Below are positions 1-64,000 of a DNA stretch of 64,000 nucleotides, piece after piece. Source of the DNA: Bacteroidota bacterium (GTDB lineage: Bacteria > Bacteroidota > Bacteroidia > 2-12-FULL-35-15). Within the stretch, counting starts at the first letter, position 1. Each line of letters opens with the position of its first letter. The notes beneath the pieces were generated by a model. That model was not told where the DNA came from. It saw only the letters and a list, made by a program, of their open reading frames with translations, and did no database searches. The position numbers and the translations under genes were made by a program. The DNA lies in NCBI GenBank assembly GCA_029237775.1, contig JAQZBR010000004.1, positions 744,001 through 808,000 on the forward strand. Direction: 5' to 3'.

Positions 1-1552
1 ATCGATAACCTGCACCTTCGAGCAATGTGCCAGACAATCCATTTGTTCCAACCAATGATGGATGTCCCAGCATTATGATATCGATATCAGTTGTATCGTT
101 GCAGACTGGAGTTATGACAATATCGGCAGCAGAACTCCATGTTATCACAGTATCATAATAAGTGGGTACTGCTAAAGGATAAAGACTGGTATCTGGTGTT
201 GCCTGAATAATATACCTTCCCTGAAGGACAAAAGGAAATGTGTAGCTACCTCCTATGATAGCGACAGAGTCTTTCATTCGCATCTGGTAGCCGGGATTAT
301 GTGAAATTAATTTTGCGTATCCATCCACGGGTGAACCGGCATAATTTACGGAGCCGGAAATAACCATGTGGGGTTCAACATTTATGTTATATACAAAACT
401 CTGGATACCATAAACCGGACAAGCATTATCCTGCACACTGATTGCAACAGGGATCAATGCAGATGTCATACCCGCAGGCGCAGTCCAGCTTATGTGAAGC
501 GTAAACGGGTTGATGCCTGAAGAAGTAATAATTGACCCTGGAAGAGCGGTCGCTATATTGGCGGAATAAGACAGGGAATCGGCAGCGTCAACATCTGAAT
601 ATATTACATCAAATGAAAGACTATCACCGGGACACACATATATCGTATGGGGAGCTATTTGGATTGCCTGGCCGGACAGATTTGTTATAGCTCCTGAATT
701 TAATGAAGGAGCATTGTTTGAACAGTTCTGTACCACAAACTGGATATCCCTCATCACTGATCCTAATAAATTAGAATTAGCATCAAACTCCTCCACTTTA
801 ACAACAACCTCATAATTGCCAATAGCGGTCGGAATGAACGATAATTGTCCGGTTAGGGGATCAATTGCAATTCCGGGTATTGGAGAAGCAGCCGAATAAC
901 CTGATGAATACGAAAGCGGACTTGCTCCCGCATCCAGGGCCGAAACCAGAGAGAAATGGAGCGAGTCTCCATCCGATTCAACGACAGCGCAATTATAGTT
1001 GACTAGTTGCCCTAAGCACACATACGGAATTCTCATTGCAGTGAAATATGGTGAGCTATTCGTAGAATCAATTCCGGTATTAAGAGTAGTTTCAACATAG
1101 GTCCCAAATGAAGAAGCAGAACTGAGATTTGTAATCGCATTGTTTCGGCAGCATACCGTCCAAGCCATTGTCCACGTGTTACATAGACCCGGCAAGCTGA
1201 CTGTATCACTATATCGAAAAATCCACATTCCCGGTAATACACCACCATTACAAGCTGTGTTCATCATTTGAGAGGGACAAATTTGGGAAATCTCCGTGCC
1301 ACCCGGGTTCAAAACATCTACATTAAAAGTTGTTGTTTGGCCGCAGGTGCTTGTCATTTCAATAGTTTGTACATTGCCCGGATCAAAACCGAGACAATCA
1401 ACAAACAGATCAAGATTAACGATAAATTGATTTCCACTTAAGTGCTTGTATGTTAATTCAGCTCCTGCTATATGAGACGCACGTACAGAACCAGTAAAGC
1501 TAAAAGCCAAAACTATTGCGAAAAGTAATTTTTTTAATATTTTATTTTTCAT
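1..1552 (-). CDS. Secreted SHIAG-type surface protein, C-terminus off the left edge (partial)
   Basis: The frame is open from an ATG at 1552 down to base 2, giving about 517 residues without a stop. It begins with a Lys-rich signal peptide of about 23 residues ending ..SVRA, followed at once by SHIAGAELTYKHLSG. This start is typical of long Bacteroidota secreted proteins that often end in a gliding-motility or T9SS sorting domain. Cys-rich segments follow (for example a WTVCC motif), then cadherin/PKD-like modules with phrases such as DPLTGQLSFIPTAIGNYEV, and finally a carboxypeptidase-regulatory-like segment (SGSVNYAGSPVDGYAKL) near the left edge. The sorting domain itself would lie outside the window, so T9SS export is inferred. 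It is separated by 35 bp from the stop of the oxidoreductase gene upstream of it. Function unknown; adhesion or gliding is possible. Confidence 0.8.
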   Translation of the reverse strand, partial: MKNKILKKLLFAIVLAFSFTGSVRASHIAGAELTYKHLSGNQFIVNLDLFVDCLGFDPGNVQTIEMTSTCGQTTTFNVDVLNPGGTEISQICPSQMMNTACNGGVLPGMWIFRYSDTVSLPGLCNTWTMAWTVCCRNNAITNLSSASSFGTYVETTLNTGIDSTNSSPYFTAMRIPYVCLGQLVNYNCAVVESDGDSLHFSLVSALDAGASPLSYSSGYSAASPIPGIAIDPLTGQLSFIPTAIGNYEVVVKVEEFDANSNLLGSVMRDIQFVVQNCSNNAPSLNSGAITNLSGQAIQIAPHTIYVCPGDSLSFDVIYSDVDAADSLSYSANIATALPGSIITSSGINPFTLHISWTAPAGMTSALIPVAISVQDNACPVYGIQSFVYNINVEPHMVISGSVNYAGSPVDGYAKLISHNPGYQMRMKDSVAIIGGSYTFPFVLQGRYIIQATPDTSLYPLAVPTYYDTVITWSSAADIVITPVCNDTTDIDIIMLGHPSLVGTNGLSGTLLEGAGYR

Positions 1553-1587
1553 GGGTTAGTCTTTAAAGTATTATAAATTTAATCTTT

Positions 1588-2646
1588 TTACTGAAAGCGT
1601 GTAATTGAAACTTCATTATTTAAAGCATCTCCATTTTCGAGAAATTTAACCAGCTGATCAGCGAAATACGGAGCCAGCATCACTCCCTTTGTACCCAATC
1701 CGTTGAATACCGCTAATTGAGGATGCGCGGGATGTAAGCCAAGAATTGGTCGCCTGTCATTTACTGTTGGCCTGATACCGGCCTCATGGTTTATGACTTC
1801 AAAATCAACTTTCAGTATTTTTTTTAGTTTGCTTATTAATTCCGATTTCCCTTTTTCAGTAATTTCTTCATTCAGCTCATTCCATTCATAAGTAGATCCT
1901 ACCTTATATACACCTTCTCCGAGAGGTAAAATAAAGACCCCCTTATTGATCACCATTTCATCTGGTATCAGATCCGGCTCTTTTAGTTTTATTGTAATGA
2001 TCTCTCCCTTTGTCAGCTTGAATGGGAGCCAATTAAACCAAGGGTTAATCGTGGATCTGAACCCTTCGCAGAAAATGATTTTCTTCGCCTGATAACCTTT
2101 GTATTCCACATGATCCTCCGGAATTTGTACTTTATCATGGTCAAATTCCTCTTCAAGCAGAAGTTCCTTGCTTATAAAATAATCGTGCGAAGAATTTAAA
2201 AATAAACGGGTATCAAGATTTCCGGCTTCAAGGACTTCGGAAGAACCCATAGGATTGATAAGGATTTCGGACAGAAAATCATCCCCAATATCTTTACTGA
2301 GATATTTACCAACCTCCTCGTTCGCTTTTTTTAACCAGAATTCTTTCTCGTTGTCTTCCGCAAAAAGCTTAACGATCTTCTTCTTATGATAGAACTTAGT
2401 GTTTAATAATTTTTCTGAGCCAAGATAAAATCTATCCAAGTAAGGAATTAGCTCATCGGCCATCCAGCTTTTAACGAGCCTTTTAAAAACCACAGGGTTA
2501 TATAAGCCGGCAGCAACACGTGAAGCTTGTGATAAAAGAGGATTATCAATTATAAGGATTGAGCAATCCGCCTTAATTAAAGTATGGGCAAGTACAGTTC
2601 CTGCAATACCTTGCCCTACGATTATATAATCAATTTTGACCTTCAT
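1588..2646 (-). CDS. FAD-dependent oxidoreductase of the DAO (D-amino acid oxidase-like) family
   Basis: The 352-residue protein opens with a Rossmann FAD-binding motif, IIVGQGIAGTVLA (GxGxxG at residues 11-16). Near the C-terminus it has the second FAD-contact region of the DAO fold: GIRPTVNDRRPILG, then FNGLGTKGVMLAPYFA. The length fits single-domain DAO enzymes, which oxidise amino acids or secondary amines and pass electrons to oxygen or a carrier. No signal peptide is seen, so it should be cytoplasmic. It is divergently transcribed from the RimB-like protease gene with 74 bp between the two starts, so they share a promoter region. The substrate cannot be predicted; in this phylum such genes are annotated only at family level. 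Confidence 0.85.
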   Translation of the reverse strand: MKVKIDYIIVGQGIAGTVLAHTLIKADCSILIIDNPLLSQASRVAAGLYNPVVFKRLVKSWMADELIPYLDRFYLGSEKLLNTKFYHKKKIVKLFAEDNEKEFWLKKANEEVGKYLSKDIGDDFLSEILINPMGSSEVLEAGNLDTRLFLNSSHDYFISKELLLEEEFDHDKVQIPEDHVEYKGYQAKKIIFCEGFRSTINPWFNWLPFKLTKGEIITIKLKEPDLIPDEMVINKGVFILPLGEGVYKVGSTYEWNELNEEITEKGKSELISKLKKILKVDFEVINHEAGIRPTVNDRRPILGLHPAHPQLAVFNGLGTKGVMLAPYFADQLVKFLENGDALNNEVSITRFQ

Positions 2647-2720
2647 TCAAGATTCGAAATTAGTGTTAAATCTTTGATTAATAATTTTTATATTGCAGTA
2701 GTATTTGTTGAATACAGCGT

Positions 2721-3164
2721 ATGCAAAGAGAAAAACAGATCATTGGCCGCAGAGAGGTAATTGCCTTTCCTGAGCTTGGATTGTATGAGATAACTGCGAA
2801 AATTGATACAGGCGCTTATACCACTGCCCTGCATTGCCATGATATCAGAGAGGAAAAAGGAGAATTATACTTCAAGCTCCTTGATCCGAGCCATCCGTAT
2901 TATAATTCGAAGGAGTACAAATTCAGTGATTTCAGACAAAAAGAAATCAAGAATTCTTTTGGTGAAGTAGAAAAAAGATACATTATAAAAACACATATCA
3001 AAATCGGCCGTAAACGGATTAATTCAGTAATTTCGTTAACCGACCGGGGCAATATGAGATATCCGGTATTAATAGGGAGGAAGCTTCTTAAAAATCGTTA
3101 CATAGTGGATGTTGCCTTATTAAATAATATACCTCCTTCGATCAGAAAAAAAAGAAAATCATAA
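2721..3164 (+). CDS. RimB-like retropepsin-type zinc protease (PF05618 family)
   Basis: This 147-residue protein matches the ATP-dependent zinc protease/RimB family. It opens with [18 protein letters not shown], followed by [13 protein letters not shown], where D29-T30-G31 is the retropepsin-like Asp-Thr-Gly. [15 protein letters not shown] lies near the C-terminus. In Pseudomonas the family member RimB acts with RimK in controlling glutamate tails on ribosomal protein S6; that role here is inferred from the neighbour. rimK starts 22 bp downstream on the same strand, so the two are almost certainly co-transcribed. The start ATG has AGCGT rather than a clear Shine-Dalgarno sequence in front, as is common in this phylum. 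Confidence 0.88.
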
Positions 3165-3186
3165 CTCCAAGAACACATTCACATTT

Positions 3187-4074
3187 ATGAAAATAGCAAT
3201 CCTTTCCCGTGGGCCTAAATTGTATTCCACACGCAGATTAGTTGAAGCTGCTGAACAGCGCGGCCATGAAGTGGTAGTAATAGATCACCTTAAATGTGTT
3301 CTCGTTATTGAAAAAGGGAATCCGCATATTTTTCTTGGCGGAAAAGAGATCACGGGTATTGATGCCGTAATTCCGCGCATAGGAACATCGGTAACATTTT
3401 ATGGAGCTGCAGTTGTTCGTCAATTTGAACAGATGAAAGTATTTTCTTCTGTTGAATCTCAGGCGCTCGTTCGTTCACGCGATAAGTTGCGCAGCTTACA
3501 ATTGCTTGCGAAAGCAGGAATAGGAATGCCCAAAACGGCTTTTGCATCCGCGCCAAAGAACATTGATAATGTATTGGAACAGGTTGGCGGGGCACCGGTA
3601 GTAATCAAATTACTTGAAGGAACACAGGGTATTGGAGTTATCCTCGCGGAGACTCACAAATCAGCAAAATCAGTTATTGAATCATTTCTTGCTCTGAAAG
3701 CAAATATCCTTGTTCAGGAATTTATCAAAGAAGCAGGCGGAGCAGATATACGAGCATTTATTGTTGACGGAAAAATTGTAGGTGCCATGAAACGCCAGGG
3801 ATTACCGGGAGAATTCAGAAGTAATTTACACAGAGGCGGAAGTGCAAACGTAATTGAGCTTACAAAAGAAGAGCGTGAAACTGCAATTAAAGCTGCTAAG
3901 AAATTAGGATTAGCGATTGCCGGTGTTGATATGCTTCAATCATCGCGTGGACCTCTGGTAATGGAGGTAAACTCATCACCGGGACTCGAGGGCATCGAAG
4001 GTGCGACAGGAGTTGACATTGCGGCTAAGATCATTGAGTATGTAGAGAGAAATGAATTCAATCATGACGTATAG
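3187..4074 (+). CDS. rimK: RimK-type ATP-grasp glutamate ligase
   Basis: The 295-residue protein aligns by eye with RimK, which adds glutamate residues to the C-terminus of ribosomal protein S6. The N-terminus is [18 protein letters not shown], an N-terminal domain shows [17 protein letters not shown], and the ATP-grasp core includes [15 protein letters not shown]. The Mg/ATP-binding end is [16 protein letters not shown]. Its length equals E. coli RimK within a few residues. It lies between a RimB-like protease and an AstE/AspA deacylase on the same strand. The substrate could be S6, as in E. coli, or another C-terminus or small molecule, since RimK paralogues such as LysX and MptN use other acceptors; overall similarity is closest to true RimK. 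Confidence 0.92.
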
Positions 4075-4241
4075 CGCAACGAATAACGAATCCATACGAA
4101 TTTACGAATCTGTGTTTGAAAAAAATAGTTATAGGTTGGGTGAGATCCAATCTCCTCTCGAGAGGGGCAGGGGTGTGTTTTTTCATGGTTTTGAATTTGT
4201 GCTTAATGAAAGTATAGGATTCAAAAAACCACAAATTCATT
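4075..4241 (+). repeat. Intergenic spacer with a 19-bp dispersed repeat and a perfect 12-bp palindrome
   Basis: This spacer interrupts the rimK cassette. Bases 4094-4112 (ATACGAATTTACGAATCTG) are the exact reverse complement of 46795-46813. Bases 4154-4165 are a perfect palindrome, CCTCTCGAGAGG, inside a G-rich stretch. An open frame through here has no recognisable protein features and is taken as non-coding. The spacer looks like inserted repeat DNA inside an otherwise tight operon. Confidence 0.55.
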
Positions 4242-5198
4242 ATGGCTTACGTTAGCAAAAACATTCACATCAATGGGATGGAGATCAAGCCGGGCGCGAC
4301 AGCAATTGTCAGCCTGAACTGGTATCAGCTTCCTACAAAAACGGTGATTGAAATTCCCGTTTTTGTTTTCAGATCTGAGAAACCGGGCCCTACTTTATTG
4401 ATCTGTGCAGGTATGCATGGTGACGAGATCAATGGGATTGAAATCGTAAGAAAGCTTGTTAAACGTGAGGATATCCGCAAACCACTCTGCGGAAGTATCA
4501 TCGCAATTCCTATTATCAACACTATTTCATTTTTATACGGATCACGCGAGCTACCTGATGGCAGGGATCTTAACCGTTGCTTTCCGGGAACTAAATCGGG
4601 ATCGCTGGGAAGCCGCATTGCTTACGACTTAATGAATGAAGTTATTCCGCAAATTGATTTTGGGATCGACTTTCATACCGGTGGAGCCAAGATCAGTAAC
4701 TATCCTCAGTTACGCTGTGTGTTCAATAATGAAACAAACCTTGATCTCGGAAAAAAATTCTCTCCACCATTGATCGTCAATTCGCCATTCAGGGACAATA
4801 CACTTCGTAAAGAAGCATCACGTAAAGGAAAATCAATCCTTGTGTTTGAAGGGGGTGAATCATCCCGCTTCGATTATTTATCGATCAACGAAGGTGTAAG
4901 CGGTTGCTTAAGACTGATGAAACATTTTTCAATGGTAGAAACGTCAATACCAAATAACCCGACAGTTATATTGAATAAAACTTCATGGGTGCGTGCAAAG
5001 TCATCAGGTCTTTTTCATAGTGCCAAAACAAACGGTGCGCATGTAAGGAAAGGTGAAATTGTAGGGATGATCTCCGATCCTTATGGCGATCATGAAGAAA
5101 AGCTGGTCGCGCCTTTTGATGGGTATATTGTCGGCATAAATAATCAACCCGTAATTAATCAGGGTGATGCTCTTATGCATATCGGCTCAGATGAATAG
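4242..5198 (+). CDS. Succinylglutamate desuccinylase/aspartoacylase (AstE/AspA) family zinc deacylase
   Basis: The 318-residue protein has the M14-like zinc site of the AstE/AspA family: CAGMHGDEINGIE (H59, E62) and DFGIDFHTGG (H145), with ELPDGRDLNRCFPG between them supplying the substrate-binding Arg/Asn region. The C-terminal third (KGEIVGMISDPYGDHEEKLVAPFDGYIVG) resembles the beta-barrel lipoyl-like domain that follows the catalytic domain in this family. Family enzymes hydrolyse N-acyl amino acids. The position after a RimB-like protease and rimK is a recurrent arrangement, which suggests a role in processing glutamylated products, but the substrate is not known. It ends 1 bp from the convergent gene that follows. 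Confidence 0.88.
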   Translation: MAYVSKNIHINGMEIKPGATAIVSLNWYQLPTKTVIEIPVFVFRSEKPGPTLLICAGMHGDEINGIEIVRKLVKREDIRKPLCGSIIAIPIINTISFLYGSRELPDGRDLNRCFPGTKSGSLGSRIAYDLMNEVIPQIDFGIDFHTGGAKISNYPQLRCVFNNETNLDLGKKFSPPLIVNSPFRDNTLRKEASRKGKSILVFEGGESSRFDYLSINEGVSGCLRLMKHFSMVETSIPNNPTVILNKTSWVRAKSSGLFHSAKTNGAHVRKGEIVGMISDPYGDHEEKLVAPFDGYIVGINNQPVINQGDALMHIGSDE

Positions 5199-5199
5199 C

Positions 5200-6240
5200 T
5201 CAATAATATTCGTACGTAAAGCGGGTTTCCCTTTTTAATTTATTCCGTCTGTTATACGTTTCCGTTTTTGAAAGCAGGTTTCTTTCGTTGAAAAAACTCT
5301 TACTTGTCCTTGACAATTTTCCACGAATTGCTGTACTTGATTCAATAATTCTGTCATCGACATCAAACTTATTTTCAACTCTGTAATACTCCTTCCCTTT
5401 TTTATAGGATATGAATTTTTCATACAAAAAAGGTTTACCCCGTTTGTAATAATATTCCCACATTATCTCACCTCCGCGTTTCAGATCATAGGTCTTATCT
5501 GCTATCCGTTCATTCTTTGCATTGAAATACTCTATCTTTTTTATTGATTGATTTCTGAAATTACTGATCGTTACTTTGGTCTTATTTCCCAGACTGTCAA
5601 CATCCTCTTTCAAACAATAATAAGTTGAATCTTTTTGAACTTTATGATTCTGACCGGCAGGATTGCAATCGAATACAGTAAAATAATCAGGCTTGCCATT
5701 TTTAAAATATGTGACCCTTTTATAGGTGTGATCCGGATAATATTCTGTGATCTGTTTTCGCTTTTCCCTGAACTTTCCGCGCTTTAATTTTTCATTTACA
5801 TACTCTACAACATAGATGCTATCATATTTATATCGTTGTCGTTGAAAAATAACTTGTCTCTCATCAAGCATGTCACACTCCTGTAAGAGCTTGCCGTTCC
5901 AGACGAAGGAATCCAGCTCAATGAGTTTTTCTTTCTTGTAATATGCGACTTTGCTCTTTCTTCCGTCATCGAGATAAGAAGTAGACACCCGCTTCTTTTT
6001 TCCAAATTGATAATCAGTTAATCGGCCTGCCGTATCATATAGATACTTTATTTCCGATCGTTTATCCCAAGAGGTTGTCTTGGCTTTAATTCCGGCTTTT
6101 CTATTCGCTTCCTGCTCACTGTTCTCATAATGGAAAATAGAATTCCAAACGCTGGTACCGGTGTACGTATACGGTTGCGCTGTATTAGTATTAATTCTTG
6201 AAAGAAATAAAATACTTGTCAGGATACAGATTCTCTTCAC
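5200..6240 (-). CDS. Secreted protein with YD/MORN-like repeated strands, function unknown
   Basis: The 346-residue protein starts at GTG with a signal peptide (KRICILTSILFLSRINTNTA) and continues with many short Tyr- and Lys-rich repeats, such as YDTAGRLTDYQFG, YFKNGKPDYFTVF, YYKRGKPFLYEKF and YNRRNKLKRETRFTYEYY. The pattern, an aromatic residue then Lys/Asn-Gly-Lys, is that of beta-strand repeats related to YD/RHS or MORN-type proteins. It is very basic. No catalytic motif or lipobox is visible. It probably acts in the periplasm or at the outer membrane. It converges on the deacylase gene and stands alone. I cannot name a family with confidence. Confidence 0.65.
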   Translation of the reverse strand: MKRICILTSILFLSRINTNTAQPYTYTGTSVWNSIFHYENSEQEANRKAGIKAKTTSWDKRSEIKYLYDTAGRLTDYQFGKKKRVSTSYLDDGRKSKVAYYKKEKLIELDSFVWNGKLLQECDMLDERQVIFQRQRYKYDSIYVVEYVNEKLKRGKFREKRKQITEYYPDHTYKRVTYFKNGKPDYFTVFDCNPAGQNHKVQKDSTYYCLKEDVDSLGNKTKVTISNFRNQSIKKIEYFNAKNERIADKTYDLKRGGEIMWEYYYKRGKPFLYEKFISYKKGKEYYRVENKFDVDDRIIESSTAIRGKLSRTSKSFFNERNLLSKTETYNRRNKLKRETRFTYEYY

Positions 6241-6356
6241 GTTTCGTTTTCTGTTTATAACGGAAGCGCTGCAAAAAGATACAGAGGGGTTTTCGGACGT
6301 GAAGACAAAGAGATAGAAAGGTGCAGATTTGTTTTATCTGGGATATAATAAAGCGG

Positions 6357-7283
6357 TTAGGCTGAAACCGTTTTCCACTCCTGCATGTCAGGTTCTACAT
6401 AGATCCACTTCACTTCAGGAGCAGCAATTCTGATCTCTTCTTCAAGCTTATTTATCAACGTGCTCAGATCAATGACTGAAATGTTTCCCTTGCATTTTAT
6501 TTTCATGCACATTAACACTTCACCGGGCCCTTGTTGAATAGTGATGCATCTTAAAAGCTGAACAACTTCATGATGGCGCTGAATGATTATATTCAACTCC
6601 TCCATAATTGTTTCATTCGCACTTTCACCTATTAATAACGACTTAACCTCTATGGAAAGAAAGATGGCAACAAAAATCAAAATAACCCCAATGATAATTG
6701 AGCCGGCAGCATCATAGCGACCATCGCCTGTGAAATAAGATAACAGCATTGCTATAAGCGCGAACACCAAACCAAAAACGGCTGCTGAATTTTCTCCGAA
6801 GACAACAACAAGGTCACTGTCTTTTGTATCACGCAGGTATTTGAAGAATCTGTGTTTTCCTTTTCTTGAATTGATCTCTTTTATATTTGAGAGCATGGCA
6901 TAACTTTCCAGCACAATCGAAAAAAATAATACCCCTACTCCCCAACCTATATTTTTAATCGGTTCAGGATCATGAAATTTATGGATCCCTTCATAAATAG
7001 AAAACATTCCACCAATAGAGAATAAAAGCATTGCAACCATGAAGGACCAGAAATACACAGCTCTTCCATAACCTAAAGGATGTTTTTCAGTAGCTGCTTT
7101 TGCTCCCTGCTTCACACCAATTAGAAGCAGTATCTGGTTAGCGCAATCGGCAAACGAGTGAATCGCCTCTGCCAGCATGGCTCCGGAGCGGGTCATAAAA
7201 GCAGCAAAAGCCTTTGATAAAGCAATGAGCAGGTTTATTACTAAACTCTGAACAATATGCGATGAACTATTTTCCTTTGACAT
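6357..7283 (-). CDS. Cation diffusion facilitator (CDF) family transporter, SLC30A9-like branch
   Basis: This is a 308-residue membrane protein with six predicted helices in residues 12-215 and a short cytoplasmic C-terminal domain. TM2 carries AEAIHSFADCANQ (H42 and D46, the metal-site HxxxD). A second helix region shows VVVFGENSAAVFG, followed by DGRYDAAGSIIIG (D191), the usual second half of the metal site. These variants and the segment KHPLGYGRAVYFWSF are typical of the ZnT9-like branch rather than of FieF/CzcD. It exchanges divalent metal for protons at the inner membrane. The metal (Zn, Mn or Co) cannot be told from sequence. It is a single gene, transcribed alone. Confidence 0.88.
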   Translation of the reverse strand: MSKENSSSHIVQSLVINLLIALSKAFAAFMTRSGAMLAEAIHSFADCANQILLLIGVKQGAKAATEKHPLGYGRAVYFWSFMVAMLLFSIGGMFSIYEGIHKFHDPEPIKNIGWGVGVLFFSIVLESYAMLSNIKEINSRKGKHRFFKYLRDTKDSDLVVVFGENSAAVFGLVFALIAMLLSYFTGDGRYDAAGSIIIGVILIFVAIFLSIEVKSLLIGESANETIMEELNIIIQRHHEVVQLLRCITIQQGPGEVLMCMKIKCKGNISVIDLSTLINKLEEEIRIAAPEVKWIYVEPDMQEWKTVSA

Positions 7284-7355
7284 AAAATGGATTAAAGATG
7301 AATTATTTAATGGCGGCAGTTACAGCGCGCTCACGCAAATCATAATAAGAATTAC

Positions 7356-8543
7356 TTATTGGATCACGTTAAGCTCCTTGCCTACTTTCTCAAAAGCAGC
7401 CAATGCTTTATCGAGATGCTCTTTTTCATGCGCTGCAGAGAGCTGCACACGGATCCTTGCCTGCCCTTTCGGTACGACCGGATAAAAGAAACCTGTTACG
7501 TAGATCCCCTCATCAAGAAGTTTCGCAGCAAATTGCTGTGCAAGCTTTGCATCATATAACATTACCGGTACAATTGCTGAATCGCCATCCTTGATCTCCA
7601 GACCAGCTTTTTTAATTCCTTGTTTAAAATAATTAACATTCCATTCAAGCTTGTCGCGAAGAGTTGTTGCCTCGCTTAACATATCAAGCACCGCGATTGA
7701 AGCACCTACGATATGCGGAGCAAGTGAATTGCTGAATAAGTAAGGACGTGAACGCTGACGAAGCATGTCGATGATTTCCTTCTTACCGGAAGTAAATCCA
7801 CCCATTGCACCACCCAACGCTTTTCCTAAAGTCCCTGTAACTATGTCAACACGATTCATTACATTTTTTAATTCTATTGTCCCACGGCCTGTTTTACCAA
7901 TGAAACCGGATGCGTGACTTTCGTCAACCATTACCATTGCATTGTATTTATCGGCAAGGTCACAGATCTTATCCAAAGGAGCAACAAAGCCGTCCATAGA
8001 AAAAACACCATCAGTAACAATTAAGCGGAAGCGCTGTTTTTGAGCAGCCTTTAACTGTTCTTCCAGGTCTTCCATATTACAGTTCTTATAACGATAACGC
8101 TGTGCTTTACACAAACGAACACCATCTATGATAGAAGCATGATTTAATTCATCCGAAATGATCGCGTCTTCTTCTCCCAGCAAAGGCTCAAACACACCAC
8201 CATTGGCATCGAAGCAGGCCGCGTATAAAATGGTGTCTTCCTGTCCGACAAATTTGGAGATCTTATCTTCAAGCTCCTTGTGAATATCCTGAGTACCGCA
8301 GATGAAACGCACACTGCTCATCCCATATCCGTGCTGGTCAAGTGTTTTATGTGCAGCCTCAATCACCTTAGGATGCGAGGAAAGTCCTAGATAATTATTT
8401 GCGCAGAAAATAATCACATCCTTGCCATTCACTTTAACCACCGCCCCCTGTTCTGATGTGATGATACGCTCGCGCTTGAATAAACCCGATTCGTCAATAG
8501 TATTTAATTCTGTCTGAAGATGATCCTTGAATTTGCCGTACAT
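7356..8543 (-). CDS. kbl: Glycine C-acetyltransferase (2-amino-3-ketobutyrate CoA ligase)
   Basis: The 395-residue PLP enzyme is of the alpha-oxoamine synthase family. It has [15 protein letters not shown] near the N-terminus, [19 protein letters not shown] (D207 and H210 contact PLP) and [10 protein letters not shown], with K241 the Schiff-base lysine. Length and start ([13 protein letters not shown]) match Kbl closely. It cleaves 2-amino-3-oxobutyrate with CoA to glycine and acetyl-CoA, the second step of threonine catabolism. The partner threonine dehydrogenase is not in this window. In Bacteroidota related enzymes also include serine palmitoyltransferase, but the N-terminal sequence fits Kbl better. 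Confidence 0.93.
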
Positions 8544-8580
8544 GTTGTTAAATTTTTAGGTGACAAAAATACAAAAAAAA

Positions 8581-8607
8581 GCCCTTTCAGGCTTGTGCTG
8601 AAAGGGC
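8581..8607 (-). terminator. Rho-independent terminator of the SRPBCC gene
   Basis: A perfect 10-bp stem (GCCCTTTCAG at 8581-8590 pairing with CTGAAAGGGC at 8598-8607) with a 7-nt loop is followed on the minus strand by eight T residues (the A-run at 8573-8580). It lies 19 bp past the stop of the SRPBCC gene and upstream of kbl, so it separates the two transcripts. Confidence 0.9.
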
Positions 8608-8626
8608 GAATTAAGATCTCAGATCA

Positions 8627-9145
8627 TTATTTCTCAACAATCTTTTTCAGATTATTAAGGCCTGCATCAAAATCTTTTGTCAGGGCACCCTTCATAAGCA
8701 TGCTGATAACATTCATCGGACGTGGTGACTTACCCATGAATCCCCAGCGCACTTTTGTCTGAGATGGACTGACTGTTTCTGTTATAATGTATGCTGCATT
8801 AGTCATTTTCATAGGCTTTTCAAACCGCAGTTCGAAAACCACTTTCTCTCCTTCAATGATCTGTTTGATTTCCTGCTCACCTTTACCAACATCCTTGTTT
8901 CCTTCCCATGCATTAACAAAACCTACAGTCTCATCTGTTCCCCGGAATTCATTTCTGATGTTTGGATCTTTTTGCGCCCAGACACTCCAGTTGTTTTGAT
9001 TCTTTAAGGAGCGTACATAGGCGAACACTACATCTTTTGGTTTATTGATGATAACTTCTCTTTCAAGCTTGAAATCTGTTGGCGCTGAGAAGGCAAGGCC
9101 CCCGATGAGGACAACCAGTCCCCCAATAATGTAAAGTGCGATCAT
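8627..9145 (-). CDS. Membrane-anchored SRPBCC/polyketide cyclase-like protein
   Basis: The 172-residue protein has one N-terminal hydrophobic helix (MIALYIIGGLVVLIGGLAF) followed by a START/SRPBCC fold. Recognisable features are the opening strand FKLEREVIINKPKDVVFAYV, the NWSVWAQKDPN turn, and the closing helix DFDAGLNNLKKIVE. Such proteins have a deep hydrophobic pocket for lipids or aromatic ligands. No ligand can be inferred. The gene is monocistronic, bounded by a strong terminator downstream and by the divergent purT upstream. Confidence 0.8.
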   Translation of the reverse strand: MIALYIIGGLVVLIGGLAFSAPTDFKLEREVIINKPKDVVFAYVRSLKNQNNWSVWAQKDPNIRNEFRGTDETVGFVNAWEGNKDVGKGEQEIKQIIEGEKVVFELRFEKPMKMTNAAYIITETVSPSQTKVRWGFMGKSPRPMNVISMLMKGALTKDFDAGLNNLKKIVEK

Positions 9146-9268
9146 ATTGCTAAGTTTTATTTATAATGCAATGATAGGAAAAATAAAGAATATACTTTTT
9201 CGTAAATACTGTGATAATTGGCGAGTGGTTATTTTAAGTAAATTAGTAGCCCTAACAGAACAATCTTT

Positions 9269-10435
9269 ATGAAAAAAATAATGCTTTTGGGTTCAGGTGA
9301 ACTCGGTAAAGAATTCGTTATTGCAGTTAAGCGTCTTGGGCAATACGTAGTTGCAGTTGATTCATACAACGATGCACCCGCTCAACAGGTGGCTGATGAG
9401 AGAGAAGTGATCAATATGCTGGATGGTGCGGAGCTTGACAGAATAGTTGCAAAACATAAACCGGATCTGATCGTACCTGAGATAGAAGCGATCAGAACAG
9501 AGCGGTTCTTTGATTACGAACAGCAGGGAATTACTGTGGTTCCCAGCGCCAAGGCAGCTAATTTCACAATGAACAGAAAAGCCATTCGTGACCTTGCAGC
9601 AAAAGAGCTCGGCTTAAAAACAGCAAAATATGAATATGCCAACAGCTTTGAAGAGTTGAAAAAGGCTGTAGAAATAGTCGGCATTCCATGCGTTGTAAAA
9701 CCGTTGATGAGCTCATCAGGGAAAGGGCAAAGTGTGATCAAGACAGAAGCCGATATTCAGAAAGCCTGGGATTATGCGCAGGCAGGTAAACGCGGTGATT
9801 ACACTGAAGTGATCGCGGAAGCTTTTGTGAAATTCAATTCAGAGATAACTCTTTTAACAGTAACTCAAAAGAATGGAAATACATTATTCTGTCCTCCGAT
9901 AGGTCACCGCCAGGAACGAGGAGATTACCAGGAGAGCTGGCAGCCGGCAGAAATCAAAGCGGAGCATTTAAAGGAAGCTCAAATGATGGCGGATAAAGTA
10001 ACTAAAGCGTTAACAGGAGCCGGATTATGGGGAGTTGAATTTTTTCTTGCAGACGATGGGGTTTATTTTTCGGAGTTATCACCGAGGCCACACGATACAG
10101 GCATGGTTACGCTTGCAGGAACACAGAACTTGTCGGAATTTGAATTGCACGCGCGCGCTGTTCTCGGATTTCCAATTGCAGAAATCACCCTTGAGCGTGT
10201 TGGAGCAAGCTCTGTTATACTTGCTCATAAAGAAGGAATCAATCCTTCATTCAGCGGCCTTGAGAATGCAATGAACAACAAACAATCAGATGTCCGCTTA
10301 TTCGGCAAGCCTGTTACACGTCCATACCGCAGAATGGCTGTTGCCCTTGCATACGATGTACCCGGAAGTGATGTAAATGCTGTAAAAGAACGCGCAATGA
10401 AGATCTCCGCGATGGTAACAGTTCATTCGGTGTAA
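9269..10435 (+). CDS. purT: Formate-dependent phosphoribosylglycinamide formyltransferase
   Basis: The 388-residue ATP-grasp enzyme matches PurT over its full length. It has the N-terminal nucleotide fold [19 protein letters not shown], the loop [14 protein letters not shown], the ATP-grasp core ending [26 protein letters not shown], and the C-terminal [16 protein letters not shown]. It forms formyl-GAR from GAR, formate and ATP in purine synthesis, in the cytoplasm. A folate-dependent PurN also occurs at 52512-53084, so both routes for this step are present. It stands alone on the plus strand, divergent from the SRPBCC gene. Confidence 0.95.
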
Positions 10436-10487
10436 ATCATTTTATCTTACATTAAATTAAACAGTAAATTCGTAAAAACACTTATTA

Positions 10488-11969
10488 ATGGAACAAGCAC
10501 GAACATTAGAAGACATCCAGAATTTTAAAGGGAAATATCCGAAACAGCTATGGTATCTTTTCTTTTCCGAAATGTGGGAACGCTTCTCTTTTTACGGGAT
10601 GCGTGGAATGCTGGTAATATTTATGGTCGACAAGCTTGCCATGGATGAAACCGCTGCTAATCTTCAATATGGAGCGACACAAGCCTTTGTATATGCTTTC
10701 ACTTTTATTGGTGGACTATTCGCAGATAAAATATTAGGCTACAGAAAATCGCTTTTCTGGGGTGGGATCCTCATGATCGTAGGGAGTTTCATTTTATCAT
10801 TGAATCCCGAAAATTATTTTTTCCTTGGGATAAGCTTTACCATTATCGGATCCGGATTCTTTAAACCGAATATCTCTACAATGGTCGGTGCTCTATACAA
10901 ACAAGGCGATTCCAGAACCGATGCAGGATTTTCTTTATTCTATGCCGGAATAAATCTTGGAGCATTATTGGGAGGTTATGCATGTATCGCTATTGCTCAA
11001 TCGTATTCGTGGCGGCTTGCATTTGGGCTTGCCGCGATTGTTATGACCATCAGTCTTATCACTTTCATTTTCACACAACGTTCGCTCGGACCGATCGGTT
11101 TACCTCCAATTAGAACAGATGGTAATACAAATAAGAACTGGTACGAGTATGCAGTCTACGGAGGGTCTCTTTTAGTGATCCCGGTTATCATGACCATGGT
11201 TTCCAAAACTCAATACACCGATTGGTTCATGTATATCATCGGTCCTTGCGTGTTAATTTATCTTATTTATGAAATGATGAAGTATCCTGCTGCCGACAGA
11301 AAGAAACTCCTCGCAGCACTGATCTTCATTCTCTTCTCTATTTTATTCTGGGCCTTCTTCGAACAAAGCGGAGGATCTCTAAGTCTCTTTGCAGCAAACA
11401 ACTTACACGATACTGTATTGGGAGTTCCGCTTAATCCCAACGGAGTTAACAATTCTGCCAACTCTCTTTTTGTGATCGCCTTCGCTGCATTGTTGGGAAT
11501 GGTGTGGATCTGGCTCAGTAAAAGAAGGATCGAACCCAATACGATTGTTAAATTCGGATTAGGATTTTTATTCCTTGCGGGCGGATTCTATGTTTTCTAC
11601 TGGACTAAATTCTTTGCAGATGAAAATGGGATGACATCGCTGGATCTTTTCACTTTAGGATGGTTTGTAATTACATTCGGGGAACTCTGTTTATCACCAA
11701 TCGGTATGTCGGTAATGACAAAGCTTTCTCCCCCAAAATTACAGGCTATGATGATGGGAATGTGGTTCCTCGCCAGTGCTTATGGCCAGTACTTTGCAGG
11801 CCTGCTTGGTGCGAACATCGCTGAAGCTTCAAGCAACTCTACTAATCTGGAGCGACTGAACATTTACACAGAAGGATACAAGCAGCTGGGATTTTATGCC
11901 TTGATATGCGGAGTGATAATGATTGCAATATCACCGGTGGTTAAAAAACTGATGCAGGAGGTTAAATAA
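10488..11969 (+). CDS. POT/PTR2 family proton-coupled peptide transporter
   Basis: This 493-residue membrane protein has about 12-14 helices. The N-terminal signature EMWERFSFYGMRGMLVIFMV contains the POT ExxERFxxYG motif. FADKILGYRKSLFWGG follows, and GSGFFKPNISTMVG is the second PTR2 signature. FFEQSGGSLSLFAANNL and the late SPIGMSVMTKLSPPKLQ are also family hallmarks. It should import di- and tripeptides with protons. The mnmH gene starts 1 bp after its stop, so the two are translated from one message. Confidence 0.93.
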   Translation: MEQARTLEDIQNFKGKYPKQLWYLFFSEMWERFSFYGMRGMLVIFMVDKLAMDETAANLQYGATQAFVYAFTFIGGLFADKILGYRKSLFWGGILMIVGSFILSLNPENYFFLGISFTIIGSGFFKPNISTMVGALYKQGDSRTDAGFSLFYAGINLGALLGGYACIAIAQSYSWRLAFGLAAIVMTISLITFIFTQRSLGPIGLPPIRTDGNTNKNWYEYAVYGGSLLVIPVIMTMVSKTQYTDWFMYIIGPCVLIYLIYEMMKYPAADRKKLLAALIFILFSILFWAFFEQSGGSLSLFAANNLHDTVLGVPLNPNGVNNSANSLFVIAFAALLGMVWIWLSKRRIEPNTIVKFGLGFLFLAGGFYVFYWTKFFADENGMTSLDLFTLGWFVITFGELCLSPIGMSVMTKLSPPKLQAMMMGMWFLASAYGQYFAGLLGANIAEASSNSTNLERLNIYTEGYKQLGFYALICGVIMIAISPVVKKLMQEVK

Positions 11970-11970
11970 T

Positions 11971-13005
11971 TTGCCTACACAGGTTAACATATCAGAATTC
12001 TTAAAGCTTTCAGAGAGCCATCCTGTAATAGATGTTCGTACACCTGCAGAGTTCATCCAGGGCAGAATTCCGGGTGCGCACAACATTCCGCTCTTTTCAG
12101 ATGAAGAGAGAAAGATTATCGGAACACTCTATAAACAAGAAGGGAAACAACCCGCAATTTTAAAAGGGCTTGAATTAGTCGGGCCCAAGCTGCATCAATT
12201 CATTTCAGATGCCAGGAACATTCCCAACTCAAACACACTGCTCGTGCATTGCTGGCGGGGCGGAATGCGCAGCGCCAGCATGGCGTGGCTGTTTGAAACG
12301 TATGGTTTTAAATGTATTGTTTTAAAAGGCGGTTATAAAACATATCGTCAGCATGTAATCGAGAGTTTTGAAAAACCCAAAAACATTATCATACTTGGAG
12401 GAAGAACCGGTTCGGGAAAAACATTAATACTGCATGAACTTATAAAACAAGGCGAGCAGGTAATTGACCTCGAGAAGATCGCGCATCACAAAGGTTCCTC
12501 ATACGGATCATTCGGTGAAGAGAAACAGGTGTCTCAGGAGCAATTTGAAAATGAAGTTTCGGATGCATTCTCGAAAATTGATAAGTCGAGGGTTTGCTGG
12601 CTTGAAGATGAAAGCCGGAAGATAGGGATCAATGTTCTTCCTGATCCGCTTTGGAATCAGGTCAGAGAAGCTAAAGTGTTTTACATCAGGCTTCCGCTTG
12701 CTGAAAGAGTAAAATTTCTTGCGAAAGACTATGGAAAATTCAGTAAAGAAGAGCTGATCACTGCAACTCAAAGAATCACTAAAAAATTGGGCGGACAACA
12801 TGCAAAGCGTGCCGTGGAAGCTATTGAAGCAGGCGACCTAGAAACCGCAGTTGAAATTACGCTTGTTTATTACGATAATTCATACGAGTTCGGCTTAAGC
12901 AAACGCCCGAAAGAGAATATCACAATTTGTGAATTCAATGACCTCAACCCGGAAAAGATTGCTACTGCTTTAACAGAAAAATTAAAAACGGTTCCTATTC
13001 CTTAA
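11971..13005 (+). CDS. mnmH: tRNA 2-selenouridine synthase MnmH (SelU)
   Basis: The 344-residue protein has an N-terminal rhodanese domain and a P-loop domain, the MnmH architecture. The rhodanese active-site loop is HCWRGGMRS with C94, and the Walker A motif is GGRTGSGKT at residues 143-151. It replaces sulfur by selenium in 2-thiouridine at the tRNA wobble position, using selenophosphate. The start is TTG at 11971, chosen because AGGAGG lies 9 bases upstream inside the end of the peptide transporter gene and because MPTQVNISEF matches the family start. selD at 17187 supplies selenophosphate. Its last 11 bases overlap the convergent cargo gene. Confidence 0.93.
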   Translation: MPTQVNISEFLKLSESHPVIDVRTPAEFIQGRIPGAHNIPLFSDEERKIIGTLYKQEGKQPAILKGLELVGPKLHQFISDARNIPNSNTLLVHCWRGGMRSASMAWLFETYGFKCIVLKGGYKTYRQHVIESFEKPKNIIILGGRTGSGKTLILHELIKQGEQVIDLEKIAHHKGSSYGSFGEEKQVSQEQFENEVSDAFSKIDKSRVCWLEDESRKIGINVLPDPLWNQVREAKVFYIRLPLAERVKFLAKDYGKFSKEELITATQRITKKLGGQHAKRAVEAIEAGDLETAVEITLVYYDNSYEFGLSKRPKENITICEFNDLNPEKIATALTEKLKTVPIP

Positions 13006-15073
13006 TGATCTTTGTATTGATCATCTTATCTTCATTCGTCACCTGAATAAAATACATCCCGGAAGTAAACGCTGAAAGATCAACAGAACTGTTCGTGCCA
13101 TTCATCTTCTCTGAAATAATTATTTTCCCCTGCAGGTCTGTTACGTTCACATTCGAATTCGTGAAGGTCTTTCCTGCTTTTAAATTAAAGACTCCGGTAG
13201 AAGGATTCGGATAAACCGACAAGTCTCCCACCAAAATGTTCTCATTTAGAGAGACCGGATAAGCAACCATGAACCCGACTGCAAGCCTCACATCTTCGGT
13301 TCCCTGCACAAGGATATCGTAGGTGCCGCCATCAACGCCTGTAAGATCAAATCCCGCCTGGATCAATGTGTCATTAATAACAGACATTGTATTTGGGTAA
13401 ACGAATGTTGTTGATCTGAAAAGAGAATTCACGAGGCTGATCGTATCAGCTCCCGAAGTGAAATGGGTTCCGTTGCCTGTAAAGCTTATCGTAACAAATT
13501 GATTAACGATGCCTGAGCTTGGACTAACGGTCATGATCATCGGTGCACCCGCAACTCCATAAAGCTCAAAGGAATTATCAAAACTTATTATACCATCTGT
13601 CAGGTTACTCTGATAAACAGAATAAGTTCCCGGCAGGTCACCCAATGTAAAATTAAACTGTCCGATCATACTGGTATCATTCAACATGATCATGGATACA
13701 GGATAAATGGAATTACCATAAATATCCGACAGCCAGATGGTATCGTTACCTGATCCGAAATGTGTGTTTAGTCCGGTGAGCAGTAAATTAATAGGGTCAC
13801 CCTGATTTGCGGAAGCGGGACTAATTTCAACAATACTCGCGTTTACAGTCGGGCTATAAAGCGTAAATCCATTTAACATGGAAAGGCTTGATGATCCGCT
13901 ATAGTTCCCGATCACCACATCATAAAGTCCGGCAGGATGAGAAGCATTAAAAGCAAATGTTGCATTTATCAGTGAATCATTAACAAACACCGAGCTTGTC
14001 GGATATATTGTTGTTCCTCCGCCATAAAGCTTAACGATATTTGTTCCCTGCTGAAATACAGTATTATGTCCTGAAATACCCACCGTCAGTGTTTGCCCCT
14101 GTACTGCATAATCGGGATTCACGCTTTCAATATAAGTTGCTGCCGGGGATGCGGGGTTTAATGTAAAGCCATTGCTCATGACCAACGTTCCGCTGCCGTA
14201 TATAATAACATCATACAAACCGGGAGTATGTGCCGTAGTGAGTGAGAAATTTGCGCTCGCCAATGAATCATTCAATATACTGATGGAACTCGGATAAATT
14301 GATGCTGAGCCATTAAACAATTTAATGAGCGTGGTGGCTTGAGTAAAGTTTGTGTTGGAGGCGGAAATAGAAACGGCTAATGTTTGTCCCTGAAAAGCAC
14401 TGTTTGGACTTACATTCTGAATAGACGCTGATGGAGCAACATAAGAGCCTAAAGTAAATCCTGCAGGCAATGTAAGAGTTTGCGTCATCATGTAATTAGC
14501 TACGATCACATCATATGCGCCTGCCGGATGCGATGTTGTAAAATTAAAAGTTGCATTGATAAGCGAGTCGTTGACAAAGCTAAGGCCTGAAGGAAAAATG
14601 GTTGTCCCGGCATGAAACAATTTTACAATGTTTGTCCCTTGTTGGAACACAGTGTTATGTCCGGATATAGCTATCGAGAGTGTCTGCCCTTGTGTACCTG
14701 TGTTAGGGCTTGCACTCACTATTGACGGCCCTGTAGCTGGATTCACCGTTAAATTAAAACCGGCAGGCATCGTCACGCTGTTGGTGCCATAAACCATTAC
14801 ATCGTATAACCCTGCAGGATGAGAAGTATTAAAAGAAAACGTTGCATTGATCTGGGAACTATTTATGATAGTTGTGCTATTCGGAAATACAGACACTCCT
14901 GCTTTCCAAAGCTTAATTAATGTTGTTCCCTGTCCGAACGAAGTGCCTGAACCGGTAACAGAAACCGACAAGGTTTGTCCCTGTTGCGCGGTATTCGGAT
15001 TTACGCTCACGATACTTTGAGATAATAGTATACCTGGAAATACAAGTAATAAAATAAAGAACAGCTTTTTCAT
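12995..15073 (-). CDS. T9SS-exported protein with six tandem IPT-like domains
   Basis: The 692-residue protein has a signal peptide (MKKLFFILLLVFPGILLSQ) and six tandem domains of about 100 residues. Each opens with a variant of SIVSVNPNTAQQGQTLSVSV and contains the phrase HPAGLYDVxV, an IPT/TIG-like immunoglobulin fold. The C-terminal 75 residues are a T9SS type A sorting domain: VYPNPSTGVFNL, LQGKIIISEK, GMYFIQV. It should cross the outer membrane by T9SS and be surface-attached or released. An 18-base palindrome lies 12 bases upstream of the start. No enzymatic domain is visible; adhesion is the usual guess. Its 3' end overlaps the convergent mnmH by 11 bp. Confidence 0.88.
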   Translation of the reverse strand: MKKLFFILLLVFPGILLSQSIVSVNPNTAQQGQTLSVSVTGSGTSFGQGTTLIKLWKAGVSVFPNSTTIINSSQINATFSFNTSHPAGLYDVMVYGTNSVTMPAGFNLTVNPATGPSIVSASPNTGTQGQTLSIAISGHNTVFQQGTNIVKLFHAGTTIFPSGLSFVNDSLINATFNFTTSHPAGAYDVIVANYMMTQTLTLPAGFTLGSYVAPSASIQNVSPNSAFQGQTLAVSISASNTNFTQATTLIKLFNGSASIYPSSISILNDSLASANFSLTTAHTPGLYDVIIYGSGTLVMSNGFTLNPASPAATYIESVNPDYAVQGQTLTVGISGHNTVFQQGTNIVKLYGGGTTIYPTSSVFVNDSLINATFAFNASHPAGLYDVVIGNYSGSSSLSMLNGFTLYSPTVNASIVEISPASANQGDPINLLLTGLNTHFGSGNDTIWLSDIYGNSIYPVSMIMLNDTSMIGQFNFTLGDLPGTYSVYQSNLTDGIISFDNSFELYGVAGAPMIMTVSPSSGIVNQFVTISFTGNGTHFTSGADTISLVNSLFRSTTFVYPNTMSVINDTLIQAGFDLTGVDGGTYDILVQGTEDVRLAVGFMVAYPVSLNENILVGDLSVYPNPSTGVFNLKAGKTFTNSNVNVTDLQGKIIISEKMNGTNSSVDLSAFTSGMYFIQVTNEDKMINTKIIKE

Positions 15074-15084
15074 CGATAGTAGAA

Positions 15085-15102
15085 TTAGTTTAACTAAACT
15101 AA
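15085..15102. promoter_or_regulatory. Palindrome just upstream of the IPT-repeat cargo gene
   Basis: TTAGTTTA and its exact reverse complement TAAACTAA are separated by AC. The site sits 12 bases upstream of the ATG at 15073, where a repressor or activator would act. It is AT-rich, so it could also be a chance hairpin in the leader. Confidence 0.4.
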
Positions 15103-15133
15103 ATTAGACTATTCTGGACTGATAATCAAAACT

Positions 15134-17113
15134 TTATTTAATGAAATCGAGGACAATCACTTCAGGCGAACGATTCAATTCTTTCGATCTTCTGTAGATC
15201 TCAATGTACCAGGATGTGTCCTGCCCTTTTTGAATAAGAAGTTCTTTTACTTTTTGGTTTTCTGATTTTTCAGCCCCTTCCATCAGGCGTTTCTGCAAAA
15301 CAACTGTTATGAATTGAGGGAATTTTGGATTGGAGGTTTCTGCAACCAGGTGGCTGAGCGCTTCATACGCTTTTTTATTATCATTTAAATTAAAGTATAC
15401 AGCACATAGGTTTAGCCAGGCATCTTCGAAGTTAGGAGCGATAGCAACCGCTTTCCTATAATTAAATATTGCAGCCTGATGATCGCCTGTGATCTCATAA
15501 CATGAAGCAAGATTATTTAATACATGGATGTGATATGGATTTATATTATTCGCGATCTGAAGATCTTTCAGTGCCGGTTCGTATTCTCCGAGATTAAAGT
15601 GAGCGCTCCCTGAATACCATGTGAGAGGTGTTGAAACAGGATCCATTATATAACATTCGGAGTTAGCTTTTCTGATCTCTGATATCACGAGCCTGTTATT
15701 ATCTCTCGCTTTCGCCTGAAGCGCTTTCGCAAGATGTATTTCCGATCGGTATCTTGTCAGCCCCGCATAACAACCCGGAATTAATAAAACACCTGACGCA
15801 ATCGCAAGAACGTTTGATCTTAATTTTGAATTTACAATGTTCTCTTTAGCAGAAGCGCTTCCCGCTATTATTCCCAGTATCAGAAATTCCTCGAGACGTT
15901 CTTTAGGAAAGCTGAACATTGAATAGGTCAGATAACCCAGAAACGTAAACAGCAAGGCGATATAAAATATACTTACAGGTGCGTCATCCGACAACTTCCA
16001 ACCTTTAAAAATTGAATAGCCCACAAAAAATAAAAATAAAAGATAAAGAAAGAGTCCGATAAAACCCTCCTGGCAATACACCCATAAAAAGTCGTTATGA
16101 GGCGTCTGATAAAATGTGGAGTTGTTCTCCGATACCAACCCCTCATTTCCGTATTTGAGTACTTCCACTTTCCAGGAAGCCAAGCCTTTTCCAAAAATAG
16201 GATTTTCGTTTCCGAGGCTCAAAGATTTTTTCCATAAGGAGAGATGATCCTTAGTGGAACCTTTTTCAAAATTTACGATCTCGGATGCATGGCTCCCAAC
16301 GCTTGTTGTTTTAGCATATCTTATATAAAACAAACAAGAGACAATAAGACCCAATACAACACAGAACATTACTTTTCTTATATCAGCGCGAGTCCCCGGG
16401 GGCGGCTCCGCTTTCCTCATTTTGACAAGTAATAAGATGCTGCTCAAAATAAATCCCGTAACTAATGCTATCCAGGTTGCCCTGTTAGATAAAATAATAA
16501 GAAAGAAAACGGATAGAACAGTCGCAATATAAAATAGAAGCCGCCAGAATTTTTGTTTGTTATTAAGAAGGCCATACAGAGTAAAGGGCAGATTAAAAAA
16601 GAGTGTCTGTGCAAACAGGTTACGGTGCCCGAATACGCTCATTAATCCATATGTATTTCCCGGAATAGACAATTCTCCTTCGCTGATAACTCCAATAAGA
16701 TCTTTTATTCCAACACAAATAATGATCAGGGACAACGCAGCAAATGCTTTAGGAAGCTCTGTAAAAATAACGTCCTTTTCAATGAAACAAACAAAAGCAA
16801 AGATAACGGTAAAGACAAGAAAGATCTGAAGCCATTCAAACGATGCATCAGCAAAATTAATCCCCGATAATCTTGTGACCGAATAAAAGAGGAAAAATCC
16901 AAAGCTTATTATTAGCGGATTTGTGCCTATTTTTACGCGCTTACCGGATAAAACATTGTAAACGATAAAACAAAGCATTACGGCAGAAACAACCAGCATT
17001 TTTAAGTGGGCGTCCGGATCTACTGTGTTTGTTGAATGAATCAATGGCAGTAAACAAACGATCAACCATATAAAAATACGTTGAGCATTTCCGGTGTCAT
17101 GAGACTTCATCAT
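15134..17113 (-). CDS. O-antigen ligase-like (Wzy_C) membrane protein with C-terminal TPR repeats
   Basis: The 659-residue protein has about ten to twelve hydrophobic helices up to residue 460. A large periplasmic loop carries the Wzy_C features: WKKSLSLGNENPIFGKGLASW and FYQTPHNDFLWVYCQEGFIG, including the PHNDFL motif of O-antigen ligases. From about residue 500 there are tetratricopeptide repeats (GEYEPALKDLQIANNINPY, GDHQAAIFNYRKAVAIAPN). This combination is common in Bacteroidota and may join a glycan chain to lipid A or to protein; WaaL-type transfer to T9SS cargo glycans is one possibility but not shown. It lies just upstream of the T9SS cargo gene on the same strand with a 60-bp gap. 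Confidence 0.82.
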   Translation of the reverse strand: MMKSHDTGNAQRIFIWLIVCLLPLIHSTNTVDPDAHLKMLVVSAVMLCFIVYNVLSGKRVKIGTNPLIISFGFFLFYSVTRLSGINFADASFEWLQIFLVFTVIFAFVCFIEKDVIFTELPKAFAALSLIIICVGIKDLIGVISEGELSIPGNTYGLMSVFGHRNLFAQTLFFNLPFTLYGLLNNKQKFWRLLFYIATVLSVFFLIILSNRATWIALVTGFILSSILLLVKMRKAEPPPGTRADIRKVMFCVVLGLIVSCLFYIRYAKTTSVGSHASEIVNFEKGSTKDHLSLWKKSLSLGNENPIFGKGLASWKVEVLKYGNEGLVSENNSTFYQTPHNDFLWVYCQEGFIGLFLYLLFLFFVGYSIFKGWKLSDDAPVSIFYIALLFTFLGYLTYSMFSFPKERLEEFLILGIIAGSASAKENIVNSKLRSNVLAIASGVLLIPGCYAGLTRYRSEIHLAKALQAKARDNNRLVISEIRKANSECYIMDPVSTPLTWYSGSAHFNLGEYEPALKDLQIANNINPYHIHVLNNLASCYEITGDHQAAIFNYRKAVAIAPNFEDAWLNLCAVYFNLNDNKKAYEALSHLVAETSNPKFPQFITVVLQKRLMEGAEKSENQKVKELLIQKGQDTSWYIEIYRRSKELNRSPEVIVLDFIK

Positions 17114-17186
17114 TATATAAAAGTGGTTTCGTCAAAGTTAATACTATTAATAAATTTAAATCGCCCTTAATTAATTAAGAAATATA

Positions 17187-18224
17187 ATGGAAGAGATCAA
17201 ACTCACACAATACTCACACGGTGCAGGATGCGGATGCAAAATTGCACCTCACGTTCTGGAGCAAATTTTAAAATCGGATTTTAAAGCACCCTTGGAAAAC
17301 AAATTGATCGTTGGTAACAGCACTAAAGATGATGCCGCGGTATACGATATTGGTAAAGGAAAAGGCCTGATAAGCACAACCGATTTTTTTATGCCGATTG
17401 TTGATGATGCATTCGATTTCGGAAAGATCGCTTCCGCAAATGCGATCAGTGATGTGTATGCGATGGGAGGAAAACCATTGATGGCAGTCGCTATTTTAGG
17501 CTGGCCAATAAATAAGCTATCCACTGAACTTGCACAAAAAGTGATAGATGGTGCACGAACGATCTGTGCAGAAGCTAATATCCCACTTGCAGGGGGTCAC
17601 AGCATTGACAGCCCTGAACCTATATTCGGGCTTGCTGTTACCGGGATGATCGACCTGAAAAATTTAAAACAAAACAATACAGCAAAAGAAGGTGATCTTC
17701 TTTACCTGACAAAAAAAATTGGAGTTGGTATTCTAACTACCGCGGAAAAGAAAGGAATGCTTAAAGAAGAGCATAAAGGAACTGCTGCGGGACAAATGAT
17801 GCAACTCAATAAACAGGGAGAAATATTTGGAGGATTAAATTATGTGAGTGCAATGACGGATGTAACCGGATTCGGATTGCTTGGGCATTTGATTGAAATG
17901 GCTGAAGGCGCCAACTTAAGCGTTGAACTTGAATATTCTAAAGTTCCTTTGATCAACGATTTGTCTTTTTATATTTCTCAAATGTGTGTCCCAGACAATA
18001 GCTTCAGAAACTGGAGCGGTTATGACCCGAAGGTGGCAGGGATCACAGGAGATTCCCTTTTGACCTTATGCGATCCTCAGACAAATGGCGGGCTTCTGGT
18101 AAGTGTGGATCCATCATTTAAAAACGAATTTGAAAAGGTTTTAATCTCTCTTTCTTTACATGAGTTTGCACAGCCAATAGGAGTTTTTAAACAGAGTGAA
18201 GAGAAAACTATCGTTATTCGGTGA
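17187..18224 (+). CDS. selD: Selenide, water dikinase (selenophosphate synthetase)
   Basis: The 345-residue enzyme begins LTQYSHGAGCGCKIAP, the SelD active-site segment. C15 corresponds to the catalytic Cys17 of E. coli SelD and K18 to Lys20, so it is a cysteine form and not a selenoprotein. Further family features are STTDFFMPIVDDAFDFG, GGHSIDSPEPIFGLAVTG and MTDVTGFGLLGHLIEMA. It makes selenophosphate from selenide and ATP. The only selenophosphate user in the window is mnmH. selA and selB are not seen here, so selenocysteine insertion cannot be claimed. It is preceded by an AT-rich leader and followed by an unrelated cargo gene. Confidence 0.96.
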   Translation: MEEIKLTQYSHGAGCGCKIAPHVLEQILKSDFKAPLENKLIVGNSTKDDAAVYDIGKGKGLISTTDFFMPIVDDAFDFGKIASANAISDVYAMGGKPLMAVAILGWPINKLSTELAQKVIDGARTICAEANIPLAGGHSIDSPEPIFGLAVTGMIDLKNLKQNNTAKEGDLLYLTKKIGVGILTTAEKKGMLKEEHKGTAAGQMMQLNKQGEIFGGLNYVSAMTDVTGFGLLGHLIEMAEGANLSVELEYSKVPLINDLSFYISQMCVPDNSFRNWSGYDPKVAGITGDSLLTLCDPQTNGGLLVSVDPSFKNEFEKVLISLSLHEFAQPIGVFKQSEEKTIVIR

Positions 18225-18330
18225 TTTTACAAAAAGTGCATAAATCTTACATGTGTTAAGCCTCCTGCATTCTTGAATAGGCGGGGGCATATTCCTGCCA
18301 TACTTTCGTACAGAATTTAAAAACTGTACT

Positions 18331-18978
18331 ATGAAACATCTTTTAACCACCCTTTCGATTTTATTAGCGCTAAAGACTTTCTCACAGACTTCATCGCATC
18401 CTGATTCTCTGAGCGCAACCTCACAGGACGGTAAACAATATTATGAGCAACAGGATCCTGGTTTTACTGCTACGTCAATTTCAGGTGATGACATTGAATT
18501 CAGCTGGAGCTGCATGCAGTCTGCGCAAGTTGATTTATTCGAAATAGAAGCGAGTACGGACGCGATTCATTTTTCTCTACTGCAAAAAATAACCTCCGAA
18601 AATTCGGAGCAAGGAAAGTATAGCGTTCGACTTAAAAAAAACACCGGGGGCACAGGGTATTACCGTTTAAAAAAAATCACCTCTGATGGCAACTCATTTT
18701 ATTCCCGGATCGTGGCAGTCGTATCCAATGAAGCCAACAGTGAAATCACGATATTTCCAAATCCATCTGCGGGTAACATTGTTAATTTTCGGATCTCATC
18801 GGGTGCCAATGCAGGGAATGCGTTTGTAAGGATCACCGGCCGATCAGGCAGAACGATCTATGCTTCCGGCATCAATGGTTCTCTGGAACAACATCTGGCG
18901 CTTGAGCAGGGATACTATTTGCTGATTCTCACAGAAGGCAACGGGAACATAATCACAAAAAAGATAGTGGTCAATTAA
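18331..18978 (+). CDS. Small T9SS cargo protein
   Basis: The 215-residue protein has a signal peptide (MKHLLTTLSILLALKTFSQT), a central beta-rich domain (residues about 40-125, with GTGYYRLKKITSDGNSFYSRIV, of the kind that precedes many sorting domains), and a C-terminal T9SS domain (ITIFPNPSAGNIVNF, EQGYYLLILTEGNGNIITKKIVV). It has no room for an enzymatic domain, so it may be a minimal cell-surface protein or the remnant of a longer one. A TACTTTCG box at about 18301-18308 resembles the Bacteroidota -7 element. It converges on the desulfurase gene and overlaps its stop by 4 bp. Confidence 0.82.
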   Translation: MKHLLTTLSILLALKTFSQTSSHPDSLSATSQDGKQYYEQQDPGFTATSISGDDIEFSWSCMQSAQVDLFEIEASTDAIHFSLLQKITSENSEQGKYSVRLKKNTGGTGYYRLKKITSDGNSFYSRIVAVVSNEANSEITIFPNPSAGNIVNFRISSGANAGNAFVRITGRSGRTIYASGINGSLEQHLALEQGYYLLILTEGNGNIITKKIVVN

Positions 18979-20114
18979 TCCGTCTTCATTACTTCCTGAA
19001 TACTTTGGATCGTATCAGCAATTTCTTTTTCATTAGTAAATTTTCCAAGACTGAAACGTATGGAAGAATAGGTATCATCATCACTCAGGCCCATTGCCTT
19101 TAAAACATGTGAAGGCTCCGGAACAGCTGATGTACAGGCCGAGCCCATAGCAACTGCAAGATGTGGCAGCTTTCTGATAAAGTCCTCGGAGCGAAATCCG
19201 GGGAAACAAATATTGGCAGTGTTAAATATTCTGTGTTTGGTGCTGCCATTTATGTGAACGTTGGGAAAATTGCACAGTGCCTGCTCAAGCCGGGTTCGTA
19301 GCACAGAAATTCGGACTGAGTTATCCCACATCTCAGCTTCAGCAATTTCACAGGCTTTGCCAAGTCCAACAATTCCTGTTACATTCAAGGTGCCGGAGCG
19401 CAATCCCTTTTCGTGGCCCCCTCCATGGCTCTGTGCGAACAGACTTACGCGAGGATCTTTTCTGCGCACATACAAAGCTCCAACTCCTTTCGGCCCATAG
19501 AACTTATGGGCACTAATGCATAAAAGATCTATTTTGTCTACCTCAAGGTCTATGTTTATTTTTCCAGCAGCCTGTGTTGCATCCGACATAAATATGGAAT
19601 GATGATCATGCACGATCTTCGCAATTTCTTTAATTGGCTGGATAACTCCTGTTTCATTATTGACATACATAATGCAAACAAGGATTGTCTTTTCAGTGAT
19701 GGCATTTTTCAACTCATTCAAATCAATGAGACCCTCCCGATCCACCGATAAATAGGTAACTACAGCGCCTTTCTTTTCGAGTGCAGCACACGTGTCGAGA
19801 ACGGCCTTATGTTCAGTTTTGACGGTTATTATATGATTGCCTTTAGTCTGGTAATTATCCCAAACACCTTTAATTGCCAGGTTGATCGATTCAGTAGAAC
19901 CGGATGTGAATACAACTTCCTGCTCCAGACAATTGATGAGTGAGGCAACCTGCTTACGTGCAATTTTGATCGCATCTTCTGCTATCCATCCGAAAGTATG
20001 AGTTCTGCTTGAGGCATTTCCGAAGTTCTCGGTGAAATACGGAAGCATGATTTCAAGAACTCTTTTGTCCAGGGGAGTTGTGGCGTTATAATCTAAATAT
20101 ATCGATGTTTTCAC
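18975..20114 (-). CDS. Cysteine desulfurase, IscS/NifS group
   Basis: This PLP enzyme has the group I desulfurase features: IYLDYNATTPLD at the start, VVFTSGSTESINLAIKG, ISAHKFYGPKGVGALYVR with the PLP lysine, and the mobile active-site loop MGSACTSAVPEPSHVLK. I place the start at the GTG at 20114, giving VKTSIYLDYNATT as in other family members; a further GTG at 20138 would add eight residues. It removes sulfur from cysteine for tRNA thiolation or Fe-S assembly. It may also mobilise selenium. A dedicated sufS lies divergent to it, so this copy probably serves tRNA modification (MnmA), the step that precedes MnmH. Confidence 0.9.
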   Translation of the reverse strand: MKTSIYLDYNATTPLDKRVLEIMLPYFTENFGNASSRTHTFGWIAEDAIKIARKQVASLINCLEQEVVFTSGSTESINLAIKGVWDNYQTKGNHIITVKTEHKAVLDTCAALEKKGAVVTYLSVDREGLIDLNELKNAITEKTILVCIMYVNNETGVIQPIKEIAKIVHDHHSIFMSDATQAAGKINIDLEVDKIDLLCISAHKFYGPKGVGALYVRRKDPRVSLFAQSHGGGHEKGLRSGTLNVTGIVGLGKACEIAEAEMWDNSVRISVLRTRLEQALCNFPNVHINGSTKHRIFNTANICFPGFRSEDFIRKLPHLAVAMGSACTSAVPEPSHVLKAMGLSDDDTYSSIRFSLGKFTNEKEIADTIQSIQEVMKTD

Positions 20115-20203
20115 AGTGTAAAAATATGAATACAACACGGATAATCAATCCCCCTAAACCACTTTATTCATCAAGGAAAATAGCCCTTATTTAGAATAAT
20201 TCT

Positions 20204-20211
20204 TAACTTTG
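20204..20211 (+). promoter_or_regulatory. Predicted -7 box of the sufS operon
   Basis: TAACTTTG matches the Bacteroidota consensus TAnnTTTG and ends 11 bases before the sufS ATG, so the mRNA would have a very short leader. No clear TTTG at -33 was found. Confidence 0.4.
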
Positions 20212-20222
20212 CATTTCTAGAC

Positions 20223-21470
20223 ATGAACAAGCAAAAAACGATTAGCGAAACACCCATCGACATAGAAAAGATCCGTGCCGACTTCCCAATACTTTCTAAA
20301 AAAGTAAATGGAAAAAAGCTGATCTATTTCGATAATGGAGCTACATCGCAAAAGCCTGTTCAGGTGATTGACGCCATTGCAAATTACTATAAGGATCAGA
20401 ACGCAAATATCCATCGTGGTGTTCACACGCTCAGCCAGGAAATTACTGTTTTGTATGAAAAAGCAAGAGCCACAGTGCAAAAACACCTGAATGCAAAAAG
20501 TGCAAATGAGATCGTTTTTACATCAGGAACCACCGAATCAATTAACCTTGTTGCGCATTCTTTCGCGAAAAAATTTATTAACAAAGGTGATGAAGTAATT
20601 GTAACTGCTATGGAACATCATTCCAATATTCTACCATGGCAACAAGTATGCGAAGAGAGAGGAGCTTTGTTAAAAGTGGTGCCGATCAACAACGAAGGAG
20701 AGCTGATCATGGAAGAGTACAAAAAGCTTCTTTCAGATAAAACAAAGATCATTGCCGTTGCTCATATCTCAAATACGCTTGGCACCGTTAATCCGGTTAA
20801 AGAAATCATAAAACTTGCTCATGAGAAGAACATTCCTGTGCTTCTGGACGGAGCCCAGGCTGTGCCACATACAAGTGTGGACGTTCAGGAGCTTGATGCA
20901 GATTTTTATTGTTTCAGCGGACATAAACTTTTTGGCCCAACCGGTGTTGGAATATTATACGGAAAAGAAAAATGGCTGAATGAGCTTCCACCGTATAAAG
21001 TTGGCGGAGGCACAATTAAGACTGTGACTTTTGAAAAAACAGAATATGCCGATGTCCCTTTACGGTTCGAAGCAGGTACACCACATATTGAAGGGGGAAT
21101 CGGATTAGCTGCAGCGATTGATTACGTTAATGATATCGGACTTGATAAGATTGCCGCGTACGAACATGAACTTTTGATTTATGCTACTGCTGCACTGCAA
21201 AAAATTGAAGGGGTAAAAATAATCGGGACTGCTAAAAACAAAGCCAGTGTAATATCATTTGTAGTAGAGGGAATTCACGCTTTCGATTTAGGTACCATAC
21301 TCGATCAGTTAGGAATTGCAGTAAGAACAGGACATCACTGCACACAGCCTCTGATGGCTCATTATTGCATACAGGGAACAGTAAGAGCTGCATTTGCTTT
21401 CTACAATACGAAAGAAGAGATCGATGAATTTATTAAAGGGCTTGAAAGAGCGATTGCAATGTTGAAATAG
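20223..21470 (+). CDS. sufS: Cysteine desulfurase SufS
   Basis: The 415-residue group II desulfurase shows KLIYFDNGATSQKPVQVID, NIHRGVHTLSQE, FSGHKLFGPTGVGILYGK (PLP lysine) and RTGHHCTQPLMAHY, where C373 is the persulfide cysteine. It passes sulfur to SufE, whose gene starts 12 bp downstream. The operon continues with a PF01883 protein and a DUF2480 protein. sufB, sufC and sufD, usually directly upstream in this phylum, are absent here and must be elsewhere if present. Confidence 0.95.
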   Translation: MNKQKTISETPIDIEKIRADFPILSKKVNGKKLIYFDNGATSQKPVQVIDAIANYYKDQNANIHRGVHTLSQEITVLYEKARATVQKHLNAKSANEIVFTSGTTESINLVAHSFAKKFINKGDEVIVTAMEHHSNILPWQQVCEERGALLKVVPINNEGELIMEEYKKLLSDKTKIIAVAHISNTLGTVNPVKEIIKLAHEKNIPVLLDGAQAVPHTSVDVQELDADFYCFSGHKLFGPTGVGILYGKEKWLNELPPYKVGGGTIKTVTFEKTEYADVPLRFEAGTPHIEGGIGLAAAIDYVNDIGLDKIAAYEHELLIYATAALQKIEGVKIIGTAKNKASVISFVVEGIHAFDLGTILDQLGIAVRTGHHCTQPLMAHYCIQGTVRAAFAFYNTKEEIDEFIKGLERAIAMLK

Positions 21471-21482
21471 AAAAAATTTGAG

Positions 21483-21902
21483 ATGAGCATTGAAGAAACA
21501 GAAAATGAGATTGTAGAGGAGTTTGAAATGTTTGATGACTGGATGCAGAAGTATGAACATCTGATCAACCTCGGGAAATCATTGCCAATGATCTCGGAAG
21601 AGAAGAAAACTGAAGATCGTATCATTAAAGGCTGCCAGAGCAGAGTTTGGCTTAATTCTGAACTAAAGGATGGTAAAGTTGTTTTTACTGCAGACAGCGA
21701 TGCGATAATCACTAAGGGGATGGTGGCATTAATGATCAGGGTTTTATCGGAACACACACCGGACGAGATCATTGATGCAAAGCTTGGATTTGTAGAAAAG
21801 ATCGGATTAACACAACATCTTTCCCCTACAAGAAGTAACGGCCTCGTAAGCATGATCAAACAAATGAAACTGGATGCTCTGGCATACAAATCGAAGAGGT
21901 AA
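21483..21902 (+). CDS. sufE: Sulfur acceptor protein SufE
   Basis: The 139-residue protein has the SufE fold markers: EEFEMFDDWMQKYEHLINLGK at the start and RIIKGCQSRVWL, in which C51 receives the persulfide from SufS. Length matches SufE. It is the second gene of the suf operon, 12 bp after sufS. It stimulates SufS and carries sulfur to the scaffold. Confidence 0.95.
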   Translation: MSIEETENEIVEEFEMFDDWMQKYEHLINLGKSLPMISEEKKTEDRIIKGCQSRVWLNSELKDGKVVFTADSDAIITKGMVALMIRVLSEHTPDEIIDAKLGFVEKIGLTQHLSPTRSNGLVSMIKQMKLDALAYKSKR

Positions 21903-21945
21903 CACCATCTATTGAATTTTAAATAAATACTTTTGACTCAATAAA

Positions 21946-22275
21946 ATGCCTGCAATAATAAATACTCATAATACAGAAGTCACTCAACGTGTTATTGATA
22001 CAATAAAAACGTGTTATGATCCTGAGATCCCCGTGGATGTCTGGGAGCTCGGCCTCATCTATGAGATCAACCTTGATGAGGAGAACAACCTTATGGTGAA
22101 AATGACACTCACCTCGCCTTCCTGTCCTGTTGCAGAAACTTTACCTCCTGAAATTGAAGCCAAGCTTCGTGATGTTGAGGGAGTACGGTCAGCAAAAATT
22201 GAACTTACTTTCGAACCGCCATGGGAAAAAGACATGATGAGTGAAGTGGCGCAGCTTGAATTAGGATTTATGTAA
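21946..22275 (+). CDS. SUF-associated PF01883 (DUF59, SufT/MIP18-like) protein
   Basis: The 109-residue protein is a single PF01883 domain: TCYDPEIPVDVWELGLIYEI, then MTLTSPSCPVAETLPPEI (C60) and AKIELTFEPPWEKDMMSE. Such proteins help mature Fe-S proteins, as SufT does in Gram-positives and MIP18/CIA2 in eukaryotes. It follows sufE by 43 bp on the same strand. The role as a late Fe-S maturation factor is inferred from family and context. Confidence 0.92.
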   Translation: MPAIINTHNTEVTQRVIDTIKTCYDPEIPVDVWELGLIYEINLDEENNLMVKMTLTSPSCPVAETLPPEIEAKLRDVEGVRSAKIELTFEPPWEKDMMSEVAQLELGFM

Positions 22276-22288
22276 TCCGAAATATATA

Positions 22289-22801
22289 ATGGAAAACGAA
22301 ATTGTAAACAAAGTCTCGCAAAGTGGTTTGATCACCATAGATCTTGAAGAGTTTTATCCTTCAGGTGACCGTGTTGTTTTCGACATAAAGGATCATTTAT
22401 TCCAGGGGCTCATTCTCCGCGAAAAGGATTTCAGGGAATTCATCAAGAACCACGACTGGGCAGCTTACAAAGACAAGTATGTTTCGCTTATATGTACAGC
22501 TGATGCGATAGTCCCTACCTGGGCATATATGCTTCTTGCAACTCAACTTGAGCCATACGCTAAAAAAGTGATTTTTGGGGATCTTGAAACACTTGAGACA
22601 ATACTGTACAATGAGATCCTTTCAAAAATTAATCTCATTGATTATAAAGATGCGCGTATTGTTATCAAAGGATGTGGAAAGCTTCCTGTACCTAAAGCCG
22701 CATATGTTCAGATCACTTCCTTGCTAAGGCCGATAGCTAAAAGTATTATGTATGGCGAGCCCTGCTCAACGGTCCCATTATATAAACAACCGAAACAGTA
22801 A
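22289..22801 (+). CDS. DUF2480 family protein
   Basis: The 170-residue protein fits the DUF2480 family, found in Bacteroidota next to suf genes. Its start is SGLITIDLEEFYPSGDRVVF, and it contains LFQGLILREKDFREFIKNHDW and IVIKGCGKLPVPKAAYVQI. There is one invariant-looking Cys in the GCGKLPVP motif. It is the last gene of the operon, 13 bp after the PF01883 gene, and a strong terminator follows at once. Function is unknown; the context argues for Fe-S assembly or repair. Confidence 0.88.
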   Translation: MENEIVNKVSQSGLITIDLEEFYPSGDRVVFDIKDHLFQGLILREKDFREFIKNHDWAAYKDKYVSLICTADAIVPTWAYMLLATQLEPYAKKVIFGDLETLETILYNEILSKINLIDYKDARIVIKGCGKLPVPKAAYVQITSLLRPIAKSIMYGEPCSTVPLYKQPKQ

Positions 22802-22809
22802 ATAAAAAA

Positions 22810-22830
22810 GCCTCTTCAACACGAAGAGGC
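22810..22830. terminator. Bidirectional Rho-independent terminator
   Basis: GCCTCTTC (22810-22817) pairs with GAAGAGGC (22823-22830) across a 5-nt loop. A-run upstream and TTTTTATTTT downstream extend the stem and give a U-run on both strands. It ends the suf operon (plus) and the large cargo gene at 22844 (minus). Confidence 0.93.
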
Positions 22831-22843
22831 TTTTTATTTTGTC

Positions 22844-25800
22844 TTAATTGATGATCAATTTTCTGATGATCATTTCATTTCCATCGGTCAATCTAAGAGA
22901 ATAAAAACCCTTCTGTAAACCTTCAAGGTTGATTTGTTTATTATAGCTTCCAGTGATATTCTTTTCCCTGAAAGTAAATACTTCTTTACCCTGAATGTCA
23001 GTTACGTTTATCAAAAGGTCTGTAAACTGCACATTTACAAAGGAAATATTAAACATTCCGGCAGATGGATTTGGATATACTTCAACCGAGCTTGCGTTTT
23101 CTGTTTCTTCAATACCGGTACAATCATTTACATTTATGAGCTGCGTAAATGAATTGGAACAGGAGTTTGCATCAGTGAATGTGTATAGAACCGGATGAGA
23201 ACCCGGCCCTGCAACCCCCGGATCGAAAGTAATCCCGGAGACTTCAGTTCCACCGCTAAAAATCCCTCCAGCCGGAGAAGCATTCAAGATTATAGCACTT
23301 CCCTGCGCGCAAAGAGTTGCTATTGCAGGAAAACCTATTGCAGGAAGCGGATTAATCGTTACCATAATTGTATCTGATGATGTACATCCTGCGTTCGTAA
23401 CATCAACATGATACAATCCTGAATTGCTTACAGTAATGGCAGGAGTCACTGCTGATGTATTCCACAAAAAGGCAGCACCAAAATTTCCTGCATTCAATGT
23501 TACTGTTCCTGCACATTGCGAGATATCATTTCCGAGATTAACTACTGGATACTGATTGAATACAACATTCACTGTGTCTTTTGAAATACATCCCGTTAAA
23601 GGGTTAGTAACAGTGACGCTCACCGTTGAGGAAGAATAAACCGTAAGCGTTTGTGCATTCGTGTTATTATACCAGGAGTATAACGATCCGGGATTTCCTG
23701 CGTCAAAAGTGATAGAACCTCCGCACTGAGTTGTATCATTTCCAAGATCTAAAACCGGTAAAGGATTAATTGTTACAGTGATAGAATCTGTTGAAGTACA
23801 GGAGTTACTGTTTGCTACGGCAACATAATAGATTCCTGACGTAGTTGCAGTGAGTGTTTGATTTGTTGAAGAATTGTTCCAGGAATATGACGAACCTGAA
23901 TTACCGGCATCCAATATAACTGAGCCCGAACATTGTGTTGTGTCTGCGCCAAGGTTAACAACGGGAACCGCGTTAACCAGCACGTTAATTGAATCACTGG
24001 CTTTACATCCATTTACGTCTGTAACATCCACATAATAATTGCCGGCATTAGAAACATTAAGTGTCTGCGCTGTTGAAGAATCATTCCATAGGTATGCAGA
24101 GCCTGGAATGCCCGCATCGAGCAGGAAAACATCACCATTGCATATTGCAGTATCACCTCCAATGTTTACAATCGGCAACATGTTCTGAGAGATCATTATT
24201 GTATCAGACTTGTAACAGCCAGTTGCCGGATCACTCACATAAACAAAATAAGTAGATGGATTATTGACGTTAATAACCTGGTTGGTACTACCGGTACTCC
24301 ACGAATACATTGCACCCGGATTACCGGCATTCAAACTGATTGAATCACCAATACAGATCGCAGTATCGATTCCTAAATTCACTGTTGGCAAAGGATTAAC
24401 AGTGATCACAATTGAATCACTTTCAAAACATAGTGTTAATGGATTAGTTACAGTTACATAATAAGTTCCCGCTGAACCTGTTGTAATAGTTTGTGCTGTG
24501 CTTGAATCATTCCACAGAAAATTAAATCCTGTATTGGCAGCATCAATTAATATAGAATCACCTGAGCAAAATCCAATATCAGATCCGAGATCAACAACCG
24601 GAGGATTATTTATGATCAGATTCATGCTGTCTCTTACCATACATCCTTCGGCAGTAGTGATATCAACATAAAATAATCCGCCTGTAGTTGTGCTTATACT
24701 TTGACTTGTAGCAGCAGTATTCCACAGATACGTGGAGCCCGCGTTTTGTGCATTCAGAACGGCAGGTTGTCCTGAACAGACAGCGGTATCAGATAAGACT
24801 AATGCAGGTAATGCATTTACAAAAACATTTACTGCGACCCTGTTGCTTGAACAGCTTCCTGAATTAGCAGCTGCATAAAATGTATAGGTGCCCGGTGTAT
24901 TTGAATCAGGTAAGAATGCTGTACCTATAGCCTCCAGCGAACTCCCCGCGCCCTGAACAGTTCCGCCAGTTAAAGAATTCCACCAGTTCAACGTTGTAAC
25001 AGGTAATGAATACATCACAACAAGACGCACTGAATCAAATGTAGCATCATTGCCTCCATCGTTGAATGTTTCCGTCAAGGAAAGAGTAACTGATCCTCCT
25101 GAAGCCGGAAGATTCGGAATTGTAATTATAGGATTTGGAGTAATAACTCCAGCGGAAGCTTGCGTTGATAATTGGGTAGCCGCCAGTGTTGTAGCACCAC
25201 TTAAAGCGACTCTGATTTCGCTCCTGTACGAAGGACTGACTGCTGTTGCCCCAAAAACAAGAAGTTGTGTTCCTGTGATAGTGGCGCCTGCCGGAACAGC
25301 ACCTACTGAAACTGTGTAGGTGGATGCTCCTGTGCCGGTTGAGACCAGGGCATTACCGAAGCTGGCAGAGACAATACCTGAACCCGAAGGCGCGTTAGCA
25401 TTCATCATTGCAGAGGCGGAGCCCTCGCATATTAAAATGCTATCATTGCTGACAACCGGAGGAGCAGGAATATATGTATCAATAACAACTGAAACGTTGT
25501 TTGTATTCGACCAGCAACTGGTTGCCGAATCATAAGCCGAAATATAATAGGTCCCGGTAGAGTTTATGCTATATGGAGCAGTAGCGTTCATCAGATTGCT
25601 GGTCCCGGAACTGTTCGTTCCCTGCCAATAATAAGCGATTCCGGTTGCCGGAGCCGGAACAGAAATGGTGGTATTCAAACATGCTGGCGATGCAGCCGCA
25701 ACCGGAGTGGGAGGAGTTGCAGCCAGCGGAATATTATTTACTGTTATTGACGATGATCCAAGCGACCAAACATTATTGGTTGAGTTATAGGTCCGTACAT

Positions 25801-27409
25801 AGTAAGTCCCATTCAGATAGACCGTATATGGTCCCGAAACCGGATTAGCTGTTGACGTTCCGGTTGCGGAGGTTTGCCAGTACCAGACATCTCCGGATGC
25901 AGGTGAACCCGGAACTGAAAGATCGGTTCCCGCTATACAGGTAGGAGAAGCCGGGTCCTGAACCGGAGTTGGAGGATCAGGAGGCAGAGGAACAACGTTA
26001 ACAATATAATCTTCCGTTTCACCTGAAGCCATTGACGTACAGGCATCGTTTGCACCATTTGTATTTCCTGAACTTCTTGATCTCACTCTCATGCCCGTAA
26101 TACCCGTTAAAGCCGTAACGGGAATCGTTACTGTGATGGAACCTGTCGTACCTGTAGTAAAAGGCTGATACCATTCGGTGGGTTCAAAAACACCACTGTG
26201 GTTCCAGTCAAACCAAACCGAGGTGATTGCAGTTGCATTTGTTGTAAGAGATAAAGTATAACCGGAGCCGAGAAACAAATTTGTAGTTGCACTTTGCTGA
26301 CTATAATTTCCGGTGGAGCATCCAGCGGTTGTATTGTTCAGTGTGTTGATCGTAACATTCGTGACACATGCAGTTCCGGAGTTAGGTGCTGTGCAGTAAC
26401 AATTATAAAAAGCATTCATGTTTACCTGAAGCGGAGTTGATGTTGCTGTCAATCCAGAACTGGTGCAGGTTACAATAGCCTGATAATAGGTGGCTGATGA
26501 CTGATTAACAGTAAGTGTTGCAGATGTTGCAGCAGCTATATTATTAAATGTAATTCCATCAGAAGAGGATTGCCATTGATAGGACAAGCCGGTAGCCACA
26601 GATGCACCGTTTAAGCTCAGGGTAAAGTTCACTCCGTTACATGCAGAGCTTACTGAAGAAACAGTCGTTCCTGCAGTTGGTGCTCCCGAACAAAGAACAG
26701 GAGGTGTCCAGGTGAATGTTAGTCCGGAGGGAGGCAAAATCGTTGAAGACACTGCGATGTTTGCTGCATTGGTTGCCCCCGCAGTCGTTGCAGTCCAATT
26801 TGATGTTGACGTACGATTATTGAAATCTGCATTCGTAGCTCCACGTAAACCCACCTGAACGGTTGTGGTATTGGCATTATTAACGAATGAGCCGTAAACA
26901 ACATCAATAATATTGCTTGCCTCATTCAATCGGATCTGAAAATTATAGCTATCCCCTGTTCCGTTGGTTCCAAATTTTTTATAATTCAACCATTGAATAA
27001 CGCAGGTCCTGTTAGGAGCCGTTCCTATGGTCTGAATGCTTAGCTCGGCTCCTGTCTGTGCCTGAATATCACGATTAAAAGCTGAAATTACATTGTTAGT
27101 TCCCCCTGTGCTTAATGCGACATAGGAACTTGCGATGGTAGTTCCCATCGCAATAAAACCGTTTGAGTTCACACTCATCTGCGTATAGGTTGTTCCGTTG
27201 TAAACAAAGGAAAATCCTATTGCTTGTGCGGTGAAGCTACCGTCATCGTTAGTGGTGGTACCAAGTACAGTTCCACCGGTTAATGCAGTAAAGGTTCCGG
27301 AACTTTGCGAAAAACCATAGCTGGCAACAGTTTGCGAAGTGACTTCTAAAGCAAAACAAAATAAACTTAGCAGTAATGTCAATCGACTTTTGTAAGTATA
27401 GTAACTCAT
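22844..27409 (-). CDS. Large T9SS-exported surface protein with GEVED and tandem Ig-like domains
   Basis: The 1521-residue protein has a signal peptide, then an N-terminal domain of about 200 residues (SVNSNGFIAMGT, IDVVYGSF) like those in secreted Bacteroidota proteins. A GEVED domain follows around residues 380-470 (VWFDWNHSGVFEPTEWYQPF, ending GETEDYIVNV). Ig-like modules come next, then about eight tandem modules of about 70 residues with the pattern PVVNLGxDTxxCxGxxxLDAGNxGxxYxWN. The end is a T9SS sorting domain (VEVYPNPSAGMFNI, GFYSLRLTDGNEMI). It should be displayed on the cell surface. No catalytic residues are seen. The upstream gene, another cargo protein, is on the same strand but ends in its own terminator. 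Confidence 0.9.
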   Translation of the reverse strand: MSYYTYKSRLTLLLSLFCFALEVTSQTVASYGFSQSSGTFTALTGGTVLGTTTNDDGSFTAQAIGFSFVYNGTTYTQMSVNSNGFIAMGTTIASSYVALSTGGTNNVISAFNRDIQAQTGAELSIQTIGTAPNRTCVIQWLNYKKFGTNGTGDSYNFQIRLNEASNIIDVVYGSFVNNANTTTVQVGLRGATNADFNNRTSTSNWTATTAGATNAANIAVSSTILPPSGLTFTWTPPVLCSGAPTAGTTVSSVSSACNGVNFTLSLNGASVATGLSYQWQSSSDGITFNNIAAATSATLTVNQSSATYYQAIVTCTSSGLTATSTPLQVNMNAFYNCYCTAPNSGTACVTNVTINTLNNTTAGCSTGNYSQQSATTNLFLGSGYTLSLTTNATAITSVWFDWNHSGVFEPTEWYQPFTTGTTGSITVTIPVTALTGITGMRVRSRSSGNTNGANDACTSMASGETEDYIVNVVPLPPDPPTPVQDPASPTCIAGTDLSVPGSPASGDVWYWQTSATGTSTANPVSGPYTVYLNGTYYVRTYNSTNNVWSLGSSSITVNNIPLAATPPTPVAAASPACLNTTISVPAPATGIAYYWQGTNSSGTSNLMNATAPYSINSTGTYYISAYDSATSCWSNTNNVSVVIDTYIPAPPVVSNDSILICEGSASAMMNANAPSGSGIVSASFGNALVSTGTGASTYTVSVGAVPAGATITGTQLLVFGATAVSPSYRSEIRVALSGATTLAATQLSTQASAGVITPNPIITIPNLPASGGSVTLSLTETFNDGGNDATFDSVRLVVMYSLPVTTLNWWNSLTGGTVQGAGSSLEAIGTAFLPDSNTPGTYTFYAAANSGSCSSNRVAVNVFVNALPALVLSDTAVCSGQPAVLNAQNAGSTYLWNTAATSQSISTTTGGLFYVDITTAEGCMVRDSMNLIINNPPVVDLGSDIGFCSGDSILIDAANTGFNFLWNDSSTAQTITTGSAGTYYVTVTNPLTLCFESDSIVITVNPLPTVNLGIDTAICIGDSISLNAGNPGAMYSWSTGSTNQVINVNNPSTYFVYVSDPATGCYKSDTIMISQNMLPIVNIGGDTAICNGDVFLLDAGIPGSAYLWNDSSTAQTLNVSNAGNYYVDVTDVNGCKASDSINVLVNAVPVVNLGADTTQCSGSVILDAGNSGSSYSWNNSSTNQTLTATTSGIYYVAVANSNSCTSTDSITVTINPLPVLDLGNDTTQCGGSITFDAGNPGSLYSWYNNTNAQTLTVYSSSTVSVTVTNPLTGCISKDTVNVVFNQYPVVNLGNDISQCAGTVTLNAGNFGAAFLWNTSAVTPAITVSNSGLYHVDVTNAGCTSSDTIMVTINPLPAIGFPAIATLCAQGSAIILNASPAGGIFSGGTEVSGITFDPGVAGPGSHPVLYTFTDANSCSNSFTQLINVNDCTGIEETENASSVEVYPNPSAGMFNISFVNVQFTDLLINVTDIQGKEVFTFREKNITGSYNKQINLEGLQKGFYSLRLTDGNEMIIRKLIIN

Positions 27410-27471
27410 GAGATAATGGATTTGGTAAAATTAATGTGTATTTTTTTACACAGTAAAAAAGAGTATAAAAT

Positions 27472-27501
27472 CTGAAAGCCCCGCAAATGCGAGGCTTTCA
27501 G
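27472..27501 (-). terminator. Terminator of the 2628-residue surface protein gene
   Basis: CTGAAAGCC and GGCTTTCAG form a 9-bp outer stem, with a GCG/CGC inner part around AAAT. On the minus strand a T-rich tract ending in six T follows. It lies 18 bp past the stop at 27519. Confidence 0.75.
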
Positions 27502-27518
27502 CTCTTTAAGTATTACTT

Positions 27519-30500
27519 TTAGTGTATTACGAGTTTTTGAATCTTAATGTTACGGTCAGTATACATTTTAATATAATAAACTCCTTTTGCAAATCCTTCC
27601 AGGTCAACCTGCTTGTTATAAACAGAAGAATTATTCTTCTCTTCATGGCTGTAAACCTCTTTCCCCTGAATATCAACAATGCTTACAGAGAATTGATTGA
27701 ATCTTGCATTTGTAATATTGATGTTAAACATTCCTTCAGTTGGATTAGGATAAACATTAATGTTCATCTCAGCTGACGATGCTGAGGCAATTCCATTACA
27801 TACATCAACCATGATCGTTGCTGTATCAGAGTTAGTACATGAATTAGCATCGGTTACAGTGTAAGTTATCAGATATGCACCTGATAATCCTGTAGGATCA
27901 AAGATTCCTGCTGTAACTGCTGTACCTGAATAAACACCTCCCGCAGGAGAACCGCCTGAAAGTGCTATCGGTCCCGCATTATCACAAACCGGAACTACAA
28001 ATGGTGTCATTGTTACGGATGGCAAAGTATTGATCGTAACACTGATCGTATCCGAAGCAGAACATGAACCATTATTTACTGTAACGTAATATGTTCCCGA
28101 TGATGTAACTGTCAAAGTCTGAGCAGTAGACATATCGCTCCACATGTAAGTCGCCCCCGCATTTTGCGCATCAAGGGTTGCGGAACCGCACTCGATCATA
28201 TCGGCACCAAGAACAACCACAGGCAATGAATTTACTGTAATCATTATTGTAGCAGTATCTGAGCATCCGTTAGCATCTGTTCCGATGACTGTATATGTAT
28301 CAGAAGCTGTCGGAGTAAATGGAGTGTTGTCCGTTACCGTTGTTGTACCCGACCATGTATAAGTGGAAGCACCGCTACCGGTTAAAGTTACGCTTGTTCC
28401 TGCACATACAGTATTATCAATATCGTTAGAAGAAGCAGTCACTGTTGGTAAAGGATTCACAGTTACAGTTGCTGTAGCTGTGTTCATACAACCGTTAGCA
28501 TCAGTTCCCGTTACAGTATAAGTATCAGTTGCTGTTGGAGTAAACGCTACACCATCAGCAATAGTACCGCTCCATGTATAAGATGTTGCACCGTTACCTG
28601 TTAAGGTTACTGAACCACCCTGACACACTGCTGCTGCACTAGAGTTTGCTACAACTGTTGGTAAAGGATTAACAGTTACCGTTGTAGTCGCTGTGTTCAT
28701 ACAACCGTTAGCATCTGTTCCTGTTACAGTATAAGTATCAGTTGATGTTGGAGTAAATGCTACACCATCAGCCACAGTGCCGCTCCATGTATAAGAGGTT
28801 GCACCGCCACCCGTTAAGGTTACTGAACCACCCTGACAAACTGCTGCTGCGCTAGAGTTTGCTAAAACCGTTGGTAAAGGATTCACAGTTACAGTTGTAG
28901 TCGCTGTGTTCATACAACCGTTAGCATCTGTTCCTGTTACAGTATATGTATCTGTTCCTGTCGGAGTAAACGCTACACCATCAGCAACAGTACCGCTCCA
29001 TGTATAAGATGTTGCACCGCTACCTGTCAAGGTAACTGAACCACCCTGGCAAATTGTTGCTGCGCTAGCGTTTGCTACAACTGTTGGTAAAGGATTCACA
29101 GTTACAGTTGTAGTCGCTGTGTTCATACAACCATTAGCATCTGTTCCCGTCACTGTGTATGTATCTGTTCCTGTCGGAGTAAATGCTACACCATCAGCTA
29201 CAGTACCGCTCCATGTATAAGACGTTGCACCGCTACCTGTTAAGGTTACTGAGCCACCCTGACAAACTGCCGCTGCACTAGAGTTTGCTACAACTGTCGG
29301 TAAAGGATTAACATTTAAAGTTACAGTTTGAGTTGCTGAACAACCTGAAGCAGTAACACTAACCGTATATGTAGTTGTTCCGGTCGCATTTGTTGCCATT
29401 GGATTAGCAATAGATGCATCACTTAAGAATGTTGCAGGTGACCAGCTGTATGTAAAGCCTGGATTAGCTGTCCCACCTGTGATACTTACATTATAATCCT
29501 CAAATTCACCAAAGTTCGAACCTCCGATACATGATTGTGCCGCAGTAGGTGCTGAACTATATCTGGAAGCTACACGCATTCGGGTAATTCCGTTATATGC
29601 GGTTACCGGAATAGTGACAGAACCGGTTACAACTGTAGGACTTGTTGATGATGAAGTCGTGTTATAAACACTTTCTGTTACTTCGTATGTACCATTTTGA
29701 TTTAAATCGATCCAGATACGGAACTGCTGTGCATAAAGACTAGTTGTTCCTCCTGCCTCTAAACTTAGAGAAACAGGTGTGCCCGCAACTACATTTGCTG
29801 TCATACCGCTGTAATAAGTATAATCATTTGCAGCATCTCCACTATTCAAATTTGAAATATTCCCAAAAGTGAAGCTTTTAATAAAATCACCTGAAGCAGA
29901 AACAGCAGTCATTGCAGGTGCACAATATGTTCTTGGCATGAAACCGGCAACCTCCAGCTGTGATGAGCCGCCTGAGCATATAGTTGAAGGGGTGGCTGTT
30001 GCAGAAGTTACAGAAGGCAATGGTGTTACGTTTACCGTAACGGTTGCGTTAGTTGCACAGCCGTCATTAGGTCCGCTTGAGTTATCAATCGCTGACAAAG
30101 AATATGTTGTTGTTCCTGAAGGAGAAACAGTTTGTGAAGATCCCACTAAAGATCCCGGTGTCCACGTGTATGTATATCCGGTATTGGAACTAGTAACATC
30201 CAACACACTGCTTTCGCCAGCGCAGATCGTTGCCGGTGTTGCAGAAACTGTCACAGCAGGCGGTGTATTCACTGTTGCAACCACCAAAGAACGTGGACCA
30301 GAACATGCAACCTGACCTGTAAATGTAGCATTCAGACGCTGAGTGCTTAAAGATGCCGTTGGAGATGAAGTCCATAATGCTGGAGATGCGCTGCTTGTTG
30401 TTGCGTAAGCAGCTGTGTTACCGGTCGTAGCCGTATAATATGTAATTGAATTATTTGTTGCATCAGCACCGACCTGTTTGATATCAACGAGAATATTTGA

Positions 30501-33500
30501 TACCCCATCCCAGTTGTAAGGTGTGGAGAACGTCATGGTATTTAAACCTAATGAATGATTATACGTTGCTGCGCTGAAAACAGTTGTCAACCCCGTTGTA
30601 GTAAACCCTGTCAGAGTGTTTCCTGCCACTGCGCCTAAGGATATAGAGAAGTTTGTAACATTTGTTGCATCTCCAAAAGAAGTAATTCTGAATCCAAGGG
30701 ATGTGATGTTACCTGCCCCTAATCCCGCAGCGTGAAGTTCTGCAGCAGTGTAAACCATTTGACACCAGTATTGCTTCCATCTGTTACAGAAAGCGGTTGG
30801 CTGACTAGTTGCGGAAGTTAATGTTGTTGCAGTTCCAACAGTTGCATCACCCGGAGTTAATACTTCAGCTCCTACGTAATAATTTGTGGTACTACTGATT
30901 GATGGAGTTGTAAAGTTAGACCCCGTTGATAAAGGAGCACCGCCAGTAGAGGCCGCATACCAGTTTAGTGTGCTTCCTGCGCTAGCTGCTGCCGCTAAAG
31001 ATACTGTACCAACTCCGCAACGGGAACCAGGAGAAGTAGAGACTACAGAAGGATTATAAACATTAATCGCAACAGACGGTGATGTTACGCAAACAGAAGC
31101 ACCGTTTTTAATTTGAACCTGATAATACGTTGTACTTGTTAAAGCGGATGTAGCATATGTTGCTGTTGTTGCACCTCCAATGTCAGTAAATGAACTATTA
31201 TCTGAAGACACCTGCCATTGTAAAGAACCGGTACCCAGTCCTGTAGATGGACTCGCAGTTAAAACTGAGCTGCCTGACATACAGAAAGTAGTGGCGGAAG
31301 CTGTTGCAGAAACAGAAGCAGGTAAAACTGTAACCGTTGAATTTGCAACATTAGAACACTGTGTTGAAGAATTGTTCGCGTTGAGCGTATATGTCGCTGC
31401 TCCGGCTACAGAACTGTTAACATAAACAGTAGTAGCGGATGTTCCTGTATAAGGAATAGTTGCGCCTGCATCAGTGAATAAGTTCGTTGCCGGTGTCCAG
31501 ATGTAAGAATCAAAATCACTTGTCGGAGATGTCACAGTTAACATCGCAACTGAATTGTTGCAAACTGTTTGTGAAGCCGATACAGTTAACGCTGGAGCAG
31601 CCCCGACAGTTACGGTTACTGCAGTTCTTCCGCTTTCACACCCGTTAGTTCCTGTTTCAGAAACATAGAAGGTCGTTGTTGAGGAAACTGCTGTGTTATA
31701 TGTTGCTGAAGTACTTGACTGAAGAGCAGTACCTCCGCTTGAAGCAGCATACCAGTTAAACACTCCGCTTCCATTAACCATGTCGTTTGAAGTAACATTT
31801 GCCAGGGGAACCTGAGTTCCGCACTGTGAGCTACCCGCAGTCACAGGAGCCATTGGTAATGGATTAACAGTTACTGCAACTGTATTTGAAGTAACCGGGC
31901 AACCATTGGTTAATATTGTTGCGGTATAATTGCTTGAAGAAACCGGACTTACAGTCAAGCTACTTGTGGTTCCTACCACTGTGCTTCCGTCTGACCACGA
32001 ATATGAACTCGCAGCAGGTAGCGCAGCGAAGATGAATTTAGGCCTTGAAGTTCCAGTACCGTCAGGAGTTGTAGAAGCAAGCATCTGAGCAGGAGTTTGT
32101 GAATCTGCCTGATCATAAGCAGAACTTGTGAAACCCGTTGCATCTACTTTCATTGTTGTACTTGTTGAAGTAGTTGCACTTGGAACACTGCTCCAGGAGA
32201 AAGACAAGACGATGTTTGAGCTTCCATCCCAGTTAAAAACAGAACTGGATCCTGTACCTGTTCCGAAAGTAAAGGTATTCACGGTGTTTGCAACCGGAAG
32301 AAATCCATTGTTAGTGCCTGTAGCAAGATAAACCTGAGTTAATCCGGAAGATACAAATGAAGTACTCAATGCAGTTAATGCAGTTGGTGCGATACTTAAT
32401 GAAAATCCCGTATATGTTTGTCCTGAAGTGGTAGGCTCAAAACCAAGGGAAGATATAGGCCCTGCTGTTACACCCATTGCAGTAAGTTCAGATGCTCTTA
32501 TTAAATATTGGGTTTTGGCACCACCCCAACCTCCGGGAAGGAAAGAGGCAGCCGTTGATGAAGAAGTTGATGCGCCTGCACCTAACATTACAGGTGAGCG
32601 CGAAAGTGATACATTAAGATTAGCCGAACCTCCTGCACAAATTGTGGTAGGAGTCGCTGTAGCTAAAGCTGTAGTACCAGTGTTTGGCTCATCAGAATAG
32701 CTGGTGCCAACATAAGTAGAAGTTATCCCTAACGAGTTAGTTGCGGTTACTGACCATGAAACCATTGCATTTCCTATTGCAGGAGCTGTGATAGTTCCAA
32801 TCCAAGAGTTGCCAGTAGAGTTTGTCATCACAACAGGCGTTTGCGCAACACCATTGTAGCTGTAATTCAAAGTTGCACCGCTGATTGTTCCTGATACGGT
32901 AGTGATGTCCACTACAATGTCTCTGTTGGCCTTAACACACTGACTGGTTAATCCAGGTGTAATAGAAGTGAATGTAATAACCGGAGCAGGTGTTGTGCCA
33001 TTAAATTCATCCGCACCAATATCCGGAGCTGATCCGGTTCCCGCGTAACCCCCGTTACCAAAACGAATATCGTTATCATAGTCTGTGGTGATACCTGAAA
33101 CAGACGTCCCCCCGCTTTCTAAAACAGTTGCAGTTGATGGATCGATATGCAGATAAACAGCTGAAGCTCCCGATAAGCTTAAAAAAACAGGGTTTACCGA
33201 TACCGACATATTATCCCTTGCAGCTACACGCGTTTTATATGATGCCAAAGTCTGATCGCTGTTGGTTCCATCATAAAAAATTAAGTTTGTTGCAGAAGGA
33301 GTGCCAGCAAAGAAATCGTTATTATTTGAAGTGCCAGCGTAGGTTGTTAGAGTTGTTGAGCTTCTTCTGTATGCTACTGTTAATCCAGTACCATTAGCAG
33401 TAGAAGCATTTATAATGATATTATTACGCATGTCTACGGTCGGAGTTGTAGAAACTGAAACTGCCGAGCTTCCGAAATTGGTTCCTGTACTGGTAGCAAA

Positions 33501-35405
33501 TAATTGAATTGTATTATAATAAAGGTTTACTGTAGTTCCTCCTGTTACATTGATTCCAACTAAGGGATTTGTTCCGGATGCAACTGTTGCTTTTAAATCA
33601 CCGATTATATTGTTTGATACAGTTACAGTACCTGCTGAGATCAGCAATCCATTTACAGATCCGCCAGCATTAGTAGTTTCAAAATTATAGATCTTATTTT
33701 TTGAAAGCGAGCCTGATGTTCCTGTGGAAATTCCTGTAACAGCCGATGCGCCTGTTGACGAAAGGCTATTAACCATATTCAAGATTACATCTGCAGTTCC
33801 GTTGCTTCCTACATTTATTCCGGTTACAGCTCCGCCCGCATTTACATTTGTAATGGAGTTCCCTGTTAATGTATTGCTTCCGAAGCTCGCATTAATAATA
33901 GTAACTGAGTTGGTTCCGCCCGTTATATTATTAAAAATATTATTGTTGATGAATTTAGTGGGAGATCCTCCGTCAGTATTGCTCCACCCTGCGATTGTTG
34001 TAGCTCCGGTAACAGTAATATTAGAGAAATTGTTATTATTATTATTTACTGTTGAACCTGCTACTGAAGAAGCATTCGATGTAAAGAATGTCACCGTTCC
34101 TCCTGCACCGGATTTGTTAAAAGAAGTAACAATTGAATTGTTATTTACATTTTGAGTTCCACCGGCAGGTACGTTTACGCTATTAGTAATAAATGTAACA
34201 CTTCCTGTTGTGGTTAAATTAATATTTGTAAAAGTATTAAAGTTTATGTTTTGATTTAAGCTTACACCCCCGTTTGAAATAAAGGTAACAGAACCTGTGG
34301 CAGCTGCAACTGTATGCCCGAAACTGTTAAAATTATTGTTGTTAATATTTAAGGTTGTGGTAGCATTAACTGTGGATGATTGATTTTCAATTCCTACAAC
34401 GCTTCCTGCAACGACACCACTTTGAACTGAAATATTATTATTATTAATAGTATTAGTGACTGTACCTGTAGGAGAGTTTGTAAATGAAGGAATGAAAATC
34501 CCTCTTAATGTTCCGCTAGATGTTCCGCCTACGGAACTTGAAATCGTATTATAAGAAACATTAAAGTTCTTTGTATTGCGCACTAAAATACCATTCACAG
34601 TACCTGAAACATTTGCATAACCTGAGAAGGTCCCGGTTGTTCCATAATTGGTCAGCGTATTTCCTGTTGAAGATGATGTTCCTCCGATGTCTAATCCGTC
34701 ATTATGATCTGCAGACCCTGATGGCCCAACCACAACAATACCAATATTTACATTTGAAATATTATTGCCTGTAATCACGAGATTACTGTTCCCTCCTGCT
34801 GTAGTTGTAGCTGTTGCGCTTGTTGCAATAGTGGTTGCAGAGTGAGTTGAGTTGCTGTAAATACCAAATGTATTCTGATAAGTACGGTTTAAAGAAATCG
34901 TATTATTCAAAATAGAGATATTCTGCGCACCGTTTGTAGTTGACGCATAGAGTAAAGCTATTCCCCATTCTGTCATGGTATTGCTTGCAGCAGCAGTAAC
35001 ATTATTGGCAGAATTCTCCTGTAAAGTAAACCCTGATATAGTTACGTAATCCGCTCCGATGATTTTGATAATAGCATCATTTAAAGCACCGACCGTGTGT
35101 GCTGCAGATGCTGTAAGAGTGTTACCATTTCCCTGTATGATTATCGGGCTGGAGGAAGAACCTGTAAGAGTAGTGATTGCGTAACCTCCTGCGGGAGCAG
35201 TTTCAGGATTTCCTGAAATTACATTTAACGTTACCCCACCCGGACCTACTCCCTGAGTATTCAAATCAGTTATTGCAGCAGATAAAGTAGCATAGTCTCC
35301 AGGAATGTTTTTTAATCCTGTTAATTGGGCACTTGCTGAAAATGCGGTCATTAAACATGCAAATGCCACGGCAATACGCGTTTTTACCTTGTAATTTTTT
35401 TTCAT
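27519..35405 (-). CDS. Giant T9SS-exported protein with beta-helix, GEVED and near-identical Ig-like repeats
   Basis: The 2628-residue protein has a signal peptide ending ..FSASA. Residues about 40-790 form an Asn-rich right-handed parallel beta-helix (runs such as NINNNNFNSFGHTVAA), closing with the typical DIGADEFNG at about 795. Residues 800-1890 hold several Ig-like and fibronectin-like modules. A GEVED domain lies at about 1895-1975 (FRIWIDLNQNGTYEVTESVY, then GEFEDYNVSI). Residues 2033-2316 are four nearly identical 71-residue Ig-like repeats, followed by one diverged copy. The last 75 residues are a T9SS sorting domain (INVYPNPTEGMFNINI). Beta-helix plus Ig arrays suggest an adhesin or glycan-binding fibre. 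No catalytic motif is recognised. Confidence 0.9.
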   Translation of the reverse strand: MKKNYKVKTRIAVAFACLMTAFSASAQLTGLKNIPGDYATLSAAITDLNTQGVGPGGVTLNVISGNPETAPAGGYAITTLTGSSSSPIIIQGNGNTLTASAAHTVGALNDAIIKIIGADYVTISGFTLQENSANNVTAAASNTMTEWGIALLYASTTNGAQNISILNNTISLNRTYQNTFGIYSNSTHSATTIATSATATTTAGGNSNLVITGNNISNVNIGIVVVGPSGSADHNDGLDIGGTSSSTGNTLTNYGTTGTFSGYANVSGTVNGILVRNTKNFNVSYNTISSSVGGTSSGTLRGIFIPSFTNSPTGTVTNTINNNNISVQSGVVAGSVVGIENQSSTVNATTTLNINNNNFNSFGHTVAAATGSVTFISNGGVSLNQNINFNTFTNINLTTTGSVTFITNSVNVPAGGTQNVNNNSIVTSFNKSGAGGTVTFFTSNASSVAGSTVNNNNNNFSNITVTGATTIAGWSNTDGGSPTKFINNNIFNNITGGTNSVTIINASFGSNTLTGNSITNVNAGGAVTGINVGSNGTADVILNMVNSLSSTGASAVTGISTGTSGSLSKNKIYNFETTNAGGSVNGLLISAGTVTVSNNIIGDLKATVASGTNPLVGINVTGGTTVNLYYNTIQLFATSTGTNFGSSAVSVSTTPTVDMRNNIIINASTANGTGLTVAYRRSSTTLTTYAGTSNNNDFFAGTPSATNLIFYDGTNSDQTLASYKTRVAARDNMSVSVNPVFLSLSGASAVYLHIDPSTATVLESGGTSVSGITTDYDNDIRFGNGGYAGTGSAPDIGADEFNGTTPAPVITFTSITPGLTSQCVKANRDIVVDITTVSGTISGATLNYSYNGVAQTPVVMTNSTGNSWIGTITAPAIGNAMVSWSVTATNSLGITSTYVGTSYSDEPNTGTTALATATPTTICAGGSANLNVSLSRSPVMLGAGASTSSSTAASFLPGGWGGAKTQYLIRASELTAMGVTAGPISSLGFEPTTSGQTYTGFSLSIAPTALTALSTSFVSSGLTQVYLATGTNNGFLPVANTVNTFTFGTGTGSSSVFNWDGSSNIVLSFSWSSVPSATTSTSTTMKVDATGFTSSAYDQADSQTPAQMLASTTPDGTGTSRPKFIFAALPAASSYSWSDGSTVVGTTSSLTVSPVSSSNYTATILTNGCPVTSNTVAVTVNPLPMAPVTAGSSQCGTQVPLANVTSNDMVNGSGVFNWYAASSGGTALQSSTSATYNTAVSSTTTFYVSETGTNGCESGRTAVTVTVGAAPALTVSASQTVCNNSVAMLTVTSPTSDFDSYIWTPATNLFTDAGATIPYTGTSATTVYVNSSVAGAATYTLNANNSSTQCSNVANSTVTVLPASVSATASATTFCMSGSSVLTASPSTGLGTGSLQWQVSSDNSSFTDIGGATTATYATSALTSTTYYQVQIKNGASVCVTSPSVAINVYNPSVVSTSPGSRCGVGTVSLAAAASAGSTLNWYAASTGGAPLSTGSNFTTPSISSTTNYYVGAEVLTPGDATVGTATTLTSATSQPTAFCNRWKQYWCQMVYTAAELHAAGLGAGNITSLGFRITSFGDATNVTNFSISLGAVAGNTLTGFTTTGLTTVFSAATYNHSLGLNTMTFSTPYNWDGVSNILVDIKQVGADATNNSITYYTATTGNTAAYATTSSASPALWTSSPTASLSTQRLNATFTGQVACSGPRSLVVATVNTPPAVTVSATPATICAGESSVLDVTSSNTGYTYTWTPGSLVGSSQTVSPSGTTTYSLSAIDNSSGPNDGCATNATVTVNVTPLPSVTSATATPSTICSGGSSQLEVAGFMPRTYCAPAMTAVSASGDFIKSFTFGNISNLNSGDAANDYTYYSGMTANVVAGTPVSLSLEAGGTTSLYAQQFRIWIDLNQNGTYEVTESVYNTTSSSTSPTVVTGSVTIPVTAYNGITRMRVASRYSSAPTAAQSCIGGSNFGEFEDYNVSITGGTANPGFTYSWSPATFLSDASIANPMATNATGTTTYTVSVTASGCSATQTVTLNVNPLPTVVANSSAAAVCQGGSVTLTGSGATSYTWSGTVADGVAFTPTGTDTYTVTGTDANGCMNTATTTVTVNPLPTVVANASAATICQGGSVTLTGSGATSYTWSGTVADGVAFTPTGTDTYTVTGTDANGCMNTATTTVTVNPLPTVLANSSAAAVCQGGSVTLTGGGATSYTWSGTVADGVAFTPTSTDTYTVTGTDANGCMNTATTTVTVNPLPTVVANSSAAAVCQGGSVTLTGNGATSYTWSGTIADGVAFTPTATDTYTVTGTDANGCMNTATATVTVNPLPTVTASSNDIDNTVCAGTSVTLTGSGASTYTWSGTTTVTDNTPFTPTASDTYTVIGTDANGCSDTATIMITVNSLPVVVLGADMIECGSATLDAQNAGATYMWSDMSTAQTLTVTSSGTYYVTVNNGSCSASDTISVTINTLPSVTMTPFVVPVCDNAGPIALSGGSPAGGVYSGTAVTAGIFDPTGLSGAYLITYTVTDANSCTNSDTATIMVDVCNGIASASSAEMNINVYPNPTEGMFNINITNARFNQFSVSIVDIQGKEVYSHEEKNNSSVYNKQVDLEGFAKGVYYIKMYTDRNIKIQKLVIH
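28233..29309 (-). repeat. Tandem 213-bp coding repeat, four near-identical copies plus one diverged
   Basis: Four units of exactly 213 bp (71 codons) fill 28458-29309, each opening with the codons for NPLPTV and containing CQGGSVTLTG and TYTVTGTDANGCMNTAT. They differ by only a few residues. A fifth, 225-bp diverged copy occupies 28233-28457. The near identity marks recent duplication and a site where copy number can change by recombination. Confidence 0.92.
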
Positions 35406-35581
35406 GATATAGGAATATAGATTAATGTGCTCTTTTTTTTAGAATCGGATTACAAAAATAATTCATAATCAAATATTTCAATAAATATTAACAGTGTTTT
35501 CGATGAAACGTTGATAACTATAGATGTTTGGGGCGTTTTTTCTACACTTTTCGAGAGAAAAAGAAAAAGCGTGGTCTTGTT

Positions 35582-37399
35582 TTACCGGGTTTGTGCAATG
35601 CGAATCGCTGCAGTTCTTAATTGAGTTTTTAACTGGAGTGTATAAATTCCATTTTTCAAATTAATTCCATCTACATTAAAATTGAACTCGTAATGGCCTT
35701 GTTCCTGAATTCCTTTATCAATAGTATATAATTTTTGCCCTATTGAATTGAACACTTCAAAGCTCACCGAAGTCTTTTCAGGAAGAAAATAACTTACTGT
35801 TGTGTTCTCCTGTAGTGGATTCGGATATACTGAATAACCCAATGATCTTGCAGCGTTCTCATGTATATTTACACCGTTGATATTTATCAGTTGTGTTGTG
35901 GTGTCGCTTCCGCAGGGACTGTTGACAATTAAGGTTACGTTAAAAACTCCGTTCGACATATAATTATGCACCGGATTCTGATTAACAGAAGTTCCCCCAT
36001 CTCCGAAATACCACTGATATGTATATGTTGTACTTGCGGTGTTATAGAACTGCACTGAAGAATTTCCCGTATGACTAAATGATGCAACTGGGCCTGCGGT
36101 CTGTTGGGTTAAAGTTATTGGTGCAGCTGCCCAATTATTCGTTTCATTTGATTCGAGAAAATTATTGTCGGGATCCGTAATAGAAACAATATAATAATCA
36201 CCATTACAAACTCCTGTAAGATCTATCGACATTCCTGCAAGCCCTTCACTGTAAATATCAAGATTTCCCACATAAATTCCCTGATCATTGCCGCAGCCGC
36301 TTACCAGTCCGAATGGTGAATTAGGAACATTTGCCATTGTTACAATAGGCCCGTAATTTCCATCGCGACAGTAACCGTAATCACTTGTGCAATCTCCAAG
36401 ATTTATCAGACAAAAAGACACTTTCGAACCTGCTGCCACAATAGGCCATGTAGTTGCATCAGGATTTGAGGTCGCTTTTCTTAAAGTAAATTCTGCCCAA
36501 TTATCAACGTGTATATGTCCGTGCGAAGGATGATAGCTCATTTCTCCATTTGTCAGGATATCATAAGTACTGATCGCTGCACCTGTTTTATGATAGATCG
36601 TTTGTTTTAATTTTTGTTTCGGATAGCTTCCATCCGGACAAATAGATGTTGAACAAGGCACTGTAATCGTATCACACCAGCATGAATTAGAACCGTGGAT
36701 CTCCATTGGCCCCCAGCCGATATTTGGAGTGGCATTGCTTAGGGTTATCAAACCGGGATACTCCGTGTGCTGATTCTGAATTATGAGAGCAGAGGCTGTC
36801 ATATCCGGAAGAAGGTCGCAGTTTGTTGTTCCATTCGGACAAAGACAAGCGGCCCCGTTGCTTGAGCTACAAGGTCCGCTCACAGGTCCACCTCCACCGG
36901 CTGGAGGGTTTGCCCCGAAAGTGATCGAGCATGAAAGTAAATTTCCAAAATCAGCTGGCACTTCGTCAACCACACATACGTACCATGTTCCGTTAGGATT
37001 CTGATTATTATTAACTCCGTTTATATTTCCATTTGGAACGAATGTCCCTGTATATGGAGCCGCCCCACCGCCTATTGGTCCTGAAGAACCATTCATAGCG
37101 AAGCATGTGTTTGTATAGTTGTCTCCGCTTCCGCCATTATTGCTTGATAATACGATAACGGTTCCGTCAGGTGATTTAAGTCTCAGGTCAAGATCCCCAA
37201 CCCAGGTATGTGTCAGGTTAATGCAAACCTGCGTAACTCCAAAAAGCGTGTCAATTTGAGATGGGAGTCCGCTTACGGTTACAGGAAAACACACTTCAGT
37301 GTTATTATCCGGAACAGCTCCTCCGGTATTATTTGTAAAGGTTTGAGATTTAGAAAGTAATGCTGTACCAAGCAAAAGAGCGAGTAGAAATTGTTTCAT
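35582..37399 (-). CDS. T9SS-exported lysyl oxidase homologue with P-domain and PKD domain
   Basis: The 605-residue protein has a signal peptide (1-19). A proprotein convertase P-domain follows at about 25-162 (LTHTWVGDLDLRLKSPDGT). A lysyl oxidase domain lies at about 196-425, a PKD domain at about 437-508 (YQWYFGDGGTSVNQNPVHNY) and a T9SS sorting domain at the end (YSVYPNPLQENTTVSYF). The copper motif is H290-x-x-H293-x-H295-x-H297, the spacing of human LOX. K326 (GSKVSFCL) and Y383 (LDIYSEGLAG) align with the two residues that form the lysine tyrosylquinone cofactor in LOX, and the ESNETNN segment also matches. It is therefore predicted to be an active copper amine oxidase acting outside the cell on lysine side chains or amines. 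The substrate is unknown. Confidence 0.88.
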   Translation of the reverse strand: MKQFLLALLLGTALLSKSQTFTNNTGGAVPDNNTEVCFPVTVSGLPSQIDTLFGVTQVCINLTHTWVGDLDLRLKSPDGTVIVLSSNNGGSGDNYTNTCFAMNGSSGPIGGGAAPYTGTFVPNGNINGVNNNQNPNGTWYVCVVDEVPADFGNLLSCSITFGANPPAGGGGPVSGPCSSSNGAACLCPNGTTNCDLLPDMTASALIIQNQHTEYPGLITLSNATPNIGWGPMEIHGSNSCWCDTITVPCSTSICPDGSYPKQKLKQTIYHKTGAAISTYDILTNGEMSYHPSHGHIHVDNWAEFTLRKATSNPDATTWPIVAAGSKVSFCLINLGDCTSDYGYCRDGNYGPIVTMANVPNSPFGLVSGCGNDQGIYVGNLDIYSEGLAGMSIDLTGVCNGDYYIVSITDPDNNFLESNETNNWAAAPITLTQQTAGPVASFSHTGNSSVQFYNTASTTYTYQWYFGDGGTSVNQNPVHNYMSNGVFNVTLIVNSPCGSDTTTQLININGVNIHENAARSLGYSVYPNPLQENTTVSYFLPEKTSVSFEVFNSIGQKLYTIDKGIQEQGHYEFNFNVDGINLKNGIYTLQLKTQLRTAAIRIAQTR

Positions 37400-37700
37400 G
37401 ATCCGTGTTTATTTAACGAATATAAAACGAAATACTTAGAAAGTCAATAACTAAACAATTGTGATAATCAGCTGTAGAAAATTTATCTGCTAGATTTATT
37501 GGAACCCGGATCTTTTGATTTTTATGGTTTAGAGTTAAGATAGCTTCGCTATTTATGACAAAATTATGATCTGGTATTACTCAGGCTTTGCCGTAACAAT
37601 ACCCCCAAATTTAAGATGCTTTCACAATAGTTGAAAACTGCGGGATAATCAAAAAAGCTATTGGGACGATTATAATTTCAGTGCGCGCAGCTTCTGGAGG
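37400..37700. other. Intergenic region without recognised genes
   Basis: This stretch between the lysyl oxidase start and the hairpin array has stops in all frames and no sequence I recognise. It must contain the promoter for the minus-strand lysyl oxidase gene. Confidence 0.5.
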
Positions 37701-38005
37701 AGAGATCCCGAAACGAGTTCGGGATAAATTCGACTGACCAATTTTGCGAAAAGCAAAAGTGGAGTTATGTTAGTTCATTAAAGAGATCCCGCATCAAGTG
37801 CGGGATAAATTCGCCTAACCGCTTTTGCAAAGGCAAAAGCGAAGTTATCTTAGTTCATTAAAGAGATCCCGCATCAAGTGCGGGATAAATTCGACTAACC
37901 GCTTTTGCGAAGGCAAAAGCGGAGTTATATTAGTTCATTAAAGAGATCCCGCATCAAGTGCGGGATAAATTCGACTAACCGCTTTTGCGAAGGCAAAAGC
38001 GGAGT
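37701..38005. repeat. Four-copy 80-bp tandem array of paired hairpins
   Basis: Units begin at 37701, 37782, 37862 and 37942 (period 80-81 bp; the last is cut short at about 38005). Each unit holds hairpin A (ATCCCGCA, 5-nt loop, TGCGGGAT) and hairpin B (CCGCTTTTGC, GAAG loop, GCAAAAGCGG), joined by AAATTCGACTAA and followed by TTAGTTCATTAA. Unit 1 has ATCCCGAA with TTCGGGAT, so both sides of hairpin A changed together. The array ends 5 bp before the stop codon of the PurF-like gene (38011), so its minus-strand transcript would run straight into the array. Confidence 0.9.
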
Positions 38006-38010
38006 CTCAT

Positions 38011-39912
38011 TTAATACGCTCTTACATTCTTACCTTCCATATAGTTGATGAAGGATTTATTTACAACCTTGTTTCCACCCGGAGTCGGATAATTGCCTGT
38101 AAAATACCAATCCCCTTTGTTATTCGGAATAGCATTATGAAGGCCTTCGATCGACTGATAAATTATCTCAACCTCTGCATTGATATTTTCAGGACGAAGC
38201 AGCTCGGCAATTTTATCTGAGATCTGTTGAGCTGAGAAAAGATCATAGATCTCTTTTACAACATTGGTGATCTGCTCTTTCGGCAAGTCTTCCTGAGCTT
38301 TTGCTTTTTCATACAATTCATCAAGAAGGTTTTCTTTGAAATTATCTTTCAGTAAAGCAATCGCAGCCTGAAAAGCAATGAAATCACCTAGTTTAGCCAT
38401 ATCAATACCATAACAATCCGGATAACGGATTTGTGGGGCGGACGATACGATCACTATTTTCTTTGGACCTAAACGATCCAGAATTCTTAAAATGCTTTGC
38501 TTTAATGTTGTTCCGCGTACGATCGAATCATCCAGAACAACAAGGTTATCAGTCCCTTCCCTAACGCAACCGTAAGTAGTATCGTAAACGTGCGCCACCA
38601 TATCATCACGCTGAGAATCCTTGGTAATAAACGTTCTTAGCTTTGCATCCTTTATCGCGATCTTTTCTATACGCGGATGAACCGAAAGGATCTGGCTCAA
38701 TTCAGGCTCACGCACATTATTTCCCATTTGCAGGATCTTGTGACGTTTTACTGTATTGTTGTAATGATGAAGACCTTCTATGAAGCCACCAAAAGCAACT
38801 TCAGCTGTATTCGGAATGTATGAAAAAACGGTGTTTTCAAGGTCGTAATCAACTGACTTTAATACCGCAGGGCAGAGCTGGCTTCCAAGCTTCTGACGCT
38901 CACGATAAATGTCAGCATCACTGCCGCGTGAAAAATAGATCCGTTCGAATGAGCATGAAGTTTTTTCAAGCTGCTTGTTGATCTCAAATTCTCCGAACTT
39001 CCCATTCTTTTTAATGATAAGGGCGTTTCCGGGAGTTAATTCTTTTACCTGTTCAATCGGAACATTGAATGCCGTTTGAATAACAGGGCGTTCAGAAGTT
39101 ACAACTACCACCTCATCATCGCTGTAATAAAACACAGGCCTGATACCATTAGGATCACGCAAAACAAAAGCATCTCCATGGCCGAATAAACCAGCCATTG
39201 CATAGCCACCATCCCATTTCTTGCTCGCATCTTTTAAGATCTGCTGAACATCAAGATGCTCTGCGATCATAGAAGAGATCTCTGCGTTATCGTAACCTTC
39301 TTTTTTAAATTTCTTAAATAGTCGCTCATTCTCCTCATCGAGAAAATGACCGATCTTTTCCATTACTGTCACGGTATCTGCCTTTTCCTTCGGATGCTGA
39401 CCAAGGTCAACAAGTTGCTGAAAAAGCTCATCAACATTTGTAAGATTAAAATTCCCTGCAACAACGAGATTGCGAGTCATCCAGTTGTTCTGACGCAAAA
39501 AGGGGTGACAGTTCTCCACAGAATTACCGCCATAAGTAGCATAACGCAGGTGACCTAAAAATAATTCACCGGTGTACGCCATGTTTCTTTTCAGCCAGGC
39601 GGCATCATTCAGCTTGTCGGGGTTCTTCTTATAAAGCTCCTCGAATTTACCATTTATTTTCGCGAAAATTTCTTTGATAGCAACGCTTCCGAGAGCCCGG
39701 TTGCGGCTGATATACCGTGTTCCGGGAGCGACATCAAATTTGATGTTCGCAATTCCGGCCCCATCCTGCCCCCTGTTATGCTGCTTTTCCATAAGCAGGT
39801 ACATCTTATTTATACCATACAGCGCAGTTCCGTATTTTTTGATGTAATAATCCAATGGTTTCAGTAAGCGGACTACCGCTATTCCGCACTCATGCTTTAT
39901 TGCATCACTCAT
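38011..39912 (-). CDS. purF: Long-form amidophosphoribosyltransferase (PurF-like, Ntn amidotransferase)
   Basis: The 633-residue protein has an N-terminal class II glutamine amidotransferase domain: HECGIAVV with C9, the nucleophile after removal of an eight-residue propeptide; HNRGQDGAGI; FLGHLRYATYGG. The phosphoribosyltransferase domain has the PRPP motif VVLDDSIVRGTT at about 456-469. It differs from the canonical PurF of about 500 residues by an insertion at about 190-235 (a charged helix, DEENERLFKKFKKEG) and a C-terminal extension of roughly 110 residues ending GGNKVVNKSFINYMEGKN. Long forms like this occur in Bacteroidota and are annotated as PurF; whether it is the main enzyme or a paralogue cannot be judged here. 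The hairpin array lies immediately 3'. Confidence 0.82.
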   Translation of the reverse strand: MSDAIKHECGIAVVRLLKPLDYYIKKYGTALYGINKMYLLMEKQHNRGQDGAGIANIKFDVAPGTRYISRNRALGSVAIKEIFAKINGKFEELYKKNPDKLNDAAWLKRNMAYTGELFLGHLRYATYGGNSVENCHPFLRQNNWMTRNLVVAGNFNLTNVDELFQQLVDLGQHPKEKADTVTVMEKIGHFLDEENERLFKKFKKEGYDNAEISSMIAEHLDVQQILKDASKKWDGGYAMAGLFGHGDAFVLRDPNGIRPVFYYSDDEVVVVTSERPVIQTAFNVPIEQVKELTPGNALIIKKNGKFGEFEINKQLEKTSCSFERIYFSRGSDADIYRERQKLGSQLCPAVLKSVDYDLENTVFSYIPNTAEVAFGGFIEGLHHYNNTVKRHKILQMGNNVREPELSQILSVHPRIEKIAIKDAKLRTFITKDSQRDDMVAHVYDTTYGCVREGTDNLVVLDDSIVRGTTLKQSILRILDRLGPKKIVIVSSAPQIRYPDCYGIDMAKLGDFIAFQAAIALLKDNFKENLLDELYEKAKAQEDLPKEQITNVVKEIYDLFSAQQISDKIAELLRPENINAEVEIIYQSIEGLHNAIPNNKGDWYFTGNYPTPGGNKVVNKSFINYMEGKNVRAY

Positions 39913-40017
39913 ATTTACAGGGTTTTGGGGGTGAATATGTATAACACAAATTTAACGAATTTATTTCGAAAAAGCCTTTTAATTAGACCGATCTGGGTAT
40001 TTATAAGACAAAAATAA

Positions 40018-40047
40018 ATCCCGAAGAGCTTGTCTGAACTTCGGGAT
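40018..40047. terminator. Isolated terminator-like hairpin in a divergent intergenic region
   Basis: ATCCCGAAG (40018-40026) pairs with CTTCGGGAT (40039-40047), with TTTT next on the plus strand and ATTTATTTTTG on the minus strand. It lies between two divergent starts (39912 and 40471), so it would end a short transcript from either side or sit in the leader of the PurF-like gene. Its arms share ATCCCGAA/TTCGGGAT with unit 1 of the array at 37701. Confidence 0.55.
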
Positions 40048-40437
40048 TTTGGATAAAACTAAACATGAAACACTGTTGTGCTACTCCTTCACAACAACAA
40101 GCTTTTATGCATAAAGATGGTTTATAGAAAAACCAAAAGAACAATATGCTTCGACAAAGAAATGACCTAAATAGAGCAGATACAAACTTAGTTTCTTAAT
40201 AAAATAAGATTTCGGAGGCAATCTGTGTCTATACACGTTTTTCTACCGTTGAACCTCGGAAATCCTTCTCAAGCAGGATATGCGAGGTGAACTTATGCAT
40301 GAATAACAAATCTATTACTGTTTAAAAAGTTAGTTTTCGGCCGTAAATTCAATTATTAGCACAATGGAACTTTTGTCTTATTTTTACAAGAATGACACAT
40401 TAAGCCACTGAAAATTAGTTTAATACGCTTCATGTTT
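40048..40437. other. Intergenic region without recognised genes
   Basis: This is the rest of the 558-bp gap between the PurF-like gene and the plus-strand gene at 40471. All frames are closed by stops within short distances. On the minus strand the seven codons ending at 40081 read KLVVVKE and stop, a sequence seen at the ends of T9SS proteins, but the residues before it do not fit. Nothing else is recognised. Confidence 0.4.
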
Positions 40438-40445
40438 TATATTTG
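40438..40445 (+). promoter_or_regulatory. Predicted -7 box of the 520-residue protein gene
   Basis: TATATTTG is a perfect TAnnTTTG match, 25 bases before the ATG at 40471. The -33 region at about 40414 is only ATTAG. The sequence after the box, CGCCCAAAATG, resembles that upstream of purN (CGCCCATCATG). Confidence 0.5.
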
Positions 40446-40470
40446 CGCCCAAAATGCGGAATAAGCTGCA

Positions 40471-42033
40471 ATGACATCTAAAGATCTACATACATTAATC
40501 AAATCTTTAACCTCCAGCGAAAAGGGGTATATAAAGAAGCATTCCGCTATCCACGTTATTGGCGATCAGAATAAGTACATTAAGATATTTGATGCCATTG
40601 ACAAACAAAAAGAGTATGATGAGAAAGAGATCATTAAACGATTTACAGATGATCCGATCCTTAATAACTTCTCAGTAGCCAAAAATTATCTTTTTCGGTT
40701 TATCCTGAAATGTCTTGAGTCTTACCATTCAAATACAAAAGCTGAATTAAGAAGCACGCTTAACCAGATTGAGATCCTTCATAATAAGAACCTTCCATCG
40801 GTAGCTAAAAAAATGCTCAGCAAGGCTAAATCAACCGCTCAACATTACGAGCTGTATGAATTCATGGAGGAGATCATTGACTGGGAGATCGTGTTTATTG
40901 TTGAGGAAGCGAACTCCAAAAACTATCTTGACTTAGTGAATAAATATTTCGGTGAGCTGAATGAATCCATTGAAAAGAAAAAAACGATCATCGGTTACAA
41001 ACATCTATATCAAAAGATGCGTGCTAAGGCCTTGTATATGGGGCTTCCCAGGAACGATGAGGATGTTATTGCTTTTCAGGCCATTGCCGAACTTGCCAAT
41101 TCGAATGACCCAAGCCTGCTTTCCACATTCAACGCTCAGTTTTACAGGAACCTGATGCAGGCAAATTTTTTATTCGTAAGCAATGAGCAGAAAAAGGCGA
41201 ATGCACTAATGGAAACGAATGTGAGACTAATGGAAGAGAATCCTCACATGATCGAGCTAAAACCGGCAACTTACCTTGGGATGCTTCGGAATAAGGCGGT
41301 GAACGAATTATCGTTAATGCGTTATAAGCCGTTGTTCGATACTATACAGAAGATGGATGCCTTCGTTGAAAAATACGGACAGCTTAACCGTTACTTTGAG
41401 GTGCTTTCTGAAAACCTTAAGCTCTTCGTTTACATTCCGACCGGACAATTCAATGAGGCGCTTGCTATTGCCGAAAAGCTTGACCAGATGTACAAACAGC
41501 TCCCTTCGTCAAAAACGCTGAGCAAAGAGAGGCTTCTGCAGCATTACGCCTTTACATACATCTATATCGGGCTAAATGACTACAAAATGGCCAACCATCA
41601 CATCAACATTTTATTGAATAACCACGAGTTTGATGTACGGAGTGACATGTTTTGTTTCGCTCACATCCTAAGTCTGATCATTCATTTTGAATTAGAAAAC
41701 ACTGAGCTTCTGGATTACAGGGCCAGATCAACATATAATCTTCTCTTAAAACGTAATCAACTTCATGATTTCGAAAAACAAATCATTGTCTTTCTGAAAA
41801 GCACGAAGAATATGACAAGGAAGTCACCGGAGATCAGACAGGCTTTTATCAAATTAAAAGGTAATATCGAACGTATCACCGAGAATAACAAACTTGAGAA
41901 AAATGCATTGAGCCTATTCGACCTTATTTCATGGCTTGAAAGCAAAATTGAAAAGAAGAGTTTCATGCAGATCAAGCAGGAAAAATTTAATCGCCTGATG
42001 TCACCTGAAGCGGCCAATGCTCACATGCATTAA
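40471..42033 (+). CDS. All-helical cytoplasmic protein of unknown function
   Basis: The 520-residue protein begins MTSKDLHTLIKSLTSSEKGYIKKHS and is predicted to be helical throughout, with repeated helix pairs resembling TPR or other alpha-solenoid repeats (FNEALAIAEKLDQMYKQLPSS, YKMANHHINILLNN). It has no signal peptide or membrane helix. Proteins of this size and start are widespread in Bacteroidota without assigned function. Its last four bases overlap the convergent STAS-like gene. A role as a protein-binding scaffold is a guess only. Confidence 0.75.
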   Translation: MTSKDLHTLIKSLTSSEKGYIKKHSAIHVIGDQNKYIKIFDAIDKQKEYDEKEIIKRFTDDPILNNFSVAKNYLFRFILKCLESYHSNTKAELRSTLNQIEILHNKNLPSVAKKMLSKAKSTAQHYELYEFMEEIIDWEIVFIVEEANSKNYLDLVNKYFGELNESIEKKKTIIGYKHLYQKMRAKALYMGLPRNDEDVIAFQAIAELANSNDPSLLSTFNAQFYRNLMQANFLFVSNEQKKANALMETNVRLMEENPHMIELKPATYLGMLRNKAVNELSLMRYKPLFDTIQKMDAFVEKYGQLNRYFEVLSENLKLFVYIPTGQFNEALAIAEKLDQMYKQLPSSKTLSKERLLQHYAFTYIYIGLNDYKMANHHINILLNNHEFDVRSDMFCFAHILSLIIHFELENTELLDYRARSTYNLLLKRNQLHDFEKQIIVFLKSTKNMTRKSPEIRQAFIKLKGNIERITENNKLEKNALSLFDLISWLESKIEKKSFMQIKQEKFNRLMSPEAANAHMH

Positions 42034-42428
42034 ATCAAATCTTTACTCAGCCATTCCAGAGCTTCCGTCTCGGTTTTGAAAATTTTTCCAGGAATTGGCG
42101 GTCGCATAAGAAATATAAAAATATTGAAGATAAAAGTAGGGATATAGGTGTTTGTAACCACGCAATATTTACTCGCAAACTCCGGCATCATTGTAACTAT
42201 AAATCTTTTTTCATTATCCTCCAGCTTCCTCAGCTTTCCGGCAATCACCATCAGAGGTGAGCGCTCTCCCTTTTGAATCTTCAGAAAAGCGTTGTGCTGC
42301 TCTTCCAGCTCCTGAACCGTCACACTATCTTTAGCGCTGTCAGGCCTATATACTAATATTCCATCCTTACGCTTATAGATGGTGCCTGAAGAAACTGTTT
42401 TAATAACACTGAATTGTTCTTCTGTCAT
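42030..42428 (-). CDS. STAS/SpoIIAA-like small protein, copy 2
   Basis: The 132-residue protein is a paralogue of the gene before it. Shared features are TIYKRKDGILVYRP, a helix ending FLKIQKGERSPLMVIAGKL, then KLEDNEKRFI, NIFIFLMRPPIPGKIFKTE and a final helix EALEWLSKDL. This strand-helix pattern, with a late (F/Y)L-x-RPPIPxRxFxTExEAxxWL, is that of SpoIIAA/STAS-like (DUF7793-type) proteins. ATG overlaps the stop of copy 1 as ATGA, so the two are translationally coupled. Function unknown. Confidence 0.7.
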   Translation of the reverse strand: MTEEQFSVIKTVSSGTIYKRKDGILVYRPDSAKDSVTVQELEEQHNAFLKIQKGERSPLMVIAGKLRKLEDNEKRFIVTMMPEFASKYCVVTNTYIPTFIFNIFIFLMRPPIPGKIFKTETEALEWLSKDLI

Positions 42429-42817
42429 AGATCCTTTTTTAACCAGGCGATCGCTTCCGATTCCGTTTTTAATACTCTGGATGGTATAGGAGGGGGAGTA
42501 AGATAAAATATAATATTAAAAATAAAAGTAGGCAAAGGATTGTTTGTCAAGATGCAAAGTTTGCTTGCGAATCTTGAAATGTTTGCATTCATGAATTTTT
42601 TCTGTTCATCCTCGAGCTTCTGCAGCTTTCCCGGCAAAACCAGCAATGGAGAAACTTCACCTTTCTGTATCTCCAAAAAACCATTTAGTTGCGCCTTGAT
42701 CTCATCCAGAGTAAAATGGGATTTAACAGGAGCGAAAACAATTATACCGTCAGCCCTTTTATATATCGTGCTACAGCTGAGTTTTACAGAAGCAACGTAA
42801 TCCCCGCCATAAATCAT
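42425..42817 (-). CDS. STAS/SpoIIAA-like small protein, copy 1
   Basis: I start this 130-residue protein at the ATG at 42817 (MIYGGDYVASVKLSC), which overlaps the amidohydrolase stop as ATGA; a start further upstream would run inside that gene. It shares with copy 2 the segments TIYKRADGIIVFAP, FLEIQKGEVSPLLVLPGKL, KLEDEQKKFM and YLTPPPIPSRVLKTESEA. It is about the same length, so the pair arose by tandem duplication. STAS-like domains bind partners or nucleotides; no phosphorylatable Ser motif is obvious. Function unknown. Confidence 0.7.
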   Translation of the reverse strand: MIYGGDYVASVKLSCSTIYKRADGIIVFAPVKSHFTLDEIKAQLNGFLEIQKGEVSPLLVLPGKLQKLEDEQKKFMNANISRFASKLCILTNNPLPTFIFNIIFYLTPPPIPSRVLKTESEAIAWLKKDL

Positions 42818-43833
42818 AAAAAGAAGTCTTTTTCCATTCCCAGCCACTCAAGTGCAGAACCATTCAATAACAATTCCTTCACGTCACTCTCGTAAGGACT
42901 CTCACGTATCAGCTTACCCGGCTGAAGCTCTCCGAGCGGAAATGGATAATCCGTTCCAAGGGCTATACGGTTTGCGCCAAACATACCGACAACAAAATCC
43001 AGCATAACGGGATCATGAACAAGGCTATCGATCCAGAACTTACCAAGATATTCACGCGGGTTTATATTATTATCAATTGCAACAAGGTCAGGGCGACAAT
43101 TGAATCCATGTTCGATGCGACCGATTGTAGCAGGAAATGAACCGCCACCGTGTGCAAATGCAACCCGTAATTCAGGCAGCTTTTCAAACACACCACCGAA
43201 GATAAGAGAACAAATCGCTCGTGTTGTTTCTGCAGGCATTCCAACAAGCCACGGAAGCCAATAACGCTGCATCTCTTTTTCACCCATCATTTCCCAGGGA
43301 TGAATAAAAACGGCCATGCCTAATTCTTCACAAGCTTTGAAGATCCCGAAATATTTTTCTTCATTAAGGTTCTCTTGGTTGATGTTGGTGCCGATCTGAA
43401 TTCCTTTTAATCCGATTTTTTTACAGCGTTCCAACTCTTTTATTGCAAGCTTTGGTTCCTGCATGGGAATTGTTCCCAATCCAACAAAACGCTTTGGATA
43501 ACGCTGCACGATCTCCGCGATATGGTCGTTAAGAAACATAGAGAGGTTCAGGCAATCTTCAGGTTTCGCCCAATAGCTGAACATTACAGGGACCGTTGAA
43601 AGCACCTGAACATTCACATGATGATGATCACACTCCTTGATTCTTTTTTCTGCACTCCAGCAATTATCTTCCACCTCACGGAAAAACTTGCCATCATCAC
43701 GCATCATCTTTGCACAGCATGGCTTATGATGATCAAGATGAATAAAACCACCGTAACCGAATTTTTCTTTCCAATTTGGGATGTGTTCAGGCAGAATATG
43801 CGTGTGAATGTCTATCGTAAGAAATCTTGCCAT
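42814..43833 (-). CDS. Amidohydrolase family protein, ACMSD-like
   Basis: The 339-residue metalloenzyme resembles 2-amino-3-carboxymuconate-6-semialdehyde decarboxylase and related amidohydrolases. It has the N-terminal DIHTHILP metal site, VFIHPWEMMG, AFAHGGGSFPATIGR and the late LGTDYPFPLGE with its metal-binding Asp. ACMSD itself diverts the kynurenine pathway away from quinolinate and NAD, but many family members act on other aromatic acids. It starts 13 bp after gmk and is coupled to the two STAS-like genes by an ATGA overlap. No other kynurenine-pathway gene is in the window, so the substrate stays open. Confidence 0.82.
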   Translation of the reverse strand: MARFLTIDIHTHILPEHIPNWKEKFGYGGFIHLDHHKPCCAKMMRDDGKFFREVEDNCWSAEKRIKECDHHHVNVQVLSTVPVMFSYWAKPEDCLNLSMFLNDHIAEIVQRYPKRFVGLGTIPMQEPKLAIKELERCKKIGLKGIQIGTNINQENLNEEKYFGIFKACEELGMAVFIHPWEMMGEKEMQRYWLPWLVGMPAETTRAICSLIFGGVFEKLPELRVAFAHGGGSFPATIGRIEHGFNCRPDLVAIDNNINPREYLGKFWIDSLVHDPVMLDFVVGMFGANRIALGTDYPFPLGELQPGKLIRESPYESDVKELLLNGSALEWLGMEKDFFL

Positions 43834-43846
43834 GCTGTTTTAAATT

Positions 43847-44413
43847 CTATAATTTCAAAAAATTTCCTACTATATTTTCCGCTTCTTCAAGTGCTTTCTC
43901 AAGATTATCATTGTGAATTATTACATCGAATTTATCCGCTGTTTTTAACTCCTGCTCTGCTTTACCCATTCTTCGTGCAATACTTTCCGGAGTCTCTGTC
44001 TCCCTTGTTTTCAAACGCTTTTCCAGATGCTCAATACTTGGAGGCATCACAAAAACCGCTAATGCCTTATCGCCAAATTGTTTCTTAAGATTTAATCCGC
44101 CAACCACATCCATATCGAAAATAATGTGCTTCTCCTTTCGCCAGATGCGCTCTATCTCCGATTTCAGCGTTCCGTAAAAATTATCTTTATAAACCTCTTC
44201 CCATTCCGCAAATTCATCATTCGCGATCTTCTCTTTGAATTCCTCGATAGTAAGAAAATAATAATCCACACCGTATGTCTCACCTCTGCGGATGTCACGA
44301 CTGCAGGCAGAGATAGAAAATTCAAGATCAGGAAAAACCCTCAGCAGATGCTGAACAATGGTTGTTTTTCCTGCTCCTGACGGTGCTGAGAATATAACTA
44401 GTTTACCTTGCAA
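43847..44413 (-). CDS. gmk: Guanylate kinase
   Basis: The 188-residue enzyme begins KLVIFSAPSGAGKTTIVQHLL with the P-loop, has SACSRDIRRGETYGVDYYFL (GMP-binding region) and IFDMDVVGGLNLKKQFGDKAL. It phosphorylates GMP to GDP. The only usable start is TTG at 44413, since an in-frame stop lies four codons upstream. It follows yicC by 35 bp, a conserved pairing, and leads into the amidohydrolase gene. Confidence 0.95.
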   Translation of the reverse strand: MQGKLVIFSAPSGAGKTTIVQHLLRVFPDLEFSISACSRDIRRGETYGVDYYFLTIEEFKEKIANDEFAEWEEVYKDNFYGTLKSEIERIWRKEKHIIFDMDVVGGLNLKKQFGDKALAVFVMPPSIEHLEKRLKTRETETPESIARRMGKAEQELKTADKFDVIIHNDNLEKALEEAENIVGNFLKL

Positions 44414-44448
44414 GTCAGTTGATCAGTTAATGGTTATTGGTTAATAGG

Positions 44449-45327
44449 CTATAGAACGTTAAGCATTTGTTCTTTTATTTTTTCAAGCTCGTCTTTCATC
44501 TGCACAACCAGCTTTTGAATGCCTGCATCATTGGCTTTCGAACCGATCGTATTTATCTCTCTTCCGATCTCCTGTGAAATAAAACCAAGCTTTCTGCCTG
44601 CAGCAGGCTCGTGCATTGTCCCCAGGAAATAATCAAGATGAGTCTTCAATCTTAACTTTTCTTCAGTAATGTCGAGCTTTTCAACGTAATAGATCAGCTC
44701 CTGTTCAAAACGGTTCTCATCCATTTTATTTACATCGATCACATCGGCAATATTATTTCTGATGCGGCTCTTTATATTTTGCACCCGTGCTGCATCCAGC
44801 GAGATTACTTCAGTGAGGAGATTGTTGATAATTGAAATACGCGTATTAAATTCATGCTGAAGCGTTTTTCCCTCATCATCCCTGAATTGCTGAAAAGCTT
44901 CAAGAGCCTTTTCCACCGCGGCACGTACCAGCTTCCATTCTTCTTCGTCAAGCTCAACCACTTCCCGTTCCGCTTTCATCACATCCGGCATCTTTAAAGC
45001 AAGCCCGAGCAAATCATTATTGTTTTCATCAAGCTCCTGAGAAAGTGATTTCAATTCTCTGTAATAGGTTTTAGCAAGCTCACGATTCAATGCTACCGGA
45101 ATAGCTTCCTGTGTCGACTCTGTGTAAACGCTAAGGTCAACCTTTCCGCGTTCAACGAGCTTCGCTATTTCATTGCGCAGCTCGAGTTCTTTCTCCTTGT
45201 AGAAATAGGGCATTCTAACGTTAAGGTCGAGCTGCTTGCTATTAAGGGAGCGGATCTCGACTGTAACTTTTTTGCCGGGAATCTCACTCACAGCTTTACC
45301 GAAACCGGTCATTGATTTAATTGTCAT
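44449..45327 (-). CDS. yicC: YicC family protein (endoribonuclease)
   Basis: I start the gene at the ATG at 45327 (MTIKSMTGFGKAVSEIPGKK), which gives about 292 residues, the family length; upstream in-frame codons are not conserved. The C-terminal DUF1732 region ends SKANDAGIQKLVVQMKDELE, with GRKLGFISQEIGREINTIGS before it. YicC in E. coli is an endoribonuclease linked to small-RNA decay. It is the first gene of the yicC-gmk-amidohydrolase-STAS operon. Confidence 0.92.
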   Translation of the reverse strand: MTIKSMTGFGKAVSEIPGKKVTVEIRSLNSKQLDLNVRMPYFYKEKELELRNEIAKLVERGKVDLSVYTESTQEAIPVALNRELAKTYYRELKSLSQELDENNNDLLGLALKMPDVMKAEREVVELDEEEWKLVRAAVEKALEAFQQFRDDEGKTLQHEFNTRISIINNLLTEVISLDAARVQNIKSRIRNNIADVIDVNKMDENRFEQELIYYVEKLDITEEKLRLKTHLDYFLGTMHEPAAGRKLGFISQEIGREINTIGSKANDAGIQKLVVQMKDELEKIKEQMLNVL

Positions 45328-45372
45328 GCGCGATATAAATGAAAAACAAATGTACTGTTTTTTAGCTGTTTT

Positions 45373-45390
45373 TACCACTAAGGCACTAAG
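45373..45390 (+). repeat. CACTAAGG-family intergenic repeat
   Basis: TACCACTAAGGCACTAAG lies upstream of yicC. The same words recur at 47886-47931, where they are interrupted by a palindrome. Such ACTAAGGC repeats appear non-coding. Confidence 0.6.
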
Positions 45391-45486
45391 GGAAATCAGA
45401 GGAATCAAAAAGCTTTTGACACGGAAAGATCAGAGGAAAACGAGGCCAAAGGAAAAGTGAGAAAAAGAATAAAAAGATCAGAAATT

Positions 45487-46398
45487 CTATTCGGCTTTTA
45501 TTTTTCTCTTTCGGTAAGAAAAAGGGTTGCTGACAAGAAAAACCCCAATGATTATTAAAAAGGCAGCGAGGAGCTTTCTTGCATCGAGTGTATCGTTGTG
45601 GTAATAGTAAATAGCGAATAATGTCGCCAGAAAAGGTTGCAGATAAATGTAAATACTCACCACTGACGGACTTAAGGCCCGCAATGCATAAGTGTTCAGA
45701 ACATAAGCAAGGAAGGTGGTTGCAACAACAACAAAAATAACATCATACCAGATCTCCAAGGGCATATTGTTCCAGTCAACTTCACCAAACTGATAAAACC
45801 CAAATGGCAACACATAAAAAAAGCCGAAAAGAAATACCCACTTAACAATAGTAAATGTGTTGTATTTACTCATGAGCGGTTTCACGAGCACCACATAACA
45901 TGCCCAGGAAACTGAGTTTACCAGGATCATCATATCTCCATAAATCGTATCTGAGCCGAATGAGAAGTCTTTATTAAATGTAAGCATCAGCAAAGCTCCT
46001 CCGATCCCGAAAATAATTCCGGCAATTTTATTCAGCGAGATCTTTTCTTTTAAGAACAAGGACGCTATGATCAGCACAACGATCGGATTTGAGATCATAA
46101 TGATAGATGCGTTTATCGGAGTTGTGATGCTTAAGCCTTTCAAAAAAAGCAGCTGATTCAGGGCTACACCGAACACCGCAAGCAAGGCAAGCCGTGGAAA
46201 GTCTTTTCTGTCAACCTTTTCTTTTATAAATAAAGTGCTGACGATCCAGAACAGGATCAAAGCCCCTCCAACGCGCATCAGCACAAACGCAAACGGCTGT
46301 ACATAAACCGGCATCACCTGTTTTGCAATAGAGTAATTTGCACCGTAAATTAAGTTGACGAGCAATAAGGCAAGATGTGCCTGAAGCGTTTTACTCAT
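45487..46398 (-). CDS. EamA/DMT family transporter
   Basis: The 303-residue membrane protein has ten predicted helices in two EamA repeats, for example NASIIMISNPIVVLIIASLF and YIYLQPFLATLFAIYYYHND, the latter being the conserved end of repeat two. It belongs to the drug/metabolite transporter superfamily; substrates range from amino acids to nucleobases and cannot be read here. Its ATG overlaps the stop of the ArsC/Spx-like gene as ATGA. Confidence 0.88.
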   Translation of the reverse strand: MSKTLQAHLALLLVNLIYGANYSIAKQVMPVYVQPFAFVLMRVGGALILFWIVSTLFIKEKVDRKDFPRLALLAVFGVALNQLLFLKGLSITTPINASIIMISNPIVVLIIASLFLKEKISLNKIAGIIFGIGGALLMLTFNKDFSFGSDTIYGDMMILVNSVSWACYVVLVKPLMSKYNTFTIVKWVFLFGFFYVLPFGFYQFGEVDWNNMPLEIWYDVIFVVVATTFLAYVLNTYALRALSPSVVSIYIYLQPFLATLFAIYYYHNDTLDARKLLAAFLIIIGVFLVSNPFSYRKRKIKAE

Positions 46399-46748
46399 TC
46401 TAATTCTGCCTTAACGGCTGCTATTGTATTTTTAGAATTGCCAATGAAAATCTTTCCATTCAGAAGCATAACCGGCCTTTTCAAAAAAGTGTATTCTTCA
46501 AGAATATATTTTTTATAATCCTCTTCTTTAAGGTTTTTGTCTTTCAGTCCCAAAGATTTATATTTCAAAGCTACCCTGCTGAACAAGAATTCATAAGAAC
46601 CTGAAAGCTTCTTCATTTCGGCAAGCTGAGTAGAAGTGATTGCCTCAGTTTTTATATCCTGAAATTCGAATTTTTTATTTCTTAGTCCAAGCTCTGTAAT
46701 GATGCGCGAACAGGTGGAACAAGTAGAGAGGTAATAGATCTTTTTCAT
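46395..46748 (-). CDS. ArsC/Spx-like thioredoxin-fold protein
   Basis: This small protein of 117 residues starts at the ATG at 46748 (MKKIYYLSTCSTCSRIITEL), a TTG three codons earlier being less likely. It has the CxxC-type motif CSTCSR in the position of the ArsC/Spx active site, followed by FQDIKTEAITSTQL and KRPVMLLNGKIFIGNS, the family's usual second half. It could be an arsenate reductase-like oxidoreductase or a redox-sensing regulator. It is coupled by ATGA to the downstream transporter gene, and arsenic genes are not seen nearby. Confidence 0.82.
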   Translation of the reverse strand: MKKIYYLSTCSTCSRIITELGLRNKKFEFQDIKTEAITSTQLAEMKKLSGSYEFLFSRVALKYKSLGLKDKNLKEEDYKKYILEEYTFLKRPVMLLNGKIFIGNSKNTIAAVKAELE

Positions 46749-46794
46749 TTTCGTCAATACTCTAGTAAGTAGACCCGAGTCATTTTAGCAAACT

Positions 46795-46813
46795 CAGATT
46801 CGTAAATTCGTAT
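46795..46813 (+). repeat. 19-bp dispersed repeat, second copy
   Basis: CAGATTCGTAAATTCGTAT is the exact reverse complement of 4094-4112. It lies between the M42 peptidase and the ArsC-like gene and continues into TAAATTTGTATCTG, so it forms an imperfect palindrome by itself. A looser relative is at 48008-48035. Confidence 0.65.
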
Positions 46814-46829
46814 AAATTTGTATCTGTAC

Positions 46830-47876
46830 CTATTTGAAACTCCAATCGTACTTGTCGATATCCATTATACAATTCTTCAAAAGATCAATACTTGCCCTAA
46901 TATCATCTTTATCGGCCATCTCGATCACCTGGTGAATATGACGTGTTGGAATTGATACAGCTCCTGAAATTGAACCGCCCGGTGTCATTCGCTGTAGTCC
47001 TGCAGTATCGGTTCCTCCGGCAGGAAGTATTTCCACCTGATATTTTATTTTGTGTTTTTCAGCTGTCTGCTTCATGTACTTAACCATACGATAATCGCAT
47101 ATGGTTGATGAATCCATGATCTTAATCGCAGCCCCATCACCAAGCTTTGTGATCATCTCATGCTTGGATGCACCCGGAACATCAAATGCAATTGTTGTGT
47201 CCAAACCAAAACCAAAATCGGGCTGGATCTGTAATGCGGAAGCATTTGCTCCGCGAAGTCCGACTTCTTCCTGAACCGTGAACACTGCATACACATCGTA
47301 CGGTGTAGACTTAAGCTCACGTAATGTTTCAATAAGAATAAAAACAGAAACGCGGTTATCAATTGATTTACAATTTACGCAGTTGCCCATTTCAATTAGC
47401 TCCCGCTCACGAGTAATGGCATCTCCAACAGTAACGATCTTCTCCACTTCCGATTTCTTCATTCCCAGATCTATAAAATAATCCGTAAGAGGAACAACCT
47501 TATCGCGCTCTGCAGGGCTCATCATGTGAATAGGTTTTGAGCCCATAACTCCGATGACATCTTTTTTTCCGTGGATGATCACACGCTGTGCAGTCAGTGT
47601 TTTAGGATCAAAGCCACCAAGCGGGATAAATCGTAAAAACCCGTTATCATCAATATGAGTCACCATGAAGCCGATCTCATCCATATGAGCGGCTATCATC
47701 ACTTTTTTATCTTTCTTCCCTTTTTTGAAAGCAGTCACACTGCCCATATTATCAATCGAAATTTTATCTGCAAGCTTCTTCACCTCACGGAGAACGATCT
47801 CTCTCACACGCTGCTCGTGTCCGGGAGCACCGGCTGTTTCACAGATCTCTTTTAATAGTTTAATGTTTAAACTCAT
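46830..47876 (-). CDS. M42 family metallopeptidase (aminopeptidase)
   Basis: I start at ATG 47876 (MSLNIKLLKEICETAGAPGH), about 348 residues; the alternative GTG five codons upstream lies in repeat DNA. The M42 metal site is visible: AAHMDEIGFMV, CKSIDNRVSVF (bridging Asp), TVQEEVGLRGA (catalytic EE), GLDTTIAFDVPG and IPTRHIHQVIE. It hydrolyses N-terminal residues from peptides in the cytoplasm as a large multimer. It is a single-gene unit. Confidence 0.93.
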   Translation of the reverse strand: MSLNIKLLKEICETAGAPGHEQRVREIVLREVKKLADKISIDNMGSVTAFKKGKKDKKVMIAAHMDEIGFMVTHIDDNGFLRFIPLGGFDPKTLTAQRVIIHGKKDVIGVMGSKPIHMMSPAERDKVVPLTDYFIDLGMKKSEVEKIVTVGDAITRERELIEMGNCVNCKSIDNRVSVFILIETLRELKSTPYDVYAVFTVQEEVGLRGANASALQIQPDFGFGLDTTIAFDVPGASKHEMITKLGDGAAIKIMDSSTICDYRMVKYMKQTAEKHKIKYQVEILPAGGTDTAGLQRMTPGGSISGAVSIPTRHIHQVIEMADKDDIRASIDLLKNCIMDIDKYDWSFK

Positions 47877-47885
47877 ATTGTTTTT

Positions 47886-47931
47886 TACCACTCCATAGGA
47901 GTCCTTTGGACTAAGGCACTAAGGCACTAAG
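47886..47931 (+). repeat. CACTAAGG-family repeat interrupted by a palindrome
   Basis: The repeat seen at 45373 is split after TACCACT by CCATAGGAGTCCTTTGGACT, which carries the imperfect palindrome CCATAGGA-G-TCCTTTGG (47893-47909). The repeat then continues AAGGCACTAAGGCACTAAG. It looks like a small palindromic element inserted in an older repeat. Confidence 0.55.
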
Positions 47932-47953
47932 TTTAATTATGAAAATTTCAATT

Positions 47954-47972
47954 TAACCGCAGAGTTCGCTGA
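47954..47972 (+). repeat. 19-bp direct repeat downstream of pyk
   Basis: TAACCGCAGAGTTCGCTGA is identical to 49491-49509 on the other side of pyk. Same orientation, 1537 bp apart. Confidence 0.85.
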
Positions 47973-48041
47973 AAAAGCGAAAAGAACGCGGGGTCTCTTT
48001 TCACAGACAGATTCGTTATTCGTATTTATTCGCTGTCTGTA

Positions 48042-49475
48042 TTATTCTACTGCGCTTAATTTGATCATATTCGTTTTTCCTTTTTCACTTAAAGGAATAC
48101 TTGCAATATTAATAACAAGATCATTTATCTTAACCATTCCCGAAGCTTTCAGGATCTGTTTGATATCCGCGATCGTACTGTCAGTGCTGATATCACTGTC
48201 GTAGAAAAAGCCTTGAACACCCCAAACAAGATTTAATGTTGTAAGGATAAAATGATTATCGGTGAATACATAGATCTTTGCTTTAGGCCTGTGGCTGGCC
48301 AATTTAAATGCTGTATATCCTGAATGTGTCATTGTTACAATCGCGGCTGCATTGGTTCGTTGCGCCATCTTAGCAGCGGTATAGCAAATGGAATCGGAAA
48401 GAAAACGATGATTTCTCAAATCCACTTCAGGGGCGGCATTATCGCGGTTATAAACATCACTATTCTGTTCAACGTGTTCAATGATCTTGCTCATTGCAGC
48501 CACAACTCTTGCAGGATGATTACCTACCGAAGTTTCTCCGCTCAGCATTACTGCATCTGCACCATCCATAACACTGTTAGCAACATCGTTCACCTCAGCG
48601 CGTGTAGGACTTATATTTGTCATCATGCTCTCCATCATTTGTGTCGCAATGATCACAGGCCTCGACTGCTCAAGACATTTTCTCACCAGCATTTTCTGGA
48701 TCACCGGAACTTCCTGCATCGGAACTTCAACACCAAGATCGCCACGCGCAACCATCAATGCATCTGTTTCAGCAATAATATTATCAATATCTTTTATGGC
48801 TTCCGGCTTTTCAATTTTTGCAATTATTCTTGTAGGGACTTGCTGACCGAAATTCTTAACCAGCATTTTCAACTCTCTGATATCTTCTGCCGAACGCACA
48901 AACGAAAGTCCGATCCAGTCTACCTTTTGAGTCAGTGCGAAATCCAGGTCACGAAGATCTTTTTCAGTTAAACAGGGAAGAGAGATCTTTGTATTCGGAA
49001 GATTTACCCCTTTTTTTGAAGATAACATTCCGCCATGGCTGATCACCGCTTTTACCTCGTCAAGACCGTTTGTATCAATAACGGTAAGCAACAGCTTTCC
49101 ATCATCGATCAAAATACTTTCACCTACATTCACATCCTTAGGAAACTGCGGATAAGTGATGTATAAGCGCTCAGCTGTGCCTGTGCATTCTTTTGTGGTG
49201 ATGATTATTTCCTTGCCCGAAACAAGCTCTACACCATTGTTCTCCACCACACCTATACGAAGCTTAGGTCCCTGAAGATCGGCAAGGATCGCGATGTGTT
49301 TATTTAATTTCTTATTCAGCGCACGAATATTTCTGATCTGCGATTCGACTGCTTCGTAAGAGCCGTGTGAAAAGTTGATACGGAAAACATCTGCTCCCGA
49401 TCTGATCATATCTTCGAGCACTTCCAAAGAAGAAGATGCCGGTCCGAGTGTTGCTACTATTTTTGTTCTTTTCAT
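48042..49475 (-). CDS. pyk: Pyruvate kinase
   Basis: The 477-residue enzyme begins MKRTKIVATLGPASSS and has FRINFSHGSYE, IAKIEKPEAIKDID (catalytic Lys), MVARGDLGVEVPMQEVP (metal-binding) and LSGETSVGNHP. It converts phosphoenolpyruvate and ADP to pyruvate and ATP. It is the last gene of the acpP-fabF-rnc-IPExxxVDY-pyk series, a conserved Bacteroidota order, and is flanked on both sides by an identical 19-bp direct repeat. Confidence 0.97.
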   Translation of the reverse strand: MKRTKIVATLGPASSSLEVLEDMIRSGADVFRINFSHGSYEAVESQIRNIRALNKKLNKHIAILADLQGPKLRIGVVENNGVELVSGKEIIITTKECTGTAERLYITYPQFPKDVNVGESILIDDGKLLLTVIDTNGLDEVKAVISHGGMLSSKKGVNLPNTKISLPCLTEKDLRDLDFALTQKVDWIGLSFVRSAEDIRELKMLVKNFGQQVPTRIIAKIEKPEAIKDIDNIIAETDALMVARGDLGVEVPMQEVPVIQKMLVRKCLEQSRPVIIATQMMESMMTNISPTRAEVNDVANSVMDGADAVMLSGETSVGNHPARVVAAMSKIIEHVEQNSDVYNRDNAAPEVDLRNHRFLSDSICYTAAKMAQRTNAAAIVTMTHSGYTAFKLASHRPKAKIYVFTDNHFILTTLNLVWGVQGFFYDSDISTDSTIADIKQILKASGMVKINDLVINIASIPLSEKGKTNMIKLSAVE

Positions 49476-49490
49476 ATTTTTTAACTTTTT

Positions 49491-49509
49491 TAACCGCAGA
49501 GTTCGCTGA
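49491..49509 (+). repeat. 19-bp direct repeat upstream of pyk
   Basis: TAACCGCAGAGTTCGCTGA, identical to 47954-47972. It sits between pyk and the IPExxxVDY gene, followed by TTTTTTCGCAGAGATCGCGAAG, a weak hairpin. Confidence 0.85.
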
Positions 49510-49543
49510 GGTTTTTTCGCAGAGATCGCGAAGAATTTTTTTA

Positions 49544-50038
49544 TTAAAATATTAAGTTTTGTTTTGACCTCAAGCTTTTTGGATCTATTCTGATAGCTGT
49601 CAAAACAATGTCCAGTTCCTTTATTTGTTTTATCATTTCATCTACTTCTTCGTCCTCCATTTCACCTCTGATCACAAAGAGGTAATTCATTTGTTTGTGT
49701 TCGGGAATTAGATATTCATTTTCGCTATGACCGCTTTGTTTCGATTTTCCGCTTACTCCAAAAAGTGAATCTTCAGCAACAACTAATGATTTGCTTTCAC
49801 TGAAATTCGCGATCACAGAGTACTCAGTATATTGATCCTCGTCATCGAATGTGAAGAAAGAGAAATAAGAAGGAGTTGCCTGCTTTTTGCCTTTGATCTC
49901 GAGAGATTCTTTTTTACTTAACTCAAGTTTCAGCTTATTATTCAGAGCCCAGCAGAAACGATAATCTTTCTCGTGCGAGGAAATACCAATGAGCACAAAA
50001 TCGTAATCGTATTCTATTTCAAGCGTGTGTTTAGCCAA
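49544..50038 (-). CDS. IPExxxVDY family protein
   Basis: The 164-residue protein has the features of the Bacteroidota IPExxxVDY family: YDYDFVLIGISSHEKDYRFC at the start and NYLFVIRGEMEDEEVDEMI near the C-terminus, with the same place between rnc and pyk as in other genomes of the phylum. No known enzymatic motif is present. The start is inferred at TTG 50038, because the frame closes eight codons further upstream without an ATG. Function is unknown. Confidence 0.82.
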   Translation of the reverse strand: MAKHTLEIEYDYDFVLIGISSHEKDYRFCWALNNKLKLELSKKESLEIKGKKQATPSYFSFFTFDDEDQYTEYSVIANFSESKSLVVAEDSLFGVSGKSKQSGHSENEYLIPEHKQMNYLFVIRGEMEDEEVDEMIKQIKELDIVLTAIRIDPKSLRSKQNLIF

Positions 50039-50108
50039 AGGAGTAAATGAAGTGTAAATTTAGAAATCTAATCGCAGAAACAGGTATAATCACATTAAAT
50101 TTATGTGA

Positions 50109-50831
50109 TCAGATGTGTAATTTTTGGCAGGCCTGTTCAGCCACCATTTGCTCTGCTTTCTTTTTAGAGAGATGTTGGGCATTGCCGACTACTTTCCCAT
50201 CTACAACCAAATGTAGGACGAATTGCTTATCCGCCACTTCAGCTCCATCCACAACGGTTTCGAATTCAAACTCTTTTTTCTCCTTTTGAGCCCATTCAAT
50301 GAATTTACTTTTGAAATCAGTTTCGATCGTCTCCATTTCATCCATGTCAATATGAACGTTGATGATGCGCTTGAGAATAAATTTTTGAGCAAACTTAAAT
50401 CCTTTGTCGAGGTAGATAGCACCGATCAGAGCTTCATAAGCATCACCATTGATTGAGCTTGGCTTTGAGCCGAAGCGATCATTATTCGCAACGATCAATT
50501 GATTTAAACCAAGCTTTACTGCTATCTGATTGTGCTTTGCCCTACTTACCATTTTAGAGCGCATCTTTGTCAGAAAGCCTTCATCCTTATATGGATATTT
50601 TTGAAACAGGTAATCTGCCACAACAGTTCCGATCACGGAGTCTCCTAGGAATTCGAGCCGTTCATTGCTGTCTTTTACACCTTTCTTGATATGTTTAGCA
50701 GCGCTGCTATGACGAAGGGCAAGCTTGTATAGAGAAATATTACCCGGATAGAAGCCGAGAATATTGCGTAAAGAGGCGAGTAGTTTTTTTTCAGGCGAAA
50801 AGTACGCCCTTATTTTTTTGTGAATAGGCAA
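50109..50831 (-). CDS. rnc: Ribonuclease III
   Basis: The 240-residue enzyme has the RNase III signature SNERLEFLGDSVIG, then EALIGAIYLDKGF with the second acidic site, and a C-terminal double-stranded RNA-binding domain ending KKKAEQMVAEQACQKL. It processes rRNA precursors and other duplex RNA. The start appears to be TTG at 50831, 9 bp after fabF, since no ATG occurs early in the frame. It is co-transcribed with fabF. Confidence 0.95.
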   Translation of the reverse strand: MPIHKKIRAYFSPEKKLLASLRNILGFYPGNISLYKLALRHSSAAKHIKKGVKDSNERLEFLGDSVIGTVVADYLFQKYPYKDEGFLTKMRSKMVSRAKHNQIAVKLGLNQLIVANNDRFGSKPSSINGDAYEALIGAIYLDKGFKFAQKFILKRIINVHIDMDEMETIETDFKSKFIEWAQKEKKEFEFETVVDGAEVADKQFVLHLVVDGKVVGNAQHLSKKKAEQMVAEQACQKLHI

Positions 50832-50840
50832 TGTGGAATA

Positions 50841-52097
50841 TTAAGCGGTATATTTTTTCACGATCACAGAAGCATTGTGGCCGCCAAAACCGAAGGTATT
50901 ACTCAAAGCTGCACGTACAACACGTTTTTCAGCTTTATTAAAAGTAAAATTCAGCTTGTTGTCCAGTGCAGGATCATCTGTGAAGTGATTAATGGTAGGA
51001 GGTATAATATCGTTCTTAACAGCCAGAACACAAGCGATAGCTTCAATAGCACCCGCTGCACCAAGTAAGTGGCCAGTCATTGATTTAGTAGAACTGATAT
51101 TCAATTTATATGCATGTTCACCGAAAACGCCAAGGATAGCTTTCGATTCAGCTACATCACCAAGAGGAGTAGAAGTTCCATGAACATTTACATAATCGAT
51201 CTCATCTGGCTTCATTTCAGCATCGATAAGCGCATTACGCATAACATTCAAAGCACCTAACCCTTCCGGATGAGGAGCAGTGATATGGTTTGCATCTGCA
51301 GTCATACCGCCACCAACAACCTCAGCGTAGATCTTCGCACCACGTTTAAGAGCATGGTTAAGCTCTTCCAGAATAAGGCATCCTGCACCTTCGCCAAGAA
51401 CAAATCCGTCACGATCAACATCAAAAGGACGCGAAGCCGTTTGCGGAGAATCATTACGAGTAGAAAGTGCGTGCATAGCATTAAATCCACCGACACCGGC
51501 TTCATTAACTGCAGCCTCGGATCCACCTGTAACGATGATATCAGCTTTTCCTAATTTGATATAGGTTGCAGCATCGATCATTGCATTTGTAGAAGATGCA
51601 CATGCAGACACGGTCGTGAAATTTGGCCCGCGCATTCCAAACATAATGGAAATGTGTCCTGAACAAATATCCGCGATCATTTTAGGGATAAAGAAAGGAT
51701 TGAATCGTGGTGTTCCATCACTTTTCGCGAAAGCAAAACATTCATCTTGGAATGTTTGTAATCCGCCAATACCGGAACCCCAGATAACGCCTGCTCTGTC
51801 GGGATCAAAAGCATTTTCTCCGTCAAGGCCTGCATCTTTAACTGCCTGTATAGCAGAACAAAGACCATATTGAGAGAAAAGATCGATCTTACGGGCTTCT
51901 TTGCGTTCAAGATATTCTTCAGCATTAAAGCCTTTAACTTCACAGGCGAAGCGTGTTTTAAACTTTGAAGCATCAAAACGAGTAATAGGTGCAGCACCGC
52001 TCACTCCGTTCAGGAGGTTATTCCAATAATCGGTAATGTTATTACCCAAAGGGGTAATAGCGCCCAGCCCTGTAACTACTACTCGTCTTAACTCCAT
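50841..52097 (-). CDS. fabF: 3-oxoacyl-ACP synthase II
   Basis: The 418-residue condensing enzyme has the Cys-His-His triad in its usual settings: TVSACASSTNAMIDAA (Cys), NVHGTSTPLGD and STKSMTGHLLGAAGA. It begins MELRRVVVTGLGAITPLGN. It extends acyl chains on ACP in fatty acid synthesis. acpP lies 19 bp upstream and rnc 9 bp downstream, all on the minus strand. Confidence 0.97.
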   Translation of the reverse strand: MELRRVVVTGLGAITPLGNNITDYWNNLLNGVSGAAPITRFDASKFKTRFACEVKGFNAEEYLERKEARKIDLFSQYGLCSAIQAVKDAGLDGENAFDPDRAGVIWGSGIGGLQTFQDECFAFAKSDGTPRFNPFFIPKMIADICSGHISIMFGMRGPNFTTVSACASSTNAMIDAATYIKLGKADIIVTGGSEAAVNEAGVGGFNAMHALSTRNDSPQTASRPFDVDRDGFVLGEGAGCLILEELNHALKRGAKIYAEVVGGGMTADANHITAPHPEGLGALNVMRNALIDAEMKPDEIDYVNVHGTSTPLGDVAESKAILGVFGEHAYKLNISSTKSMTGHLLGAAGAIEAIACVLAVKNDIIPPTINHFTDDPALDNKLNFTFNKAEKRVVRAALSNTFGFGGHNASVIVKKYTA

Positions 52098-52116
52098 TCA
52101 AATAAATCTTAGGGAA

Positions 52117-52353
52117 TTATTTTGCGTTTGCTTCAATGTAAGAAATTGCCTCACCAACAGTACCAATCTTTTCAGCCTGGTCATCAGGAATAGCAATATT
52201 GAATTCTTTTTCGAATTCCATGATCAGCTCAACAGTATCCAATGAATCTGCTCCTAAATCATTTGTAAAGCTGGCTGCCGGTGTAACTTCTTTTTCGTCA
52301 ACACCTAATTTATCAACGATGATAGCTTTTACTTTTGTTGCAATGTCTGACAT
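52117..52353 (-). CDS. acpP: Acyl carrier protein
   Basis: The start at ATG 52353 gives [18 protein letters not shown] and 78 residues, the usual ACP length; a start ten codons upstream is possible in frame but not typical. The phosphopantetheine site is [17 protein letters not shown] with S37. It is acidic and carries acyl chains for FabF and lipid synthesis. It heads the acpP-fabF-rnc operon and is divergent from purN. Confidence 0.97.
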
Positions 52354-52495
52354 TTTTTCATTCCAAGCTCTCTCTTTTAGCACGTTATCGACTGATACAG
52401 AGTAAAATACATGCCAATTTCGCGTATATTAACAACTAAAATAAACCGGAAAAATTATTATTAACGATTAAACCGATTTTTCCTACTATTAACCC

Positions 52496-52503
52496 TAATT
52501 TTG
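52496..52503 (+). promoter_or_regulatory. Predicted -7 box of purN
   Basis: TAATTTTG fits TAnnTTTG and ends 8 bases before the ATG at 52512, so the transcript would start at or within a few bases of the start codon (leaderless or nearly so). No clear -33 box was found. Confidence 0.45.
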
Positions 52504-52511
52504 CGCCCATC

Positions 52512-53084
52512 ATGAAAAAAAGGATCGCCATTTTTGCTTCAGGTGAGGGTACAAACGCGCAACGGATCATTGATTATTTCCAGAATTCATCTGCTGCTGA
52601 GGTTTCCATGATTGTTACGAATAAAGCAGAAGCAAACGTGGTGAACAGAGCTAAAAGTGCTGAAATTCCTGTTTATGTCGTTACCCGGTCGTCCTTTTAT
52701 GAAAGTGATGAAACAATTCAGGCTTTAAAAAAAGCTGACATTGATCTTCTCGTTCTTGCCGGTTTCTTATGGATGATCCCGGATAATCTGATAAAAGCTT
52801 TCCCGAATAAAATTGTAAACATTCACCCCGCACTGCTACCAAAATTTGGTGGAAAAGGAATGTATGGAATGAATGTCCACAAAGCAGTTATCGATGCGAA
52901 GGAAAAAGAAAGTGGTGTTTCGGTGCATTACGTGAATGAACATTATGACGAAGGTGAAATTATCTCACAACACAAATGCATTATTGATGAAAATGATACC
53001 CCGGAATTACTGGCGCAAAAAATTCACAAACTTGAGCATGAGTTTTTTCCTCTTGTTATCGAGAAGCTGTTATCAGTTAAATAA
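52512..53084 (+). CDS. purN: Phosphoribosylglycinamide formyltransferase (folate-dependent)
   Basis: The 190-residue enzyme begins KKRIAIFASGEGTNAQRIID and has the folate and catalytic motifs NIHPALLPKFGGKGMYG and SGVSVHYVNEHYDEGEIISQ (catalytic Asn-His-Asp). It transfers formyl from 10-formyl-THF to GAR. purT at 9269 encodes the formate-dependent alternative for the same step. It is transcribed divergently from acpP. Confidence 0.95.
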   Translation: MKKRIAIFASGEGTNAQRIIDYFQNSSAAEVSMIVTNKAEANVVNRAKSAEIPVYVVTRSSFYESDETIQALKKADIDLLVLAGFLWMIPDNLIKAFPNKIVNIHPALLPKFGGKGMYGMNVHKAVIDAKEKESGVSVHYVNEHYDEGEIISQHKCIIDENDTPELLAQKIHKLEHEFFPLVIEKLLSVK

Positions 53085-53144
53085 GTCTATTGGTTATTTA
53101 TGCTAAGCCCAAATAACTGATTAACTAATAACCATTAACCAATT

Positions 53145-53711
53145 ATGGAATTCAATTTAAAAGAAATAGCAACCATCACCATGATCTTATTCGCGGTGAT
53201 CGATATCATCGGATCATTACCTGTTTTGCTTGACCTGCAGATAAAGTTTGGCAAGATCCAATCTGAAAAAGCAACTCTTGTTTCGGGTGCCATTATGATC
53301 GTATTTATGTTTATCGGGCAACAGATCCTGGAGTTGATTGGAATTGATGTCAGCTCATTCGCAATCGCAGGTTCATTAATTATTTTCTTCCTCGCCCTGG
53401 AAATGATCTTAGGAATTAAGTTCTATAGAGAAGAAAGCGGACATACTGCCTCGGTTGTTCCCATTGCATTTCCGATCATTGCCGGAACAGGAACGCTGAC
53501 TACGCTTCTTTCAATTCGCGCGGAATACAAAGTGGAGAATATAATTGTCGCTATACTCATCAATCTTATTTTCGTTTACATTGTTTTACGAAACACATAC
53601 AGACTGGAACATTGGTTAGGGCCAAGCGGGATCAATATTTTGAGGAAAGTGTTTGGTGTTATTTTGTTAGCTATTGCAGTGAAGTTATTTAGGACACATG
53701 CAGGGGTGTAA
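53145..53711 (+). CDS. MarC family integral membrane protein
   Basis: The 188-residue protein has six hydrophobic helices and the family's features: FAVIDIIGSLPVLLDLQIKFG at the start, PIAFPIIAGTGTLTTLLSI and RLEHWLGPSGINILRKVFGV. MarC proteins have no proven transport function. The gene ends in a 7-bp microsatellite that begins in its stop codon. It follows purN by 60 bp with a TTAACCAAT-rich repeat between. Confidence 0.92.
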   Translation: MEFNLKEIATITMILFAVIDIIGSLPVLLDLQIKFGKIQSEKATLVSGAIMIVFMFIGQQILELIGIDVSSFAIAGSLIIFFLALEMILGIKFYREESGHTASVVPIAFPIIAGTGTLTTLLSIRAEYKVENIIVAILINLIFVYIVLRNTYRLEHWLGPSGINILRKVFGVILLAIAVKLFRTHAGV

Positions 53712-53743
53712 CAATAGACAATAGACAATAGACAATAGACAAT
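53711..53743 (+). repeat. 7-bp microsatellite (ACAATAG), 4.7 copies
   Basis: Four whole ACAATAG units and a partial ACAAT follow directly on the marC-like stop codon. The tract runs into TAGACAATT, the left arm of an inverted repeat around the four-helix-bundle gene. Slippage would change its length without touching a coding frame. Confidence 0.9.
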
Positions 53744-54181
53744 TTAAAAAATTGGAATTCAAAAAATAAAAAACAAATCTTAATTATATGAGTGAAATTG
53801 CTTCGGCATTTAAATTCAAAGAACTAACTGTTTACAAAAAAGCTTTTGCTTTATCCATGGAAATTTTTTTGCTTTCAAAGAAATTTCCCGATGAAGAGAA
53901 ATATGGTTTGACCAGTCAAATAAGAAGATCTTCACGGTCTGTTTGCTCTTCTATAGGAGAAGGGTACAGGAAAAGGAGATATCCGGCACACTTTACAAGC
54001 AAAGCAACCGATGCTGATATGGAAAACAGCGAAACAAGTGTATGGGTTGATTTTGCATTTGCATGTAATTATATTGATGAGGCTACGAAAAATAGTTTAA
54101 ATGAAAAAGCTGCCGAGATTGGAAGATTACTGAATCATATGGTTGAGAATCCGGCAGGTTATAACCGCAATTAATTGTCTA
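53736..54181. repeat. Inverted repeat flanking the four-helix-bundle gene
   Basis: TAGACAATT at 53736-53744 and its reverse complement AATTGTCTA at 54173-54181 enclose the gene at 53788-54174. A second imperfect arm, ACTGTCTAC, is at 54199-54207. The arms are short and AT-rich, so a chance match is possible, but they fit a small inserted cassette. Confidence 0.45.
53788..54174 (+). CDS. Four-helix-bundle protein (23S rRNA IVP/S23-type family)
   Basis: The 128-residue protein is a typical member: FKELTVYKKAFALSMEIFLL at the start, then YGLTSQIRRSSRSVCSSIGEG, the most conserved segment, and a last helix GRLLNHMVEN. The family occurs within intervening sequences of 23S rRNA genes, as the Avd protein of diversity-generating retroelements, and as stand-alone copies in Bacteroidota. 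No reverse transcriptase or rRNA gene is near. It sits in repeat-rich DNA between unrelated genes, which suggests independent acquisition. Molecular function unknown. Confidence 0.9.
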   Translation: MSEIASAFKFKELTVYKKAFALSMEIFLLSKKFPDEEKYGLTSQIRRSSRSVCSSIGEGYRKRRYPAHFTSKATDADMENSETSVWVDFAFACNYIDEATKNSLNEKAAEIGRLLNHMVENPAGYNRN

Positions 54182-54211
54182 CTTTTTTAATTTGTTTACT
54201 GTCTACTTTTT

Positions 54212-54688
54212 ATGATATCAGTTTTTACAGATGGCGCCTCACGTGGAAATCCCGGTCCGGGCGGATATGGAGTTGTGATGCTCGCGGGTGCTTTGAGGAA
54301 AGAGATCTCGGAAGGATTTCGGTTAACGACAAACAACCGGATGGAGTTGCTTAGTGTGATCGTTGCGCTTGAAGCTTTGAAAAAGGAAGGCACAGCAGTT
54401 ACTATTTACTCCGATTCAAAATACGTGGTTGATTCTGTTGAGAAAAAATGGGTGCATGGCTGGGAGAAAAAGAATTTCAGCGGCAAAAAAAATGCTGATC
54501 TCTGGGCCCGTTTTTTACGCGTGTATCGTAAGCATAATGTGAAGTTTGTCTGGGTGAAAGGCCATGCTTCCAATAAAGAAAATAACCGTTGTGACGAGCT
54601 GGCTGTTGCTGCTGCACTGGGCTCAGGACTTAAGATCGATCACGGGTATGAGGAGGAGAAGAAAAGGGAAGATTCGAAGTTGTTGTAG
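54212..54688 (+). CDS. rnhA: Ribonuclease HI
   Basis: The 158-residue enzyme begins MISVFTDGASRGNPGPGGYG, with the first catalytic Asp. TTNNRMELLSVIVALE provides the Glu, IYSDSKYVVDSVEKKW the second Asp, and WVKGHASNKENNRCDELA the loop His and last Asp. It cleaves the RNA strand of RNA-DNA hybrids. It starts 37 bp after the four-helix-bundle gene. Confidence 0.96.
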   Translation: MISVFTDGASRGNPGPGGYGVVMLAGALRKEISEGFRLTTNNRMELLSVIVALEALKKEGTAVTIYSDSKYVVDSVEKKWVHGWEKKNFSGKKNADLWARFLRVYRKHNVKFVWVKGHASNKENNRCDELAVAAALGSGLKIDHGYEEEKKREDSKLL

Positions 54689-54805
54689 GCGCAAGATTTT
54701 TTCACGCAGAAGCGCAAAGAATGCGGAGGCTTCTATTTAAAGATGAATAGTGAATCCGACATAAATATTTCTCTGCGTAACTCCTTTTTCTCTGTGATCT
54801 CTGTG
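54689..54805. repeat. Convergent spacer with CTCTGCG-type repeat words
   Basis: It holds CACGCAGAAGCGCAAAGAATG and, 50 bases on, CTCTGCGTAACTCC and TCTCTGTGATCTCTGTG. These resemble the CGCAGAG words next to pyk. No gene and no clear terminator hairpin are seen. Confidence 0.45.
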
Positions 54806-55594
54806 TTAAAGACACCCTGTCCTTCCACCGTCAACAGGAACATTAATTCCCGTGATATAAGAAGCTGCAGGTGATGCCAAAAAAGCAACCGCATTCGCGA
54901 TCTCAGATGGTTCAGCAAAGCGTCCTAATGGTATTTCACTTTCCATTTCATTTTTGATCTCGTTCAACGACTCTCCTGTATTGTTGGATTTTGTTTCAAT
55001 GATATTTTGTAATCTTCCTGTTAACGTTGCCCCCGGCAACACATTGTTTACAGTTATTCCGTATGATGCTACTTCATTTGCAAGCGTCTTACTCCAGTTT
55101 GCAACAGCTGCCCTGATCGTATTTGATACACCTAAGTTCTTTAGCGGGATCTTTACTGAAGTGCTGATGATGTTGATCACTCTTCCATATTGAGCTTTTT
55201 TCATGCCCTCCATCAGTGATTGCACAAGCAAGTGATTGCAAACGAGGTGACTGTTAAATGCCTGAAGAAAATCTTCCACTTTCGCATTTTGAATAAGTCC
55301 GCTCGGAGGGCCACCGGTATTGTTTACCAGGATGTGAACAGCTCCGTTCTTCACAAGGAAATTATCAACTTTTTCTTTTACTTTATTTGGTGTCTGGAAA
55401 TCGACAGCAAGAAAATCATGCTTCTGTCCTTTGGTCGTATCCAGTTCGTTGATCACGTTTTTAAGTGATTCTTCATTTCTTGCGACAAGCACTATATTCG
55501 CTCCTAATAAAGCGAGTTCCAAAGCAGTCGCTTTTCCAATTCCCTGTGTACTTCCGCACACCATTGCAGTTTTTCCAGTTAGATCTAAATTCAT
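54806..55594 (-). CDS. SDR family protein lacking the usual catalytic Tyr/Lys
   Basis: The 262-residue protein has a normal SDR Rossmann domain: MVCGSTQGIGKATALELALLG (TGxxxGxG-like), LVNNTGGPPSG (NNxG-like), and the end ITGINVPVDGG. At the place where YxxxK normally follows the catalytic Ser it has LGVSNTIRAAVANWSKTLA, giving S and R instead of Y and K. The Ser in NIISTS is present. This SNxxR variant defines a recognised divergent SDR subgroup whose chemistry is unclear. It is 43 bp after the FAD oxidoreductase gene on the same strand and is the probable last gene of the polyketide operon. Confidence 0.82.
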   Translation of the reverse strand: MNLDLTGKTAMVCGSTQGIGKATALELALLGANIVLVARNEESLKNVINELDTTKGQKHDFLAVDFQTPNKVKEKVDNFLVKNGAVHILVNNTGGPPSGLIQNAKVEDFLQAFNSHLVCNHLLVQSLMEGMKKAQYGRVINIISTSVKIPLKNLGVSNTIRAAVANWSKTLANEVASYGITVNNVLPGATLTGRLQNIIETKSNNTGESLNEIKNEMESEIPLGRFAEPSEIANAVAFLASPAASYITGINVPVDGGRTGCL

Positions 55595-55637
55595 GCGTCA
55601 AAGATATGTAATAAGATGTTATTGCTTTCTTTTCTTT

Positions 55638-56768
55638 CTAAAAAGGCTTGCCATGCGTTGATTGCACAACTCTATCCCTTATGAATGAAAAGCGTTTTAA
55701 TACGGAGATGGTTATGTTCGTTAAAGCTTTATTCTTTAAGAGCACTTGCAGAAAGGCCGAAAACTTAACCCGTGTTCTGAATGTTGATACCCAAAAAGTA
55801 GCATATTCTTTTTCCAATTCTTCCCTTGTTAATTGGTGTGAAAAGTAGCTCTTGAGAAAACCACTGAGCATATAAGAACTTCTCATAGCCATGCTCATAC
55901 CATTCCCGCTTAAAGGAGCAATATTGCCGGCTGTGTCACCAACCATAAGAATATGATTCTCGACCGCATTCTTATAACCGATCCTGATCTGAGAAACTGC
56001 AAGCGGCTCTTCAAACAAAAAAGTGCTTTCGGAAAAATATTTTTTTAAAAAAGGATTCTTCATCAATATAGCTTCCTCCATTTTCTTTATATCACCGTTG
56101 AATTTTTTCAGATTATCAGAATCAGTGAGGTAGCATAGACAATAACGATTGTTCTCTATCCTGGAAATGCCGCAATACCCGTCCTTGAAATTATGCAGTT
56201 CAATTGTATCGGCAGGAAGATCAGCACACACATGGTATTTGATCCCGACATAATTTTTTCCTTTCTTTTCTTTTGTGAAAGGGCGTCTCAGCTTCGTGTC
56301 CAGATTACTTTTTTTTCCCCAGGAACCCACACAAATTTCAGAAGTAAAGCTGCCTTTTGATGAATCAACAATGAAATGATCATCAACAAACCGGATGTCG
56401 TAAACTTTGCAATCGTCCATAACGACAACACCTTTTCTCGTTGCTATTTCTGACAACCTATGATCAAGAGTAAACCGGCTTATTCCAACTCCACCAAGAT
56501 CAAGTTTATGCTTCAACACGATTCCGGAAGGTGAAGAAACATGCAACCGAGTGATCAAAGGTAATTCCGGCTCATTCAGATCTAAGCCCAATCGTTCAAG
56601 AAAATTTCTTGACTCCATAGAAATATATTCACCGCAAACTTTGTGGAAAGGATATTTATACTTTTCGAACAGAATGCAGGAAATTCCGGAGTCTGCCATT
56701 TGAATCGCGAGAGTTAATCCGGCAAGACCCCCACCTACAATTGCGACCTGAAATCTATTGCTATCCAT
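55638..56768 (-). CDS. FAD-dependent oxidoreductase of the geranylgeranyl reductase/aromatic hydroxylase type
   Basis: The protein starts at ATG 56768 (MDSNRFQVAIVGGGLAGLTL). It has the GxGxxG dinucleotide site (GGGLAG), the KVCGEYIS segment found near the FAD in geranylgeranyl reductases and flavin halogenases, and MVGDTAGNIAPLSGNGMSMA, the second FAD motif. Its start overlaps the methyltransferase stop by one base (TGATG). Its place after a type III polyketide synthase and a methyltransferase mirrors SrsC-type flavin hydroxylases that oxidise phenolic lipids to quinones. It could instead reduce an isoprenoid side chain. The choice cannot be made from sequence. Confidence 0.85.
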   Translation of the reverse strand: MDSNRFQVAIVGGGLAGLTLAIQMADSGISCILFEKYKYPFHKVCGEYISMESRNFLERLGLDLNEPELPLITRLHVSSPSGIVLKHKLDLGGVGISRFTLDHRLSEIATRKGVVVMDDCKVYDIRFVDDHFIVDSSKGSFTSEICVGSWGKKSNLDTKLRRPFTKEKKGKNYVGIKYHVCADLPADTIELHNFKDGYCGISRIENNRYCLCYLTDSDNLKKFNGDIKKMEEAILMKNPFLKKYFSESTFLFEEPLAVSQIRIGYKNAVENHILMVGDTAGNIAPLSGNGMSMAMRSSYMLSGFLKSYFSHQLTREELEKEYATFWVSTFRTRVKFSAFLQVLLKNKALTNITISVLKRFSFIRDRVVQSTHGKPF

Positions 56769-57484
56769 CAATGAGCGGCATTAGGCTTTGCAACTATCAG
56801 ATAACGGAAAGCCCATTTCCATTCAACTGCCGCATTTTTAATTCCTGCATTGCTGATAACATCTTCCAGCTCCGATTTATTGAAACCACGAAGCACTGAA
56901 ATTGGTGCATCATTTTTAACCAAGGTTGAACCCATAAAAAGACGGGTCAAAAATTTTATTGCATAATAAGCCAGCCAATGTCTTTGAAGATCATTGATCA
57001 CCGCGCCTGCTTTAGTATACTTATTCATGTGGATAAAAAGCTCTACCAATTCATTATTTGTTAAGTGATGGCAGAATAAAGAGCAGTGGATAATGTCAAC
57101 ATCATTGTGCTCTTTGAGATAATCGCGGTAATCCATCACAACACCATTTATATTAGGATATTGGCTGCATGCCTTCCGCGTGAATTCAATACAGTCGGGA
57201 TTCATGTCCACTCCAGTGATATTTACTTTGTATTCATGCCTTTCTGCCCAGTGTGCAATTTCTTTCATCGCATCTCCGCCTCCACAACCAATATCTACAA
57301 TATTGTAAACCTTCGATTTGTCTGTCAGAAGTTCCCTGATACCTTCGAGAGAGATTGCGTGCCCGCCAAGTGTTCTGTTAATGAGTTCAAGTTCCCTGAG
57401 GTTTTTAAAAAGCAGCTCCTTCGGGATGTTGGGTTCATCCAGCATTTCGGTTTGGTTGGAACGGTATGTAAATTTTGATGGCAT
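56768..57484 (-). CDS. SAM-dependent methyltransferase of the polyketide operon
   Basis: The protein of 238 residues starts at ATG 57484. It has the class I SAM site NIVDIGCGGGDAMKEIA, then ITGVDMNPDCIEFTRKA and IIHCSLFCHHLTNNELVELF. Its C-terminus contains the NDLQRHWLAYYAI segment found in methyltransferases adjacent to type III polyketide synthases in this phylum. It probably O- or C-methylates the polyketide product. It is 50 bp after the polyketide synthase gene and overlaps the next gene by one base. Confidence 0.85.
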   Translation of the reverse strand: MPSKFTYRSNQTEMLDEPNIPKELLFKNLRELELINRTLGGHAISLEGIRELLTDKSKVYNIVDIGCGGGDAMKEIAHWAERHEYKVNITGVDMNPDCIEFTRKACSQYPNINGVVMDYRDYLKEHNDVDIIHCSLFCHHLTNNELVELFIHMNKYTKAGAVINDLQRHWLAYYAIKFLTRLFMGSTLVKNDAPISVLRGFNKSELEDVISNAGIKNAAVEWKWAFRYLIVAKPNAAH

Positions 57485-57533
57485 CAATTAATTATGGTAT
57501 GAGTACTATCAAATTGAGTTTTGACTCTGTGCA

Positions 57534-58631
57534 TCAGTCATACTTTAAAAATGCTGTTTCAATGCTTAAACCCGGGCCGAAGCCAAGCGCAAAAATATTT
57601 TCACCCACCTTATCCTTATTTTGCATCAACTCGTTCAGGACAAATAAAATAGTCGGTGAAGACATATTACCATATTCACTTAACACATTGTAAGAAGGTT
57701 TTAAATCATTTGCATTTAAAGATAATTTCCTGCCAATAGTATCAAGTATCTTTTTGCCTCCGGGATGAATCGCCCAGTTATCAATATTATCCGAATCTAT
57801 ATTAAATCTGGCTGACGCATTCTCAAGAATTTTTTCAACCTCAGAACCAATAAAGTCAGGAATCTTTGCATCCAGGATCATTTCAAAATTAACAGGCGTC
57901 ACATTCCAACCCATAAGATCCTTGCCTTTGTCGAGCAATAAAGAATAAAAACCTTTCATTGAAAATCCTCTTTGATCTTCGAATTTTGCTGCTTCCTCCG
58001 AAACAACGATCATTGCGGCTGCTCCATCCCCAAAGATCGTATTAGAAAGCAAGTTATCATGATTGTCTTTTGGCTGAAAGTGTAAGGTACAAAGCTCGAC
58101 ACAAACGATAAGGACTTTAGCGTTCTTTTCTGTTTTACAGATCATGTCCGCTATTTTAAGCGCATGAAAGGCTGCATTACATCCGAGAAAATTAACGCTC
58201 ATTCTGTAAATATCCTTGGGCAAGGCTAAACTTTCTATCAGCTCTGCATCCAGTCCCGGTGCAGACAAGCCCGTGCATGTAACAGTGATGAGATGTGTTA
58301 CCCCGTGCCTGGTAAGGGTTGTATTTAGATTCGTAAATGTGTTATTGATAGCTTCTATTGCAAGAGGAAGAGCCCGCTCTTTAAATACATCCAGACGGTC
58401 TTCAACGTTCGCCTTGTCGGGAATTCCATTAAAAAACACATGTTCATTCCTGCTCTTGTCAAAATCCGGAATCACAGAATATCGTTTATCGATTCCACTA
58501 TTGCTGAATAGCACATTCAGCTTGCGCGATGCTGTTTCATCACTGTATGCGGCATGCATGAATTCCAGTATCGCGGTTTGTTTGCTGCGATGCGGGGGAA
58601 CTGCTGTGCCTATAGATGTTATCTTACTCAA
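57534..58631 (-). CDS. Type III polyketide synthase
   Basis: The 365-residue chalcone synthase-like enzyme has a complete triad: C151 in VNFLGCNAAFHALKIADM, H289 in WAIHPGGKKIL and N322 in EYGNMSSPTILFVL. GFGPGLSIETAFL closes the fold as in the whole family. It condenses a CoA- or ACP-bound starter with malonyl units, without a separate ACP. Bacterial relatives make alkylpyrones, alkylresorcinols or tetrahydroxynaphthalene. The start is taken as TTG at 58631 because no ATG lies near the conserved N-terminus (SKITSIGTAVPPH). The UbiA-like gene ends 4 bp upstream. Confidence 0.93.
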   Translation of the reverse strand: MSKITSIGTAVPPHRSKQTAILEFMHAAYSDETASRKLNVLFSNSGIDKRYSVIPDFDKSRNEHVFFNGIPDKANVEDRLDVFKERALPLAIEAINNTFTNLNTTLTRHGVTHLITVTCTGLSAPGLDAELIESLALPKDIYRMSVNFLGCNAAFHALKIADMICKTEKNAKVLIVCVELCTLHFQPKDNHDNLLSNTIFGDGAAAMIVVSEEAAKFEDQRGFSMKGFYSLLLDKGKDLMGWNVTPVNFEMILDAKIPDFIGSEVEKILENASARFNIDSDNIDNWAIHPGGKKILDTIGRKLSLNANDLKPSYNVLSEYGNMSSPTILFVLNELMQNKDKVGENIFALGFGPGLSIETAFLKYD

Positions 58632-58635
58632 GAGT

Positions 58636-59532
58636 TTAAAAAATTGAAATTATGATGAGAATAAAAAAATAAATATTCATGCATGACGAAGCGATCACGT
58701 TCATGCGCATGGTGTTCTCAAAATCGGCATTAACAGCGCTTCTTTTTACTTTGAAGAACCAGATCCCCAGTCGGAGCACTACAGGCATCATCAACAGGAT
58801 AAATAACCAAAAAGCGATTGACTGTTCTTTCAAAGTGAAATAATAAAAAAGCAGGACGGTTGCCATTGTAAACATACAAGCAGAAAAAATAAAAGTGCCG
58901 ACATAACCCAGCCGGTAACTGATAGTTGTCACGCCATCTTGCTTATCCGCCTCGTGCTGATAAATCTGCGTAAGAGGGTAAACGCTTCCAATAAACAAGC
59001 TCGCGACAGCCATGCATATAACATTCGGCAGAGTGAAAAAGTTTAAGGAAGAAAAATCAATGAATGCAGAAGAGCACATCAGGTAAGTGAACGCACCCTG
59101 AAAAAAGAAGACCGTAAGAAACCCGACAATCGCGTATTTCTTTAAACGCAAACCTCTGTAGCTGTAAGCTCTCGAGATCATTACATAAATAAGAACAAAT
59201 ATCGAAAACCAAAGGTTTACAAAGACGGCAGCTAAAAAACCGATGAAATCAAGGAGCAGTGTTGCATAGAACAAATTCCGGGAAACTTTAGGCGGATGCT
59301 TTAATCCTCCGATGCTACCTTCATCTTTATCCTGATAACTGTTATAGCCATTGCTGGAAGGATATATGATCAAATGAAGGATAAGAAAGGCGAGTATTGA
59401 TTCTTTCAAGTGAACAACGGGTGACTGGCTGAGCGCAAAAAGAAAGACCGGCATCAAATGATATGAAAAAGGAAAACGCAAATGTTTTACAGTGCTCTTA
59501 TCAAACCAGGATATGAAGTTGAGGCCTGCCAT
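58636..59532 (-). CDS. UbiA-like prenyltransferase family membrane protein
   Basis: The 298-residue protein has about eight to nine helices and both Asp-rich regions of the UbiA family: NGYNSYQDKDEGSIGG (NxxxDxD) and IYQHEADKQDGVTTISYRLG (DxxD then Lys/Arg). UbiA enzymes attach an isoprenoid chain to an aromatic ring in the membrane. Both motifs are shortened relative to classical UbiA, so the acceptor and donor are open, and a non-prenyl role cannot be excluded. It is the first gene of the polyketide operon, with a near-consensus promoter at 59538-59569. Confidence 0.82.
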   Translation of the reverse strand: MAGLNFISWFDKSTVKHLRFPFSYHLMPVFLFALSQSPVVHLKESILAFLILHLIIYPSSNGYNSYQDKDEGSIGGLKHPPKVSRNLFYATLLLDFIGFLAAVFVNLWFSIFVLIYVMISRAYSYRGLRLKKYAIVGFLTVFFFQGAFTYLMCSSAFIDFSSLNFFTLPNVICMAVASLFIGSVYPLTQIYQHEADKQDGVTTISYRLGYVGTFIFSACMFTMATVLLFYYFTLKEQSIAFWLFILLMMPVVLRLGIWFFKVKRSAVNADFENTMRMNVIASSCMNIYFFILIIISIF

Positions 59533-59537
59533 CCCAA

Positions 59538-59569
59538 CAAATATAAGGTTTTATGTTGGTACATACAAT
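59538..59569 (-). promoter_or_regulatory. Bacteroidota-type promoter of the polyketide operon
   Basis: On the minus strand, ATTG at 59569-59566, a 20-bp spacer, and a perfect -7 box TATATTTG at 59545-59538. The predicted start site falls within a few bases of the ATG at 59532, implying a leaderless or nearly leaderless message. Confidence 0.6.
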
Positions 59570-59600
59570 TAAGAGGGACGCCTGCGGCACATTTAATATT

Positions 59601-59640
59601 TTCTTTTTTCTTGATAAAAAAGAAACAAAAAATCAAGAAA
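59601..59640. repeat. Overlapping AT-rich inverted repeats
   Basis: TTCTTTTTT (59601-59609) pairs with AAAAAAGAA (59616-59624), while TTTCTTGAT (59607-59615) pairs with ATCAAGAAA (59632-59640). The two hairpins share bases and exclude each other. Both lie between radA and the polyketide operon, outside the predicted transcript of the latter. A 14-base palindrome AGGCTTTCAAGCCT is at 59676-59689. Confidence 0.55.
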
Positions 59641-59747
59641 GCCTTAATACGGCCCACATGGCTACACGGCATCGAAGGCTTTCAAGCCTCACCCGCGACT
59701 TCGTAGAATACTTTTCATAAAGTAATACATCTCTTGATATGATTGGA

Positions 59748-61121
59748 TTATCCAAACAGGAGACCAAACACCTCTTCTATCTTTCCTACCATGGTAATCT
59801 TGATCTTGTAAGAGCCAATGTCCAGGCCTTTTTTATTGTATTTGGAAATGAAGATATGTTCGAAGCCTAGTTTTTCTGCTTCGGAGATCCGCTGATCGAT
59901 ACGGTTTACCGGACGGATCTCACCACTCAATCCAACTTCCCCTGCAAAGCACGTTTTAGGCGAGATAGGCATATCCTCATTGCTTGAAAGAACAGCGCAT
60001 ACTAAAGCCAGATCAATTCCCGGATCTTCTACTTTGATCCCACCTGCAAGATTCAGAAAAACATCCTTTACTCCAAGTCGGAATCCGCATCTCTTTTCAA
60101 GAACAGCTAATAACATTGCAAGCCTGCGAAGATCAAAACCTGTTGAAGACCTCTGTGGTGTTCCGTATGCAGCACTGCTTACCAAAGCCTGAGTCTCGAT
60201 CAGCATTGGCCTCATTCCTTCCATCGTTGCAGCTATCGCCACTCCGCTCACCAGCTCTTCCCTGTTTGTAATGAGTATTTCAGAAGGGTTACTCACTTCA
60301 CGCAAACCGCTTCCCTGCATTTCATAAATACCTAATTCATTCGTTGAACCGAAACGATTTTTCGCTGTGCGCAACAAACGATACACATGATTTCTATCTC
60401 CTTCGAACTGCAGCACAGTATCAACCATGTGCTCTAATACTTTCGGACCCGCCAGACTACCATCCTTGGTAATATGTCCGATAAGGAACACAGGTGTTCC
60501 GCTTTCCTTTGCGTAGCGCAGCAACTCAGCCGTACACTCGCGGATCTGCGAAACACTTCCGGGAGATGATTCTATATGTGCTGAATGTAAAGTTTGAATC
60601 GAATCTACGATCACAAAGTTCGGCTCAAGAATTTCTATCTGCTTAAAAATATTCTGAGTGGATGTTTCTGTTAAAATATAACAGTTCGGGTTGTTCATTC
60701 CTATCCGTTCGGCACGCATTCTGATCTGCTGCTCGCTCTCTTCTCCTGACACGTACAATACTTTCAGGCTGCGCATATTCACAGCGATCTGCAACATCAA
60801 TGTTGACTTACCAATTCCCGGTTCACCACCAAATAAAGTAAGAGAGCCCGGAACAAGCCCGCCACCTAATACACGTGATAATTCCTTATCATAAATTTCA
60901 ATCCTATGCTGCTCCGAAAGATTAATGTCGGTGACAAGCTGTGGCTTAGATGCACGTTGTGTGCTTGTGCTTGCAATGCCCGGGACTTTTCCATCATCAC
61001 CTTTGCTGACAACTTCTTCTACGTAAGTATTCCATTCGCCACATGAAGGACAGCGTCCAATCCATTTACCGGATTGAGCACCGCAATTCTGACAGAAATA
61101 GGAGGTTTTTGTTTTAGCCAT
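59748..61121 (-). CDS. radA: DNA repair protein RadA
   Basis: The 457-residue protein has the N-terminal zinc finger (C10, C13, C24, C27 in FCQNCGAQ and CPSCGEW), the Walker A motif GGEPGIGKST at 98-107, the RadA-specific RTAKNRFGSTNE, and a C-terminal Lon protease-like domain (GEIRPVNRIDQRISEAEKLG). It is a RecA-related helicase that helps process branched recombination intermediates. It lies upstream of the polyketide operon on the same strand, but a repeat-rich 215-bp gap with its own promoter separates them. Confidence 0.96.
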   Translation of the reverse strand: MAKTKTSYFCQNCGAQSGKWIGRCPSCGEWNTYVEEVVSKGDDGKVPGIASTSTQRASKPQLVTDINLSEQHRIEIYDKELSRVLGGGLVPGSLTLFGGEPGIGKSTLMLQIAVNMRSLKVLYVSGEESEQQIRMRAERIGMNNPNCYILTETSTQNIFKQIEILEPNFVIVDSIQTLHSAHIESSPGSVSQIRECTAELLRYAKESGTPVFLIGHITKDGSLAGPKVLEHMVDTVLQFEGDRNHVYRLLRTAKNRFGSTNELGIYEMQGSGLREVSNPSEILITNREELVSGVAIAATMEGMRPMLIETQALVSSAAYGTPQRSSTGFDLRRLAMLLAVLEKRCGFRLGVKDVFLNLAGGIKVEDPGIDLALVCAVLSSNEDMPISPKTCFAGEVGLSGEIRPVNRIDQRISEAEKLGFEHIFISKYNKKGLDIGSYKIKITMVGKIEEVFGLLFG

Positions 61122-61309
61122 AAATCAGTAGGCAATCGGACGGCAGGCAATTTGTTAATACTGTTGCCTCTAAGAAAATTGCAAAGCGAATTTACACTTC
61201 TCGCTGCTAGAAAAAGTCGTGTGTTAATAAAAGCAAGTAAGTTTTTTGGATTTTTGGGTTTCAGGAAATAAAAGGATTCTGTCTCTTTGCATATCTAAAT
61301 GGATATCTT

Positions 61310-61516
61310 ATGAAAAACCTGTTTGGTATTGCCCTATTGCTAGTCCTGTTTGCTTCGTGCAAAAAAGAATACGTATGTGTTTGTACAAACACTACTACAG
61401 GCGAAAAAACCTATGGCGACAAAGTCAAGACAGGCAGAATAGCTAAAACAGCTTATGAGGAAAGCTGTGAAGCAAACGGTGATGTGTATAATGATGTGAG
61501 CTGTAAGCTGGAATAG
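61310..61516 (+). CDS. Small lipoprotein, function unknown
   Basis: The 68-residue protein has a signal peptide with lipobox LLVLFASC (Cys17), followed by KKEYVCVCTNTTTGEK. The mature part is about 52 residues with further Cys residues at VCVC, ESCEANG and SCKLE. It is expected to sit as a lipid-anchored protein in the periplasm or outer membrane. Cys-rich, Lys-rich lipoproteins of this size are common in this phylum and unassigned. It converges on rfaE2 with 1 bp between. Confidence 0.7.
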   Translation: MKNLFGIALLLVLFASCKKEYVCVCTNTTTGEKTYGDKVKTGRIAKTAYEESCEANGDVYNDVSCKLE

Positions 61517-61517
61517 A

Positions 61518-62054
61518 TCAACCTTTGATCTTTTGCTCTATTGCAGTTGTAGAGAACCCCGGGAGATATTCTATGGTCCGGACCTCTCCGCCATTCGCTT
61601 TTACAGTATCTGAACCCACGATATATTTTCTATTTGAGGGATCTTTTTCATTGGCATCATAATCAGCACCTTTTACAAGAATATCAGGTTTGATATGACT
61701 GATAAGATCTGCGGGAGTGTCCTCGTCAAAGATTATAACTCCGCTCACAAAGTGCAGAGAAGCGAGGATCATTGCTCTTGTTTGTTCATCCTGCAGTGGT
61801 CTGCTGACCGACTTACCCAGACGTTTAACCGATGCATCGCTGTTCACTCCAACTATCAATTCTCCGCCTAAATCACTTGCTTTGGCAAGATAATCTATAT
61901 GTCCGCGATGAATGATATCGAAGCAGCCGTTGGTGAACACGATCGTCTTTCCGAGAAATTTAGAAACTGCTATTGATTTCAGCAAAGTTTCTAGGGTATG
62001 GATCTTCGACTGAATAACATCCAGAGCAGCTACTTTATGATCATAAGGAATCAT
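61518..62054 (-). CDS. rfaE2: D-glycero-beta-D-manno-heptose 1-phosphate adenylyltransferase
   Basis: The 178-residue protein corresponds to the C-terminal cytidylyltransferase-like domain of HldE. It has TIVFTNGCFDIIHRGHIDYL, in which H49 and H52 form the HxGH motif, GVNSDASVKRLGK, and ILVKGADYDANE. It makes ADP-heptose precursors for lipopolysaccharide. The kinase half (rfaE1) is separate in this phylum and not seen here. Its start overlaps the upstream stop (TGATG). Confidence 0.92.
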   Translation of the reverse strand: MIPYDHKVAALDVIQSKIHTLETLLKSIAVSKFLGKTIVFTNGCFDIIHRGHIDYLAKASDLGGELIVGVNSDASVKRLGKSVSRPLQDEQTRAMILASLHFVSGVIIFDEDTPADLISHIKPDILVKGADYDANEKDPSNRKYIVGSDTVKANGGEVRTIEYLPGFSTTAIEQKIKG

Positions 62055-63103
62055 CAGGAACGGGGATTAAGATCCAATGTTTCAGGATCAATTTCAATTT
62101 CTGTATTCTTATTTAAAATTGGAAGCAATATGAGCGAAAGGAGGCCTGCAAAAAGGATCAACACTATTTGTGAAACCCAAACCGACCATGCAAAGGCAAA
62201 AGATCCGGTTTGGGACATTGCGTACACGGTTGTAAGAATCTGGATCACGATAAGCTGATACATGCCTGTACCACCCGGAACGACAACCACTGCAAGGCTT
62301 CCAAATACTGTGATCACCATGGCCACCACAAATGAAAGATCTTTTAATTCATTGAATGCGAAGAAACAAACATACACCTGAAGAATATACATCAGCCAGA
62401 TCATCACTGTGTGGAAGATAAACAACCAAGGATTGTTCACTTTTTTAACACTCAGTAAACCTTCCCAAAGACCATTCACAAAACCTTTCAGCTTGCCGCT
62501 CATTAAGTTTTTGATCTTATTCCTGAAATAGAAAAATGCTGCAATGCCCGCAAGCAGCAGAACACATGCAACTATGACAAACAGTTGTTTCTGCATCAGC
62601 TGGTTGAATTTTGCAGTAACCGGTATAAAAATAAGATCATTGGCAATTCCCGAGATCTTCGTGAATTCCATTGTCAGCGTCAAAAAGAAAAGCAGGATCA
62701 AACACACTACATCCAAAGCCCTTTCCGCGATCACACTTCCAAAACCCTGAACGAATGGAACTTTTTCATAACGTGTTAAGAGTCCGCAGCGCGTCACTTC
62801 GCCCAAACGTGGAATAGCGAGATTTGCCAGGTATCCGACAGCAACTGAAAAGAAAGTATTGCTTGTTTTGGGATGATGTCCCAGAGGCTTCAGCAATAAT
62901 TTCCAGCGCAAGGCCCGGAAATAATGACTCAGGCCACTTATCAGAATTGATAACAGGATCCAGAAATAATTGGCACCCTCCAAAGCACCTTTTATATTGA
63001 GAAGCTCAGCATCTGTTTTATCCTTAACAGCCAGCCATATTAACAGGATCCCGATGCTTAAAAAGAAAAGGAACTTTAATATGTTGGCCAGTTGTTGTTT
63101 CAA
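62054..63103 (-). CDS. Flippase-like (LPG synthase transmembrane/YbhN) membrane protein
   Basis: The 349-residue protein has about eight helices and the domain of the lysylphosphatidylglycerol synthase TM region: ALRWKLLLKPLGHHPKTSNT, VGYLANLAIPRLGEVTRCG, AERALDVVCLILLF and VVVVPGGTGMYQLI. The GLG/PGG loops match bacterial flippase-like proteins. It has no aminoacyl-transferase domain. The start is TTG at 63103, 2 bp from the panD stop. It may move a lipid or glycolipid precursor across the inner membrane; the substrate is unknown. Confidence 0.85.
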   Translation of the reverse strand: MKQQLANILKFLFFLSIGILLIWLAVKDKTDAELLNIKGALEGANYFWILLSILISGLSHYFRALRWKLLLKPLGHHPKTSNTFFSVAVGYLANLAIPRLGEVTRCGLLTRYEKVPFVQGFGSVIAERALDVVCLILLFFLTLTMEFTKISGIANDLIFIPVTAKFNQLMQKQLFVIVACVLLLAGIAAFFYFRNKIKNLMSGKLKGFVNGLWEGLLSVKKVNNPWLFIFHTVMIWLMYILQVYVCFFAFNELKDLSFVVAMVITVFGSLAVVVVPGGTGMYQLIVIQILTTVYAMSQTGSFAFAWSVWVSQIVLILFAGLLSLILLPILNKNTEIEIDPETLDLNPRS

Positions 63104-63105
63104 AA

Positions 63106-63456
63106 TTATCGAAGGGTATTCGTTTTGGTATCGGGAAAGATCACGGTAGGCTTGTGTTTCTTAGCTTCTTCAAAGTCCATCAGACAGTAAGACACAATAA
63201 TGATCTCGTGACCTGCTTTAACTTTTAGCGATGCAGGACCGTTCAGGCAGATCACCTTTGATCCTCTTTCTCCACGGATAACATAGGTGGTGAAACGCTC
63301 ACCATTATTGTAATTGAAGATGTCCACCTTTTCGTTTTCGATAAGGTTGGAAGCATCCATCAGATCCTCATCAATGGTCACCGAGCCGATGTAATCGAGG
63401 TCGGCCTGGGTAACTGTAACACGATGAATCTTTGATTTTAGAACTTCTATCTGCAT
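63106..63456 (-). CDS. panD: Aspartate 1-decarboxylase
   Basis: The start at ATG 63456 gives [20 protein letters not shown] and 116 residues, the family's length; a far longer in-frame start at 63651 would add a segment unrelated to PanD. The self-cleavage site is G24-S25 (DYIGSVTI), where Ser becomes the pyruvoyl group. It makes beta-alanine for pantothenate and CoA. The flippase-like gene follows within 2 bp. Confidence 0.95.
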
Positions 63457-63532
63457 AACGGATGCAAAATTACTAAATAAAGCAATGAGAAGCTCCTTTT
63501 TAGACGAAAAAGCCCTGTTGGCGGTGAAAGGG

Positions 63533-64000
63533 TTAAAAGGAATAACCAAGCTTGATAAAAAAGTTGTGGAAAAGTCTTGCGGTGTTGCTGTTGCCAATAA
63601 ATAAAATCTGATCATACTTGCGATCAATTTGTCTGTAATGGCCATCTGCATTGAGCGGATTATACCTGTCGGTCATTTTATAGGACCCATTTATATAACC
63701 TATCGTGTTAAGTGCACAACCTGCTCTTCCAAATAAATGTCTCGAAAACTGTTTTCGAAGACCTGTTTCCAATAGAAGACGATAAGTGTACGATTCAAAC
63801 GAATGTACTGTTTGATAGTGCCTGTAATCCGGCACCGACCATCTCCCTTTTACACTCATTTCACTTTCCTTAAATTCTAAGGCCATCCTTATGCCTCCAA
63901 ACACATCCACCTTCCTTTGCACTTTAGGCCTTCTGAAAGCTGCCACGTCATTCATGTAATACCCTAATGAAAGATAAAGATCGGAAGACCTTGCATAAAT
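63533..64000 (-). CDS. Outer-membrane beta-barrel protein, N-terminus off the right edge (partial)
   Basis: The frame is open to the last base of the window, so the gene extends to the right; the first visible residues read [20 protein letters not shown]. About 155 residues are present. They alternate hydrophobic and polar residues, as in barrel strands ([44 protein letters not shown]), and end in aromatic Phe, typical for outer-membrane barrels. No family beyond that can be named. It is 76 bp upstream of panD on the same strand. Confidence 0.75.

Follow-up and report, generated by a model that had tools for sequence, protein, structure and literature searches.

The open reading frame at 35582–37399 of the 64,000-nucleotide stretch of Bacteroidota DNA analysed here (hereafter the window) raises the question of whether a bacterium exports a working lysyl oxidase (LOX), a relative of the copper enzymes by which animals cross-link collagen, and, if so, what such an enzyme would act upon. 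Judging from its sequence and predicted structure, we consider it probable that the gene encodes a copper amine oxidase that belongs to the lysyl oxidase family and is secreted; catalytic competence appears likely, given its residues, its fold, the constraint upon it and, by analogy, the activity of the archaeal enzyme HTU-LOX. An earlier interpretation made from the letters alone (the sequence-only reading) had proposed an exported lysyl oxidase at this locus, and its strand, length and residue numbering were all exact on re-reading. The features of the gene are as follows.

35582..37399, (-): whole gene, 605 aa, an open reading frame.
37343..37399, (-): likely Sec signal peptide, residues 1–19, MKQFLLALLLGTALLSKSQ; typical by eye, with a helix at 2–15 in the model.
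36902..37342, (-): P-domain, residues 20–166; Pfam PF01483 at 57–161 and a folded region in the model.
36098..36880, (-): predicted lysyl oxidase catalytic domain, residues 174–434; partial Pfam PF01186, family alignment, and model versus 5ze3 at Z 14.5.
36509..36532, (-): copper motif HPSHGHIH (H290, H293, H295, H297); sequence and alignment to LOX/LOXL2.
36422..36424, (-): K326, position of the cofactor-precursor Lys (LOX K320, LOXL2 K653); alignment.
36251..36253, (-): Y383, position of the cofactor-precursor Tyr (LOX Y355, LOXL2 Y689); alignment.
35879..36079, (-): PKD domain, residues 441–507; Pfam and model.
35585..35845, (-): T9SS type-A C-terminal sorting domain, residues 519–605; PF18962 and TIGR04183 above cut-offs, and a compact beta domain in the model.

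The proposed combination of P-domain, PKD domain and T9SS signal is borne out, each scoring above its Pfam cut-off: P_proprotein at residues 57–161 (39.6 bits, cut-off 21), PKD_4 at 452–506 (48.7 bits, cut-off 27) and Por_Secre_tail PF18962 at 524–594 (31.2 bits, cut-off 27), the last in agreement with the NCBIfam T9SS tail model TIGR04183 (30.5 bits, cut-off 23). The Pfam Lysyl_oxidase match (PF01186, 31.3 bits, cut-off 20.4) spans residues 371–434 only, including Y383 and excluding the copper site and K326, so that assignment of the latter two depends on alignment; taken alone the match is weak, because part of this stretch is CARDB-like.

We therefore relied on alignment to place the active site. 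The intact HxxHxHxH motif (H290–H297), K326, Y383 and the SFCL and ESN-TNN words of the sequence-only reading are all present, with HPSHGHIH starting at 290, K326 lying in GSKVSFCL, Y383 in LDIYSEG and ESNETNN at 416. A family profile of 20 relatives, searched against the PDB with HMMER, returned human LOXL2 (5ze3, E 3e-6) as its best chain, placing K326 on the Lys of GHKASFCL and Y383 on the Tyr of WDMY. We also aligned 90 family domains jointly with human LOX and LOXL2 using MAFFT (the human LOXL2 stretch agrees with the 5ze3 sequence printed by HMMER); H290, H293, H295, H297, K326 and Y383 fall in register with both human proteins in three MAFFT modes. The weak point foreseen in the sequence-only reading was that K326 or Y383 might fall away from the LOX cofactor residues, and both align, by profile and by MAFFT. 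Their counterparts, the precursors of the lysine-tyrosylquinone (LTQ) cofactor, are numbered K653/Y689 in LOXL2 and K320/Y355 in LOX (PMC10532419; PMC4448552).

The predicted structure of the LOX domain (AlphaFold, mean pLDDT 95.9, pTM 0.91) points to the same relative. At E <= 0.001 Foldseek returns no PDB entry other than the LOXL2 structure 5ze3, and comparison using VIA superimposes the model on it with Z 14.5 and an rmsd of 2.4 Å over 160 residues (26% identity), the next-ranked match being a CARDB domain at Z 7.5. The global Foldseek TM-score to 5ze3 is low (0.43), which fits partial cover, and 5ze3 is a precursor-state structure, such that the formed cofactor is not displayed in it. The full-length model comprises the signal helix, P-domain, LOX and PKD domains, a disordered linker (510–518) and the C-terminal domain, their relative placement being uncertain (pTM 0.60). 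Searches for LOX across the phylum and genus also match short CARDB-like C-terminal stretches of long repeat proteins, and with the Pfam match lying mainly at the CARDB-like end we considered mis-annotation of a CARDB domain; for this gene it is ruled out by the copper His residues, the Lys and the whole-domain structural match.

The bacterial protein thus shares with human LOX/LOXL2 (5ze3) the four-His copper motif including its first His, the LTQ Lys and Tyr, the SFCL/NN motifs and the fold. It differs in having a Cys-rich N-terminal part and a Cys-containing insert, the latter widening the K326–Y383 spacing to 57 residues versus 35–36 in LOX/LOXL2, and its LOX domain is without the animal C-terminal part past the TNN motif; the wider spacing and the missing segment both count against the preferred reading. 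The partner domains also differ: SRCR or propeptide in animal LOX/LOXL2, P, PKD and T9SS tail in the bacterial protein.

Relatives collected at genus and class level and from the GTDB species set indicate that these residues are under constraint. Of the 90 distinct homologous domains compared, 89 keep all three core His residues and every one keeps the Lys and Tyr, a conservation that rules out a chance motif. Same-genus carriers have LOX domains 76–89% identical to that of 35582–37399, and in the closest orthologues amino-acid change is ~1.5 to 3 times less in the LOX domain than in its flanks; synonymous sites are near saturation in these orthologues, mostly precluding a proper dN/dS. The first copper-site His is present in 70/90 domains, most of its losses being changes to Asp or Asn in one expansion within a metagenome-assembled genome (MAG). 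This residue has been stated to be missing from bacterial, or sampled non-animal, LOX (PMC4448552; PMC6508830), to which the Bacteroidota clade, as read from sequence, is an exception; its presence in bacterial LOX is new here, contrary to that reported absence.

The expansion belongs to MAG palsa_967 (PLYJ01; G484), which carries ~18 LOX genes, 17 complete and one in two pieces (L076, L080, L082, L083, L085, L087, L089–L091, L093, L094, L096, L097, L100, L101, L105, L106); these paralogues group together in one clade of the tree, and each retains the Lys and Tyr with the first copper His replaced by Asp/Asn. A separate homologue (L028 and L049:9539-11617; G061), with L028 at ~40% identity, retains the cofactor Lys and Tyr but none of the four copper His residues (YRGGGSLYNDEW); from its sequence, L028 is possibly a non-catalytic member, which is a point against the preferred reading.

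The gene is patchily distributed, with a full LOX domain in 10/36 genus genomes, LOX in only a few of 395 genomes in a phylum sample, and a single copy in the source genome. A search of viral contigs returned no LOX relatives, and plasmid-borne relatives were limited to distant Streptomyces LOX.

We next consider whether the layout is peculiar to this gene. Scanning 54 homologues, nearly all of which have an extended N-terminal part, located the P-domain in 52, PKD (PF00801) in 42 and a T9SS tail in 43; by sequence, the signal peptide–P–LOX–PKD–T9SS layout is common to a Bacteroidota family. A second group (n = 16) has the LOX domain at the start followed mostly by Ig_7 and T9SS tails, and the two architecture types are largely apart in the tree. 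Members of this P-domain-less Bacteroidota sister clade (e.g. L015–L020) share a LOX domain ~42–46% identical and, in 13/16, the T9SS tail, but place LOX directly after the signal peptide, have Ig_7 in place of P and PKD, and are mostly separate in the tree.

The P-domain has its nearest counterparts outside the LOX family in T9SS-tailed proteins that have a CotH kinase domain, at ~47–55% identity between LOX and CotH kinase proteins in relatives. Such proteins, pairing CotH kinase and T9SS tail with a P-domain like that of the LOX protein, are found at L153:294-2378 (own genome, C6) and L022–L031, the CotH assignment being by Pfam for L022 and the own-genome L153 and by CotH-region similarity to L022 for the others. 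Being common to LOX and CotH kinases, the P-domain is a shared module, uninformative on any protease.

Outside these clades, other prokaryotic lysyl oxidases serve for comparison. HTU-LOX from Haloterrigena turkmenica has, according to its authors, the copper His residues and the LTQ Lys and Tyr (PMC6452851); it differs in being archaeal, in that reports of it mention neither P and PKD domains nor T9SS parts, and in that its activity was measured, whereas the present case is built on sequence and model. HTU-LOX, the only characterised prokaryotic member that we found, has an enzymatic activity that 3-aminopropionitrile inhibits, and the same authors term the native function of prokaryotic LOX cryptic (PMC6452851). 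Bacterial LOX of a 2015 survey, Bacteroidetes included, belong to the same Pfam family and have the Lys, the Tyr and the three core His residues, but are stated there to lack the first His, here present as H290 and in the 70 domains counted above; all but three of the prokaryotic LOX surveyed are described as simple in architecture (PMC4448552). Streptomyces WP_127436696.1 ("lysyl oxidase family protein") matches PF01186 and contains GHMHWH, GKEAFCL and GDTY motifs, but is ~27% identical, has Asp at the first His and is without P, PKD and T9SS parts. LOX in Bacteroidota is known at family level, while this architecture and the first His are undescribed in the open-licence papers searched; we, like the sequence-only reading, found no characterised LOX of such architecture in that literature, nor did the open-licence papers yield any experiment on a Bacteroidota LOX member.

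The genome setting is compatible with export. T9SS apparatus genes are present (SprA at 2626 bits, GldL at 260 bits) together with at least 150 T9SS tail matches, consistent with the sorting signal named in the sequence-only reading. Upstream, purF precedes the LOX gene in most genus members examined, an adjacency that reads as shared synteny and not as function. Between purF and the LOX gene lies a tandem array (37701–38005 of the window; 3.8 copies of an 80-base unit with a palindrome, GATCCCGCATCAAGTGCGGGAT). Directly downstream on the same strand, 22844–27409 and 27519–35405 encode two giant T9SS proteins bearing Ig_7 and GEVED domains, the larger having near-identical repeated Ig-like units close to its C-terminus. 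Large ORFs sit directly downstream in several relatives, and downstream neighbours are not kept in all. An operon or partner gene was accordingly rejected, purF being synteny and giant T9SS ORFs lying downstream in some relatives only.

From these observations we infer the metal, cofactor, activity, place and substrate of the product. Sec would carry the protein across the inner membrane, and the LOX domain would fold and bind Cu via H293, H295 and H297, perhaps also H290; an oxygen-dependent reaction between K326 and Y383 would yield the lysine-tyrosylquinone. The T9SS would then move the protein over the outer membrane and remove the C-terminal tail, after which the protein would stay anchored at the cell surface or be set free from it, and the P and PKD domains may position the enzyme there. 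Primary amines (either small amines or Lys side chains on proteins of the cell surface or of foreign origin) would be converted to aldehydes with release of H2O2 and ammonia, and cross-links are a possible follow-on of aldehyde formation.

Which amines these would be divides the readings of an active enzyme. HTU-LOX has a relaxed specificity, oxidising taurine, cadaverine, histamine and others, and its authors propose nitrogen use from unusual amines (PMC6452851), a breadth that sets amine use or H2O2 production level with protein cross-linking. That the Bacteroidota enzyme acts mainly on small amines, for nitrogen scavenging or local H2O2 rather than protein cross-linking, is accordingly a realistic reading, if short of probable: no lysine-rich partner was found (Lys content is 1.1% and 0.7% in the two giant neighbours and almost nil in collagen-like tracts), while the P and PKD domains with surface display argue, weakly, for a role in which the enzyme must be placed on a surface or protein. 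These same features, the T9SS tail and adhesion-type domains, are what favour a role in surface-matrix maturation, in which the enzyme would cross-link matrix proteins or proteins exported by the T9SS in the manner of animal matrix cross-linking, a reading we hold tentatively. It draws further on the giant T9SS proteins directly downstream on the same strand, with large ORFs likewise placed in several relatives, and on a P-domain that also occurs in T9SS-tailed CotH kinases, which likewise modify proteins. Those neighbours are, however, poor in lysine and missing from some relatives, and the patchiness of the gene (10/36 genus genomes) also counts against a matrix role.

Collagen was an appealing candidate substrate, but finds no support here. 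The source genome has 57 collagen-like gene matches, and such genes occur in 30/36 genus members; those at L156–L161 (own genome, C7, C8, C4, C5, C11) contain long GATG-type Gly-X-Y tracts that are nearly Lys-free and mostly Pro-free. In the collagen-like proteins of this genome, the Gly-X-Y tracts hold ~1 Lys in about 2,300 residues, which also weighs against the matrix reading. LOX carriers have more collagen-like matches (p 0.066 for all genomes, 0.008 for those >=90% complete, kinship uncorrected), but genome size also differs between carriers and others (p 0.07), and both genome size and kinship confound the association. A third reading, in which the LOX fold binds a partner or plays a structural part but has no oxidase activity, can appeal to L028, which is without the copper His yet keeps the fold residues, and to the proximity of the fold to CARDB domains, second in the structural ranking; the joint, near-perfect conservation of His, Lys and Tyr in 90 domains makes it very unlikely.

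An exported lysyl oxidase therefore remains our preferred interpretation of 35582–37399. At its most extended, the proposal would be that in some Bacteroidota a T9SS-exported LOX matures a proteinaceous surface matrix by lysine-derived cross-links, that the P-domain held in common with exported CotH kinases brings protein-modifying enzymes to the same place, and that this constitutes a bacterial counterpart of animal matrix cross-linking with the four-His copper site that earlier work reports for animals and ichthyosporeans; we regard this full scheme as speculative and rather improbable. A secreted lysine oxidase would be a useful protein-cross-linking tool. The family appears to be conserved and exported, its architecture is defined, its active site is intact and its neighbours in sequence space are clear, making activity, secretion and substrate directly testable, and the occurrence of the first copper-site His within a clade of bacteria bears on the origin of animal LOX.
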